A stretch of DNA of 48,512 nucleotides from Candidatus Methylomirabilota bacterium (lineage in GTDB: Bacteria > Methylomirabilota > Methylomirabilia > Rokubacteriales > CSP1-6), in the NCBI GenBank assembly GCA_035936835.1, contig DASYVT010000183.1, forward strand, positions 1-48,512, given 5' to 3'. Below are positions 1 to 48,512 of this stretch, piece after piece. The translations under genes and the position numbers were made by a program. How positions within the stretch are numbered: position 1 is the stretch's first letter; each line of letters begins with the position of its first letter. The notes beneath the pieces are model-generated. The model was not told the origin of the DNA and searched no databases. It saw nothing but the letters and a program-made list of their open reading frames with translations.

Positions 1-57
1 CCGCCTCGCCGCCGCCGCCCCGCCCAGCATCGCCTCAGCCGCCGTCCCGTTGGCCAC
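1..57 (-). CDS. N-terminal fragment of a probable second ABC permease (DppC-like), cut by the window edge
   Basis: A reading frame opens with GTG at 57, five bases after the stop of the DppB-like permease, and runs off the window. The 19 visible codons encode an Ala/Gly-rich stretch (VANGTAAEAMLGG...) with an internal in-frame ATG at 30. Dpp/Opp transporters usually carry a DppC-type permease directly after DppB, and its N-terminus is normally a poorly conserved polar or alanine-rich tail. The call rests on position more than on sequence, because no membrane segment is visible. Confidence 0.4.
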   Translation of the reverse strand, partial: MANGTAAEAMLGGAAAARR

Positions 58-62
58 CGCGC

Positions 63-1022
63 CTACCTGTACGAGATCCGCGGATCGAGCCAGCCGTAGA
101 CCAGGTCCGCGATCAGGTTGAAGAGGACCACGAGGGCCGAGAAGACGAAGGTGATCGACATGACCACCGGCGTGTCGTTCGAGAGGATGGCGGTGATCAG
201 GAGCGAGCCGATGCCGGGCACGCGGAAGATCTGCTCGGTGATGACCGCGCCGGTGAAGACGCCGGGAATCTGGAGCGCCACGAGCGTCACGACCGGGATG
301 AGCGCGTTCCTGACCACGTGCTTGAGGATGGTGACCTTCTCCGACAGCCCCTTCGAGCGGGCGGTGTTGACGTAGTCGAGCCGGACGACCTCGAGGACGG
401 CCGAGCGCACGAAGCGCGTCATCGCCGCCCCCTGGAAGAGCCCCAGGACCGCGATCGGCATGATGGCCTGCCGCGCCATCTCCCACACCCAGCGCCACCC
501 CGTGGCCGCGAGGTCGGCCCGGTAGATGAAGGGCAGCCAGTCGAGGTAGATGCTGAAGAAGAGGATGAAGAGGAGCCCGGTGAAGAACGTCGGGAGCGAG
601 AAGCCGATGAAGGCAAAGGTGGTCGCGATCTGGTCGAAGATCGAGTACGGGCGCACCGCCGAGTAGATGCCGATCGGGAGCGCGACCAGGAGCCCGAGGA
701 GCTGCGCCGTGCCCAGCACGAAGAGCGTCGTCGGCAGACGCTGCATGATGAGCGTGGACACGTCGACGCGGCTCGTGAAGGAGAAGCCCCAGTCGCCCTT
801 GAGCATGGCCGTGACCCAGCGGACGTAGCGCACGGGAAGGGGGTCGTCGAGGCCGAACTGCGTCCGGAGGTTCAAGCGCACCTCTGCGGGGACGTTCGGG
901 TTGGTGGCGAGCTCCTCGAAGGGATCGCCCGGCGCCATCGCCAGCACGGTGAAGAGGACGAGGCTGATGCCGAGGAGCGCGGGGATCGAGATCAGGACAC
1001 GTCGGAGGAAGTACTTGGACAT
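63..1022 (-). CDS. ABC transporter permease, dipeptide/oligopeptide type (DppB-like)
   Basis: This 319-residue inner-membrane permease belongs to the BPD_transp_1 family and forms half of the channel of a peptide/nickel/opine-type ABC importer. The N-terminus MSKYFLRRVLISIPALLGI is the typical DppB first membrane helix, followed by the periplasmic MAPGDPF segment. The cytoplasmic EAA loop that contacts the ATPase is visible near the C-terminal third (ARSKGLSEKVTILKHVV), followed by RNALIPVVT and a last helix ending in LDPRISYR. An upstream extension to 1154 is open but Arg/Pro-rich and unlike the family, so I start at the ATG at 1022. It lies downstream of the substrate-binding protein gene in the same direction. 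Confidence 0.9.
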   Translation of the reverse strand: MSKYFLRRVLISIPALLGISLVLFTVLAMAPGDPFEELATNPNVPAEVRLNLRTQFGLDDPLPVRYVRWVTAMLKGDWGFSFTSRVDVSTLIMQRLPTTLFVLGTAQLLGLLVALPIGIYSAVRPYSIFDQIATTFAFIGFSLPTFFTGLLFILFFSIYLDWLPFIYRADLAATGWRWVWEMARQAIMPIAVLGLFQGAAMTRFVRSAVLEVVRLDYVNTARSKGLSEKVTILKHVVRNALIPVVTLVALQIPGVFTGAVITEQIFRVPGIGSLLITAILSNDTPVVMSITFVFSALVVLFNLIADLVYGWLDPRISYR

Positions 1023-1080
1023 CGCTCGGCGCGGCCGGGGTGGGGGACCGGGCCTGCGGGCCCGGTCCCCCGATGCCTTC

Positions 1081-2871
1081 CTAAGCCTCGCGGTACCAGT
1101 TGGGCAGGTTCCAGAAGTCGGAGTCCCAGCCGCTCTGCTCGACGCGCATCGCATTGCCGACCGCGGACACGCGCGGGCGGAAGACGACGGGAATGACCAC
1201 GACGTTCTGGATGACCAGCTCGTTCATCCTGATGAACAGCGCGGCGCGCTTCACGGGGTCGAGCTCGGACTCGGCCGCCCGGTAGAGCTTGTCGTATTCC
1301 TCGCTCTTCCAACGGGTGATGTTGCGGCCCTGCCACTTGTTCTCCTTGGAGGCGACCTCCTCGGTCAGGAACTGGCGCATGAACTGCTCGGGGTCCGGCT
1401 GCGTCATGGTCGTCGTGTACATCTGGATGTCGGTGTAGAAGTGGGTGTACGTATCCGGGTTGGCCACGTCAGAGGAGAAGTAGACCGACGCGGTCACCGA
1501 CTTGAGCTCCATGTCGATGCCGGCCTTGGCCGCGGCCTGTTTGACAATCTGCTGGTTCTTCTGCCGCGGGGCATTGATCGACGTCTGATAGACCAGCTTG
1601 AGCTTCTTGCCGTCCTTGGCTCGGATGCCGTCCGTGCCCTTCTTCCAGCCGGCCCCCTCCAGGATCTGGTTGGCCTTGTCGATGTTCAGCTCCCACTTGG
1701 TGTTCTTCGAGACGAAGCGGGGCGGGGCATTGAGGAAGTTGGCAGTGGCGATGCCTGTCCGGCCGTAGATCTGCTCCTGGACGGCGGCGCGGTCGACGAG
1801 GAGGTTCAGGGCCTGGCGCACCGCCGGGTCGGTCAGGAACGGGTGCTTGGTCTTGATGCTCGAGCGCTCGCCGTCGACCTCGGTCCACGGGTCGGTGTTG
1901 TTGAGCTGGATGTGCTCGATGTTGCCCCCGGCCACGATGTCGACCCGGCCCTTGCCGCCCTGTTCCATGCGCCGGAGGATGTCGTCCTCGACCTGCATGT
2001 TCCAGGCGTAGTCGAACTCGCCCGTCTGGATGACGGCCCGTGCCGCCGAGATCGCGTCGCCGCCGCCCTTCATCTCGATGGTGTCGAAGAAAGGGCGGTT
2101 GGCCATGTGGTAGCCCGGGTTGAGCTCGCCCTTGACCACGTCGCCCGGCTTGAACTCCACGAAGCGGTAGGGCCCCGTGCCCATCGGCTTGAGGTTGCCG
2201 GGCGCCTCGCGGGACTTGCCGCCCTTGAAGGCTTCGAAGAGGTGCTTGGGGATGATCATGCCGCGGACGCCGACGAAGGGGTCGGCCCAGAAGGGCGTGG
2301 GCTTGTCGAACGTGACCTTGACCGTGTGGCTGTCGATCTTCTGGGCCTTGCAGTCCTTGTAGGTCCCGCTGGTCGTGGCCGCCGTGGCGGGATCGGCCGC
2401 GTACTCCCAGTTGAAGACCACGTCGTCGGCGGTGAAGGGCTTACCATCGTGCCACTGCACGCCCTTCTTGAGCTTCCAGGTCACCGACTTGCCGTCCTTG
2501 GCGACGCCGCCGTTCTGCACGCTCGGGATCTCGGCGGCGAGGATCGGGACCAGGTTGCCGTCGGGGTCCCAGGAGGCCAACGGCTCGTAGAAGATGCGCG
2601 AGCCGTCCTGGTCCTTCGTGCCCACCGCGAAGTGCGGGTTCAGCAGGGTCGAGCCCTGCCACCACAGCACCTTGAGCGCGCCGCCGCCGCCCCGCTTGGT
2701 GGCTTTGTACATGAGCTTGCTCTGAGCCTGGGCCACGCCGGCCGAAGCCAGCATCTGGGCCGCCAGGGGCGCCGTAAGCCCAAGCCCGACCATCATCTGG
2801 ACGAAGCCGCGGCGGCTCAGGCGGCCGGCCTTCACCTCGGCGATCAGATCTCTCAGTTTATGCTCGTCCAT
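1081..2871 (-). CDS. ABC transporter substrate-binding protein, family 5, Tat-exported
   Basis: The 596-residue protein is a periplasmic binding protein of the peptide/nickel family (SBP_bac_5). It begins with a short cytoplasmic helix (MDEHKLRDLIAEVKAGRL) and a twin-arginine signal: SRRGFVQ near residues 19-25, a hydrophobic stretch, and a likely AQA cleavage site near residue 49. The mature part has family hallmarks such as GKSVTWKLKKGVQWHDGKPF and DVVFNWEY. A Shine-Dalgarno AGGAGG lies about 8 bases before the ATG, and a strong promoter lies at 2928-2956. The ligand cannot be read from sequence. Neighbouring OtnK and PdxA suggest that a four-carbon acid or a compound yielding one could be imported, which is inference only. 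Confidence 0.93.
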   Translation of the reverse strand: MDEHKLRDLIAEVKAGRLSRRGFVQMMVGLGLTAPLAAQMLASAGVAQAQSKLMYKATKRGGGGALKVLWWQGSTLLNPHFAVGTKDQDGSRIFYEPLASWDPDGNLVPILAAEIPSVQNGGVAKDGKSVTWKLKKGVQWHDGKPFTADDVVFNWEYAADPATAATTSGTYKDCKAQKIDSHTVKVTFDKPTPFWADPFVGVRGMIIPKHLFEAFKGGKSREAPGNLKPMGTGPYRFVEFKPGDVVKGELNPGYHMANRPFFDTIEMKGGGDAISAARAVIQTGEFDYAWNMQVEDDILRRMEQGGKGRVDIVAGGNIEHIQLNNTDPWTEVDGERSSIKTKHPFLTDPAVRQALNLLVDRAAVQEQIYGRTGIATANFLNAPPRFVSKNTKWELNIDKANQILEGAGWKKGTDGIRAKDGKKLKLVYQTSINAPRQKNQQIVKQAAAKAGIDMELKSVTASVYFSSDVANPDTYTHFYTDIQMYTTTMTQPDPEQFMRQFLTEEVASKENKWQGRNITRWKSEEYDKLYRAAESELDPVKRAALFIRMNELVIQNVVVIPVVFRPRVSAVGNAMRVEQSGWDSDFWNLPNWYREA

Positions 2872-2927
2872 CAGAGCGTCCTCCTGGCTGTAGTCGGGGT
2901 CGGGTCGGCGGCGAGAACGAATGGCCT

Positions 2928-2956
2928 CTTATACTGACCCGACCCAGCGAAGTCAA
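2928..2956 (-). promoter_or_regulatory. Sigma-70 promoter for the substrate-binding protein gene
   Basis: Read on the minus strand, TTGACT (2956-2951), a 17-base spacer and TATAAG (2933-2928) form a near-consensus promoter about 57 bases before the ATG at 2871. The -35 box overlaps the stop codon of the small ORF at 2953-3027. The transporter genes can therefore be transcribed separately from the upstream kinase/dehydrogenase genes. Confidence 0.7.
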
Positions 2957-3027
2957 GCACGCGCGGCCCGGCTCAGGCGCCGGGCCCGCACGTCCTCGAT
3001 CAGATCACGCAGTCCCCGTTCGTCCAT
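2953..3027 (-). pseudogene. 24-codon ORF resembling the N-terminus of the adjacent substrate-binding protein
   Basis: A minus-strand ATG at 3027 with a good Shine-Dalgarno (AGGAGG about 8 bases upstream) encodes MDERGLRDLIEDVRARRLSR and then four more residues before TGA. It lines up without gaps with the first 20 residues of the substrate-binding protein next door (MDEHKLRDLIAEVKAGRLSR), and many codons are identical. The twin-arginine pair is altered to Arg-Ala and the frame closes immediately. It starts 12 bases after the pdxA stop. I read it as the remnant of a second binding-protein gene or of a tandem duplication; a translated leader peptide is the alternative. Confidence 0.5.
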
Positions 3028-3039
3028 GCCACGCGCCTC

Positions 3040-4077
3040 CTAACGGGTTTTCGCGGCCAGCATGCGCACGGCCACGTCGATCGCCTCGAGCATGCTCTCT
3101 GGGTTGGCGATGCCCTTCCACGCCCGGTCGAAGGCCGTGCCGTGGTCCACCGACACGCGGAGGAACGGAAGACCGACGGTGACGTTGACCCCCGAGAGGC
3201 CCGTCCACTGGCCCCGCGCCTCGTCGTAGGTGAAGCCGAGCGTCTTGACGGGCACGTGCCCCTGGTCGTGGTACATGGCCACGACAATGTCGAACTCGCC
3301 GCCTCTCGCGCGCGAGAAGAGCGTGTCGGCCGGCAGCGGGCCGTGGACGTCGAGCCCTTCGCGGCGCGCGGCCTCTGCGGCCGGGATGATCTGGGTCTTC
3401 TCCTCGTCGCCGAAGAGGCCGTCCTCGCCGGCGTGCGGATTGAGCCCGCAGACCGCGATGCGGGGGCGCGCGACTCCAAGCCCGTTCATGGCCTGCTGGG
3501 CGAGGCGAATGACCCGCAGCACGCGGTCCTCGGTGCAGAGGTCCGGTACGCGCCGGAGCGCGACGTGCGTCGTGACGTGGATGACCTTGAGCTCCCGGCC
3601 CATGAGCAGCATGGCGAAATCCTTCGTGCCCGACAGCTTGGCCAGGATCTCGGTGTGCCCCGAGTGCTGGACGCCTGCGGCGGCCAGCGCCTCCTTGTTC
3701 ACGGGCGCCGTCACCATGCCGTCGATCTCGCCCGACTGGCAGAGCCTGACGGCCCTCTCGATGTAGGCGTACGCAGCACGGCCGGCCTCGGCACTGACCT
3801 GCGCCCGCACGAGTGTGGAGGCGTCGGCATTGGCGAGGTCGAGGCACTCGATGGCGCCGGGCTCGAAGCGGCACTCGGCGGTCGTCGACACCGGATGGAG
3901 CTTTCGATCCGAGCGCAGGAGCGCGAGCGTGGCTTCCATCACCGTGCGGTCGCCGATGACCACGGGGCGGCACGTCGCCGCGACTTCCGGTGTCGCCAGG
4001 GCCTTGGCGATGATCTCGGGCCCGACTCCGGCGGGATCGCCCATGGTGATGCCGAGCAGCGGGAGGCGGGAAGCCAT
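3040..4077 (-). CDS. pdxA2: PdxA-family dehydrogenase, probably 4-phospho-D-threonate/D-erythronate dehydrogenase (PdxA2)
   Basis: This 345-residue protein is a full-length member of the 4-hydroxythreonine-4-phosphate dehydrogenase family. Visible hallmarks are ITMGDPAGVGPE near residues 10-21, HVTTHVAL with metal-site histidines in the middle, GLNPHAGEDGLFG, and YHDQGHVP near the C-terminal third. Classical PdxA serves vitamin B6 synthesis. Family members encoded next to a DUF1537 kinase oxidise 4-phosphorylated D-threonate or D-erythronate with NAD and decarboxylate the product. That is the context here, because the kinase stop and this start overlap (TGATG at 4079-4075). An in-frame GTG at 4080 is an alternative start. 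Confidence 0.88.
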   Translation of the reverse strand: MASRLPLLGITMGDPAGVGPEIIAKALATPEVAATCRPVVIGDRTVMEATLALLRSDRKLHPVSTTAECRFEPGAIECLDLANADASTLVRAQVSAEAGRAAYAYIERAVRLCQSGEIDGMVTAPVNKEALAAAGVQHSGHTEILAKLSGTKDFAMLLMGRELKVIHVTTHVALRRVPDLCTEDRVLRVIRLAQQAMNGLGVARPRIAVCGLNPHAGEDGLFGDEEKTQIIPAAEAARREGLDVHGPLPADTLFSRARGGEFDIVVAMYHDQGHVPVKTLGFTYDEARGQWTGLSGVNVTVGLPFLRVSVDHGTAFDRAWKGIANPESMLEAIDVAVRMLAAKTR

Positions 4078-5267
4078 CACGCGGGTCCTCTCGCGAGCGC
4101 GACGAACAAATCCGGCGCCCCAAAGCCGCCGGCCTTGGTCAGGATCGGAATCGTTGACGTCGAGTCGACAACGAGCCGGCCGAGGGCGAGTCCACTCGAG
4201 GGCGCGCCGCTTAGCTCGAGGCGGCGCGCGGCGAGCGCTCGCATGACAGCGTGCGCGGTTTCTCCTCCGGTGAGGACGAGCAGGGCAGGCGAGACCTCCG
4301 CGAGCACCGTTTTGACGGCCCCGGCCAGGCGCCCGGCGATGTCCCGCGCCGCGCCTTCGAGGCGGGCGTTGATTGACAGAAAGGCGGGTTTGCCGGCGCG
4401 GAGCGCGGCCACGACCTTGGCCAGGTCCGGCTCGCCCGCCGCGTCAAGCCGGGCGCCCGCCGAGCCCGACGCTTCGAGCGCATCCACCTGGGCGCGCGTC
4501 GCGGGGTGTCGACTGCCAGCGACGACGAGCCAGCCACCAGGAGCGGGCGCGGGCGGGGCGGGCGCGGCGAAGCCCCACGCGCGAGCAGCGGCGCCGGCGA
4601 GGCCGGCCGAGCCGGCGAGCAGAACTCCGGGGAGGTCTATCGCGGCCAGGGCGAGGGCATCGAGGTCCTGGTCAACCTCCGCATCTGCCACCACGAGGCC
4701 GGTCCGCATCGCGAGGGCGCGCGCAAGCTCCTCGAGCGGGCCGCGGACCTCCTTGAGCGTGATGAGCGACACGGGGAGCGGGAGGAGCGACACGGGACGG
4801 CCCGAAGTGCTCGAGAGGATCTCGACGAGGTCGGAGGTCGGGCCTGGATAGTCTGGATCCCTGCCGGTGGGGCTCTCGTGGGCCGGCTGCCCGAAGACGG
4901 AGAGCACGCCGTCCCGCACCGTGCGCCCCTGGGCCGGGAAGGCGGGGCAGACGAGCGCGGTCGTGGCGCCGGACGCGCCCATCAGGGCGTCGAGCTCGGC
5001 TGCCACCGGGCCCCTGACGGTCGAGTCGAGCTTCTTGAAGATGTGGCCGCCGCCCAGACGCGCCTCGATGCCGTCAACTGCGCGTCGTACGAGCGAAGCG
5101 GCGACGGCAGGCGGGAGCGCGCGGCTCTCGGTGTCCACCGCGGCGGCCGGCCAGCGCCCGTCGGGCAGCTCGGGCGCCACGAAGACCCCGACAGGGCCGC
5201 GTCCGGCGAAGAGGGCGCCCGCGTCACAGGCGCCGCTTAGGTCATCGGCGATGATCGTGACAGCCAT
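4077..5267 (-). CDS. Four-carbon acid sugar kinase (DUF1537/OtnK family)
   Basis: This 396-residue cytoplasmic kinase phosphorylates four-carbon sugar acids such as D-threonate, D-erythronate or 3-oxo-tetronates. The N-terminal domain opens with MAVTIIADDLSGACDAGALF, the family signature, and has FKKLDSTVRGPV near residue 90. The C-terminal nucleotide-binding domain ends with LLVLTGGETAHAVMRAL and a Gly-rich stretch. The reading frame stays open upstream to 5615, but that part is not family-like and would overlap the divergent thioredoxin gene, so the ATG at 5267 is chosen. It is the first gene of the minus-strand operon and overlaps the PdxA gene by one base. The exact substrate is unknown. 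Confidence 0.88.
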   Translation of the reverse strand: MAVTIIADDLSGACDAGALFAGRGPVGVFVAPELPDGRWPAAAVDTESRALPPAVAASLVRRAVDGIEARLGGGHIFKKLDSTVRGPVAAELDALMGASGATTALVCPAFPAQGRTVRDGVLSVFGQPAHESPTGRDPDYPGPTSDLVEILSSTSGRPVSLLPLPVSLITLKEVRGPLEELARALAMRTGLVVADAEVDQDLDALALAAIDLPGVLLAGSAGLAGAAARAWGFAAPAPPAPAPGGWLVVAGSRHPATRAQVDALEASGSAGARLDAAGEPDLAKVVAALRAGKPAFLSINARLEGAARDIAGRLAGAVKTVLAEVSPALLVLTGGETAHAVMRALAARRLELSGAPSSGLALGRLVVDSTSTIPILTKAGGFGAPDLFVALARGPA

Positions 5268-5326
5268 GGAATCCCTGTAACCTATCACAAAGGGTGGGGC
5301 GCATGAGGGACAGGCGGGCGTCGATG

Positions 5327-5332
5327 TATACT
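5327..5332 (+). promoter_or_regulatory. -10 box (TATACT) of the thioredoxin gene, leaderless arrangement
   Basis: TATACT lies 8 bases before the ATG at 5341 and there is no Shine-Dalgarno between them. No good -35 box is visible at 16-18 bases upstream. The spacing would place transcription initiation at or next to the start codon. Confidence 0.4.
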
Positions 5333-5340
5333 CGAAGGCC

Positions 5341-5916
5341 ATGTGGCGTCTCGCCCCCCGCATCCTGGTGTTTCTCGCCTGCGCAGCGCTTCCCGCGGGT
5401 GCCGCGCCCGCGGTTGCCACGCCCGCGGCTGGCATGGAAGACCCCGCGCGCGCCCTCGACCTCATCAAGCCGAATCGCGAGCAGCAGGCCAAGGATTTCA
5501 ATGTCGCCGCGCTCGAAGGCGGCAAGTTGAGGCTCGCCGATCTCAAGGGCAAGGTGGTCTTTCTCAACTTCTGGGCGACCTGGTGCCCGCCGTGCATGGA
5601 GGAGATGCCCGCCATGGAGCGCCTCTGGCAGCGCTACAAGGACCAGGGCCTCGTCGTCATCGCGCTCAGCATGGACTCGGCGGGAGCGAAGGTCGTCAAG
5701 CCGTTCATCGAGCAGGCGAAATACACCTACCGGGTGGCGCTCGACCCGAAGATGGAGATCGCGGAGCTCTATGGCGCCCGCTCCGTCCCCTCGACCTTCA
5801 TCATCGATCGGAGCGGGACGCTCCGGGCCATCGCGCTGGGCCCGCGGGACTGGGACGGCCGGGCCTCCTTCGCCTATTTCGACGCCTTATTAAAGGATGG
5901 CAAGCCCCGTGGCTGA
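5341..5916 (+). CDS. TlpA/ResA-like periplasmic thiol-disulfide oxidoreductase
   Basis: The 191-residue protein has a Sec signal peptide (residues 1 to about 27, hydrophobic RILVFLACAALPAG) and a thioredoxin fold of the AhpC-TSA/TlpA type. The active site is WCPPC at residues 81-85 and the cis-proline loop is SVPSTFIID. Such proteins keep periplasmic thiols reduced, often for cytochrome c maturation, and take electrons from a CcdA-type membrane protein. The next gene is a CcdA and overlaps this one by 20 bases, so the two very likely work as a pair. The start is supported by the TATACT box 8 bases upstream. Confidence 0.9.
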   Translation: MWRLAPRILVFLACAALPAGAAPAVATPAAGMEDPARALDLIKPNREQQAKDFNVAALEGGKLRLADLKGKVVFLNFWATWCPPCMEEMPAMERLWQRYKDQGLVVIALSMDSAGAKVVKPFIEQAKYTYRVALDPKMEIAELYGARSVPSTFIIDRSGTLRAIALGPRDWDGRASFAYFDALLKDGKPRG

Positions 5917-6646
5917 GTCGCTGGGGGTGTTGGTCGCTTTCTCCGCCGGGCTCTTTTCCTTTCTCTCGCCCTGCGTGCTGCCGCTCTTTCCGTCCTACCT
6001 CTCCTTCGTCACGGGGATGTCCGTGGACCGGCTGGCCTCGGATGTCACGCTTTCCGAGCGCGCCCTCGTGATGCTGCACTCGCTGGCCTTCATCGCGGGC
6101 TTCACGGTCGTGTTCGTGAGCCTTGGCGCCTCGTTCAGCGCCGCGGGGCAGTTCCTCCTCGACTATCGCGACTGGATCCGGATCGGCGGGGGCGTGCTGA
6201 TCATTGCATTCGGCCTCCTGATCGCGGGCGTGCTCAAGTTGGGCCCGCTCGGGCGCACTCGCCAGATCCCTATCCGCAGCAAGCCCGCCGGATTTCTCGG
6301 CTCCTTCGCCGTGGGGCTGACCTTCGCGATCGGCTGGACGCCCTGCGTCGGGCCCATCCTGGGGGCGATCCTGACGCTGGCCAGCAACGAGAAGACCGTC
6401 AGCCAGGGCGTGGGTCTGCTGCTGGCCTACTCGGCGGGGCTCGGCGTGCCGTTTCTCATCTTCTCGGCGGGGCTCGGCGTCTTCCTGCGCTTCTTCAAGC
6501 GCTACCGGCCCCTCATCCACGTGGTGGAGCAGGCGGCGGGCGTGCTGCTCGTGGTGGTCGGCGTGCTGGTCGCCACGAACTACTACATCGTGCTCAACTC
6601 GTGGACGATCAGTCTCACGCCCGAGTGGCTTCTCAAGCGTCTCTAG
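5897..6646 (+). CDS. ccdA: Cytochrome c biogenesis protein CcdA (DsbD transmembrane-domain family)
   Basis: This 249-residue polytopic inner-membrane protein carries reducing equivalents from cytoplasmic thioredoxin to periplasmic thiol proteins. Six hydrophobic segments are visible. The two redox cysteines are in the expected places: FLSPCVLPLFPSY (Cys26) in the first helix and GWTPCVGPILG (Cys150) in the fourth. Length matches the short CcdA family rather than full DsbD. It overlaps the end of the TlpA-like gene by 20 bases in another frame, implying translational coupling and a shared function. Confidence 0.92.
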   Translation: MASPVAESLGVLVAFSAGLFSFLSPCVLPLFPSYLSFVTGMSVDRLASDVTLSERALVMLHSLAFIAGFTVVFVSLGASFSAAGQFLLDYRDWIRIGGGVLIIAFGLLIAGVLKLGPLGRTRQIPIRSKPAGFLGSFAVGLTFAIGWTPCVGPILGAILTLASNEKTVSQGVGLLLAYSAGLGVPFLIFSAGLGVFLRFFKRYRPLIHVVEQAAGVLLVVVGVLVATNYYIVLNSWTISLTPEWLLKRL

Positions 6647-6664
6647 GCTGATCGCCCTCCCCGA

Positions 6665-6685
6665 GGGTATCCTCTCTCCATGAGC
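6665..6685 (+). repeat. 21-bp direct repeat, copy 1, with -10-like box and start codon
   Basis: The 21 bases are identical to 7837-7857. Each copy holds GGGTATCCT, then CTCTCC, then ATGAGC, where the ATG is the start of the gene that follows (6680 here). TATCCT at 6668-6673 is a plausible -10 box 6 bases before the ATG, with no Shine-Dalgarno. Confidence 0.7.
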
Positions 6686-7666
6686 GGCGACGAGGGCAGC
6701 GCCGCCGAGGAGGAGGTCAGGACCAGCCGGCTCCGATACCGGATCGCGTTCTTCCTCGCGTCGCTGGTCGTGCTGGGCCTCCTCGTGACGCTGCCGTTCT
6801 CGGTGAAGAGCGTGGTGGACGATGTCTTCGGGTCGGTGACAGGGAAGGTGGTCAAGCTGACGCGGGGACGGCCCGACTCGGCGCGCCCGAATCACACCAA
6901 GCTGCACATGGCCTTCGTCTCCATCGACGAGACGCAGCTGCTCGCGAGCATCCGCGTCTCGGGGCACCACCGGTGCGTCGAGTGCAACTGGAGCGACCGG
7001 GTGCTCTTCGTGGCGGTCACCGCCGACGACCTGAACGCGGACGGCATGCCGCCGTCGGTCGGCGTCACGCTGCCCCAGGCCAACGTGGAGATCTCCGAGG
7101 TGATCCAGCTCCCGGTGCGGGGGCAACCGATCCACTACCCGTTCGACACCTACAGCCTCGTCGTCGGCGTGGCTCTGCAGCGTCTGCGCGGGGACGGTCC
7201 GCCCCAGACGCTGTCCGCCGCCGAGGCCAGCGGCCACCTATTCCTCTCCGTCCAGGAGCTGCTCACGCGACAGGTCATGATCGGTCCGACGATGATAGAT
7301 CCCGCCAGCATCCGTGCCGCGGACGATCCCTTCGAGTACGTGGAGGCATTCGAGGTGAAGTTCGAGCGGCCCCGCTACCTCCGTGTCCTCGCCGTGATGC
7401 TTGTCCTCCTGATCACGTCGGCGGCGGCCTATTCGGTCTTCCTGCGCCCGCTCGCCGATCTCGTCCTCAACTCCGGAGCGCTCGTGCTGGGTGTGTGGGC
7501 GATCCGGTCGATTCTCACGCCCGGGAACCTCTACTACCAGACCGCAGTCGACCTCGCCCTCTCGATAGTGATCGTCTTCACGCTGGGCGCCATCCTGGTG
7601 CGCGCCCTGATCTACGCCCACGAACAGGCCGAGCTCGGCCTGTTCAGGCGCCGTCCGCGTCGCTAG
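6680..7666 (+). CDS. Uncharacterised four-helix membrane protein, DUF4436-like
   Basis: I do not firmly recognise this 328-residue protein. It has one hydrophobic segment at residues 21-42, a large domain of about 190 residues predicted outside the membrane, and three closely spaced C-terminal helices (about 235-255, 261-277 and 290-311). The outer domain carries HRCVECNW (a CxxC) and YPFDTYSL near residues 153-160. That motif recalls DUF4436 proteins and, more distantly, the PFD loop of pentameric ligand-gated channels. The last helices (LNSGALVLGVWAIRSIL) also fit DUF4436. The start is placed at the ATG at 6680 inside the 21-bp repeat. It is not obviously tied to its neighbours. Confidence 0.7.
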   Translation: MSGDEGSAAEEEVRTSRLRYRIAFFLASLVVLGLLVTLPFSVKSVVDDVFGSVTGKVVKLTRGRPDSARPNHTKLHMAFVSIDETQLLASIRVSGHHRCVECNWSDRVLFVAVTADDLNADGMPPSVGVTLPQANVEISEVIQLPVRGQPIHYPFDTYSLVVGVALQRLRGDGPPQTLSAAEASGHLFLSVQELLTRQVMIGPTMIDPASIRAADDPFEYVEAFEVKFERPRYLRVLAVMLVLLITSAAAYSVFLRPLADLVLNSGALVLGVWAIRSILTPGNLYYQTAVDLALSIVIVFTLGAILVRALIYAHEQAELGLFRRRPRR

Positions 7667-7674
7667 CAGGCCGA

Positions 7675-7782
7675 CGAGAAGGGCCCATCTGCTTCGTTGG
7701 CGCCCTCGGCCGCACGCTCAACGTACAGGAGTACGCCTCGCGTGCGACCTTCGGGCGCCGCCTCGCATCTGGACCCTTCTCG
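7675..7782. repeat. 108-bp imperfect palindromic element (REP/MITE-like)
   Basis: Two 52-base arms (7675-7726 and 7731-7782) are inverted copies around the 4-base centre AGGA at 7727-7730. The outermost 9 bases (CGAGAAGGG) and the innermost 5 (CGTAC) pair perfectly. Internal blocks such as CGCACGC and GGCGCCC also pair, separated by small mismatched loops. It fills most of the gap between 6680-7666 and thrB and has no coding potential. As RNA it would fold into one long interrupted hairpin, and it could also act as a terminator for the upstream gene. Confidence 0.75.
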
Positions 7783-7836
7783 CCCGCCTGCGGCCTCGGG
7801 TGCCTCAAGGGTTTGTAGGCCGAAGCCGCTGACGCC

Positions 7837-7857
7837 GGGTATCCTCTCTCCATGAGC
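7837..7857 (+). repeat. 21-bp direct repeat, copy 2, with -10-like box and thrB start codon
   Basis: Identical to 6665-6685. TATCCT at 7840-7845 lies 6 bases before the thrB ATG at 7852. No Shine-Dalgarno is present, so this looks like a leaderless start. Confidence 0.7.
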
Positions 7858-8754
7858 ATCGACGTGCGCGTGCCGGCGACCTCGGCCAACCTGGGACCCG
7901 GCTTCGACGTGCTCGGCCTGGCGCTGGGCCTCTACAACGAGATCGTCTACGAAGAGGCCGACCGCGTCTCCGTCACGGTCGAGGGCGAGGGCGCGGGCCG
8001 GCTCGACACTGGAGCCGGCAACGTTGTCGCTCGCGCGGCGCTCATGGCCCACGAGGCGGCTGGGCGGCGGTTCACCGGCGCCGCCATCCATTGCGTCAAC
8101 CGGATTCCGCCGGCGCGGGGTCTCGGCTCGAGCGCCGCGGCCTGGGTGGGCGGGCTCGTCGCCGCCAATGTGGCTTTGGGATCACCCCTCGATCGCGACG
8201 CCGTCCTGGCGCTGGCCTGCCGAGCCGAGGGACATCCCGACAATGTCGCCGCGGCGCTTCTGGGAGGTCTCACGGTCTCGTGCCTTTCGGGCGAGCGCGT
8301 CGCCGCCGTCTCCCTGCCGGTGCCGGCAGACCTCGGCTGGGTGGTGCTCGTGCCGGGGATCGAGAGCTCGACACGAGAGGCGCGCGCCGTCCTGCCCGAC
8401 ACGGTCACGCGCGCCGACGCCGTGTTCAACCTTCAGCGGATGGGGCTGCTCCTCGCTGCGCTCGCCTCGGGGCGCGTCGACGTCTTGGGGGTGGCCATGG
8501 AGGACAGGCTGCATCAGCCCCAACGACAGGCGCTCTTCCCCTGGATGGAGGCCGTGCATCGAGCAGCCCTCGAAGCGGGTGCGCTGGGCTGCGTCCTCTC
8601 CGGCGCGGGTCCGTCGCTTCTCGCGGCTGTGCAGGGGGCGGCACACCCCGTGGCCCGGGCCATGGAGCGGGCGCTGGACCTGGCTGGCGTAGCGGGGCGC
8701 GCGCTCCAGTTGCCCGTGGACACGGACGGAGCCACGTGGAACCGGCGCCCGTGA
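7852..8754 (+). CDS. thrB: Homoserine kinase
   Basis: This 300-residue GHMP-family kinase phosphorylates L-homoserine to O-phosphohomoserine, the step before threonine synthase. Family motifs are clear: VPATSANLGPGFDVLGLAL at residues 7-25, the ATP-binding PPARGLGSSAAA near residue 85, HPDNVAAALLGG, and the C-terminal GCVLSGAGPSLLA. Length is typical. It stands alone, with no thrA or thrC visible nearby. Its start lies in a 21-bp sequence shared with the gene at 6680. Confidence 0.93.
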   Translation: MSIDVRVPATSANLGPGFDVLGLALGLYNEIVYEEADRVSVTVEGEGAGRLDTGAGNVVARAALMAHEAAGRRFTGAAIHCVNRIPPARGLGSSAAAWVGGLVAANVALGSPLDRDAVLALACRAEGHPDNVAAALLGGLTVSCLSGERVAAVSLPVPADLGWVVLVPGIESSTREARAVLPDTVTRADAVFNLQRMGLLLAALASGRVDVLGVAMEDRLHQPQRQALFPWMEAVHRAALEAGALGCVLSGAGPSLLAAVQGAAHPVARAMERALDLAGVAGRALQLPVDTDGATWNRRP

Positions 8755-8787
8755 CCGGCGGTTACCCAAGGTGAGAGGCGCGAGGAC

Positions 8788-8817
8788 TTGACTCGCTCCG
8801 AGTCGGGGCGATACGAT
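8788..8817 (+). promoter_or_regulatory. Sigma-70 promoter upstream of dcd
   Basis: TTGACT at 8788-8793, an 18-base spacer and TACGAT at 8812-8817 form a good promoter about 18 bases before the dcd start. It probably drives dcd, pup and the zinc-ribbon gene. Confidence 0.6.
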
Positions 8818-8834
8818 GCCTGCAAGGTGGATGG

Positions 8835-9386
8835 GTGATCAAGAGTGATCGGTGGATCAGGCAGATGGCCGTCGAGAAGGGCATGATCAAGCCCTTTGAG
8901 GAGCGCCAGGTTTGCGCCGGCGTGATCTCGTACGGGCTCTCGTCCTACGGCTACGACCTCAGGATCGCCGACGAGTTCAAGATCTTCACCAACATCAACA
9001 ACACGCTGGTCGATCCCAAGGCTTTTGATCCGCGATCCTTCGTCGACCTTCAGGGACCGGTCTGTATCGTGCCGCCCAACTCGTTCGCGCTGGGGCGATC
9101 GGTCGAGTACTTCAAGATCCCGCGCAACGTGCTGACCATCTGTGTGGGCAAATCCACCTACGCCCGGTGCGGCATCATCACGAACGTCACGCCCTTCGAG
9201 CCCGAGTGGGAAGGCTTCGTGACGCTCGAGATCAGCAACACCACGCCGCTGCCGGCGAAGATCTACGCCAACGAGGGGATCGCCCAGGTCCTCTTCTTCG
9301 AGTCCGACGAGGCCTGCCAGACGTCCTACGCGGACCGGCAGGGGAAGTACCAGGGCCAGCAGGGGATCGTCCTTCCGACGGTCTAG
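8835..9386 (+). CDS. dcd: dCTP deaminase
   Basis: The 183-residue enzyme deaminates dCTP to dUTP for thymidylate synthesis. It has the dUTPase-like fold of the Dcd family: [16 protein letters not shown] near residues 30-45, [12 protein letters not shown] near residue 104, and [20 protein letters not shown] containing the catalytic glutamate. The start is GTG at 8835, preceded by AGGTGG five bases upstream. Whether it is the monofunctional form or the bifunctional DCD-DUT form cannot be settled by eye. Pup follows in the same direction. Confidence 0.93.
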
Positions 9387-9398
9387 ACGCAGGCGCAG

Positions 9399-9416
9399 GG
9401 CCCCGGTTCGGGGGCC
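9399..9416 (+). promoter_or_regulatory. Hairpin touching the pup Shine-Dalgarno
   Basis: GGCCCC (9399-9404), a GGTTCG loop and GGGGCC (9411-9416) form a 6-bp GC stem that ends exactly where the pup Shine-Dalgarno AGGAGG (9417-9422) begins. It may insulate or tune pup translation, or partly attenuate transcription after dcd. There is no U-run. Confidence 0.4.
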
Positions 9417-9431
9417 AGGAGGTAGCCGCTC

Positions 9432-9632
9432 ATGGCTGAACAGAAGAAGAAGGAAACGAGGCCGACCAAGCCCGAAGGCGACGAGGACGCCGCAGGGGCC
9501 AACCCGGAGCTCGCCAAGAAGGGGAAGAAGATCAAGGAGGACCTCGACAACCTCTTGGACGAGATCGACGAGATCCTCGAGGAGAACGCCGAGGAGTTCG
9601 TGAAGAGCTACGTGCAGCGGGGCGGCCAGTAG
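9432..9632 (+). CDS. pup: Prokaryotic ubiquitin-like protein Pup
   Basis: The 66-residue protein has the Pup layout: a disordered charged N-terminal half (Lys/Glu/Asp-rich, residues 1-30) and an acidic helix LLDEIDEILEENAEEFVKSY. It ends in VQRGGQ. Actinobacterial Pup ends very similarly (AEDFVRAYVQKGGQ). The terminal Gln implies deamidation by Dop before PafA links it to substrate lysines, after which Mpa and the 20S proteasome degrade the target. No dop, pafA, mpa or prcBA gene lies in this window. The ATG has a clear AGGAGG. It is not UBact-like, because it keeps the GGQ ending and the Pup helix. Confidence 0.88.
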   Translation: MAEQKKKETRPTKPEGDEDAAGANPELAKKGKKIKEDLDNLLDEIDEILEENAEEFVKSYVQRGGQ

Positions 9633-9657
9633 CTGCCGAGGCGCGGCGAGGAAAGTC

Positions 9658-9873
9658 ATGCCGATCTACGAGTACCGCTGCAACCAGTGCGAGCGTGAGT
9701 TCGAGCGATACGTCCAGACCGCGCAGGCCGCGGTCGCGTGCCCGACGTGCCGGAGCGCGCGCGTGACGCGACGGCTGTCAGTGCTCGGCGCGCTTCGCCT
9801 TGGCGGCACCGCCGCCGCCGCGGGCATGTCCGGGGGCGGCGGCTGCTGCGGGGGCGGCTGCGGCTGCCACTGA
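9658..9873 (+). CDS. FmdB-family zinc ribbon protein
   Basis: This 71-residue protein begins MPIYEYRCNQCEREFER and has a second CPTC pair near residue 28, giving the four-cysteine zinc ribbon of the FmdB/CxxC_CxxC_SSSS family. The C-terminal tail is glycine- and cysteine-rich (GGGGCCGGGCGCH). The role of the family is mostly unknown; the founder is a putative formamidase-operon regulator. It follows pup by 25 bases and is probably cotranscribed. Confidence 0.85.
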   Translation: MPIYEYRCNQCEREFERYVQTAQAAVACPTCRSARVTRRLSVLGALRLGGTAAAAGMSGGGGCCGGGCGCH

Positions 9874-9896
9874 TGCCGGCGTCCGACCGTGATGTG

Positions 9897-9920
9897 CATA
9901 GGGCCCTTCGGGGCCCTGTG
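9897..9920 (+). terminator. Hairpin with UUCG tetraloop after the zinc-ribbon gene
   Basis: AGGGCCC, a TTCG loop and GGGCCCT pair perfectly; adding flanking CAT/GTG pairs with one wobble gives a 10-bp stem. It lies 24 bases after the FmdB-like stop. No strong T-run follows, so termination is likely but not certain. Confidence 0.55.
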
Positions 9921-9964
9921 TCGTTCCACCCCCATGCCGTTGCACCCCCAAGCCCTTGCACCCA

Positions 9965-9993
9965 TAGACACCGCGTGGTCCCGCGCCTATACT
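9965..9993 (+). promoter_or_regulatory. Promoter of the lysR gene, leaderless arrangement
   Basis: TAGACA (9965-9970), a 17-base spacer and TATACT (9988-9993) are followed after only 7 bases by the ATG at 10001. Transcription would start at or beside the start codon, and no Shine-Dalgarno is present. Confidence 0.65.
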
Positions 9994-10000
9994 CCGCATC

Positions 10001-10894
10001 ATGGACCTGAGGCAGCTCGAGATTTTCGTCAAGGTCGCGGAGTTGAAGTCCTTCTCGAAGGCCGCCGAGGCGCTCTTCCTGACCCAGCCCACGATTTCCG
10101 AGCACATCCGCACGCTCGAGCAGGAGTTGGGCGTGCGGCTGCTCGACCGGCTCGGCCGTGGGGCGGAGTCCACCGCAGCGGGCCGCCTCCTGCTCTCCCA
10201 CGCGACGCGCCTGCTCCAGCTCCAGCGCGAAGCGCTCCAGGCCATGGACAGCTTCCAGGGCAGGCTGGCGGGCGAGCTCCTCGTGGCCGCGAGCACCATC
10301 CCCGGCGAGTACGTGCTGCCGCCCCTCATCGGGCGCTTCAAGGAGAAGTTTCCGGACATCGCTATCACGCTGCTCATCGGCGACAGCCGCGCCGTCGTGG
10401 ACTGGGTCGCCGAAGGGCGCGCCGAGGTGGGCGTGGTCGGCGCGCGGTTGCCCCACCGCGGCATCGACTATCGCGAGCTGATGCCCGACGAGCTGGTCCT
10501 CGTGGTGCCCGTCGGACATCCATGGCACGGCAAGAAGGAAGTGGGGCTCGAGGATCTCCGCGCGGAGCCGCTGCTCATGCGCGAGCGCGGCTCGGGCACG
10601 CGCGCGGCGCTCGAGTCGGCGCTCGCCCAGGCAGGCCTCGATCTCTCGGCCTTCCGCATCGTTGGCGAGATGGGCTCGACCCAGGCGATCAAGCAGGCGG
10701 TCAAAGCAGGCGTGGGCGTCTCGGTCATCTCGCGCCGCGCCGTCGAGGAGGAGTGCCGCAGCGGGCTCGTGTGGTGCCTCAAGCTGCGCGACCTCAAGGT
10801 CACGCGCGCTTTCCACGTCGCCACCCACCGGGACCGCAGCCGCTCGCCCCTCGCCGAGGCCTTCCGGACTTTCATCGAGTCAGAATCGGCCTGA
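10001..10894 (+). CDS. LysR-family transcriptional regulator, selenium-metabolism-associated type
   Basis: This 297-residue regulator has an N-terminal winged HTH (LRQLEIFVKVAELKSFSKAAEALFLTQPTISEHIRTLE, residues 3-41). A LysR effector-binding domain fills residues 90-295. The sequence around the HTH and its place directly before selD match the group known as selenium metabolism-associated LysR regulators. It probably controls selD or genes for selenium or sulfur use, but the inducer is unknown. The promoter and ATG overlap in a leaderless arrangement, which fixes the start at 10001. Confidence 0.88.
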   Translation: MDLRQLEIFVKVAELKSFSKAAEALFLTQPTISEHIRTLEQELGVRLLDRLGRGAESTAAGRLLLSHATRLLQLQREALQAMDSFQGRLAGELLVAASTIPGEYVLPPLIGRFKEKFPDIAITLLIGDSRAVVDWVAEGRAEVGVVGARLPHRGIDYRELMPDELVLVVPVGHPWHGKKEVGLEDLRAEPLLMRERGSGTRAALESALAQAGLDLSAFRIVGEMGSTQAIKQAVKAGVGVSVISRRAVEEECRSGLVWCLKLRDLKVTRAFHVATHRDRSRSPLAEAFRTFIESESA

Positions 10895-10925
10895 GCCGCC
10901 GGGAATCGCCCCGGGTCCGCCGGAC

Positions 10926-10984
10926 ATCGGAACGGCATGGGGAACGGCATGGGGAACGGCATGGGAAACCGCATGGACTCCAGG
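10926..10984 (+). repeat. 12-bp tandem repeat supplying four extra in-frame ATG codons before selD
   Basis: Units ATGGGGAACGGC (10937 and 10949), ATGGGAAACCGC (10961) and ATGGACTCCAGG (10973) follow a partial copy at 10926-10936. All the ATGs are in frame with selD at 10985, so the N-terminus could read MGNGMGNGMGNRMDSR before MTDPK. None has a convincing Shine-Dalgarno, although each full unit carries a GGGGAA or GGGAAA run a few bases before the next ATG. Confidence 0.75.
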
Positions 10985-12049
10985 ATGACGGACCCCAAGA
11001 CCGGCAAGCAGATCCGGCTGACGAGCTACGCCGCCTGCGCGGGCTGAGCCTCCAAGATGGGTCCTGGAGATCTCCAGGACGTGTTGAGCGGCCTCGAGCA
11101 CCACGAGCACGCTGATCTCCTGGTCGGGCTCGGGCGGAGCGACGACGCGGCCGTCTACCGCATCACCGATGAGGTCGCGATCGTCAGCACGGTGGACTTC
11201 TTTCCTCCCATCGTGGACGACCCCTACCTCTACGGCGCCATCGCCGCGGCCAACTCCATGTCCGACGTCTACGCGATGGGCGGGCAGGTGCTGTTCGCGC
11301 TCAACGTGGCGGGCTTCCCGCGCGAGATGCCGAAGGAAGTGATCGCGGCCGTATTCAAGGGCGGCGCCGACAAGGTGCTCGAGGCCGGCGGTGTCATCGC
11401 GGGCGGCCACACGGTGGTGGACGCCGAGCCCAAGTACGGCCTCGCCGTCACCGGCAAGGTCCATCCCAAGCGCATCTTCATCAAGGGCGGACTCAGGCCC
11501 GGGCATCGGCTCTTCCTCTCCAAGCCGCTCGGCACGGGCGTGATCGCGACGGCAGCCAAGGACGACGCCTGTGAGCCGGCCGTCCTCGAGGGGGCGGTGC
11601 AGAGCATGCTGCGGCTGAACCGGGTCGCCGCGGAGGTGGCGGGGGAGGCGGTGGTGCGAGGGGCGACGGACATCACGGGCTTCGGTCTGCTCGGCCACGC
11701 GGCCGAGATGGTCGAGGCCTCGGGGGCGGGCATCGCGCTGCGCGCAGCAGACATCCCGCTCCTCCCGGGAGCGCTGGCGCTCGCCGAGAAGGGGACGTTC
11801 AGCGGAGGCATGAAGCGGAACCGGACGCACCTCGAGCACACCCTCGGCTCGCGCGGCCGGCTGTCACTCGGCCCGTCCGTAGGAGTCGCGCACGCGGGCC
11901 TGCTCTTCGAGTCGGAGACTTCGGGTGGCCTCCTCTTCGGCGTGGCGCCCGAGGACGCGGGCATGGTCCGCGACGGCTTCAAGCGGCGAGGGGAGGCCTG
12001 CTGGGAGATCGGCGAGGTGACGGCTGAGATCGGTATAGCGGTTCGCTGA
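10985..12049 (+). CDS. selD: Selenide, water dikinase (SelD), itself a selenoprotein with in-frame UGA
   Basis: SelD makes selenophosphate from selenide and ATP, the selenium donor for selenocysteine and selenouridine. Reading from the ATG at 10985 through an in-frame TGA at 11045-11047 as selenocysteine gives IRLTSYAACAGUASKMGPGDL. This aligns with E. coli SelD (IRLTQYSHGAGCGCKISP), placing U21 at catalytic Cys17 and Lys24 at Lys20. Stopping at the UGA or starting at 11057 would remove both. The rest is typical: DDAAVYRITDEVAIVSTVDFF, GAIAAANSMSDVYAMGG, VIAGGHTVVDAEPKYG and DITGFGLLGHAAEM. Length is 354 codons including Sec. A perfect palindrome lies 13 bases after the UGA. It follows lysR by 90 bases. 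Confidence 0.92.
11061..11080 (+). other. SECIS-like hairpin for selD selenocysteine insertion
   Basis: The 20 bases 11061-11080 are a perfect inverted repeat (GTCCTGGAGA with its complement). They start 13 bases after the UGA codon and place the apical loop about 20-26 bases downstream. Bacterial SECIS elements sit within the coding region at about this distance and bind SelB. The loop sequence is not identical to the E. coli fdhF element. Confidence 0.6.
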
Positions 12050-12103
12050 CGCGGAGCCGAGTCCGGCGAAGTCGATCGGACCTTCGGGACTACTGCTGGG
12101 GGA

Positions 12104-12355
12104 CTACTGCTGCGCGGAGCGCTTCAAGAACGCGCGCAGCTTTTCCTTCAGCTCCGGGGGCAGCGTCGTCTCGCGGAGTCGCTTGGCGGCGTCCACGGTG
12201 CCCTTGTAGGTCCTGACGAAGGCGACGCAGGGGCCGCACCCCTCGAGGTGCCACTCGAGGAGCTCGGCCTGGTGCCGGGGCAGGGAGCCGTCGACGTAGT
12301 CGGCGAGCAGATCCATGCACTCCGGGCACTCCATGCTGTCCTGCGCGTCGGCCAT
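12104..12355 (-). CDS. Anti-sigma-factor-type zinc finger protein (zf-HC2)
   Basis: This 83-residue protein starts MADAQDSMECPECMDLLADYVDG and carries HxxxCxxC at residues 36-43 (HLEGCGPC), the zinc-binding motif of ZAS-type anti-sigma domains. The remainder is a charged helix and there is no membrane segment, so it would be a cytoplasmic regulator. No ECF sigma factor lies beside it; its partner, if any, is elsewhere. The start has a strong purine run (AGGGAGGGG) just upstream. It converges on selD with 54 bases between stops and diverges from the glycosyltransferase gene. Confidence 0.78.
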   Translation of the reverse strand: MADAQDSMECPECMDLLADYVDGSLPRHQAELLEWHLEGCGPCVAFVRTYKGTVDAAKRLRETTLPPELKEKLRAFLKRSAQQ

Positions 12356-12442
12356 CCGCCCCTCCCTCGGCTCTGAGGTCCCGCTGGAGGAACGATACCA
12401 CAGCCGGCCGGCGGCGGTCCCGGGGTGTGGCGACGCGACGCG

Positions 12443-12471
12443 TTGCCTTGGCGCCGGGCCCCGTGTACGCT
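12443..12471 (+). promoter_or_regulatory. Promoter of the glycosyltransferase gene
   Basis: TTGCCT (12443-12448), a 17-base spacer and TACGCT (12466-12471) precede the ATG at 12482 by 10 bases, with no Shine-Dalgarno between. A nearly leaderless transcript is expected. Confidence 0.55.
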
Positions 12472-12481
12472 TGGCCCGCTC

Positions 12482-13513
12482 ATGGCCCGCCGTCTGGCGC
12501 TCCTGACTCCCTTCGCCTTCCCGTCCGTGAGAGGCAACGCGGTCACCGTCGAACGCATCGCGCGCGGCCTGCGCGCGCGGGGCGCCGATATCGAAGTCTG
12601 GGATCTTTCGACCATGGCTCGGGCCTCCGTTGAGCGGCGGGCCTCGGAGTACCGCCCGGAGCTGGTCCACGCTTTCCATGCTTACCGGGCCGGGCCGCTC
12701 GGTCTGGCGCTGGCGAGGCGCATCGGGTGCCCGCTCGTCGTGACACTCACGGGGACCGACGCCAACCTGGACCTCTTTGACGCCGAGCGCGCCCCGGCCG
12801 TCCGCCAGGTGCTCGAGAGCGCGGCCGCCGTCACCGCCTTCCACGACTCGGTGGCGGCCGTTGTCGCGCGGGCGGCGCCCGAGATCTCGGCGCGGGTCGT
12901 GGTCGTGCCGCAGAGCGTGGATCTTCCGGATTTCAGCCCTTCGGACGGCCCAGCGCCGAGAGCGCGAGGACCCGTCATGCTCTTCCCCGCAGGCATCCGA
13001 CCCGTCAAGCGGCCGCTCTATCCGCTGGCCCCGCTCGACTCGGTGGCGGCCCGGTACCCGGGCTTCGAGCTCCGCTATGTCGGCCCCATCCTGGATGTCA
13101 GCGAAGGCGAGGCTCTTCTCCGCGCTTTGGACGGCCGGCCGTGGGCGCGCCACCTGGGCGAGGTGCCGCACGCCGCAATGGCCGCACTGCTCCGCGCCGC
13201 CGACGTCGTCCTCAACTGCTCGCTGTCGGAGGGCGGCATGGCCAACTCCGTCCTCGAGGCCCTCGCTTGCGGCCGCGCCGTGCTCGCCTCCGACATCGCG
13301 GGCAACCGCTCCGTGATCGAGGATGGCGTCACGGGCCTGCTCTTTTCAGGCCCCGGTGACTTCGCTGAGAAGGCAGCCCGTCTTCTCGGTGACCCCGCGC
13401 TCCGCGAGAGGCTCGGCGAGGCCGGGCGGGCGCGCGCCTCGCGCTTCGGCCTTCAACAAGAAATCGAGCGCTACCTGAAGCTCTACGTCTCCCTGGTGTC
13501 CGTCTGCCTATGA
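12482..13513 (+). CDS. Glycosyltransferase, GT4/GT1 family (GT-B fold)
   Basis: The 343-residue protein has an N-terminal Rossmann domain (RRLALLTPFAFPSVRGNAVT) and the C-terminal GT1-type donor-binding domain. The latter includes LNCSLSEGGMANSVLEALACGRAVLASDIAGNRSVIEDG near residues 245-283, with the family Glu motif. Such enzymes transfer a sugar from a nucleotide donor, usually in polysaccharide or lipid glycosylation, but the acceptor cannot be inferred. No other cell-surface gene is adjacent. The ATG at 12482 is preferred over an upstream GTG at 12425 because the family start and promoter spacing fit it. Confidence 0.82.
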   Translation: MARRLALLTPFAFPSVRGNAVTVERIARGLRARGADIEVWDLSTMARASVERRASEYRPELVHAFHAYRAGPLGLALARRIGCPLVVTLTGTDANLDLFDAERAPAVRQVLESAAAVTAFHDSVAAVVARAAPEISARVVVVPQSVDLPDFSPSDGPAPRARGPVMLFPAGIRPVKRPLYPLAPLDSVAARYPGFELRYVGPILDVSEGEALLRALDGRPWARHLGEVPHAAMAALLRAADVVLNCSLSEGGMANSVLEALACGRAVLASDIAGNRSVIEDGVTGLLFSGPGDFAEKAARLLGDPALRERLGEAGRARASRFGLQQEIERYLKLYVSLVSVCL

Positions 13514-13536
13514 AGCAGGTGCTGAGCGGTGATCAG

Positions 13537-13565
13537 TTGACGCGCACAGGAACCACCCCTATGAT
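13537..13565 (+). promoter_or_regulatory. Promoter of the moxR operon
   Basis: TTGACG (13537-13542), a 17-base spacer and TATGAT (13560-13565) form a strong promoter 49 bases before the moxR ATG at 13615. It lies inside an upstream extension of the moxR reading frame, which argues against a start at 13510. Confidence 0.65.
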
Positions 13566-13614
13566 GGGTCAAATTCACGGTAGCCATCGCGTCCCGATGG
13601 GAAAGGAGTTGCGC

Positions 13615-14652
<1,038 letters not shown>

Positions 14653-14669
14653 CGCGTCGAGGAGGGCGC

Positions 14670-16130
14670 ATGCCCGACCTGACGATTCTGAAGGCCGCGG
14701 TCGCCGATGTCTCGAAGCAGATCCGCGTGCGGCGCGCCGAGTTCTACGGGCTCCGCGGCCTGTTCGGCGGAGCCTTGGTCGCCTTGCTGCCGCTCGTCCT
14801 GCGGGACTCTCTCGGCTGGTCGGGTTTCCTGTGGGCGGGCGTATGTCTCGCCGCCGGCGCGCTCGCGGGCGCGGTCACCGGCTTCCTCATGCCGCTCCCG
14901 GCGGGCGAGGCGGCGCGCCTGGTCGACCGCGGCTACGGGCTCCAGGACCGCGTCGCCACGGCGCTCGAGTGGGCGGACCGCCCCGACCGCACCCCACTCG
15001 TTGACGCCCTCGTGGCCGACGCCGTGGCGCGGGTGCAGGCGATGGAAGGCCGCCGCATCATCCCCCGCCGCATCCCGCGGGAGGCGCGCTTCGTCCCGAT
15101 CCCGCTGGTTCTCGGTATCGCGCTGGCGCTGGCGCCGGCCATCCCGCTTCCCCAGGGCGCCCTGCCCAGCCTCTCGGGCGCCCGCCAGGATGACGAGGAC
15201 AAGCCGCAGGAGCGGACCGGCAGCCTCGAAAGCCAGGAGCGTCCGCGCGCCGCCAAGCGCGAAGACGCCCGCCGCGCGGAGGTCCAGGAGAGGACGTTCG
15301 GTCCGCGCGCGGGGGCCGGCGGCGCCACCCAGCCCGGCGACATCTCGGCCCTCTTCAAGGACACCTCGCTCGCGGGGCAGACGCCCGACTTCAACGCCTT
15401 TCTGAAGAAGGGCGACGAGCGCATCCGCATGCTCGAGCAGATTGACCGCCTGCCCGACCTCCAGCGCGACTTCACCCAGAGCCAGCAGCGCATGGTCTTC
15501 CAGAAGGCCAAGTCCCTTCGCGGAGGGCTCAAGGGCGACCAGTTCTCACCAGACAAGCTGCGCGAGCTCCTGCGCGAGATGGAGCGCCTCGGCCGCAAGG
15601 GCGACCCGAGCTACCAGGGCGACCTCAACGAGGGCATGGACGCGCTCGAGCAGGGACAGAGCGACCGTGCCATGGAGGCCATGGAGCGCGCGCTCAACAA
15701 GCTCCGCTCGATGGAGGAGAAGGGGCGCGACGGCAAGGGCCTCCGCGGCGGCCGCGAGGACCCGCGGCGAGGCGGTCGCCGCGGCGAGCGCGGCCCGGGC
15801 GGCGCCCCCGGAGACGAGGGGGACTGGCCCGAGGGCGAGGGGTCGCTGCCGGGCAAGGGCAAGAGCGCCAATCGCAAGGGCGACCCGAGCCAGCGCCTCA
15901 ACAGCAATCCCTTCGACGTCGGCGTCGAGGGCGAAGCGCGGTCAGGCCGCAAGGACGGGATGGACACGAACCTCGTGGGGCGCGGAGGGAACGTGCCCTC
16001 GCGGCTTCAGTACATGGGCGTGCTTGGCCAGTACCGCAAGCAGATGGAGGAGGACATCGTCCGGGAGCAGGTCCCGCGCGACTACCACGGGCAGGTGAAG
16101 GACTACTTCAAGGCGCTCGACGAGAGATAG
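14670..16130 (+). CDS. Uncharacterised MoxR-operon membrane protein with Gly/Arg-rich low-complexity region
   Basis: I cannot name this 486-residue protein. Three hydrophobic segments (about residues 30-45, 50-73 and 141-160) precede a long soluble part. A coiled-coil-like stretch runs over about residues 225-340 (LEQIDRLPDLQRDFTQ, KLRELLREMERL). A Gly/Arg/Glu-rich region covers about 350-410, and a conserved-looking tail reads PRDYHGQVKDYFKALDER. It sits between moxR and the DUF58 gene, where such operons often encode a DUF4175-like protein. A good GAGGAGGG precedes the ATG by 5 bases. It is probably a structural partner of the MoxR/VWA complex. Confidence 0.72.
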   Translation: MPDLTILKAAVADVSKQIRVRRAEFYGLRGLFGGALVALLPLVLRDSLGWSGFLWAGVCLAAGALAGAVTGFLMPLPAGEAARLVDRGYGLQDRVATALEWADRPDRTPLVDALVADAVARVQAMEGRRIIPRRIPREARFVPIPLVLGIALALAPAIPLPQGALPSLSGARQDDEDKPQERTGSLESQERPRAAKREDARRAEVQERTFGPRAGAGGATQPGDISALFKDTSLAGQTPDFNAFLKKGDERIRMLEQIDRLPDLQRDFTQSQQRMVFQKAKSLRGGLKGDQFSPDKLRELLREMERLGRKGDPSYQGDLNEGMDALEQGQSDRAMEAMERALNKLRSMEEKGRDGKGLRGGREDPRRGGRRGERGPGGAPGDEGDWPEGEGSLPGKGKSANRKGDPSQRLNSNPFDVGVEGEARSGRKDGMDTNLVGRGGNVPSRLQYMGVLGQYRKQMEEDIVREQVPRDYHGQVKDYFKALDER

Positions 16131-16133
16131 CGC

Positions 16134-17027
16134 GTGGCCACCGCGACCCGGGGGCAGGACCTTCTATCGTCAGAGTTCCTGACGCGGCTCGAGCGGCTGG
16201 CGCTCGTCTCGCGCCGCGCCTTCCGCGGCCGGGCGCGCGGCGAGCGCAAGAGCCCGCGCAAGGGCATGAGCGTCGAGTTCTCCGACTACCGGCAGTACGG
16301 CGTCGGTGACGACCTGCGCTACGTCGACTGGAATATCTACGGCCGCCTGGACCGCCTCTATCTCAAGCTCTTCGTCGACGAGGAAGACCTCTGCCTCCAC
16401 CTCCTCCTCGACGGCTCGAACTCCATGAGCTTCGGCGAGCCGTCCAAGCTCCGCTACGCCGCCCGGCTCGCCGCGGCTCTCGGCTTCGTGGGCCTCGTCA
16501 ACCTCGAGCGGGTGGGCGTGGCGGTCGTGCGCGATCGCATGGCCGAGGGCTGGAGCCCCACGCGCGGCCGCGGGCAGTTCCTCTCGCTCCTCGACTTCGC
16601 TGGGAGGCTTCGTGCGGGCGGCCCGACCGGGCTCAGCGAGGGCTTGGCCGCCTACGCGCTCCGCTCGCGCGAGGCGGGCGTGGCCGTGCTGATCTCCGAT
16701 CTGCTGGATCCGGCGGGCTACGAGCGCGGGCTCAAGGCGCTGCTCGAGCGCGGCTTCGACGTCCACGTGATCCACGTCCTGGCGCCCGAGGAAGTGGATC
16801 CGATCCTCGCGGGGGACCTGCGGTTGACGGATGCCGAGACGGGCGAGGTGCGTGACCTGACCATGGACGGCGAGGCGATGGGCGACTACCGCCAGAGGCT
16901 CGGAGAGTTCCTTGCGCGCGCCGAGAGCTTCTGCCGCGCGAATGAAATCACCTACCATCGCGTCACGATCGACACGCCGGTGGAGGAGATGGTCCTGCGC
17001 CAGCTCAAGGGGCTCCTGCTCGCATGA
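16134..17027 (+). CDS. DUF58 domain-containing protein (VWA-like fold)
   Basis: The 297-residue protein is a DUF58 family member. It has GMSVEFSDYRQYGVGDDLRYVDWNIYGRLDRLYLKLF in the first third, followed by LLLDGSNSMSFGEPSK. The DGSNS motif is a metal-ion-dependent-adhesion-like (DxSxS) site near residue 97. Family members are the regular partner of MoxR. The start is GTG at 16134, three bases after the previous stop. Its own stop overlaps the ATG of the giant VWA gene by four bases (ATGA), so the three genes are translationally coupled. Confidence 0.9.
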   Translation: MATATRGQDLLSSEFLTRLERLALVSRRAFRGRARGERKSPRKGMSVEFSDYRQYGVGDDLRYVDWNIYGRLDRLYLKLFVDEEDLCLHLLLDGSNSMSFGEPSKLRYAARLAAALGFVGLVNLERVGVAVVRDRMAEGWSPTRGRGQFLSLLDFAGRLRAGGPTGLSEGLAAYALRSREAGVAVLISDLLDPAGYERGLKALLERGFDVHVIHVLAPEEVDPILAGDLRLTDAETGEVRDLTMDGEAMGDYRQRLGEFLARAESFCRANEITYHRVTIDTPVEEMVLRQLKGLLLA

Positions 17028-20000
17028 GCTTCCTCTCGCCGCTCGCGCTGCTCGTCGGGGCACTGTCAGTCCCGCTCCTGCTCCTGTACTTCCTCAAGGT
17101 GCGGCGCCACCAGGCGATGGTGTCGAGCCTTCTCCTCTGGAACCCGGCGCTGCGCGATCGCGAGGCCTCGACCTTCTTCCAGCGGCTGCAGCGCGACCCG
17201 CTGCTGATCTTGCAATTGCTGGCGCTGCTCGCCCTGGCCCTGGCTCTTGCGCGCCCCGCGGTGACCGTGATGGGCCACGGCGCCAAGCGCATCGTCGTCG
17301 TCCTCGACACCTCGGCCTCGATGAAGGCGACGGATGTCTCGCCGTCGCGCTTCGTCCGGGCCCAGCGCGAGGCCGTCGCCATGGTCAACGGGCTGGGCGC
17401 GGGCGCCGAGGTCATGGTCATCGAGGCGGGTGTCCAGCCGCGCGTCCTGGCGCCCTTCGGCCACGACCGGGAGCAAACGCTGGCCGCGATCCGGAACGCG
17501 CACGCGCGGGATCTGCCCAACAGGCTCGGCGAGGCCGTCCGCACCGCGCGCGCCCTGGTCGGGCAGGACGCGCGGGCCGAGATCCACGTCTTCACCGACG
17601 GCGCCCATCCGGCCGCGCTCCGCGGCCAGGCCGACGACGTCCGCGTGCGGTGGGTCGGCGTGGGCCAGCGGGGGCGCAACGTCGCCATCACCAGCCTTGC
17701 GGTGCGCCGCAACTACATCGGCGCCTTCGACTCGCAGGCCTTCGTGTCGTTCGCCAACTTCTCGGACCAGGCTGAGAGCTTCGGGTTCTCGCTGACGATC
17801 GACGGCGACGTGGTGGCCGAGAAGACGCTGACGCTCGACCCGCAGGTGCGGCGCGCCGTCGTGCTGCCCTTCTCCCACGCGGGGGGCGGGGTGCTGCGCG
17901 CGCGGCTCACCCTCTCGGACGATCTTTCGGCTGACGATGCCGCCTACGCCGTCATCGCGCCGGCGCGCACGATCCGGGTGCTCCTGGTCAGCCCGGGCAA
18001 CCTCTTTCTCGAGAAGGAGCTGTCAACCGACCCGCAGGTGAAGCTCGAGGTGCGCAAGCCCGACGCGTACCAGGGCGGCATGGAAGGTTTCGACGTCGTC
18101 GTGCTCGACAGCGTCAGCCCGCCGCGGATCGGCAGCGGGCGCTTCGTGCTCGTCAACACGTCGCCGCCCGACGTGCCGTTGGAAGTCCTGGGCCGGCTCG
18201 AGTCGCCGGTGATCATGGACTGGGACCGGAGCCACCCCATCATGCGCCAGGTGGACTTCGCCAAGGTCGCCATCGAGGACGCGCTGCGCGTGCGGCCGTT
18301 GGCGGCCGGCAAGACCCTGGTCGAAGCGGTGGGCGGGCCGATCGTCTATCTCCTCGAGGAGCCGAATCGCAAGGCCGTCTTCTTCGGCTTTGATCTCTTC
18401 CGCTCCGACCTGCCGCTGCGCGTCGCCTTCCCGGTCATGATGTCCAGGGCGCTCCGGTGGCTGCACCCGGCCGACCTCGACCAGGCCAGCCTCTCGCTCC
18501 AGACCGGCCAGCCGATCCTGCTCCCCGTCGAGCACGGCGTCACCACGGCCACGGTCAGGACGCCGTCGGGCCGGAGCGTGCGCGCCCAGGTGACCCGCGG
18601 CGTGATCAGCTTCACGGAGACGGACGAGGTCGGGGTCTACACGGTGGCGACCTCGCGCGGAGAGACCAAGATCGCCGTCAACCTCTTCAACCCCGACGAG
18701 TCGGAGCTCCATCCCAAGCCGTTGCCGAGCTTTGTGGAGGGCGCACGGCCCGACACGGCGCCCGTTCCCATCCTGCGCGAGCTCTGGCAGTTCGTCGCGG
18801 CGCTGGCGGTCCTCCTCCTGGCGCTCGAGGGCTTCCTTTACTGGCGCCGGCAGACAGCGGGCCGGCTCGGCGTGCCCCACAACGTCGGCGATCGATGGGC
18901 GCTGGGGCTGCGCTGCGTGCTGGTCGCTTTCGTGCTGCTGGCGTTGGTGAGACCGACCGTGCCGCGCTGGGTGGACCGTTTGAACGTCGTCTTTCTGCTG
19001 GACGTCTCGGACAGCGTGAGCCTGGCGGCCCGCGAGAGCGCGTTCCGCTTCGCGGCGCAGTCGGCGGGCGGCGCGCGGCCGGGAGACCAGGCGGGCGTCA
19101 TCGTCTTCGGCGAGGAAGCGGTGGTCGCCCAGCCGCTCAGGCCGGGCGGCAAGATCGACCGGCCCGAGGTGCAGGTCGGTGGGCGCGGCACCAACTTGGC
19201 GCAGGCGCTCCAGCTGGCGCTCGCTACGACGCCGCCCGGTCACGCGAACCGCTTCGTGCTTCTCTCCGACGGCCGCCAGAACGTCGGCAACGCGCTCGCG
19301 GTGGCGCAGGCCGCCAAGGACGCGGGCGCCGACATCTGGTACGTGCCCGCCCCGCTGACCTTCAAGCAGGAGGTGGTGGTCGAGTCCATGCTGTTGCCCC
19401 GCGAGGTCAAGTTCGGCGAGCCGTTCCAGGCCAAGGTCGTCGCCTGGAGCCAGGCCGAGACCCAGGGGCGGCTGTCCATGTTCCGAAACGGCGAGTTCCT
19501 GGGCTCGCAGGTCATCAAGCTCAACGCCGGCAAGAACGTGTTCGCCTACCGCCAGTCGCTCGAGCAGAGCGGGATCCATGTCTATCAGGCCGCGCTCGAT
19601 GTCGAGGGCGACATCATTGAAGAAAACAATCGCGCGGTCGGCACGGTGGTCGTGCGCGGCCGGCCACAGGTCTTGCTCGTCGAGAAGGACAAGAGCCAGG
19701 CCCAGGCCCTGACGGCCGCGCTCCGCGCCCAGCACATCGACGTGGAGCTGGTCGAGGCCGAGCGCATCCCCAAGGACGCCGCCGGTCTGCAGAAGTACGA
19801 CGGGATCATCCTCTCCAACGTGTCCTCGCTCAAGATGACGAAGAAGCAGATGGAAGGCATCCGCGACTACGTCCGTGAACAAGGCGGCGGCCTCATCATG
19901 CTGGGTGGCGAGGAAAGCTTTGGGCTGGGCGGCTACTACCGCACGCCGATCGAAGAGGCGCTGCCGGTGACGATGGAGGTCAAGCAGAAGGTGGAGATCC

Positions 20001-21424
20001 CGAGCCTGGCCGTCGTGCTCTCGATCGACCGCTCGGGCTCCATGGCCATGACGACGGACGACAAGGCGACCAAGCTCGACATCGCGAAGGAGGCCTCGCA
20101 CCTTGTCGTGGACCTGCTCGACGACCGTAACGAGGTCGGCGTCATGAGCTGGGACACCGAGTTCGTCTGGGACTCGCCGATCCGCCCGGCCCGCGACAAG
20201 CAGGCCATTCACCATGCCATCGCCACGATCAAGGCGGGGGGCGGCACCGACGGCTACCCGGGGCTCAAGGAGGCCTACCAGGTCCTGTACGACCGCCCGG
20301 CCCTGCTCAAACACGTCATCTTCCTCTCCGACGGGCAGATGACGCGCGGCGACTTCGCCGGCCTTGTGCGGCGCATGACCAAGGACAAGATCACCGTGTC
20401 CACGGTCGCCATCGGCAAGGACGCCGACGTCCAGTTGATGGTGGACATCGCCAAGTGGGGGCGCGGGCGCTTCTACTACACGGACGAGGGCGCGACGGTG
20501 CCGCGCATCTTCACCCTCGAGACCCAGCTCGCTTCCAAGGCCTCGCTGGTCGAGCAGCCCTTCAAGGCGTCCGTCGCTTCGCCGGGGCACGAGGCCATAC
20601 AGGAGATCGACTGGAAAGAAGCGCCGCCTCTCGGCGGCTACGTCGCCACCACGCTCAAGGGCAATGCCGAGATGGTCCTCATGACCCACCAGGAGGACCC
20701 GCTGCTGGCCACGTGGCGCTACGGCCTGGGACGCTCCGTGGCCTTCACCTCGGACGCCAAGGGCAAGTGGGCCGTGCTCTGGCTGCGTTGGGGGGGCTTC
20801 AACAAGTTCTGGTCTCAGGTAACGCGGTGGACGCTCCGGACCGGCTCGCGCAGCGACACGGTGGCGACGGTCTCGCGCGTGGACGACACGGGCGAGGTGG
20901 TGGTGGACGCCATCGATAGCAAGGGCGAGTTCATCAATTTCCTCGACTCCCAGGTCGGCGTCGTGTCGCCCGACAAGCAGCGCACCGTGGTGGAGCTCGA
21001 GCAGATCGGCCCCGGCCGGTACCGCGGGCGTTTCCTGGCGTCCCAGGAGGGCGTCTACCTCGTCGGCATGGCGCAGCGCAAGGGCGACCAGATAGTCGGC
21101 TCGCAGCTGGCGGGGCTGGTGGTACCCTACGCCCAGGAGTTCCGGGACTTGGGCGTGGACGAGACATTCCTCAGGGAGATCTCGGAGCTGACGGGCGGTG
21201 GCCCGGTCGGCCAGCCGCGCGACGTCTTCCTGCAGAGCCGCCGGAAGTCCCGTCTCACGCTGGACCTGTGGCCGTGGCTACTTGGCGCCGCCGCGATCCT
21301 GCTGGTGCCCGACATTGCGCTCAGGCGTATCGGCCCTGGCGCCTTCGGGCGGGTGGTGACCCGTCTCAAGACCATACGGCTGGGACAAGGAGGGCGAGGC
21401 CGTGACACGAGCCGAACGACCTAG
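17024..21424 (+). CDS. Giant fused BatA-like plus VWA/glutamine-amidotransferase-like membrane protein with three VWA domains
   Basis: At 1466 residues this is about twice the usual length. The first half is BatA-like: helices near residues 3-24 and 60-80, then a VWA domain with DTSAS at about residue 94. A membrane segment near residues 585-605 and another near 625-645 start the second half. That half has a VWA domain with DVSDS at about 660 and a second with DRSGS at about 1002. A class I glutamine-amidotransferase-like segment (YDGIILSNVSSL, GGGLIMLGGEESFGLGGYY) lies between. A final helix lies near 1410-1430. The protein should sit in the inner membrane as the VWA client or partner of MoxR. 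It overlaps the next gene by 23 bases. Confidence 0.85.
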   Translation: MSFLSPLALLVGALSVPLLLLYFLKVRRHQAMVSSLLLWNPALRDREASTFFQRLQRDPLLILQLLALLALALALARPAVTVMGHGAKRIVVVLDTSASMKATDVSPSRFVRAQREAVAMVNGLGAGAEVMVIEAGVQPRVLAPFGHDREQTLAAIRNAHARDLPNRLGEAVRTARALVGQDARAEIHVFTDGAHPAALRGQADDVRVRWVGVGQRGRNVAITSLAVRRNYIGAFDSQAFVSFANFSDQAESFGFSLTIDGDVVAEKTLTLDPQVRRAVVLPFSHAGGGVLRARLTLSDDLSADDAAYAVIAPARTIRVLLVSPGNLFLEKELSTDPQVKLEVRKPDAYQGGMEGFDVVVLDSVSPPRIGSGRFVLVNTSPPDVPLEVLGRLESPVIMDWDRSHPIMRQVDFAKVAIEDALRVRPLAAGKTLVEAVGGPIVYLLEEPNRKAVFFGFDLFRSDLPLRVAFPVMMSRALRWLHPADLDQASLSLQTGQPILLPVEHGVTTATVRTPSGRSVRAQVTRGVISFTETDEVGVYTVATSRGETKIAVNLFNPDESELHPKPLPSFVEGARPDTAPVPILRELWQFVAALAVLLLALEGFLYWRRQTAGRLGVPHNVGDRWALGLRCVLVAFVLLALVRPTVPRWVDRLNVVFLLDVSDSVSLAARESAFRFAAQSAGGARPGDQAGVIVFGEEAVVAQPLRPGGKIDRPEVQVGGRGTNLAQALQLALATTPPGHANRFVLLSDGRQNVGNALAVAQAAKDAGADIWYVPAPLTFKQEVVVESMLLPREVKFGEPFQAKVVAWSQAETQGRLSMFRNGEFLGSQVIKLNAGKNVFAYRQSLEQSGIHVYQAALDVEGDIIEENNRAVGTVVVRGRPQVLLVEKDKSQAQALTAALRAQHIDVELVEAERIPKDAAGLQKYDGIILSNVSSLKMTKKQMEGIRDYVREQGGGLIMLGGEESFGLGGYYRTPIEEALPVTMEVKQKVEIPSLAVVLSIDRSGSMAMTTDDKATKLDIAKEASHLVVDLLDDRNEVGVMSWDTEFVWDSPIRPARDKQAIHHAIATIKAGGGTDGYPGLKEAYQVLYDRPALLKHVIFLSDGQMTRGDFAGLVRRMTKDKITVSTVAIGKDADVQLMVDIAKWGRGRFYYTDEGATVPRIFTLETQLASKASLVEQPFKASVASPGHEAIQEIDWKEAPPLGGYVATTLKGNAEMVLMTHQEDPLLATWRYGLGRSVAFTSDAKGKWAVLWLRWGGFNKFWSQVTRWTLRTGSRSDTVATVSRVDDTGEVVVDAIDSKGEFINFLDSQVGVVSPDKQRTVVELEQIGPGRYRGRFLASQEGVYLVGMAQRKGDQIVGSQLAGLVVPYAQEFRDLGVDETFLREISELTGGGPVGQPRDVFLQSRRKSRLTLDLWPWLLGAAAILLVPDIALRRIGPGAFGRVVTRLKTIRLGQGGRGRDTSRTT

Positions 21425-22781
21425 CGCGATCATCCGTATCGCCTGCATCGTGCTGCTCACGGCCGCGCTCCCGTCCGCCGCGTTGGCCCAGACTGCCGGG
21501 CCTGGCACGGCGACGAAGGTCAGGAGCGTGCTCATCCTGCCCTACGCCACGACGGACCTTGCCCGCGACGAGCAGTGGCTGGGTGAGGCCGCGGCGCAGG
21601 CGGTCATGAACGCCTTCCGCCAGGTGCCGGGGATCATTCAGGTGGACCGTGCGCGGCTGAAGACCTTGCCCCAGCCCGAGTCGTGGAACGAGCCCTCCGC
21701 GGTGGCGGCGGCCCGCACCGTGCGCGCCGATGTCGCGATCCTCGGGGAAGTGCGCCGCTCGGGCGGCGACCTCGTCTTCCTGGGCCGCTGGGTCGAGTTC
21801 CACGGCGAGCGCGTGGACCGTGGCCAGCTGGACGCCATCCCCGTCCCCGAGGGCGGACTGCCCGAGCGGCTGCGGAGCCTGCCGACCGCCTATGCGAAGG
21901 CGATCAAGATCTCCGCGACGGAGCCCGAGGCGGCGCGCATGCAGAAGTGGGCGGTAGGGACGGTCTCGCCCAAGGCCTGGGAGGCCTACGTACGCGGGCG
22001 CATCGCCGCCGAGCGAGGCACCGCGGACGGCAACGAGGCCGCCGTCGACTCCCTGAGCCGCGCCATCGAAGCGGACGCCCAGTTCGTCCTCGCCCAGTAC
22101 GCGCGCGCCACGGTGCACCAGACGCTCGGCAACCGCTGGAAGGCGTCGGCGGACTTCCGCGCGTCCGCCCAAATGGACCCGACCTTCCCCGAGTCCTACA
22201 AGGGGCTGGGCGATCTCTACCTCACGGCGCCGCGGCGGCTCTTCGACGAAGCTGTCGGGGCCTACGAGAAGGCCATCGACCTGCGCCCGTTCTACGCCGA
22301 GGCCTATGTCGGGCTCGGCGACGCCAAGGCGGCCAAGGGCGACGTGGACGGCGCCATCGGCGCCTATCAGAAGGCGCTGGTTCACAACCCGCTCTCCGGC
22401 AAGGTCTTCGCGAGCCTCGGCAAGATCTACTATTCGGAGAAAGAGCTCTACTACGAGTCGGTGCAGGCCTACAAGAAGGCCGTGGACCTTGACCCCATCA
22501 ACACCGAGGCGCGGATGGGGCTGGCCGAGGTCTACGAGGACAAGGGCCTCTACCAGGAGGCCATCGGCGAGTACCGGAAGGTCGTAGAGCTCGACGCCAA
22601 AAACAGCGGGGCGCTCTACAACCTGGCGCTGGTCTACGAGCGCGTGGATGCGAAGGAGTCGATCGCCCTGTGGGAGCGTTACATCGAGCTGGCGGGTCCG
22701 CAGCCCACGGAGAAGGACTGGGTGGACGTCGCCAAGCTCCACCTGCGCAAGCTCAAGAGTCAGTTCGACAAGGGAAAGTAG
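21402..22781 (+). CDS. Exported tetratricopeptide-repeat protein
   Basis: This 459-residue protein has a Sec signal peptide (hydrophobic IACIVLLTAALPSAALAQ, cleavage near residue 30). An N-terminal domain resembling TolB/FlgO-type ATP-independent folds follows (VRSVLILPYATTDLARDEQWLGEAAAQAVMNAF). About six TPR units fill residues 190-430, for example AYVGLGDAKAAKGDVDGAIGAYQKAL and GLAEVYEDKGLYQEAIGEYRKVVEL. The GTG start at 21402 lies inside the end of the VWA gene. It is the last gene of the MoxR operon, like the TPR protein BatB/BatC partners, and probably scaffolds the complex in the periplasm. Confidence 0.82.
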   Translation: MTRAERPSAIIRIACIVLLTAALPSAALAQTAGPGTATKVRSVLILPYATTDLARDEQWLGEAAAQAVMNAFRQVPGIIQVDRARLKTLPQPESWNEPSAVAAARTVRADVAILGEVRRSGGDLVFLGRWVEFHGERVDRGQLDAIPVPEGGLPERLRSLPTAYAKAIKISATEPEAARMQKWAVGTVSPKAWEAYVRGRIAAERGTADGNEAAVDSLSRAIEADAQFVLAQYARATVHQTLGNRWKASADFRASAQMDPTFPESYKGLGDLYLTAPRRLFDEAVGAYEKAIDLRPFYAEAYVGLGDAKAAKGDVDGAIGAYQKALVHNPLSGKVFASLGKIYYSEKELYYESVQAYKKAVDLDPINTEARMGLAEVYEDKGLYQEAIGEYRKVVELDAKNSGALYNLALVYERVDAKESIALWERYIELAGPQPTEKDWVDVAKLHLRKLKSQFDKGK

Positions 22782-22790
22782 GGTAGGGCC

Positions 22791-22825
22791 GGGCGCGGGT
22801 CGCCTGATCTGCCCAGTCCGCGCCC
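22791..22825. terminator. Bidirectional hairpin between convergent genes
   Basis: GGGCGCGG (22791-22798) pairs perfectly with CCGCGCCC (22818-22825), with a 19-base loop. It lies between the stop of the TPR gene and the stop of the minus-strand glutaredoxin gene. No T-run is present. Confidence 0.35.
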
Positions 22826-22836
22826 CGCAGCGCTCC

Positions 22837-23076
22837 TCAAATTCCGAGGAGGGCTTTGAGCGCGGGCTTGTCGAAGCCGCGGACGACCTGATCGTCCACC
22901 AGGATCACCGGCACCGTCATCTGACCCGTCAGTCTCACCAAGTCCTCACGCGCCTGCGGGTCCGCCATCACGTTAATTTCCTCGAAGGGCACGTTCTGAG
23001 ACGAAAGAAACTCTTTCGCCGCCTTGCAAGGGCCTCAGGTGGGGCTCGAGTAGACGACGACATGGTGCTCGCTCAT
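22837..23076 (-). CDS. Selenocysteine-containing glutaredoxin-like protein (UxxC active site)
   Basis: On the minus strand an ATG at 23076 with GGAGGGGG just upstream opens a frame: HHVVVYSSPT, then TGA at 23037-23035, then GPCKAAKEFL. Read as selenocysteine, the protein is 79 residues with U14-G-P-C17, exactly where glutaredoxins and NrdH have CxxC. The rest is canonical: beta strand VPFEEINV, the cis-Pro TVPVILVDDQVVRGF, and a C-terminal helix ending LLGI. A hairpin follows the UGA at the right distance. It would act as a thiol-disulfide reductase in the cytoplasm. A disrupted CxxC gene is the alternative, but frame conservation on both sides argues against decay. Confidence 0.87.
23002..23018 (-). 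other. SECIS-like hairpin for the glutaredoxin UGA
   Basis: In minus-strand sense, CGAAAG (23018-23013), a loop AGTTT and CTTTCG (23007-23002) form a perfect 6-bp stem. The stem begins 17 bases after the UGA and the loop is 23-27 bases downstream, the usual window for bacterial SECIS elements. Confidence 0.6.
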
Positions 23077-23128
23077 GGTTCCCCCTCCTTGCCTTGAGGC
23101 TAACACGTCGCGCAAGAACCCGGGAACC

Positions 23129-23157
23129 TTGACTTGGGAGGCCGGCTTCCCTAAGGT
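23129..23157 (+). promoter_or_regulatory. Promoter of the galT-like gene
   Basis: TTGACT (23129-23134), a 17-base spacer and TAAGGT (23152-23157) lie 10 bases before the ATG at 23168. No Shine-Dalgarno is present, so the transcript is probably leaderless or nearly so. Confidence 0.6.
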
Positions 23158-23167
23158 GGCTTAGAAC

Positions 23168-24154
23168 ATGAGTGATCTCCGGAAAGACCCCACCCGGGGC
23201 CATTGGGTGCTGGTGCGGCCCGCGGGCGAGGCGCCCCCTGCCAGTGGCGACTGCCCATTCTGTCCCGGCAGCGAGTCCCGCACGCCGCCGGAGATTATCG
23301 CCTACCGCAAGGACGGCTCCGCGCCGGACGGGCCCGGGTGGAGCGTGCGCGTCGTACCTGAGATCGATCCCTACTTCCGCGTTGAGCGCGACGTTGGGCG
23401 CGAAGGCGTGGGTCTCTACGACAAGGTCCCTCCGCGCGGGGCAACCGAGCTCATCATCGAGAGCCCAGAGCACGATCTCACGCCGGCGGGAATGGACGAG
23501 GCGCGGTGGGAACAGGTCCTGTGGATGTACCGCGACCGGCTGCGCGACCTTAAGAAGGACCCGGCCATCCGCGACATTCTGATCACGCGGCTCTACAAGA
23601 AGCCCGGCTCCCGCATCAGCCACCCGTACTCCCGTGTAGTCGCCGTCCCTGTCATCTTCGACGACGTGCGTCGCCAGCTCATCCAGTGCCGCGAGTACTA
23701 CGAGTACAAGCGACGCTGTGTCTTCTGCGACGTTATCCGCCAGGAGGTGTCCGACGGGGAGCGCGTCATCCGCCTGACGCCCCATTTCGTCGCGCTCGTG
23801 CCCTATGCGGCCCGCTCGCCCTACGAGGCCTGGATCCTGCCGCGACAGCACGCCTGCGCCTTCGAGCAGGCGCTCACACCCGACGCCGTGGCGGATCTGG
23901 CGGCCTTGCTGCGTGGCCACTTCAGGACGCTGGCCTCGCTCCCGGATGATCCCTCCTTCGAGATGGTGCTCTATACCGCCCCCAACCAGGCGGCCAAGCT
24001 CCTGCCGGGCGAGTGGTCCACCATTGCGGAGGACTACCACTGGCATCTCGAGATCACACCCTCGCCGGATCGCCTCAGCCGAATCGGCGGGATCCACGTC
24101 AATGACCTGCCCCCAGAGGAGGCCGCGCGACGGCTGAGAGAGGCCTGGGTCTGA
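23168..24154 (+). CDS. Galactose-1-phosphate uridylyltransferase-like protein with altered HxH site
   Basis: The 328-residue protein has the two-domain HIT-type fold of GalT. It shows DPTRGHWVLVRP at residues 7-18, the metal-type CPFCPG near residue 29, an internal CVFCDVI pair, and C-terminal YHWHLEITP. In genuine GalT the catalytic motif is HPHxQ and the second His carries the uridylyl group. Here residues 152-156 read HPYSR, so the nucleophilic His is Tyr and the Gln is Arg. It may be a phosphorylase or adenylyltransferase-type relative, or an inactive protein. It stands alone, without galK or galE. The start is fixed by the promoter 10 bases upstream. Confidence 0.8.
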   Translation: MSDLRKDPTRGHWVLVRPAGEAPPASGDCPFCPGSESRTPPEIIAYRKDGSAPDGPGWSVRVVPEIDPYFRVERDVGREGVGLYDKVPPRGATELIIESPEHDLTPAGMDEARWEQVLWMYRDRLRDLKKDPAIRDILITRLYKKPGSRISHPYSRVVAVPVIFDDVRRQLIQCREYYEYKRRCVFCDVIRQEVSDGERVIRLTPHFVALVPYAARSPYEAWILPRQHACAFEQALTPDAVADLAALLRGHFRTLASLPDDPSFEMVLYTAPNQAAKLLPGEWSTIAEDYHWHLEITPSPDRLSRIGGIHVNDLPPEEAARRLREAWV

Positions 24155-24210
24155 GCGTCTGGCCTGGCGGCAGTACAGGCCGTTCGTCCAAAAGAATCCA
24201 CGCTTAGGGC

Positions 24211-24239
24211 TTGACAGGGTAAGGTCCAGGTGCGAGACT
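24211..24239 (+). promoter_or_regulatory. Probable promoter of the isc operon
   Basis: TTGACA (24211-24216) is followed after 17 bases by GAGACT (24234-24239), a weaker -10 that keeps the conserved A and final T. The leader to the iscR ATG is about 50 bases and holds a good Shine-Dalgarno (GGAGGAG). Confidence 0.45.
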
Positions 24240-24254
24240 ACGACAATAACAGTC
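24236..24254. promoter_or_regulatory. Candidate Rrf2/IscR operator overlapping the isc promoter
   Basis: GACT (24236-24239) and AGTC (24251-24254) form an inverted repeat across the -10 and start region. IscR type 1 sites have GACT and AGTC half-sites too, but spaced 5 bases apart rather than 11, so this is only a candidate for autorepression by the IscR-like protein. Confidence 0.3.
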
Positions 24255-24293
24255 GGAGATGGATTTGGTCGGATATAGGAGGAGCGGGACGGC

Positions 24294-24734
24294 ATGTTGA
24301 GGTTCACAAAGCGGGCTGACTACGGGCTCATGGCGATGCACTACATCGCCGACCACGGAGATGAGGGCGCGGTGAGCGCCAAGCGCATCGCCGAGGAATT
24401 CCACATCCCGGGCGAGCTATTGGCCAAGATCCTTCAGCGCCTCGCCAAGCACCGGCTCATCACGAGCCACAACGGCCCCAAGGGCGGTTACGTGCTGACG
24501 CGCCGGCCCGAGGCCATCACGGTCGGGCAGGTGGTGCGGGCCCTCGAGGGCCCGATCGAGATCGTCAGCTGCATGACCGATGGCGACGACTGCCCGCAGT
24601 ACTCGCGCTGCAACCTCCGCCGGCCGGTCCAGAAAATCCAGGCCAGCATCAGCCGTCTGCTCGACACCATGACGCTGTCCGAGCTTGCTTCAGACGGCTT
24701 CGTGCCCGTGGCCGAGCTGGTCACCACGACGTAG
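24294..24734 (+). CDS. iscR: IscR-like Rrf2-family iron-sulfur regulator
   Basis: The 146-residue protein begins MLRFTKRADYGLMAMHYIA and has the winged HTH of Rrf2 regulators (residues 25-70, with GPKGGYVLTR). It has three cysteines, C93, C100 and C106, in the cluster-binding loop (SCMTDGDDCPQYSRC). E. coli IscR uses C92, C98, C104 and His107. The spacing here is one residue longer between the first two, and no His follows the third. As first gene of the isc operon it probably senses iron-sulfur status and represses the operon. The ATG at 24294 follows GGAGGAG. Confidence 0.88.
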   Translation: MLRFTKRADYGLMAMHYIADHGDEGAVSAKRIAEEFHIPGELLAKILQRLAKHRLITSHNGPKGGYVLTRRPEAITVGQVVRALEGPIEIVSCMTDGDDCPQYSRCNLRRPVQKIQASISRLLDTMTLSELASDGFVPVAELVTTT

Positions 24735-24744
24735 GAGAAAGACG

Positions 24745-25971
24745 ATGCCGCCCAAGCTCCCCATCTTCATGGACAGCCAGTCCACGACCCCGATGGATCC
24801 CCGGGTGCTCGAGGCCATGCTGCCCTACTTCACCGAGAAGTTCGGCCACCCGGCGAGCCGCAACCACCCGTTTGGATGGGAGGCCGAGGCCGGCGTGGAC
24901 AAGGGGCGCGAGCAGATCGCCGCGCTCTTAGGCGCCCGCGACCCGAAAGAGATCATCTTCACCTCGGGCGGGACCGAGTCGATCAACTTGGCCCTCAAGG
25001 GCGTGGCGGAGATGTACCGCGAGAAGGGCAACCACATCCTGACCACGGCCATCGAGCAGCGCGCGAGCCTCGACGTCTGCAAGCGGCTCGAGCGCCAGGG
25101 CTTCGAGGTCACCTACCTGCCCGTGGGGCCTGAGGGGCTGGTGGACCTCGGCGCGCTGCGCGCGGCGCTGACTGACAAGACCATCCTGATCTCGGTCATG
25201 TTCGCCAACAACGAGATCGGGACGATCCAGCCCATTGCCGAGATCGGCAAGCTGGCCAAGGAGCGCGGCATCGTCTTCCACACCGACGCGACCCAGGCGG
25301 CGGGCAAGGTGCCGGTCAACGTCGAGGCCATGGGCATCGACCTGCTGTCGGCGACGGCCCACCTGATGTACGGGCCCAAGGGCGTGGGCTGCCTCTACGT
25401 CCGCCGCAAGAACCCGCGCGTGCGGCTCGCCCCCATGATGGATGGCGGCGGCCACGAGCGCGGCATGCGCTCCGGCACGGTGCCGGTGCCGCTGGTCGTC
25501 GGGTTCGGAAGGGCGGCCGAGATCTGTCGTGAGGTGATGGCGGAGGAGGGCAAGCGCCTCGGCGCCCTGCGCGACCGCCTGCAGGATTTGATCCTCTCCA
25601 AGGTGGACGAGGCCTACGTCAACGGCCCCCCGCAGCACCGGCTGCCGCACAACCTGAACATCTCCTTCGCCTACGTCGAGGGAGAGTCCGTGCTGATGGG
25701 GCTCAACAAGGAGTCGGCGCTGTCCTCGGGCTCCGCCTGCACCTCGTCGACTCTCGAGCCCTCGTACGTGATTGCGGCCCTGGGGGTGGATTCCGAGCTG
25801 GCCCATTCCTCGATCCGGTTCGGGCTGCACCGCTTCTCGACCGAGGAGGAAGTCGATTACGTCGGCCCCCGGATGGTGGAGGTCGTGCACCGGCTGCGGG
25901 AGATGTCGCCGTTGTACGAGCTCGCGAAGGAAGGCGTGGACCTCAAAACGATCCAGTGGAAGGGCGAGTAA
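24745..25971 (+). CDS. Cysteine desulfurase-like protein of the isc operon, lacking the PLP lysine
   Basis: The 408-residue protein has the whole IscS/NifS fold. It keeps the catalytic cysteine in SGSACTSS (C332), TSGGTES near residue 74 and the cofactor aspartate region HTDATQAAGK. Two key residues are changed. The PLP-binding lysine of HKxYGPKG is leucine (L207, HLMYGPKG), and the His that stacks on PLP and acts in catalysis (H104 in E. coli) is Gln105 (IEQRASLD). It sits between iscR and iscU, where IscS belongs. Archaeoglobus fulgidus IscS is a known precedent without the lysine. It may scaffold IscU, use sulfide, or depend on the second desulfurase at 30777. AGGAG precedes the ATG. Confidence 0.88.
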   Translation: MPPKLPIFMDSQSTTPMDPRVLEAMLPYFTEKFGHPASRNHPFGWEAEAGVDKGREQIAALLGARDPKEIIFTSGGTESINLALKGVAEMYREKGNHILTTAIEQRASLDVCKRLERQGFEVTYLPVGPEGLVDLGALRAALTDKTILISVMFANNEIGTIQPIAEIGKLAKERGIVFHTDATQAAGKVPVNVEAMGIDLLSATAHLMYGPKGVGCLYVRRKNPRVRLAPMMDGGGHERGMRSGTVPVPLVVGFGRAAEICREVMAEEGKRLGALRDRLQDLILSKVDEAYVNGPPQHRLPHNLNISFAYVEGESVLMGLNKESALSSGSACTSSTLEPSYVIAALGVDSELAHSSIRFGLHRFSTEEEVDYVGPRMVEVVHRLREMSPLYELAKEGVDLKTIQWKGE

Positions 25972-26004
25972 CGGCGCCTTACGGCGCCCAGGAGGCATAG
26001 ACCT

Positions 26005-26421
26005 ATGGCCTACAGCGACAAGGTGGTGGATCACTACAACAACCCGCGCAACGTCGGGTCCTTCGGCAAGGACACGCCGGGCGTGGGCACGGGGCTCGTG
26101 GGCGCGCCGGAGTGCGGCGACGTCATGAAGCTCCAGATCAAGGTCAATATCGAGACCGGGGTGATCGAGGACGCCAAGTTCAAGACGTTCGGCTGCGGCA
26201 GCGCCATCGCCTCGTCGAGCCTGGCGACCGAATGGCTCAAGGGCCGGACGGTGGACGACGCGGCCAAGATCAAGAACACGGACATCGTCAACGAGCTCAA
26301 GCTGCCCCCGGTGAAGATTCACTGCTCGGTCCTGGCCGAGGACGCCATCAAGGCCGCGCTCCAGGACTACAAGGAAAAGTGGACGGCGGCGGAGACGCAC
26401 GCCCCGGGCAGCGCATCCTAA
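26005..26421 (+). CDS. iscU: Iron-sulfur cluster scaffold protein IscU
   Basis: This 138-residue scaffold assembles [2Fe-2S] and [4Fe-4S] clusters. All ligands are present: C37 and D39 (APECGDVM), C64 (FGCGSA), and H106-C107 (KIHCSVLAED). The HscA-recognition motif LPPVK is at residues 100-104, matching the hscA gene downstream. The start has AGGAGG 9 bases upstream. Because the desulfurase-like gene before it lacks the PLP lysine, the source of sulfur for this IscU is an open point. Confidence 0.95.
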   Translation: MAYSDKVVDHYNNPRNVGSFGKDTPGVGTGLVGAPECGDVMKLQIKVNIETGVIEDAKFKTFGCGSAIASSSLATEWLKGRTVDDAAKIKNTDIVNELKLPPVKIHCSVLAEDAIKAALQDYKEKWTAAETHAPGSAS

Positions 26422-26442
26422 GGACAGGGAGGTCAAGAACCG

Positions 26443-26769
26443 ATGGCACTGGCACTGACGGAGACGGCGAGCACGCACGTCAAGAAGCTCCTGGAGGAGC
26501 AGAACCTCCACGGCGTGTTCCTGCGCCTGGGCGTCAAGGGCGGGGGCTGCTCGGGGCTGTCATATTCGCTCGAGTTCGACTCCGAGCTCGGCCCGCACGA
26601 CAAGAAGTTCGACGTCGACGGCGTCCAGATGGTCTGCGACGCGAAGAGCTACCTCTACCTGAACGGCGTCACGCTCGACTACGTCACTGAGGGGCTGCAG
26701 GGGGGCTTCACGTTCATCAACCCCCAGGCCAAGTCGAGCTGCGGCTGCGGGACGTCTTTTACGGCATAG
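26443..26769 (+). CDS. iscA: A-type iron-sulfur carrier protein IscA
   Basis: The 108-residue HesB/IscA-type protein has the three conserved cysteines: C36 in KGGGCSGLSY and C100/C102 in SSCGCGTSF. A-type carriers take clusters from the scaffold to apo-proteins. It follows iscU by 21 bases with a moderate Shine-Dalgarno (GGAGG) upstream. ErpA cannot be excluded by sequence alone; the operon position favours IscA. A terminator-like hairpin follows before hscB. Confidence 0.93.
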   Translation: MALALTETASTHVKKLLEEQNLHGVFLRLGVKGGGCSGLSYSLEFDSELGPHDKKFDVDGVQMVCDAKSYLYLNGVTLDYVTEGLQGGFTFINPQAKSSCGCGTSFTA

Positions 26770-26841
26770 GGTTGGGCACGGCATAGGACCGGGGCCGTGG
26801 GATAGCCGGGGCGCGGGACGGACGAACAACGATGAGATCCT

Positions 26842-26865
26842 GAACGGGCCCCCGCGGGCCCGTTC
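26842..26865 (+). terminator. Rho-independent-type terminator inside the isc operon
   Basis: GAACGGGCCC and GGGCCCGTTC pair perfectly over 10 bp with a CCGC loop, followed by TCATTTT. Flanking ATGAGA and TCTCAT can extend the stem around a bulge. It lies between iscA and hscB and would lower expression of hscB-hscA-fdx-iscX relative to iscRSUA. Confidence 0.65.
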
Positions 26866-26896
26866 TCATTTTGTGGAGACTTCTGGATTCGAGGAG

Positions 26897-27496
26897 ATGA
26901 TGTCCGACTACTTCGAGGTGTTCGGGCTGCCGCGCAAGCTCCAGGTTGACCTGGAAGCCCTGCAGCGCCGGTTCTATGAGCTGTCGCGCCGGCACCACCC
27001 CGACTTCCACCAAGGGGCGGACGCTGAGGCCCAGGCGCAGGCGCTCAAGGCTTCGGCGCTCGTCAACCGTGCGTACCGCGCGCTCCGCGATCCGGTCGCG
27101 CGCGTCCAGTACCTGATCGCGCTCGAGGAGGGACGCGAGGTGCGGGAGGAGACGACGGCGAAGCCCAAGGCGCCGATGGATCTCCTCGCGGAGATGCTCG
27201 AGGTGCAGGAAGCGCTGGAGGAGACCAAGTCCGGCGGGTTGACGGAGGAGACGACCGGCCGCCTGCGCGCCGAGAGGCAGCGGCTCGAGGACCGTCGCCG
27301 GGCCGAAGAGACCGCGTTAATCGCGGCCGCGACAGAGTGGGACGCGGCCGTGGACGCAGGTCAGGACCGCGCGCCGCTGCTCGAGCGCTTCAAGCAGCGC
27401 CTGGCCGCCCGCGCCTACCTCGGCACCGTGATCGACGATCTCACCCAGGCGCTCGGAGAGGATGAAGGGAGCCATGTCGCGCATCGTCGGCATTGA
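26897..27496 (+). CDS. hscB: Fe-S assembly co-chaperone HscB
   Basis: The 199-residue J-domain co-chaperone delivers IscU to HscA. MSDYFEVFGLPRKLQVD matches the E. coli HscB start, the J-domain HPD motif is near residues 34-36 (RRHHPDFH), and the C-terminal helical domain includes LLAEMLEVQEALEE. Two ATGs are adjacent (26897 and 26900), both very close behind GAGGAG. A GTG at 26873 is possible but would overlap the terminator tail. The last 23 bases overlap hscA. Family length is about 170-200. Confidence 0.9.
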   Translation: MMSDYFEVFGLPRKLQVDLEALQRRFYELSRRHHPDFHQGADAEAQAQALKASALVNRAYRALRDPVARVQYLIALEEGREVREETTAKPKAPMDLLAEMLEVQEALEETKSGGLTEETTGRLRAERQRLEDRRRAEETALIAAATEWDAAVDAGQDRAPLLERFKQRLAARAYLGTVIDDLTQALGEDEGSHVAHRRH

Positions 27497-29303
27497 CCTC
27501 GGGACCACCAACAGCCTCGTCGCCTACGTGGACGGGGCCGGCGTCCCGCGGGTCATCCCGGACGCGGAGGGGCGGAGGCTCCTGCCCTCGATCGTCGCGT
27601 ACACGCCGGCCGGGGTCGTGGTCGGAGAGGCGGCGCGGCGCCAGCTCGCCCGCAATCCCGCCCGCACGGTCTATTCCGTCAAGCGGTTCATGGGACGCGG
27701 TTGGGAGGACGTTCGGGACGAGGCGCGCCACGTGCCCTTCGAAATCGTCCCGAGCGCGGAAGTGGTCCGGATCCGCGCGGGCGACCGCGAGGTGACGCCG
27801 CCCGAGGTCTCGGCCCAGATCCTCCGCGCGCTCAAGCTCCAGGCCGAGGCCCACCTCGGCGAGCCGGTCGAGCAGGCCGTGATCACGGTGCCGGCCTATT
27901 TCAACGACGCCCAGCGCCAGGCGACCAAGGACGCCGGCCGCATCGCCGGGCTCGAGGTGCTGCGCATCGTCAACGAGCCGACGGCCGCCTCGCTCGCCTA
28001 CGGGCTCCAGAAGCTCGCCCAGGGCGTGATCGCCGTTTACGACCTGGGCGGCGGCACCTTCGACATCTCCATCCTTCGCGTCAAGGACGGCGTCTTCGAG
28101 GTCCTCGCCACAAACGGCAACACGCATCTCGGCGGCGACGACTTCGACCGCGTGGTGGTCCAGTGGCTGCTCGAGGACATCCGGGCGGCGCACGGCGAGG
28201 ATCTGTCGAAGGATCCCGAGGCGCTGCAGGAGCTGAGACTCGGCGCCGAGGCCGCCAAGTGCCGGCTCTCGTCCGAGGAGCGGACCGCGTTCACCATCCC
28301 GTTCGATCGCTTCACCTACCGGCGCGAGATCACGCGCGGCGAGCTCGAAGGGCTGATCGGCTCCCTCGTGGACACCACGCTCGGCCCCTGCCGCATGGCG
28401 CTCAAGGACGCGGGCCTCGCGGCCGATGCCATCGATGAGATCGTGCTGGTTGGCGGCTCGAGTCGCGTGCCCCTCGTGCGCCGGCGCGTGCGCGAGCTCT
28501 TCGGCAAGACGCCCCACAGCCAGCTCAACCCGGACGAGGTCGTTGCGCTGGGCGCGGCGGTCCAGGCCCAGATCCTGGCCGGCGGCATCACGGACATGCT
28601 GCTGCTCGACGTGACGCCGCTGTCCCTCGGGATCGAGACGCTCGGCGGCATCGTCAGCGGGCTGATCCCGCGCAACACGACCATCCCCACGGCGGCCAAG
28701 GAATACTTCACCACCTCGGTGGACGGCCAGACGGCTGTGGACATGCACGTGGTGCAGGGGGAGCGGGAGCTGGCCAAGGACAACCGCTCGCTGGCGCGCT
28801 TCGACCTCTCCGGTGTCGATCCGATGCCCGCTGGGATGCCAAAGATCGAGGTGACCTTCCTGATCGACGCCAACGGCATTCTGCAGGTCCATGCGAACGA
28901 ACTCCGGAGCGGCAAGGCGGCGTCCATCGAGGTCAAGCCGGCCTACGGCCTGAGCGAGGCGCAGGTGGCGCAGATGGTGGAGGACTCCTTCACGCACGCC
29001 GAGGCGGACGTCAACGCGCGGCTCCTGATCGAGACCAAGACCGAGGCCGAGACCGTGATGAACCACGTCAGGCGGGCGCTCAAGCAGGGCGGGCACCTGG
29101 TCAATCCCGAGGAGCTGCACACGATCGCCGCCGCCGTCGACGCCCTGCGGGCCGTCGAGTGCGGGACCGACCGCGATGCCATCCGCGAGCGGACGATCGA
29201 TCTCAACAAGGCGACGGAGCCTCTGGCTGAGGCCATGATGGACGCCGCCATCCGGGGAGCGGTCACCTCGAAGCGGGCGGATCAGATCCTGGAGCAGAAG
29301 TGA
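27474..29303 (+). CDS. hscA: Fe-S assembly chaperone HscA (Hsp70 family)
   Basis: This 609-residue Hsp70 is specialised for IscU. The nucleotide-binding domain has [37 protein letters not shown] and [10 protein letters not shown]. The substrate domain starts near [15 protein letters not shown]. It starts at ATG 27474 (AAGGGA upstream) within the end of hscB, and its stop overlaps the ferredoxin ATG (TGATG). Family length and context make HscA a safe call over DnaK. Confidence 0.95.
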
Positions 29304-29626
29304 TGGCGACCCACAAGGTCACGTTCCTACCGCTCAACGTCACGGTCGAGGCGGACCCCGCCAAGTACCCGCTCGCCGACCACGGCAGGCCGGGCTCGCT
29401 GCTGGACATCGCGCTGGCCAACGGCGTCCGCCTCGAGCACAACTGCGGCGGCAGCTGCGCCTGCACCACGTGCCACGTCATCGTGCGCGAGGGGGAGCAG
29501 AACCTCTCGCCCCTGGAGCAGGACGAGGAGGACCGCCTCGACACCGCTGAAGGGCTCACGCTCCACTCGCGGCTCGGCTGTCAGGCGATCGTGCGCGGCG
29601 ATGTCGTCGTCGAGATACCGAAGTAA
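29303..29626 (+). CDS. fdx: ISC-type [2Fe-2S] ferredoxin
   Basis: The 107-residue adrenodoxin-type ferredoxin supplies electrons for cluster assembly. Ligands are C48, C54 and C57 in EHNCGGSCACTTCHVIV and C93 in LGCQAIV, the spacing of the ISC ferredoxin; C52 is extra, as in E. coli. The N-terminus has an insertion (ADPAKYPLADHGRPGSLLD) relative to E. coli Fdx. It overlaps the hscA stop by one base and its own stop overlaps iscX (TAATG). Confidence 0.93.
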   Translation: MATHKVTFLPLNVTVEADPAKYPLADHGRPGSLLDIALANGVRLEHNCGGSCACTTCHVIVREGEQNLSPLEQDEEDRLDTAEGLTLHSRLGCQAIVRGDVVVEIPK

Positions 29627-29838
29627 TGGACGTCGGGATGACCTGGAAGGACGCCGAGGACATCGCGCTGGCCCTCGTGGAAGCGCATCCGGACACGGAC
29701 CCGTTGACGGTGCGCTTCACGGATCTCCACACGTGGGTGGTCGCGCTGCCGGGCTTCAGCGACGATCCGAAGGGCTCCAATGAAGGGATTCTGGAGAAGA
29801 TCCAGATGAAGTGGCACGAAGAATTCCAGGACAGGTAG
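29626..29838 (+). CDS. iscX: Fe-S assembly protein IscX
   Basis: The 70-residue acidic protein matches IscX: MTWKDAEDIALALVEAHPDTDPLTVRFTDLHTWV, then FSDDPKGSNEGILEKIQMKWHEE. IscX binds the desulfurase IscS, adapts iron supply and modulates its activity. It is the last gene of the isc operon. An internal ATG at 29638 would give a start closer to the E. coli protein. The stop codon abuts that of the convergent sulfur-relay gene with no gap. Confidence 0.92.
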   Translation: MDVGMTWKDAEDIALALVEAHPDTDPLTVRFTDLHTWVVALPGFSDDPKGSNEGILEKIQMKWHEEFQDR

Positions 29839-30063
29839 CTACCAGGTCACGACGTGATCGCTTTCGAAGATCAGATCGAGCAGGGCATCGTAGTCGAGGT
29901 CGGGGCCGAGGCGCTTGACCGCGGCGCCGGCGGGCACGGGTGCGCGCGCTCCGTCGAGCAGCACGACGGTCACGCGGGCGCCCGGCTCTCGCAGGTTCCG
30001 CTCGATCACGGCGTTGGTGAGGGGCGGCGAGTCGGCCTTGACGAGATGGAGGAAGCTGGCCAT
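29839..30063 (-). CDS. TusB/DsrH-like sulfur-relay protein
   Basis: This 74-residue protein has the small alpha/beta fold pattern of the DsrH/TusB family and ends in tryptophan (ESDHVVTW), a family feature. TusB is a subunit of the TusBCD complex that passes sulfane sulfur for tRNA thiolation; DsrH does the same in sulfur oxidation. It is the third of three minus-strand genes of the DsrE superfamily and overlaps the one before by a base (TGATG). No cysteine is visible in it, which fits an accessory subunit. Confidence 0.6.
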   Translation of the reverse strand: MASFLHLVKADSPPLTNAVIERNLREPGARVTVVLLDGARAPVPAGAAVKRLGPDLDYDALLDLIFESDHVVTW

Positions 30064-30419
30064 CAGAACACGAGGAAGCGCCTGGCCTTGGCGACGAGCG
30101 CGGCGATACCGTCCCGCGTGATGGGCGCCACCGGATGCCCGTCGGCGTTCCAGGACCGGTCCGCCGGCGGGGCGCCCTCCTCGACGTGGAAGGGGACGGC
30201 GAGCTTCTTGAGCGCGGCGCGGAACTTGGCGATGTCGTCGCCGTCCACGAGGTTGTCCGTGTCCTCGTCGAGGAGGTGGACGGCCGGTCCGGCCAGGACG
30301 ATGTCGACGGGCGTTTCGCCGGCGACGATGCCCAGCGCGATGCGCATGGCCTCGTTCGCGCGGTGGGAGGCGCGGGGATCTTCGGAGATCAGGACGAGGA
30401 CCGGCTGCCGCTCGGCCAC
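30063..30419 (-). CDS. DsrE/DsrF-like family protein
   Basis: The 118-residue protein begins VAERQPVLVLISEDPRASHRANEAMRIALGI (GTG start) and continues with a Rossmann-like DsrE-superfamily pattern (VDIVLAGPAVHLLDEDTDNL). It lacks a cysteine at the usual active position, so it is more likely a structural subunit of a DsrEFH/TusBCD-type complex. It lies one base after the preceding gene. Family assignment rests on fold pattern and on its two neighbours. Confidence 0.6.
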   Translation of the reverse strand: MAERQPVLVLISEDPRASHRANEAMRIALGIVAGETPVDIVLAGPAVHLLDEDTDNLVDGDDIAKFRAALKKLAVPFHVEEGAPPADRSWNADGHPVAPITRDGIAALVAKARRFLVF

Positions 30420-30420
30420 G

Positions 30421-30738
30421 CTAGTTGAGCGCGAGGAATCGGTCGGTGGCGTTGACGATGTCCGCCAGCACGACGAGGCCGCAGTTGGTCGCCTTGTCCG
30501 ACAGGGGCTGGCGCCGCTTCTGACAGCCGTACGCGCAGACGAAGAGCTTGGCGCCTCGATCGGCCAAGGCCTGCACCCGCGGGTCTTCGACGCCGGCGAC
30601 GCCGTCGTCGATCAGGTAGAGGTACACCTCGGCGCCGCGGTCGAGCGCCGCGCGGCCGAGCCCGACGGCCGTGTCGAGATTTGGATGCTCGGGCGCCGTC
30701 GACACCATGAGACCGAGCTTGCGCTTCGTCAGCTCCAT
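30421..30738 (-). CDS. DsrE family sulfurtransferase-like protein
   Basis: The 105-residue protein reads KLGLMVSTAPEHPNLDTAVGLGRAALDRGAEVYLYLIDDGV and then LADRGAKLFVCAYGCQKRR, a DsrE-type pattern with cysteines after the fourth strand and one later (NCGLVV). DsrE/TusD carries persulfide on such a cysteine. It is the first of three adjoining genes in a TusD-C-B-like order. The family-like ATG is at 30738; an extension to 30777 would swallow the promoter. Divergent nifS starts 38 bases away, which suggests a joint role in sulfur transfer. Confidence 0.7.
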   Translation of the reverse strand: MELTKRKLGLMVSTAPEHPNLDTAVGLGRAALDRGAEVYLYLIDDGVAGVEDPRVQALADRGAKLFVCAYGCQKRRQPLSDKATNCGLVVLADIVNATDRFLALN

Positions 30739-30748
30739 GACGGGGCCG

Positions 30749-30777
30749 AGCGTAGCACCCAGAGAGAGGAGCGTCAA
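30749..30777 (-). promoter_or_regulatory. Promoter of the DsrE-like genes
   Basis: On the minus strand, TTGACG (30777-30772), a 17-base spacer and TACGCT (30754-30749) stand 10 bases before the ATG at 30738, with no Shine-Dalgarno. The -35 box overlaps the first base of the divergent nifS start codon. Confidence 0.6.
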
Positions 30778-31979
30778 TGAACCGCCGAGTCTATCTCGAT
30801 CATAACGCGTCGACGCCGGTGCACCCCGAGGTGCTTCAGGCCATGCTGCCGTACTTCAGCGAGCGTTTTGGCAATCCCTCGAGCGTCCACGGCTTCGGGC
30901 GCGAGGCGCGCGACGGCATGGAGACGGCCCGCGAGCAGATCGCGGACTTCCTCAAGGTGTCCAAGGACGAGATCGTCTTCACCTCGGGCGGCACGGAGTC
31001 CGACAACCTCGGCATCAAGGGGCTGGCCGCCGCGCGGGGCTCGGGTCACATCATCACGTCGCAGATCGAGCACCATGCCGTGCTTCGAACCGTCCAGACC
31101 CTGGAAGAGCAGGGCTTCACCGCGACGTACCTGCCGGTCGACGGCGACGGCATGGTCAACCCCGACGACGTTAAGAAGGCCCTGCGGGCCGACACGATCC
31201 TCGTCTCGCTGATGGGCGCGAACTCCGAGGTCGGCACGCTCCAGCCGATCCGCGAGGTCGGCCGCATCACGCGCGAGGCGGGCGTGCCGCTCCACGTGGA
31301 CGGCGTCCAGACGTTCGGCAAGGTGCCGATCGACGTGGGCGCCTTCGGCATAGACCTGCTCTCCTTCTCCGGGCACAAGATCTACGGTCCGAAGGGAGTA
31401 GCCGGCCTCTTCATCCGTAAAGGCACCAAGATGGCCTCGATCCAGCATGGCGGCGAGCACGAGCGGCGCCGGCGGGCCGGCACGGAGAACGTGGCGGGCA
31501 TCGTGGGCCTGGGCAAGGCCGTGGAGATCCGCAACCGCGACATGGCGCTCGAGGGCGCCCGTCTGACCGCGCTGCGCGACCGGCTCTGGGATGGCCTGCG
31601 GGCCGGCGTGGCGGAGGTGCGTCTCAACGGGCACCCGACGGAGCGGCTTCCTGGCACGTGCAACATGTGCTTCCGCAATATCGAGTCCGAATCCGTAGTC
31701 TTGGGTCTCGACCTCAAGGGCATCGGAGTCTCGGCCGGCTCCGCGTGCACTTCGGGCAACGTCGAGCCGTCCTACGTTCTCGTGGCCATGGGGCTGCCGC
31801 TCGATTGGGCCATGGGCTCCGTGCGCTGCTCGCTCGGGCGCGGCACGACGGCGGAGGACATCGAGTACGTCATCGAGAGCGTGGTGCCGCTGGTGGGCAA
31901 GCTCAAAGCCCAGTCGCCGGTAGCGAGCTCGGCCCCCGTAGCGGGCTTGGCCCCAGTAGTGGGCTCGTCGAAGGTCTAG
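30777..31979 (+). CDS. nifS: Cysteine desulfurase (NifS/IscS type), complete active site
   Basis: The 400-residue PLP enzyme releases sulfur from cysteine. All key residues are present: H99 (IEHHAVLR), the PLP lysine K201 (SFSGHKIYGPKG) and the persulfide cysteine C324 (SAGSACTSGNVEPS). This contrasts with the isc-operon homologue at 24745. The C-terminus ends in a repetitive tail built from 18-bp units (SAPVAG, LAPVVG). AGAGAGGAG precedes the ATG. The stop overlaps the GTG of the IscU-like gene, and cysE follows, so cysteine synthesis, desulfuration and a scaffold form one unit. Confidence 0.92.
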   Translation: MNRRVYLDHNASTPVHPEVLQAMLPYFSERFGNPSSVHGFGREARDGMETAREQIADFLKVSKDEIVFTSGGTESDNLGIKGLAAARGSGHIITSQIEHHAVLRTVQTLEEQGFTATYLPVDGDGMVNPDDVKKALRADTILVSLMGANSEVGTLQPIREVGRITREAGVPLHVDGVQTFGKVPIDVGAFGIDLLSFSGHKIYGPKGVAGLFIRKGTKMASIQHGGEHERRRRAGTENVAGIVGLGKAVEIRNRDMALEGARLTALRDRLWDGLRAGVAEVRLNGHPTERLPGTCNMCFRNIESESVVLGLDLKGIGVSAGSACTSGNVEPSYVLVAMGLPLDWAMGSVRCSLGRGTTAEDIEYVIESVVPLVGKLKAQSPVASSAPVAGLAPVVGSSKV

Positions 31980-32356
31980 TGCGCTACAGCGACACGCTCA
32001 TCGATCACTTCCGCAACCCGCGGAACGCGGGCATGATGCGTGAGCCAGATGGGGTGGGCGAAGGCGAGTTCGCCCAGTGCATGGACCTGGCGCGCTTCTA
32101 CCTCCGCGTGCGCGACGGACGCGTCGAGGAGGCTCGCTTCCAGGCCTACGGCTGCGGGCCGACCCTGGCGGCGTGCAGCGCGGGCACGGAGGTGGCGGTG
32201 GGGACAGTGCTCGAGGCGCTGGCGGAGATCGAGGAAGGGCGCATCGAGGCGGCCGTGGACGGTCTGCCTCCCGAGCGCCGGCACGCGGCGGAAGTCGTGG
32301 CCCTGGCTCTCCGCGCGGCGGCACGAGACGCTATGGCGAGGCGCGGGGTACACTAG
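31979..32356 (+). CDS. IscU/NifU-N-like protein lacking the third cysteine
   Basis: Starting at GTG 31979, overlapping the nifS stop, this 125-residue protein reads [19 protein letters not shown] and aligns with IscU throughout. Two ligand sites remain (C-M-D near residue 34 and [10 protein letters not shown] near residue 59). Where IscU has HCS the sequence is RRHAAEV, so the third cysteine is alanine. It may bind clusters differently, act as a sulfur acceptor for the neighbouring desulfurase, or have lost scaffold function. IscU of the main operon keeps every ligand. Confidence 0.85.
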
Positions 32357-32364
32357 GAGGCGAC

Positions 32365-33027
32365 ATGTTCGACCGGATCAGACAGGACATCAGGACCGTC
32401 AGGGAGCGGGACCCGGCGTCGCGGTCCTCCCTCGAGGTCGTCCTCTGCTACCCGGGAGTGCACGCGATCTGGGGCCACCGCGTCGCCCACGCGCTCTGGG
32501 GAGCGGGGTGGCTGACGCTGGCCCGCTGGGTGTCGCACGCGTGCCGCTTCATGACGGGCATCGAGATCCACCCCGCCGCCCGCCTCGGGCCCGGCCTCTT
32601 CATCGACCACGGCATGGGCATCGTCATCGGCGAGACGGCCGAGGTCGGCGAGAACGTCACGCTGCTCCAGGGCGTCACGCTGGGCGGCACGAGCCTCAAG
32701 CGCGAGAAGCGCCACCCGACGCTCGGCGACAACGTGACCGTCGGAGCCGGCGCCGGGATATTCGGCGGCTTCACCATCGGCAGCGGGAGCCGCATCGGCG
32801 CCGGGTCGGTCGTGGTGCGCGAGGTGCCGCCGAACTCCGTGGTCGTGGGTGTGCCGGGCCGGGTGACATTCAAGGATGGGGCGCGGGTGGGCGGCGTCGA
32901 TCTCAACTGGACCGACCTGCCCGACCCCGTGGCGCGCGCGCTCGAGCAGCTGGTGGACAGGATCCGCGACCTCGAGGGCGAGGTCGAGTCGCTCAAGAAG
33001 TCACTCAAGGAGGCGCCAGGGACGTGA
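32365..33027 (+). CDS. cysE: Serine O-acetyltransferase CysE (EpsC-like)
   Basis: The 220-residue enzyme acetylates L-serine with acetyl-CoA, the first step of cysteine synthesis. The left-handed beta-helix hexapeptide repeats and signature are visible: [44 protein letters not shown] and [25 protein letters not shown] coiled C-terminal tail ([20 protein letters not shown]) follows. AGGAGG stands 4 bases before the ATG. It sits after nifS and the IscU-like gene. Confidence 0.95.
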
Positions 33028-33197
33028 TCCCCAAGGACACCATGACGGTGACGGAGGCGTCGACGTATCTCTCCATGGATGCCGACACGCTCAAGCGCAT
33101 GGCTGCCGAACGGCGCATCCCGGCGCTCGAGCACGACGGCCAGTGGGTGTTTTCGAAGAAGTCGATCGACAAATGGCGGATCCGCGCGCAGTCCTGA
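33024..33197 (+). CDS. Small excisionase/MerR-type helix-turn-helix protein
   Basis: The GTG at 33024 overlaps the cysE stop (GTGA) and encodes 57 residues. The motif [44 protein letters not shown] (residues 8-52) is a compact winged HTH of the HTH_17/excisionase type, used for DNA binding in small regulators. Its stop overlaps the next start (TGATG), so it is coupled to cysE and the HD gene. It may regulate this cysteine/Fe-S unit. No integrase is nearby, so an excisionase role is unlikely. Confidence 0.8.
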
Positions 33198-33763
33198 TGG
33201 ACCGCGACCGCGCCTGGATCCTGCTGACGGAGTTCACCCAGTCCGACAGCCTCCGCAAGCACGCGCTGGCCGTCGAGGCCGCCATGCGCGCGTACGCGGC
33301 GCGCTACGGCCAGGACCCTGAGACGTGGGGCCCGGCCGGCATGCTCCACGACTTCGACTACGAGATGCATCCAATCGCGCCACAGCATCCCATGAAGGGC
33401 GCCGAGATCCTGCTGGCGCGAGGCGTGCCGGCCGGCATCGTCCACGCGGTCCTCGCCCACGCCGACTACTCGGGCTACCCGCGGGTCTCCCTTCTCGACC
33501 ACGGGTTGTACGCCTGCGACGAGCTCTCGGGCTTCATCACCGCCTGCGCTCTGGTACGTCCCTGGCGCGCCATCGCGGGGCTCGAGCCGGGCTCGGTCAA
33601 GAAGAAGCTCAAGGACAAGGGCTTCGCGCGCACCGTCAACCGCCAGGACGTCTACCGCGGCGCCGAGGAGCTCGGCGTGGACCTCGATGACCATGTCGGT
33701 TTCGTCATCGGCGCGCTCACCGCCGTCGCTCCCAGCATCGGCCTCGCAGGCTCCGCCCCGTAG
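33197..33763 (+). CDS. HD-domain protein, putative metal-dependent phosphohydrolase
   Basis: The 188-residue protein has the HD pattern: KHALAVEAAMRAYA (first His near residue 22), then GPAGMLHDFDYEMHP with the His-Asp pair near residues 51-52. Further conserved His (HPMKGAEIL) and HADYSGYP follow. HD hydrolases act on nucleotides or phosphorylated signals; this subgroup is short and uncharacterised. It overlaps the HTH gene by one base and precedes DNA polymerase IV by 7 bases. Confidence 0.85.
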   Translation: MDRDRAWILLTEFTQSDSLRKHALAVEAAMRAYAARYGQDPETWGPAGMLHDFDYEMHPIAPQHPMKGAEILLARGVPAGIVHAVLAHADYSGYPRVSLLDHGLYACDELSGFITACALVRPWRAIAGLEPGSVKKKLKDKGFARTVNRQDVYRGAEELGVDLDDHVGFVIGALTAVAPSIGLAGSAP

Positions 33764-33770
33764 CCCTGCC

Positions 33771-35003
33771 GTGGGCCAGGGCGCCGCGGCCCGCACGATC
33801 ATCCATGTCGACATGGACGCGTTCTACGCGTCCGTCGAGCAGCGCGACCGGCCCGAGACCCGCGGCCGCCCCGTCATCGTCGGCGCCGACCCCCGGGGCC
33901 GCGGTGTGGTGTCCGCTGCCTCCTACGAGGCCCGCCGCTTCGGCGTCCACTCCGCCATGCCCATCGGTCGCGCCTTCCGCCTCTGTCCCGAGGGCGTCTT
34001 TCTCCCGGTGGACATGGACACCTACGCGGGCGTCTCGCGCGAGATCATGGCCGTCCTCGCCGGTTTCACGCCGCTCGTCGAGCCGCTGTCGATCGACGAG
34101 GCCTTCCTCGACGTGACCGCGAGCCGCGCGCTCCACGGCGACGGCGCGGCCATCGCGGGCGCGATCAAGGCGCAGATCAGGGCGAGCGTGAGCCTCCCGG
34201 CCTCCGTGGGCGTGGCCTCGAACAAGTTCGTCGCCAAGGTCGCCTCGGATCTGCGCAAGCCCGACGGGCTCGTCATCGTCGACCCCGGCGGCGAGGCCGC
34301 GTTCTTGGCAAAGCTGCCGATCTCCCGGCTCTGGGGCGTGGGCAGGGTCACCGGCGGGGAGCTCGAGAGCATGGGCATCCGGACGATCGGCCAGCTTGCG
34401 CTGACGCCTGCCGCCAACCTTCTGGCTCGCTTTGGCAAGCACGGATCCGATCTCCTGGCGCTGGCCCGGGGCCTCGACGACCGCGCCGTCGAGCCCGGCG
34501 CCGCGCCGAAGTCGATGGGCGCCGAGGAGACCTTCGAGCGCGACACGCGCGACGTGGAGCTCCTGCGGGCGACCCTGCGCGGGCAGAGCGAGCGGGTCGC
34601 GCGCGAGCTCCGGGCCGACGGTTATGCCGGCCGGACGGTGACGCTCAAGCTCCGCTTCGCGGATTTCTCCACCATCACCCGAGCGCACACCGACGATCCG
34701 ACACAAGACGGTCTCGCCATCTTCTCCCGGGTCCAGTCGCTTTTCGATCGCGTGAGATTGGGTCAGGCCGTACGGCTCATCGGTCTCTCCGTCTCGGGGC
34801 TCGGGCCCGCGGGCGAGGGGCAGCTTTCGCTCCTGGCGCCTGACACCGTGCGCCGGGAACGCCTCGCTCGAGCGGTGGACCGTCTCACTGCCCGTTTCGG
34901 CGAGGAGGCCGTGCGTCCCGCGAGCGTCGTTCCAAAGATGCTCCCGGCGGGGCGGAAAGGCGGCACGCCTCGGGCGACGTCGCCGAAAACGACCTTCGAA
35001 TGA
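33771..35003 (+). CDS. dinB: DNA polymerase IV (Y family)
   Basis: This 410-residue translesion polymerase has IIHVDMDAFYASVEQRDRP (first catalytic Asp), SAASYEARRFGVHSAMP, PLSIDEAFLDV (catalytic Asp-Glu), PASVGVASNKFVAKVASDLRKPDG, and the little-finger domain with TVTLKLRFADF. No C-terminal beta-clamp motif is obvious. The start is uncertain: GTG 33771 is 7 bases after the HD stop and leaves a family-like N-terminus, while an open frame upstream overlaps the HD gene. Confidence 0.92.
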   Translation: MGQGAAARTIIHVDMDAFYASVEQRDRPETRGRPVIVGADPRGRGVVSAASYEARRFGVHSAMPIGRAFRLCPEGVFLPVDMDTYAGVSREIMAVLAGFTPLVEPLSIDEAFLDVTASRALHGDGAAIAGAIKAQIRASVSLPASVGVASNKFVAKVASDLRKPDGLVIVDPGGEAAFLAKLPISRLWGVGRVTGGELESMGIRTIGQLALTPAANLLARFGKHGSDLLALARGLDDRAVEPGAAPKSMGAEETFERDTRDVELLRATLRGQSERVARELRADGYAGRTVTLKLRFADFSTITRAHTDDPTQDGLAIFSRVQSLFDRVRLGQAVRLIGLSVSGLGPAGEGQLSLLAPDTVRRERLARAVDRLTARFGEEAVRPASVVPKMLPAGRKGGTPRATSPKTTFE

Positions 35004-35021
35004 GCGCCGGGGGCATCCGGA

Positions 35022-35050
35022 TTGCCTTCCGGGGCCGCTTCGGCTAGACT
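35022..35050 (+). promoter_or_regulatory. Promoter of the ferritin-like/carboxylase operon
   Basis: TTGCCT (35022-35027), a 17-base spacer and TAGACT (35045-35050) form a clear promoter just before a TetR-type palindrome. Confidence 0.65.
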
Positions 35051-35051
35051 C

Positions 35052-35069
35052 ACTGAACAACGGTTCAGT
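35052..35069. promoter_or_regulatory. TetR-type operator
   Basis: ACTGAAC, the spacer AACG and GTTCAGT form a perfect 7+4+7 palindrome placed at the transcription start just after the -10 box. TetR-family sites often look like this (for example CTGAAC-N4-GTTCAG). A bound repressor would block the operon. No TetR gene lies in the window. Confidence 0.65.
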
Positions 35070-35086
35070 CAGGGCACGGAGGCCGA

Positions 35087-35842
35087 ATGGAACGTCAGAT
35101 CGCGTATGACAAGCTGGCCCGCGAGGACCGCTTCGTCCGGATGCGGGCCCGGGAGGTCGCGGAGAGCAAGGTTTCCCAGGGGCTCGCGCCCTTCCCCGAG
35201 CTGACGAGCCGCGAGTCCATCAAGGAGCGCGCGCACGGCATCATGGTCGGGGAGATGCAGGCCATGGAGGGCGCCGGCCGCAGCGTCTACGACTTCCCCG
35301 ACGCGCCGTGGGAGTTCACCATGGACATGGCGCGCCAGGTCTGGGACGAGTCCCGCCACGTTGAGATCTACATCCGCCTCCTCGAGCACCTCGGCGGTTA
35401 CATCGGCGAGTACCCGGAGACGACCATCCTCTGGCGCTGCGCCTGCGCCGAGGACGCGGCCGCGCGCGTGGCCGGCGTCAACCGGGGCCTCGAGGGCCTG
35501 GCCTGCGACGTCTTCAACCAGCTGGTCTACATCGGCCGGAAAATGGGGGACCCCATCCTGGAGCGCGCCGTGGACTTCGTGCTGGCCGACGAGATCACCC
35601 ACGTGCGGATGGGCTCGAAGTGGCTGACGAAGCTGACGGAGGGCGACCCGGAGCGCCGTCGCAAGGCGATCGAGTTCCAGGAGACCATCGACGAGCGCTT
35701 CAACCTCGGCGGCGCCAGGCGGCTGGGTGACCACGAGGTAGTGCCCATCTCGATCGCGATCGAGGCCCGGAAGCTCGCGGGCTTCACCGACGAGGAGATC
35801 GAGCGCCTGATCAAGACGACCCAGCGCTCCCAGGTCTACTGA
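35087..35842 (+). CDS. Ferritin-like protein, DUF455 type
   Basis: The 251-residue all-alpha protein has ferritin-like helical motifs. They are MVGEMQAMEGAGR, DESRHVEIY (ExxH pattern near residue 88), EDAAARVAGVNRGLEG, and ADEITHVRMGSKWL (second ExxH near residue 168). The set of carboxylates and His could bind a diiron site. The reaction is unknown. It follows the promoter and TetR operator, with CGGAGG 6 bases before the ATG. Another ferritin-like gene follows, and biotin carboxylase comes next. Confidence 0.82.
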   Translation: MERQIAYDKLAREDRFVRMRAREVAESKVSQGLAPFPELTSRESIKERAHGIMVGEMQAMEGAGRSVYDFPDAPWEFTMDMARQVWDESRHVEIYIRLLEHLGGYIGEYPETTILWRCACAEDAAARVAGVNRGLEGLACDVFNQLVYIGRKMGDPILERAVDFVLADEITHVRMGSKWLTKLTEGDPERRRKAIEFQETIDERFNLGGARRLGDHEVVPISIAIEARKLAGFTDEEIERLIKTTQRSQVY

Positions 35843-35879
35843 TCCCCCAGGGCACTGATCCCCCACAGCGCTGATCCCA
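35838..35879 (+). repeat. 16-bp tandem repeat between the two ferritin-like genes
   Basis: Three units spaced 16 bases apart begin at 35838, 35854 and 35870, each built on CTGATCCC. The first contains the stop of the upstream gene and the third runs into the next ATG. No Shine-Dalgarno is present. Confidence 0.6.
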
Positions 35880-36851
35880 ATGCAGATCCTCGAAGGGCAC
35901 TTCTCGGCGGACGACTCCGCCCGCCTCTGCCGCAACTACCGCTACGCCGCCGAGCGCATGACGCGCATCATGGCCGGTTGGATCGCGCTCACGCCTGAGC
36001 TTTCGGCGAAGCTCCTGCTCGGCCGCCACGTCTGGGACAACGCCCAGCACACGGATGACTGGGGCAGGCGGTTGCCGGAGCTGCGCGCTCACGCCCAGGA
36101 ATCCGAGCCGGCCAACGACGCCTTCGTCGCGTTCATGGATGCCATCGAGGCGCCCGAGGCGCCGGGCGAGACCGCCCTACGCCTGGCCGGCGTCTACCGC
36201 GTGCTCAAGCCGCACCTGCTCGCCGTCTACGTGAGGCACCTCGAGAGCGCCAACCCGATCTACGAGCCGCCCACGTGCAGGATTCTCGCCCGCTGCATCG
36301 AAGACGAGCGGCGCCACATCGGGGCCGGCGAGACCATCCTCCGCCATCTCGCCGCGGCCTCCGACGGGCAGGCGCGCGTGGCGGCCTGGCAGGCGAAGCT
36401 TGCGGGGATGCTCGAGGCCGCCCGTGGCGTGACGGGGCAGGGGGTGCCTCCGACCGCGGGCGCGCACGCGAGCGCGACTCCGCCCATATCGGACGACGCG
36501 AGCGAGTTCATCCGTCTCGAGCACGCCGGTGAGAAGTGGTCCATCCCGGAGGACCTCGAGACGGGGCTTCGCGCATTCGGCGACGCTCTCGTCGTTGGTG
36601 ACGGCGTGGGGCTCGGCCGGTTCCTCGACGCCGCGCCCGACGCGGCGCTGTTGCTGGCCCTCAAGGATGTCCGTCTCGCGCGGTACCGCTTGGCCGCCTT
36701 CGCGAAGTTGGGCCGCCACCGCATCGTGAAGTATCGGCTCGAGGGCGCGCGCGGCACCGTCACGCTCAACGCCCGCTGGGAGCAGGGCGAGAGCGGATGG
36801 CGGGTCGGCGCCCTCGATCTGGTCAAGATCGAGCAGTCCCAGCCCGCCTGA
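35880..36851 (+). CDS. Two-domain protein: ferritin-like N-terminus and NTF2-like C-terminus
   Basis: The 323-residue protein has helical ferritin-like features in residues 1-180 (WDNAQHTDDWG near residue 51, ECIEDERRHIGAGET-like segment near residue 142). After a Ala/Pro linker of about 30 residues comes a C-terminal alpha/beta domain (EDLETGLRAFGDALVVGDGVGLGRFLD, ARWEQGESGWRVGALDLVKIEQ) that looks NTF2/SnoaL-like. I do not recognise a named family for the fusion. It is cotranscribed with the DUF455-type gene, which suggests a shared, unknown oxidative or storage role linked to the carboxylase genes. Confidence 0.68.
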   Translation: MQILEGHFSADDSARLCRNYRYAAERMTRIMAGWIALTPELSAKLLLGRHVWDNAQHTDDWGRRLPELRAHAQESEPANDAFVAFMDAIEAPEAPGETALRLAGVYRVLKPHLLAVYVRHLESANPIYEPPTCRILARCIEDERRHIGAGETILRHLAAASDGQARVAAWQAKLAGMLEAARGVTGQGVPPTAGAHASATPPISDDASEFIRLEHAGEKWSIPEDLETGLRAFGDALVVGDGVGLGRFLDAAPDAALLLALKDVRLARYRLAAFAKLGRHRIVKYRLEGARGTVTLNARWEQGESGWRVGALDLVKIEQSQPA

Positions 36852-36853
36852 GC

Positions 36854-38197
36854 GTGTTCGAGAGCGTCCTCGTCGCCAACCGCGGGGAGATCGCCCGCCG
36901 CATCTTCCGCGCCTGTCGGGCCCTCGGTATCCGCACGATCGCCGTCTACTCCGAGGCCGACGCCGACTGGCCTCACGCGCGCGAAGCCGACGAAGCCGTC
37001 CTGCTCGGCCCGGCGTCCGCCCGGGAGAGCTATCTCAGCGTCGAGCGCGTGCTCGAGGCCGCGCGCCGGACAGGCGCCCGGGCGATCCACCCCGGCTACG
37101 GCTTCCTCTCCGAGAACTGGCGCTTCGCCAAGGCGTGCGAGGAGGCGGGGCTCGTCTTCGTCGGGCCTCCATGGCGCGTGATCCAGCAGATGGGCGACAA
37201 GGTCGGCGCGAGGCGCGAGATGCTCCGGGCTGGCGTGCCGGTCGTGCCCGGCAGCGAAGGACCTGTCGCCTCGCTCGACCTGGCCAGGCAGACTGCGGGG
37301 GAGATCGGCTACCCGGTGATGCTGAAAGCCGCGGCGGGCGGCGGCGGTATCGGCATGGTCAAGGTCGGAGACGAATCGGCGCTCGCGCAGGCATACGCAA
37401 CGGCCGAGCGCCGCGCGCAGGCGGCTTTCGGCTCGGCCGCGCTCTTCGTGGAGCGCTATCTCGCCGAGCCGCGCCACGTCGAGGTCCAGGTCTTCGGCGA
37501 CGGCAGCGGGCAGGTGGTGCACCTGCACGAGAGGGAGTGCTCGATCCAGCGGCGCCACCAAAAGCTCATCGAGGAGAGCCCGGCGCCGCGCCTGCCGCAG
37601 GGCCTCAAGGAGCGCCTGACGGTGGCGGCCGTCAAGGGCGCCAGGTCCGTCGGCTACGTCAACGCCGGGACCATGGAGTTCATCGTCCAGGACGAGGAGT
37701 TCTACTTCCTGGAGATGAACACGCGCCTTCAGGTCGAGCACCCGGTGACGGAAGAGGTGACGGGGCTCGACCTCGTCCAGGCTCAGTTAAAGGTGGCGTC
37801 CGGGGAGGCCTTGCCCTGGCGCCAGGAGGAGATCGTCCAGCGCGGCGCCGCCATCGAGTGCCGCATCTACGCCGAGGATCCAGCCAAGAACTTCATGCCC
37901 TCGCCGGGGACCATTACACGGTGGAGCCCGCCCCAAGGCCCCGGCATCCGCCTCGAAAGCGGGGTCGCCGAAGGCTGCCAGGTTTCGGTACACTACGACC
38001 CGCTGCTGGCCAAACTGGTGGCCGCGGGCGCGACGCGCGAGGAAGCGATCGCCCGCATGGAGGCGGCGTTGACGGCCTTCGTCGTGGAGGGGCCCAAGAC
38101 CGCCATTCCGTTCCACCTGCGCGTGATGCGGAGCGCGGTGTTCCGCGAGGGGCGCACCCATACCCAGATGGTCGAACAAGGAGCGTTCAATGGCTGA
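36854..38197 (+). CDS. accC: Biotin carboxylase subunit of an acyl-CoA carboxylase
   Basis: The 447-residue ATP-grasp enzyme carboxylates biotin. Motifs are FESVLVANRGEIARRIFRACR, HPGYGFLSEN, KAAAGGGGIGM, EVQVFGD, HERECSIQRRHQKLIEESPAP and FLEMNTRLQVEHPVTE. The length is that of AccC, without fused carrier. The start is GTG at 36854, 2 bases after the previous stop. The biotin carrier gene overlaps its end by 8 bases, and a carboxyltransferase gene follows after two DinB-type genes. Substrate (acetyl-, propionyl- or another acyl-CoA) is not determined. Confidence 0.93.
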   Translation: MFESVLVANRGEIARRIFRACRALGIRTIAVYSEADADWPHAREADEAVLLGPASARESYLSVERVLEAARRTGARAIHPGYGFLSENWRFAKACEEAGLVFVGPPWRVIQQMGDKVGARREMLRAGVPVVPGSEGPVASLDLARQTAGEIGYPVMLKAAAGGGGIGMVKVGDESALAQAYATAERRAQAAFGSAALFVERYLAEPRHVEVQVFGDGSGQVVHLHERECSIQRRHQKLIEESPAPRLPQGLKERLTVAAVKGARSVGYVNAGTMEFIVQDEEFYFLEMNTRLQVEHPVTEEVTGLDLVQAQLKVASGEALPWRQEEIVQRGAAIECRIYAEDPAKNFMPSPGTITRWSPPQGPGIRLESGVAEGCQVSVHYDPLLAKLVAAGATREEAIARMEAALTAFVVEGPKTAIPFHLRVMRSAVFREGRTHTQMVEQGAFNG

Positions 38198-38405
38198 AGA
38201 CGTCAAGGCGAACATCACGGGCGTGGTCTTCCAGATCACGAGCAAGGTCGGCGACTCGCTGGCCGCGGGCGACCCCGTGATCGTGCTGGAGTCCATGAAG
38301 ATGGAGATCCCGGTGGAGGCGCCGCGAGCCGGCAAGGTGAAGGAGATCAAGGTCGCCGAGGGGCAGACCGTGCAGGAAGGCGACACGGTCGCCGTCCTGG
38401 ACTAG
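38190..38405 (+). CDS. Biotin/lipoyl carrier protein (BCCP-like)
   Basis: This 71-residue protein is a stand-alone biotinyl domain: VKANITGVVFQITSKVGDSLAAGDPVIVLESMKMEIPVEAP, with the biotinylated lysine K37 in ESMKME and a mirrored C-terminal half ending VAVLD. It shuttles carboxybiotin between the AccC-like carboxylase and the carboxyltransferase. The ATG overlaps the end of accC. Confidence 0.92.
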   Translation: MAEDVKANITGVVFQITSKVGDSLAAGDPVIVLESMKMEIPVEAPRAGKVKEIKVAEGQTVQEGDTVAVLD

Positions 38406-38415
38406 GAGGCGGATC

Positions 38416-38931
38416 ATGGAGCTCGAGCTGGACCGTGAGCTGATTCGGGGCATCTGGGGCTATCACTGGTGGGGCAACCGCAAGCACTTTGACGAGGTGG
38501 CGGCGCTGGGCGAGGACACCGCCAGGAAGGAGGTCGGCAAGCAGTTCAGCTTTCCGACGCTCAAGGGTATGCTCGCCCACATCTACGGCGCCGACCGGAT
38601 CTGGTTCGAGCGCTGGAAGGGAAGCTCGCCGACCAGGCTCTACGGCGACGCCGATTTCGCGAGCTTGGCCGATCTCAGGAAGAGCTGGGACGCGCTCGAG
38701 GCCGAGCAGAAGGCCTTCATCACGGCCCTCGGCACGACAGACCTCAAGAGGACGCTGGACTACAAGGCGACGGACGGCAAGCCCTTCAGCCAGCCGCTCT
38801 GGCAGCTCCTCCAGCACGTGGTCAACCACGCGACCCATCACCGCAGCGAGGTCGCGACCATGGTGACCATGACCAAGGGCTCGCCCGCGTCGACCGACAT
38901 GGTGCTCTACTACCGTCGGCCGAAGCCCTGA
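38416..38931 (+). CDS. DinB/YfiT-fold putative metalloenzyme, copy 1
   Basis: The 171-residue protein reads ELIRGIWGYHWWGNRKHFDEV, FPTLKGMLAHIYGADRIWFERW and QHVVNHATHHRSEVATM. The histidines in HIYGAD and NHATHHRSE are the metal-site pattern of the DinB_2 four-helix fold. Related proteins are thiol transferases or hydrolases that use bacillithiol, mycothiol or other thiols, but the activity here is unknown. An AGGAGG precedes the ATG. A paralogue follows directly. Confidence 0.88.
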   Translation: MELELDRELIRGIWGYHWWGNRKHFDEVAALGEDTARKEVGKQFSFPTLKGMLAHIYGADRIWFERWKGSSPTRLYGDADFASLADLRKSWDALEAEQKAFITALGTTDLKRTLDYKATDGKPFSQPLWQLLQHVVNHATHHRSEVATMVTMTKGSPASTDMVLYYRRPKP

Positions 38932-38945
38932 GTCGGACCGACACC

Positions 38946-39449
38946 ATGGAGATGGAGCTGATCCGCGGCCTGTACGGCTACCATCGTTGGGCGAACCGCC
39001 GGCTCTTCGATGTGGCTGTGGGTCTCGGTGCGGAGGCGGCGGCGCGGGACATGGGGACGCATTGGAGCTTTCCGACCCTGACTCGCATGTTCGGGCATAT
39101 TTACGGCGCCGACTCGCTCTGGCTCCAGCGATTCAAGGGAGTCTCGCCGACCAATCTACCCGGCGGTCAGTTTGCGACGCTCGACGCCCTCCGGCCGGCC
39201 TGGGATGCGCTCGAGGAGGAGCAGCGGGGCTACGTCGACGGGCTCACGGATGCCGACCTGGGGCAGGTGGTGAGCTTCAAGAACACCCAGGGCATCGAGG
39301 GACATGTCGCGCTCGGGCCGCTTCTCCAGCACGTGGTCAACCACGCGACACACCATCGCAGCGAGGCCGCCACCATTATCACCCTCATCAGCGGCTCTCC
39401 GCCAGATACCGGCATCGCCACGTATCGGGCGACGGTGGTAAGGGGCTGA
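38946..39449 (+). CDS. DinB/YfiT-fold putative metalloenzyme, copy 2
   Basis: The 167-residue protein is a tandem paralogue of the previous gene, with the same layout: ELIRGLYGYHRWANRRLFDV, FPTLTRMFGHIYGADSLWLQRFKG and QHVVNHATHHRSEAATI. Divergence between the copies shows an old duplication. It lies 14 bases after copy 1 and one base before the carboxyltransferase ATG, so it is part of the same transcript as the carboxylase subunits. Confidence 0.88.
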   Translation: MEMELIRGLYGYHRWANRRLFDVAVGLGAEAAARDMGTHWSFPTLTRMFGHIYGADSLWLQRFKGVSPTNLPGGQFATLDALRPAWDALEEEQRGYVDGLTDADLGQVVSFKNTQGIEGHVALGPLLQHVVNHATHHRSEAATIITLISGSPPDTGIATYRATVVRG

Positions 39450-39450
39450 C

Positions 39451-41002
39451 ATGGGCATGAAGGATCTGGTCGAAGACCTCAAGGCGCGGCGTCAGCGCGC
39501 GCTCGCCATGGGCGGGGTAGAAGCGATCGCCAAGCAGCACCTCGAGGGCAAGCTGACGGTCCGCGAGCGGATCGACCGGCTCTTCGACGCGGGCTCCTTC
39601 TATGAGATCGGCCTCCTCGCGACCCACGCCAACATCTCGCCCGCCATGAAGGGCAAGGAGACGCCGGCCGACGGCGTCGTGACGGGCTTCGGCAAGATCC
39701 AACGGCCGGCCGGCTTCGCTGATCGCCTACGACTTCACGGTGATGGCGGGCTCCATGGGGCGCACGGCCGAAGTCAAGTGCAACCGCGCGCGAGAGATCG
39801 CGCTCTCCAAGCGCATGCCGATGATCTGGCTCATCGACTCGGCGGGCGCTCGCATCCAGGAGGCCATCGGCTCCACCTTCGCCCAGTCGGGGTTCCTCTT
39901 CCGCGAGCAGTCCATCATGTCAGGCGTCGTGCCGATGGTCTCGGCCATGATGGGCCCGGGCGCGGCGGGCACGGCCTATATCCCGGCGCTGTCAGACTTC
40001 GTGCCCATGGTCAAGGGCACGAGTCACATGGCCCTGGGCGGCCCGCCGCTCGTCAAGGCTATCGTCGGCGAGGACATCACCGCGGAGGAGCTGGGCGGCT
40101 CCAAGGTCCACACGGAGATTTCCGGCGTGGCCGATCTCGAAGTGGCCGACGACGCCGCGTGCATCGACGCGATCAAGGAGTACCTGTCCTACTTCCCGGG
40201 GTCCAACCTCGAGCAGCCGCCGATCCTGCCGAGCGACGACCCCGCCGACAGGATGGACGAGGCGCTACTCTCCATCGTGCCTGACAGCGCACGCCGGGCC
40301 TATGACATGAAGAAGGTCATCGCGGCCATCGTGGACCGCGGGCGCTTCTTCGAGATCAAGCCGGGCTGGGCGAAGAACCTGATCACCTGCTTCGCCCGCC
40401 TGGGCGGCCGCTCCGTCGGCATCGTCGCCAACCAGCCCATGGTGCTGGGCGGGGCGCTGGACGTGGACTCGGCCGACAAGGCCGCGCGCTTCATCATGCT
40501 CTGCGACGCCTTCCACATCCCCCTGGTGTTCCTCCAGGACGTCCCGGGTTTCATGGTCGGCTCCAAGGTCGAGAAGCAGGGGATCATCCGCCACGGCGCC
40601 AAGATGCTCTACGCCGTCAGCGAGGCGACGGTGCCGAAGGTCACGGTGGTGGTGCGCAAGGCGTACGGCGCGGGCTACTTCGTCATGTGCGGTAAGGCCT
40701 ACGAGCCCGACCTGATCGTCGCGTGGCCTACTGCGGAGATCTCAGTGATGGGCCCCGAGGGCGGCACCAACATCATCTTCCGCAAGGAGATCGCCGCCGC
40801 CGCCAACCCCGACGAAGAGCGCGCGAGCCGGGTCGAGGAGTTCCGCAAGCTCATCAACCCCTATATCGCGGCCGGCGGCGCCTTCATCGACGACGTCATC
40901 GACCCGCGAGAGACCCGCCCCGTCCTGATCCGCGCCCTCGAAATGGCCGCCACCAAGAAGGTCGACCGGCCCTGGAAGAAGCATGGAGTGATGCCGGTAT
41001 AG
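39451..41002 (+). CDS. Acyl-CoA carboxylase carboxyltransferase subunit, with one-base frameshift
   Basis: The gene encodes a full biotin-dependent carboxyltransferase (PccB/MccB/AccD5 type, about 516 residues) only if one base is removed near 39699-39700. Before it, frame 1 reads MGMKDLVEDLKARRQRAL to GVVTGFGKI; after it, another frame continues NGRPASLIAYDFTVMAGSMGR. The doubled C in ATCCAACGG is the simplest extra base. Downstream motifs are intact: MIWLIDSAGARIQEA, GPGAAGTAYIPALSDF, QDVPGFMVGSKVEKQG and YGAGYFVMCGKAYEPD. It would transfer carboxyl from the biotin carrier to an acyl-CoA. Sequencing error and true inactivation both remain possible. Confidence 0.88.
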
Positions 41003-41012
41003 CCCGCCCGCG

Positions 41013-41852
41013 CTACTTCTTGATGAGCTTGGCCCACTGGTCGAGGAGCGGCAGCACCCCTTCGCGCCCCTCGGGCGGGAGCCTGAGGATGGCCCGCGTG
41101 ATGCCGGCAGTCGCGTAGGACTCGAGCATTGCCTCGTCGGGCTTGGCGCCGAATACCGAGGTCGAGATGGTCTTCATGTCACGGCCGGCCTTGGCGGCGC
41201 GCGCCCGGAGGTCCTTGAGGGCCGGCATGATGACCTCGGCCGCGCGGCCGCGCGGGAACCAACCGTCGCAGAAGTCCACCACGCGCTGGAGCGTGTGGCT
41301 GCTCTCGCCGCCAAGAAGGACAGGCGGGTGCGGCCTTTGCGCGGGCTTCGGCCAGGACCAGACCTTGTCGAAGTTGACGTGCTGGCCGTGGAACTCCGCC
41401 TCGTCCTTGGTCCAGATCGCCTTCATCGCCCGCACCTGCTCCTCCAGGCGCTTGAATCGGGACGCGAAGACCGTGCCGTGGTTCTCCATCTCCTCCGCGT
41501 TCCAGCCGCCGCCGATGCCGAATTCGAAGCGCCCGCCCGAGAGCACGTCGAGGCTCGCGACCTCCTTGGCCGTGGTGATCGTGTCGCGCTCGATGATGAG
41601 ACAGATGCCGGTGCCGATCCGGATGCGCTTGGTCGCCGCCGCGGCGGCCATGAGCGACACGAACGGGTCGAAGGTGTGGGAGTACTCCTTGGGCAGCTGG
41701 CCGCCGCTTGGGAAGGGGGTGCGCCGGCTCACCGGGATGTGAGTGTGCTCGGGGACGAAGAGCGACTCGAAGCCGCGCGCCTCGGCCTCCCGGGCCAGCT
41801 CGTCGATGCGGATCGCGTAGTCGGTGGCGAACATGCAGACGCCGATGTGCAT
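41013..41852 (-). CDS. LLM-class flavin-dependent oxidoreductase, probably F420-dependent
   Basis: The 279-residue protein is a luciferase-like monooxygenase family TIM barrel: RIDELAREAEARGFESLFVPEHTHIP, LMAAAAATKRIRIGTGI, ASLDVLSGGRFEFGIGGGWN and PPVLLGGESSHTLQRVV. This style is typical of TIGR03619-type oxidoreductases predicted to use F420 or FMN. The substrate is unknown. The ATG at 41852 has AGGAGG 6 bases upstream and a promoter at 41894-41923. It converges with the carboxyltransferase gene, 10 bases apart. Confidence 0.9.
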   Translation of the reverse strand: MHIGVCMFATDYAIRIDELAREAEARGFESLFVPEHTHIPVSRRTPFPSGGQLPKEYSHTFDPFVSLMAAAAATKRIRIGTGICLIIERDTITTAKEVASLDVLSGGRFEFGIGGGWNAEEMENHGTVFASRFKRLEEQVRAMKAIWTKDEAEFHGQHVNFDKVWSWPKPAQRPHPPVLLGGESSHTLQRVVDFCDGWFPRGRAAEVIMPALKDLRARAAKAGRDMKTISTSVFGAKPDEAMLESYATAGITRAILRLPPEGREGVLPLLDQWAKLIKK

Positions 41853-41893
41853 GGAATCCTCCTGGATGGTCTGAGTGTACCGCGGTCGAGGGC

Positions 41894-41923
41894 AGTCTAG
41901 CGGCAGATGGAAGCAAAGTCCAA
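41894..41923 (-). promoter_or_regulatory. Promoter candidate of the LLM oxidoreductase gene
   Basis: On the minus strand TTGGAC (41923-41918), an 18-base spacer and TAGACT (41899-41894) precede the ATG at 41852 by about 41 bases. Confidence 0.45.
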
Positions 41924-42019
41924 TGCTCGGCAGACCAGTCTCCTGTTATTCTTGAAACGGGCTCGCGGCGACTGGCTGCGGCGAAGCCGAAGCTGCGCGC
42001 CGGGGGAGCGCACCACGCG

Positions 42020-44305
42020 ATGAGCAATGTTCTCGGACGGTGGGGGCGGCAGGTGTATCGCCTCCGCTGGTGGCTGTTCGGCCTCTCGGTCCTCTCGCTT
42101 GTGCCTGCGATCATCGTCCTGGCGCAAGGCGCCAGGCTCGAAGCCGGCATCCTGCTCGCGACCACGCAGTCGGGACGCGCCGCCGACCTGATGGCCCGGC
42201 AGCTGCCCGGGCAGCCCGTCTCCTTCGACCTCATATTCAGCAGCCCCACGCTGCGCGCCACCGATCGCGCGTTCCGGGAAGAGGTGGCGCGGGCCCTGGC
42301 GCCGCTCAAGGCCGACGCGAAGGTCGCGCGGATCCGCACGGCGTACGATGCGGAGCCGCCGGATCCCGCCTATCTCTCGCGCGATAGGCAAAGCACCCGC
42401 GCCGTCGTCGAGCTCAAGGCCCGTTCCACGGGCCAGGCCTCGCTGGAGTTCTCGTCGGTTCCCCCCGCCGTGTACGCCTCGCTCCGCGCGCTGGTGCGGT
42501 CGGGCACGCTCGACGTGGTGGCGGCCGGCATGGTCCCGCTCAACCACGACTTCGTCGAGGTGGCGAAGCGGGATCTGGAGCGCGCGGAGCTGGTGATCCT
42601 GCCGGTGGTAGCCGTCTTCCTGCTCCTGGCCTTCGGGTCGGTGGTGGCGGCCCTGCTGCCTTTGGGCGTCGGGATGCTCGCCATGGTCGGCGGCATGGCG
42701 GGCACGACCCTCTTGGCCCGATACATGTCGGTATCCGCATATGCCCCGAACATCGTCACCATGATCGGGCTCGGCGTCTCCATCGACTATTCGCTCTTCA
42801 TCGTGAACCGCTTCAGGGAGGAGATCGTGCGCCATCCGGTGCCCGAGGCGCTCGCGGCGACGCTGGCCACCACGGGGCGCGCGATCCTCTTTTCCGGCGT
42901 GACGGTGGCCATTGGGCTCCTCGGCATGCTGGTGCTGGGGCTGGGCAATATCGGCTCGCTTGGGCTCGCGGGCACCATCGTCGTGACGCTGTCGGTCGTC
43001 TACGGCTTGACCTTCCTTCCCGCGGCCCTGGCCATCCTGGGCCCGCGGGTCAACGCTCTGTCGCTTCCCTTTTTCCGTCCCGCGCAACCTGGCGCCGGGT
43101 CCGGGTTCTGGCGTCGGCTGGCGGCCCTGGTCATGGCGCACCCGTGGCGCGTCTTTCTGCCGGTCGCGGGTTTCCTCCTGCTGCTGGGACTGCCGTTCCT
43201 TCACATCCGGCTCGGCGCGGGTGACGTATCGTCGCTGCCGCCGTGGGCCGAGGCCCGCCGCGGCGCCGACCTGCTCCGGAAGGAGTTCCCCGGCGAGGGT
43301 GCGACGCCCGTCGTCGTGGTGCTCAGGTACGACGAGGGATCGCCGCTGTCACCCGCGCGGGTGGGGCAGGCCTACGACCTGAGCCGCTGGCTGGCGGGGC
43401 AGCCCGGTGTCACCGGCGTGCAGAGCATGCTGGATCTCGCTCCGGACATGAGCCGCGAGGACTATCAGCGGATGGTCAAGGTGCCGACCGCCCTGTGGCC
43501 TGAGGAGATGCAAGCCGCCGTGGCGCGGGTTGTCGGCGAGCGCATCATGATTCTCGCGGTATCCACGGAGCTGCCGGCCGGCAGTGATGAGGCGCGCGCC
43601 CTCGTCCACGCCATCCGCGCCTCTCACCCGCCGGTGGACGGCGAGCTGCTCGTGACGGGCCCCACGGCCTTCGACCTCGACTTCATGAAGGTCGTGGCTG
43701 ACAACGCCCCGCTCGCCATCGCCCTCGTCGTCGTCGCGACCTACCTGGCGCTGCTGGTGCTGCTTCGGTCCGTGCTGCTGCCCCTCAAGGCCGTCATCGT
43801 GAACCTCTTGTCCATCAGCGCCTCGTACGGGGCCCTCGTCTGGATCTTCCAGGAGGGCCACTTGGCCCAGTGGCTCCACTTCACTCCGGGCCCGATCCAG
43901 ACCGCCACGCCCGTCATCATGTTCTGCCTCATCTTCGGCTTGTCGATGGACTACGAGGTCCTCCTGCTCAGCCGCGTGAAGGAAGAGTACGAGCGCACCG
44001 GAGACAATGTGCTGGCCGTGGGCGCGGGGCTGGAGCGGACAGGCCGGCTCATCACGTGGGCCGGGGCCATCATGGCGGGAGTCTTCTTCGCCTTTGGGCT
44101 CGCCGACTCGGTGATCATCAAGGCCGTGGGCATCGGGATCGGTATCGCCGTTATCCTGGACGCCACCGTGGTGCGTGCCCTGCTGGTGCCCGCGACGATG
44201 CGGCTGATGGGGCGGTGGAACTGGTGGGTGCCGGCGCCGCTCGCGCGCCTGTGCCGGTGGGAGTCAGCGCCCGCCGCCCGCGGGTACTCCACGGGCGGCG
44301 GGTAG
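42020..44305 (+). CDS. MMPL/RND-family transporter
   Basis: The 761-residue inner-membrane protein has the duplicated RND layout: a helix at 19-36, a periplasmic loop, then helices near 190-345. After a second single helix near 375-392 and a second loop comes another block near 560-735. MMPL features include GLGVSIDYSLFIVNRFREE and LIFGLSMDYEVLLLSRVKEEYERTG, the charged helix-4 motifs for proton coupling. MMPL proteins export lipids or hydrophobic compounds. The cargo is unknown, and no partner gene is adjacent. The start ATG at 42020 has only a weak Shine-Dalgarno. Confidence 0.9.
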   Translation: MSNVLGRWGRQVYRLRWWLFGLSVLSLVPAIIVLAQGARLEAGILLATTQSGRAADLMARQLPGQPVSFDLIFSSPTLRATDRAFREEVARALAPLKADAKVARIRTAYDAEPPDPAYLSRDRQSTRAVVELKARSTGQASLEFSSVPPAVYASLRALVRSGTLDVVAAGMVPLNHDFVEVAKRDLERAELVILPVVAVFLLLAFGSVVAALLPLGVGMLAMVGGMAGTTLLARYMSVSAYAPNIVTMIGLGVSIDYSLFIVNRFREEIVRHPVPEALAATLATTGRAILFSGVTVAIGLLGMLVLGLGNIGSLGLAGTIVVTLSVVYGLTFLPAALAILGPRVNALSLPFFRPAQPGAGSGFWRRLAALVMAHPWRVFLPVAGFLLLLGLPFLHIRLGAGDVSSLPPWAEARRGADLLRKEFPGEGATPVVVVLRYDEGSPLSPARVGQAYDLSRWLAGQPGVTGVQSMLDLAPDMSREDYQRMVKVPTALWPEEMQAAVARVVGERIMILAVSTELPAGSDEARALVHAIRASHPPVDGELLVTGPTAFDLDFMKVVADNAPLAIALVVVATYLALLVLLRSVLLPLKAVIVNLLSISASYGALVWIFQEGHLAQWLHFTPGPIQTATPVIMFCLIFGLSMDYEVLLLSRVKEEYERTGDNVLAVGAGLERTGRLITWAGAIMAGVFFAFGLADSVIIKAVGIGIGIAVILDATVVRALLVPATMRLMGRWNWWVPAPLARLCRWESAPAARGYSTGGG

Positions 44306-44320
44306 GAGAATCAGTTCTCC
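44305..44320. terminator. Small hairpin across the convergent MMPL and rpoD stops
   Basis: GGAGAA (44305-44310), TCAG and TTCTCC (44315-44320) form a perfect 6-bp stem covering the last base of the MMPL stop and the end of rpoD. There is no T-run, so a terminator role is only possible. Confidence 0.3.
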
Positions 44321-45834
44321 ACGAAGGCCTTGAGCGCCCGCCCGCGCAGCGGGTGGCGCAGCTTGCGGAGCGCCTTGGTCTCGATCTGGCGGATGCGCTC
44401 GCGGGTGACCGAGAAGCGCTTGCCGACTTCCTCCAGCGTGTGCTCGCCTTCGTCGCCGATGCCGAAGCGCAGGCGCAGGATCTCCTTCTCCTTGGGCGAG
44501 AGCATGCCGAGGGCCCGCTCCACCTGGTTCGTCAGGTCCTGGCTGATCAGGGTGTCGTTCGGCGACTCCGTGCTCTTGTCCTCGAGGAAGTCTCCCAGCT
44601 CCGAGTCCTCGCCGATCGGCGTCTCGAGCGAGAGCGGCTTGCGCGAGGATTCGAGGATCAGGCGGACCTTCCGCGCGGGCACGCCGGTCCTCTTGGCGAG
44701 CTCTTCCGGCGTCGGCTCGCGGCCCATCTCGTTGACCAAGGCACGGTTGACACGCGAGATGCGGTTCAGCGTCTCGACCATGTGCACCGGGATGCGGATG
44801 GTGCGCGAATGGTCGGCGATGGCGCGCGTGATGGCCTGGCGAATCCACCAGGTCGCATAGGTCGAGAACTTGAACCCGCGCCGGTACTGGAAGCGGTCCA
44901 CCGCCTTCATGAGGCCGATGTTGCCTTCCTGGACCAGGTCGAGGAGCGTCAGCTCGCTGCCGAGGTAGCGCTTGGCGACCGACACGACCAGCCGCAGGTT
45001 GGCCTCCATCAGCTCGCGCTTGGCCTGGCGCACGATGCGGTCATGCCCTTCGATCTCGTGGAGCGCGGCCTGGAGCGCCTTCTTGCCCAGCCCGATCTCG
45101 CTCTCGAGGGCGCGGATGTCCTTGGGTGTCCGGAGCTCGGCAAGGCGCTTCGCCTGGCGGCGGACGTCGCCGACCAGCCGGTCCACGAGCGCGGGCTTGA
45201 GCGGGAGCTTCTCGACCGCGGTCTGAATTGCGGTGCGGTTCTGCGCGACCCACTTGTGGTAGTTCGCCCGCGTGGTCTTCCCGCGACGCTTGTCGCGGAG
45301 CGACTCCTGCAGCCGTTCGATCTCGCGCTCGAGCCGCCGGATGCGCGTGAAGACCGCCAGCAGAGGCTTGATCTCGTCGGGCTTGGGCTCGCCGCCTTCG
45401 GGCAGCACGATGACCTCGTCGAGTCCGAGCTCGGCGTGTCGGATCCGGTCGACCAGGGCAAGCAGCTGGGTTGTCGCGACGGGAATGCCCGCCAGCGCCC
45501 GGCGGAGCTGGATCTGACCCGCTTCGATCCGCCGGCCGAGGCTGACTTCCTGCTGGGCCGTTAGCAGATGGACCTTGCCGATTTCCTTGAGGTAGAGACG
45601 GACGGGGTCCTCGGCCGGGGCCGCGCTGGGTCGCAGCGCTTCCTCGGACAGGGCAGGCGTTTCCTCGAGGACAACGGCCGCGGCCTTCTCCTCGTCCTCG
45701 AGCTCGACCCCGAACGGCTCAGCCTCAACCTTGGGCGGGGCGCCCTTCCGCAGCCTGGACTTTGGCTGAGCGAGAGCGACCTCCGAATGGATGGCCTCAG
45801 GGGATTCTGGATCGCCAGCTTCTCTGAACGTCAT
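44311..45834 (-). CDS. rpoD: Primary RNA polymerase sigma factor RpoD
   Basis: The 507-residue sigma-70 factor has region 1.2 ([29 protein letters not shown]), region 2 ([58 protein letters not shown]), region 3 ([13 protein letters not shown]) and region 4.2 ([28 protein letters not shown]). Region 2.4 is standard, which fits the TANNNT -10 boxes seen in this window. The N-terminal about 75 residues are charged and not a recognisable region 1.1. dnaG, often upstream, is absent. GAGGAG lies about 11 bases before the ATG. Confidence 0.95.
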
Positions 45835-46104
45835 GCTCGTATGATCTCCTCTGGTGTTTTAGACGCTTGTGAACGCCCGCCGGTTGCGGGATTCTCCTTT
45901 GGGAATGAAACTCCTGCGGAGACGCCGGCGTTCCATAATCCCCCGTTTTCGTTGTCGACGGCGCCCACCCGGGCTTTATTCTCGGCCGCGTGGAGGGGTA
46001 GGACGTTCCTCTCGGGTAGATCGTTTACGCGAATTCGGCCGCGATCGCCCGCGAGCTCGCCCCCCTGGCGCTCGACCTCCTGCAGCGATCTCTCTAGGAG
46101 TTGG
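45835..46104. other. Longest gene-free stretch: rpoD upstream region
   Basis: These 270 bases between rpoD and yceI should hold the rpoD promoter and the end of the yceI transcript. I see no convincing -35/-10 pair. Sequence near 45850-45960 is less GC-rich than the surroundings. On the plus strand 46020-46097 reads as a short run of 25 codons (VYANSAAIARELAPLALDL...) ending in TAG directly after an in-frame TAG; it looks like a possible tail of a lost gene, but I cannot name it. Confidence 0.45.
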
Positions 46105-46701
46105 CTAGGGCTGACGCTCGAGAAGGAGATCGAAGCCCACGCCGACTTCGTCCTTGACCGGAAGGAGTAGATACTGCGGAGGCTTGATGCCGAAGTCGCT
46201 CATCTTGAAACGGCTCTCGCCTCGCACCCAGAGCCGCCCCTGCTTCAGGCGGACGCGTCCCGAGAAGCGCTTCACGCGCTCGACCCCCGCGATGGACAGC
46301 CGTCCCTGGATGGTCAGCAGCGTGTCAGTGTGTTCCGCGACGCCCGGGGGAAACGAGGGTGCCTCGATGGTCTGGATCACGAAGTACATGGTCGGGTGGC
46401 GCCCGGCCGCCAGCGACTTCCACATCTCCTTGTCCCGCCCGTCGTTGCCGGTACTGATGCCGAGCACTTGCACGGTCAGGCTGCCGCTGACGCCCAGGCT
46501 CAGATCGGCGGCGTCCGCCTCGAACTCGCCCGAAAGGTCGCGGCCGAAGCCGCTGAAGTTGGCCGGCGGGAAGATCGCGTCGAAGGAGACGAGGCTCTGC
46601 CCTCGGACCGGCATCCAGCGGGCCGGCTCGGCGAAAGCCTGGGAAGCTCCCAGCGGTGCTAGGAGGAGGACGAGCCACACGAGGGCTGCTCTCGAGCGCA
46701 T
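46105..46701 (-). CDS. YceI-family periplasmic protein
   Basis: The 198-residue protein has a Sec signal peptide (MRSRAALVWLVLLLAPLGAS, cleavage near QAFA-EP) and a lipocalin-like YceI domain: SLVSFDAIFPPANFSGFGRDLSGEFEADAADL, GRDKEMWKSLAAGRHPTMYF and LTIQGRLSIAGVER. YceI proteins bind polyisoprenoids or other lipids and are linked to stress and quinone handling. The ATG at 46701 is preferred to an open extension because a promoter ends 6 bases before it and the signal peptide then starts cleanly. Confidence 0.87.
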   Translation of the reverse strand: MRSRAALVWLVLLLAPLGASQAFAEPARWMPVRGQSLVSFDAIFPPANFSGFGRDLSGEFEADAADLSLGVSGSLTVQVLGISTGNDGRDKEMWKSLAAGRHPTMYFVIQTIEAPSFPPGVAEHTDTLLTIQGRLSIAGVERVKRFSGRVRLKQGRLWVRGESRFKMSDFGIKPPQYLLLPVKDEVGVGFDLLLERQP

Positions 46702-46706
46702 GGGCG

Positions 46707-46736
46707 TGGATAGCACGGCCGCGCCGCACGGGTCAA
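46707..46736 (-). promoter_or_regulatory. Promoter of yceI, leaderless arrangement
   Basis: On the minus strand TTGACC (46736-46731), an 18-base spacer and TATCCA (46712-46707) lie only 5 bases from the ATG at 46701, with no Shine-Dalgarno. It is back to back with the malic enzyme promoter. Confidence 0.55.
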
Positions 46737-46740
46737 TCGA

Positions 46741-46779
46741 GAGGGACGGGCTCGAGGGACGGGCTCGAGGGACGGGCTC
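46741..46779. repeat. Three perfect 13-bp tandem repeats
   Basis: GAGGGACGGGCTC occurs three times without a gap (46741, 46754, 46767), followed by GAGCCC, which can pair with the last unit (GGGCTCGAGCCC). It lies between the divergent promoters of yceI and the malic enzyme and might be a regulatory or slippage-prone site. Confidence 0.75.
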
Positions 46780-46795
46780 GAGCCCGGGAATTTGG

Positions 46796-46825
46796 TTGAC
46801 ACGACCCAAGGAAGGGTCCTATCGT
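46796..46825 (+). promoter_or_regulatory. Promoter of the malic enzyme gene
   Basis: TTGACA (46796-46801), an 18-base spacer and TATCGT (46820-46825) precede the ATG at 46868. The GGGAG at 46853-46857 is the likely ribosome-binding site. Confidence 0.65.
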
Positions 46826-46867
46826 GAAAAACCCACATATGACCGCATGTTTGCGGGAGTCGGACTG

Positions 46868-48304
46868 ATGGCCGTCGCGCCAAGCGCCTCCTACAGCTTC
46901 ACCGTCCGCCTGGCGATCCTGAACCGCACCGGTATGCTGGGACGCGTCACGATGGTCATCGGCAAGGCCGGCGGTGACATCGGCGCGGTGGACCTGGTCG
47001 AGATGACGCGCGACCGCGTCTTCCGAGACATCACGATCAAGGCGCGGGACAGCGAGCACAGCCAGGGCATCATCGACAAGCTGCGCCGGCTCAATGGCGT
47101 CAAGATCGCCAACATCTCGGACCGCACGTTCCTCATGCATCTCGGCGGCAAGATCGAGGTGCGCAGCAAGGTGCCGATCAGAACGCGCGACGACCTTTCC
47201 ATGGCCTATACGCCGGGCGTGGCCCGCGTGTGCCTGGCGATCAAGGAAGACCCGCAGCGCGCCTTCTCGCTGACCATCAAGCAGAACACCGTCGCCATCG
47301 TCACCGACGGCACCGCTGTGCTCGGGCTCGGCGACATCGGTCCCGAGGCGGCCATGCCGGTCATGGAGGGCAAGGCCATGCTCTTCAAGGAGCTGGCCGG
47401 GGTGGACGCTTTCCCCATCTGCCTCGACACCAAGGATCCCGACAAGATCGTCGAGACCGTGAAGCTCATCGCCCCCGGCTTCGGCGGCGTCAACCTCGAG
47501 GACATCTCGGCCCCGCGCTGCTTCGAGGTCGAGGCCCGGCTGCGCAAGGAGCTCGACATCCCGGTCTTCCACGACGACCAGCACGGCACGGCCGTGGTCG
47601 TCATGGCGGCGCTCCTGAATGCGCTCAAGATCGTCCGCAAGGACCCGAAGCGCCTCAAGGTCGTCGTGTGCGGCGTGGGCGCGGCCGGCACGGCCGTGAT
47701 CAAGATGCTCCAGGCGCACGGTGTCAGGCACATCATCGGCGTGGACGAGCACGGGACGATCTACCGCGGGCGCACCGTGGGCATGGACTTCATGAAGACG
47801 TGGGTTAGCGAGGCGACCAACCCCCAGCAGGTCGAGGGCAAGCTGGCCGACGCAATGAAGGGCGCGGACGTCTTCATCGGCCTCTCGGTGCCGGGCGCCT
47901 TGAGCCTGCGCGACCTCAAGCGCATGGCGCCCGACCGCATCGTCTTCGCCATGGCCAACCCGGTGCCCGAGATCCAGCCCGAGGAGGCGCTCCGCCACGT
48001 GCGGGTCATGGCCACCGGGCGTAGCGACTACCCGAACCAGATCAACAACGTGCTCTGCTTCCCCGGCTTCTTCCGCGGGCTCCTCGACATCCGCGCCCGG
48101 CTCGTCAACGACGAGATGAAGCTCGCGGCGGCGCATGCCATCGCCTCCTGCGTGGCCAAGCAGGAGCTCGGGCCCGAGTACATCATTCCCAGCGTGTTCA
48201 ACAAGAAGGTCGCCCCGGCCGTGGCGAGCGAGGTCGCCCGCGCGGCGCAGCGGACCGGCGTCGCCCGCCGCCGCGCGCGCGCCGACTCGCCCATCTGGTC
48301 CTGA
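46868..48304 (+). CDS. NAD(P)-dependent malic enzyme with N-terminal ACT domain
   Basis: The 478-residue enzyme decarboxylates malate to pyruvate. Residues 8-85 form an ACT-type regulatory domain (FTVRLAILNRTGMLGRVTMVIGKAGGDIGAVDLVEM). The catalytic part has RDDLSMAYTPGVARVC, TDGTAVLGLGDIGPEAAMPVMEGKAMLFKELAGVDAFPICLDT, FHDDQHGTAVVVMAALLNALK, and the NAD-binding VVVCGVGAAGTAVIKML. The ACT domain suggests allosteric control, perhaps by an amino acid. An in-frame ATG at 46847 is possible but has no ribosome-binding site. Confidence 0.92.
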   Translation: MAVAPSASYSFTVRLAILNRTGMLGRVTMVIGKAGGDIGAVDLVEMTRDRVFRDITIKARDSEHSQGIIDKLRRLNGVKIANISDRTFLMHLGGKIEVRSKVPIRTRDDLSMAYTPGVARVCLAIKEDPQRAFSLTIKQNTVAIVTDGTAVLGLGDIGPEAAMPVMEGKAMLFKELAGVDAFPICLDTKDPDKIVETVKLIAPGFGGVNLEDISAPRCFEVEARLRKELDIPVFHDDQHGTAVVVMAALLNALKIVRKDPKRLKVVVCGVGAAGTAVIKMLQAHGVRHIIGVDEHGTIYRGRTVGMDFMKTWVSEATNPQQVEGKLADAMKGADVFIGLSVPGALSLRDLKRMAPDRIVFAMANPVPEIQPEEALRHVRVMATGRSDYPNQINNVLCFPGFFRGLLDIRARLVNDEMKLAAAHAIASCVAKQELGPEYIIPSVFNKKVAPAVASEVARAAQRTGVARRRARADSPIWS

Positions 48305-48309
48305 GCGCC

Positions 48310-48512
48310 GTGCGGGCCGTGGGCGAGCCGCGCTGGTCCGTGATCATCCCCGCCTACAACGAGGCGCTGCGCCTGCCCGCGTACCTCGGCGAGGTTGTCG
48401 CCTACTTCGACGGGCGCGACGAGCCGTACGAGGTCCTGGTGGTGGACGACGGCAGCCACGACGAGACGGCCGCGCGAGTGCTCGAAGCGCAGGCGGCGCA
48501 TGCCTCGGTGAC
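48310..48512 (+). CDS. Family 2 glycosyltransferase, N-terminal part, cut by the window end
   Basis: From GTG at 48310, five bases after the malic enzyme stop, the frame reads RWSVIIPAYNEALRLPAYLGEVVAYF and then YEVLVVDDGSHDETAARVLEA. The PAYNE and VDDGS motifs are those of GT-A family 2 enzymes, close to dolichyl-phosphate beta-glucosyltransferase or polyprenyl-phosphate sugar synthases. It runs off the window after about 67 codons. Confidence 0.88.
   Translation, partial: MRAVGEPRWSVIIPAYNEALRLPAYLGEVVAYFDGRDEPYEVLVVDDGSHDETAARVLEAQAAHASV

Follow-up and report, generated by a model that had tools for sequence, protein, structure and literature searches.

The window analysed here, a 48,512-nt stretch of DNA from an uncultured Candidatus Methylomirabilota bacterium, carries a gene (grxU) that almost certainly encodes a selenocysteine (Sec)-containing glutaredoxin of the UxxC type, with UGA codon 14 read as the predicted Sec; this assignment is drawn from sequence and its comparison across relatives. 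PMC9312934 counts UxxC Sec-glutaredoxins among the experimentally verified families, and they have been seen in Sargasso Sea data (PMC1088965) and in Geobacter, Alkaliphilus and Moorella (PMC1794560). Thus, grxU does not found a new family and is a new, phylum-wide addition to a known one. With it, Sec-glutaredoxins go from scattered reports to near-universal, multi-copy genes in a candidate phylum recently noted for a very large predicted selenoproteome; PMC13188914 cites one Methylomirabilota MAG with 63 predicted selenoprotein genes.

A glutaredoxin frame with one internal UGA

The grxU frame runs on the minus strand from ATG 23076 to TGA 22837 (22837..23076; 79 aa), with a Shine-Dalgarno sequence, AGGAGG, 7 nt 5′ of the ATG (23084..23089, minus strand). 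Its sole internal stop is TGA 23037-23035, codon 14, exactly where the initial annotation had placed it, at the first Cys of a glutaredoxin CxxC motif; the terminal stop is also TGA. The predicted Sec (23035..23037, minus strand) holds the first position of a U14-G-P-C17 redox motif (SSPT-U-GPC) in the read-through product (MSEHHVVVYSSPTUGPCKAAKEFLSSQNVPFEEINVMADPQAREDLVRLTGQMTVPVILVDDQVVRGFDKPALKALLGI). Glutaredoxin sequence had been claimed for both sides of the TGA, and the product indeed matches the whole of the Pfam Glutaredoxin profile (PF00462; 2.2e-22, positions 1-60 of 60). An AlphaFold2 model (single-sequence, Cys for Sec; pLDDT 83, pTM 0.69) has the glutaredoxin fold and places residue 14 directly before the first active-site helix (15-26); the domain is recognised by both profile and fold.

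Among curated NCBIfam models, scored with Cys in place of Sec, a substitution that may lower the scores by a few bits, grxU passes a single cut-off, that of GlrX_YruB (TIGR02196; 90.4 vs 88.55 bits), which is the YruB family and not Grx3. It scores 58.2 against the NrdH-redoxin model TIGR02194, below the cut-off of 85.75, and NrdH-type structures are among its fold matches; from GlrX_YruB and the NrdH-redoxins it differs in that Sec replaces Cys. The Uxx-star/UXX-star families are glutaredoxin-like selenoproteins that match the identical stretch of grxU, with scores short of their cut-offs (63.7/66 for NF041212, 34/72 for NF041114, 49.7/100 for NF041211 and 37.5/97 for NF047338). UXX-star family 1 is UxxT in a literature table, whereas grxU keeps the resolving Cys.

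The genome, a draft of 236 contigs and 4.1 Mb that is 99.9% complete, has the Sec machinery. The genes selA, selB and selC, whose absence the initial annotation would have counted against Sec, are all present: SelA (583 bits), SelB (373 bits) and tRNA-Sec (71.3 bits) score above their cut-offs and lie within 5 kb on contig C235. The selenophosphate synthetase gene selD, already noted in the window, lies at 10985..12049 (plus strand; start 10985 guessed) and was recognised by reading the frame, the family search giving generic AIRS domains only. It is itself a selenoprotein gene, with an in-frame TGA at 11045-11047 in a UxxK motif (...YAACAG-U-ASK..., CAGUASK) and a strong hairpin (z -2.2) after it. 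Among related genomes, 81 of 99 have tRNA-Sec. A few relatives carry the UGA gene with no tRNA-Sec detected (e.g. G035 and G041), gaps that may be due to draft assembly.

A genome-wide reassignment of UGA, for example to Trp or Gly, would likewise let an in-frame UGA be read through, in place of Sec recoding at codon 14. We regard this as extremely improbable because the adjoining genes yield normal table-11 proteins, TGA terminates grxU itself, the site is aligned with Cys in homologues, and tRNA-Sec, selA and selB are present.

Conservation of codon 14 and selection on the frame

Homologues of grxU were found in 90 of 99 relatives, nearly every match having exactly one internal TGA. In all 30 fetched orthologues the TGA takes the first CxxC position, the fourth position is Cys and the frame is unbroken; orthologues down to ~50% identity still retain the TGA, resolving Cys and frame. 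This conservation, together with the Sec machinery in the genome, supports the UxxC assignment first proposed from the sequence of the window. The paralogue groups SSTUQSC, QPGUGAC, NVGUGPC and QGUSSC have TGA at the equivalent place. In the hits before selection for U..C, homologues within the phylum that lack the TGA are distant ones only (L113, the second match in L101, and L051); the hairpin alignment described below draws on 70 sequences chosen for U..C, and their TGA is hence a matter of selection. Cys homologues at the TGA site, a check named in the initial annotation, occur outside the phylum in a Zambryskibacteria MAG, a Woesearchaeota genome and another bacterial MAG (L054, L055 and L056), so that the in-frame UGA of grxU aligns with the catalytic Cys of homologues.

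Comparison of grxU with six orthologues gave a higher pS than pN both before and after the TGA; against L020, for instance, pS was 0.62 and pN 0.19 downstream, and 0.39 and 0.18 upstream. The hairpin region was without synonymous change in five of the six comparisons.

These data bear on whether the TGA is a real stop, either of a pseudogene or through a one-base sequencing or assembly error. The genome is a draft, and a nonsense mutation would look like a single in-frame stop. Against this, the equivalent TGA is found in 30 orthologues of different genomes, other genera included, as well as in the paralogue groups, purifying selection acts on both sides of it, and the hairpin shows compensatory changes. 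Degradation of the frame in related genomes, which had been raised as a possible objection, is not seen: the flanks are intact on both sides. A real stop is accordingly given a negligible probability.

A SECIS-type hairpin after codon 14

Judged by sequence comparison, the hairpin that follows codon 14 is a bacterial-type SECIS, and the comparative case is decisive. It has 8 bp, with 23019-23012 paired with 23008-23001 around a GUU loop at 23011-23009 (23001..23019, minus strand), and is separated from the UGA by a gap of 15 nt if counted to the outer G-U pair or 16 nt if counted to the C-G pair. A perfect 6-bp hairpin starting 17 bases past the UGA had been described before; the start stands, and the stem (CGAAAG/CUUUCG) extends beyond the 6 bp to 7-8 bp. 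The position just downstream of the UGA and the small loop containing G are those of a bacterial SECIS as taken from PMC1088965. Searches of Rfam gave no match to the hairpin at the gathering score and chance matches only at a relaxed score.

Folded as a single sequence, the short hairpin (21 nt) has -9.2 kcal/mol and z -3.75. A longer stretch of 54 nt folded alone is not unusual (z -1.0), and the case for the hairpin thus depends on the comparative evidence. In the 70-sequence alignment, 98.4% of cells hold standard pairs, there are 24 two-sided changes, and at least three pair types occur at two positions: C-G 52, A-U 16 and U-A 2 at pair 20/36, and A-U 64, U-A 3, C-G 2 and G-U 1 at pair 23/33. 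None of 500 shuffles reached the pairing or the covariation of the hairpin, and no more than 2 of the 500 reached any one of five measures, counts which, since the sequences share kinship, are descriptive and not exact probabilities. Sliding the partner by 1-3 columns lowers the pairing to 45-73%, and RNAalifold, unaided, recovers the identical hairpin.

Codon usage points to the same element. The stem encodes KEFL with the codons AAA, GAG, TTT and CTT, and in 20 genes of the window AAA accounts for 5.5% of its codon family, TTT for 5.2% and CTT for 4.2%, the genome being GC-rich. Inside the hairpin AAA was used in 28/30 cases, TTT in 29/30 and CTT in 30/31, compared with 9/48, 9/62 and 8/177 elsewhere in these genes (Fisher p = 3e-11, 6e-15 and 1e-27, again descriptive given the kinship of the sequences). 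The near-fixation of rare codons argues for a constraint on the RNA over and above that on the protein. The grxU hairpin also provides comparative proof, of unusual clarity, that a bacterial SECIS is present, in that changes of K to M/V/T are matched by codon changes on the opposite arm.

These pair changes are found in the Rokubacteria group NVGUGPC (L099, L100, L108, L109 and L114), which keeps the hairpin with U-A and C-G besides the usual A-U at one position; they come via the amino acid changes K to M/V/T together with the rare Leu codon CTA. A Terriglobia MAG (L057, 3001-3219) has a UxxC Sec-glutaredoxin with the same hairpin, in which the outer pair is compensated (GUGAAAG...CUUUCAC), a gene perhaps transferred from or to Methylomirabilota.

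Two further ideas about the hairpin were rejected. One SECIS is not common to all selenoprotein genes of the genome: only the three glutaredoxin paralogues match CGAAAGAGTTTCTTTCG within 1 mismatch, and selD has a different hairpin. Nor are there phage-borne copies of the gene: the exact matches in six viral contigs lack a glutaredoxin, and reading the KEFLS frame shows no UxxC ahead of the hairpin.

Reductant, gene neighbourhood and paralogues

In the proposed mechanism, the ribosome arrives at UGA codon 14 and SelB with Sec-tRNA-Sec would bind the hairpin 15-16 nt downstream, so that Sec would be inserted at codon 14 rather than translation being terminated. By homology to Grx1 of Clostridium (Alkaliphilus) oremlandii, U14 would then attack a disulfide or sulfenic acid of the substrate and C17 would resolve the mixed selenenylsulfide. 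Oxidised GrxU would most likely be re-reduced by thioredoxin reductase, like NrdH-redoxins, or by another low-molecular thiol. We infer that grxU encodes a small Sec-based dithiol redoxin of the glutaredoxin fold.

C. oremlandii Grx1 is the best PDB match of grxU (7c10; sequence 5e-17, fold E 3e-6, TM 0.8). PMC7642778 describes it as a selenoprotein in its native form, with U(or C)PXC as its site, and U13C mutants of it have been used (PMC4479559). Both proteins are UxxC Sec-glutaredoxins of equal size and fold, with 48-49% identity in the fold alignment, and share the KEFLS peptide, which in grxU is encoded by the hairpin. They differ in that Grx1 belongs to a Firmicute, is GSH-reduced and is paired with a Sec MsrA, whereas grxU adjoins galT/isc in a genome with no glutathione synthesis detected. 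The UxxC Sec-glutaredoxins of earlier surveys (PMC1088965, PMC1794560, PMC13188914) also carry Sec in place of the first Cys of CxxC, with a SECIS hairpin directly downstream; those surveys found them in a limited set of species, whereas in Methylomirabilota/Rokubacteria they are near-universal and have several paralogues.

The match to the glutaredoxin profile and the description of C. oremlandii Grx1 as GSH-reduced (PMC7642778) could mean that grxU is a strict glutathione-dependent class I glutaredoxin. This is improbable: the three glutathione-synthesis families searched (PF04262 and PF04107 for GshA, PF02955 for GshB) gave matches in control genomes but none in this 99.9%-complete one, and among the curated cut-offs grxU passes that of YruB alone and not that of Grx3. 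Since these three families were not found, calling the protein a glutaredoxin should not be read as implying glutathione; thioredoxin reductase was found in the genome and is, with GshA and GshB undetected, the likely reductant of GrxU, a proposal that we hold with moderate confidence.

The neighbours of the predicted Sec-redoxin gene are conserved. A galT-like gene (23168..24154, plus strand) is divergent from grxU, with 91 bp between the start codons, and a gene for a TPR-repeat protein (21402..22781, plus strand) is convergent with it; the order TPR-grxU-galT is found in nearly all Rokubacteria orthologue loci with enough flank. Beyond galT lies an iscR-iscS-iscU-iscA-hscB-hscA-fdx Fe-S assembly cluster (24294..29626, plus strand), named from reading the ORF sequences rather than by family search. 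In all five of the examined 20-kb Rokubacteria loci with an orthologue, galT is followed by iscR-iscS-iscU-iscA-hscB-hscA-fdx-dsrEFH-iscS2. In the window, the dsrEFH-like set is on the opposite strand (29839-30777, minus strand), between the isc cluster and the second iscS, which together span 24294-31979 on the plus strand, an arrangement kept in relatives.

The fixed position by the isc cluster suggests, as a guess, a role of grxU connected with Fe-S/sulfur handling; grxU is divergent from the isc genes, which makes this a hint only. A stronger version, in which the Sec redoxin serves mainly for Fe-S/sulfur delivery with its client in the adjacent isc/dsrEFH genes and not for general disulfide reduction, is favoured by the strict synteny from TPR to dsrEFH in the five loci but is rather unlikely: grxU is divergent from the galT/isc operon and lies outside it, a dithiol UxxC site is what disulfide reductases typically have, and grxU paralogues are found in other contexts.

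Two such paralogues are in this genome. The QGUSSC paralogue (L121, contig C143, 1746-2489) is a third Sec-glutaredoxin, with a longer C-terminal part not recognised by Pfam, and immediately follows a pyridine-nucleotide disulfide oxidoreductase-like (flavoprotein) gene. The second Sec-glutaredoxin (L122, contig C122, 1026-1262) has a MerB-like gene (PF03243, 4e-13) on one side and a zinc-ribbon gene on the other, with MerR and a weak, below-cut-off match to MerT nearby. Most loci of its group show parts of this mer-like arrangement, as do several belonging to the class's other families, which suggests selenium chemistry in organomercury handling. Rokubacteria and relatives could, we tentatively propose, have a glutathione-independent selenoredoxin system, in which a UxxC redoxin fed by thioredoxin reductase is tied to Fe-S/sulfur assembly and a duplicate is specialised for organomercury in MerR-MerB-GrxU-Zn ribbon-MerT clusters, with one strongly conserved SECIS hairpin in both. 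The isc and mer links point to testable roles for selenium in a glutathione-free handling of sulfur and mercury.

The STTUQSC/QPGUGAC paralogue occurs phylum-wide in mer-like clusters that hold various of MerR, the MerB-like lyase, the zinc ribbon and a MerT-like protein (L122, L077-L091, L097, L098, L102, L104-L106 and L110).
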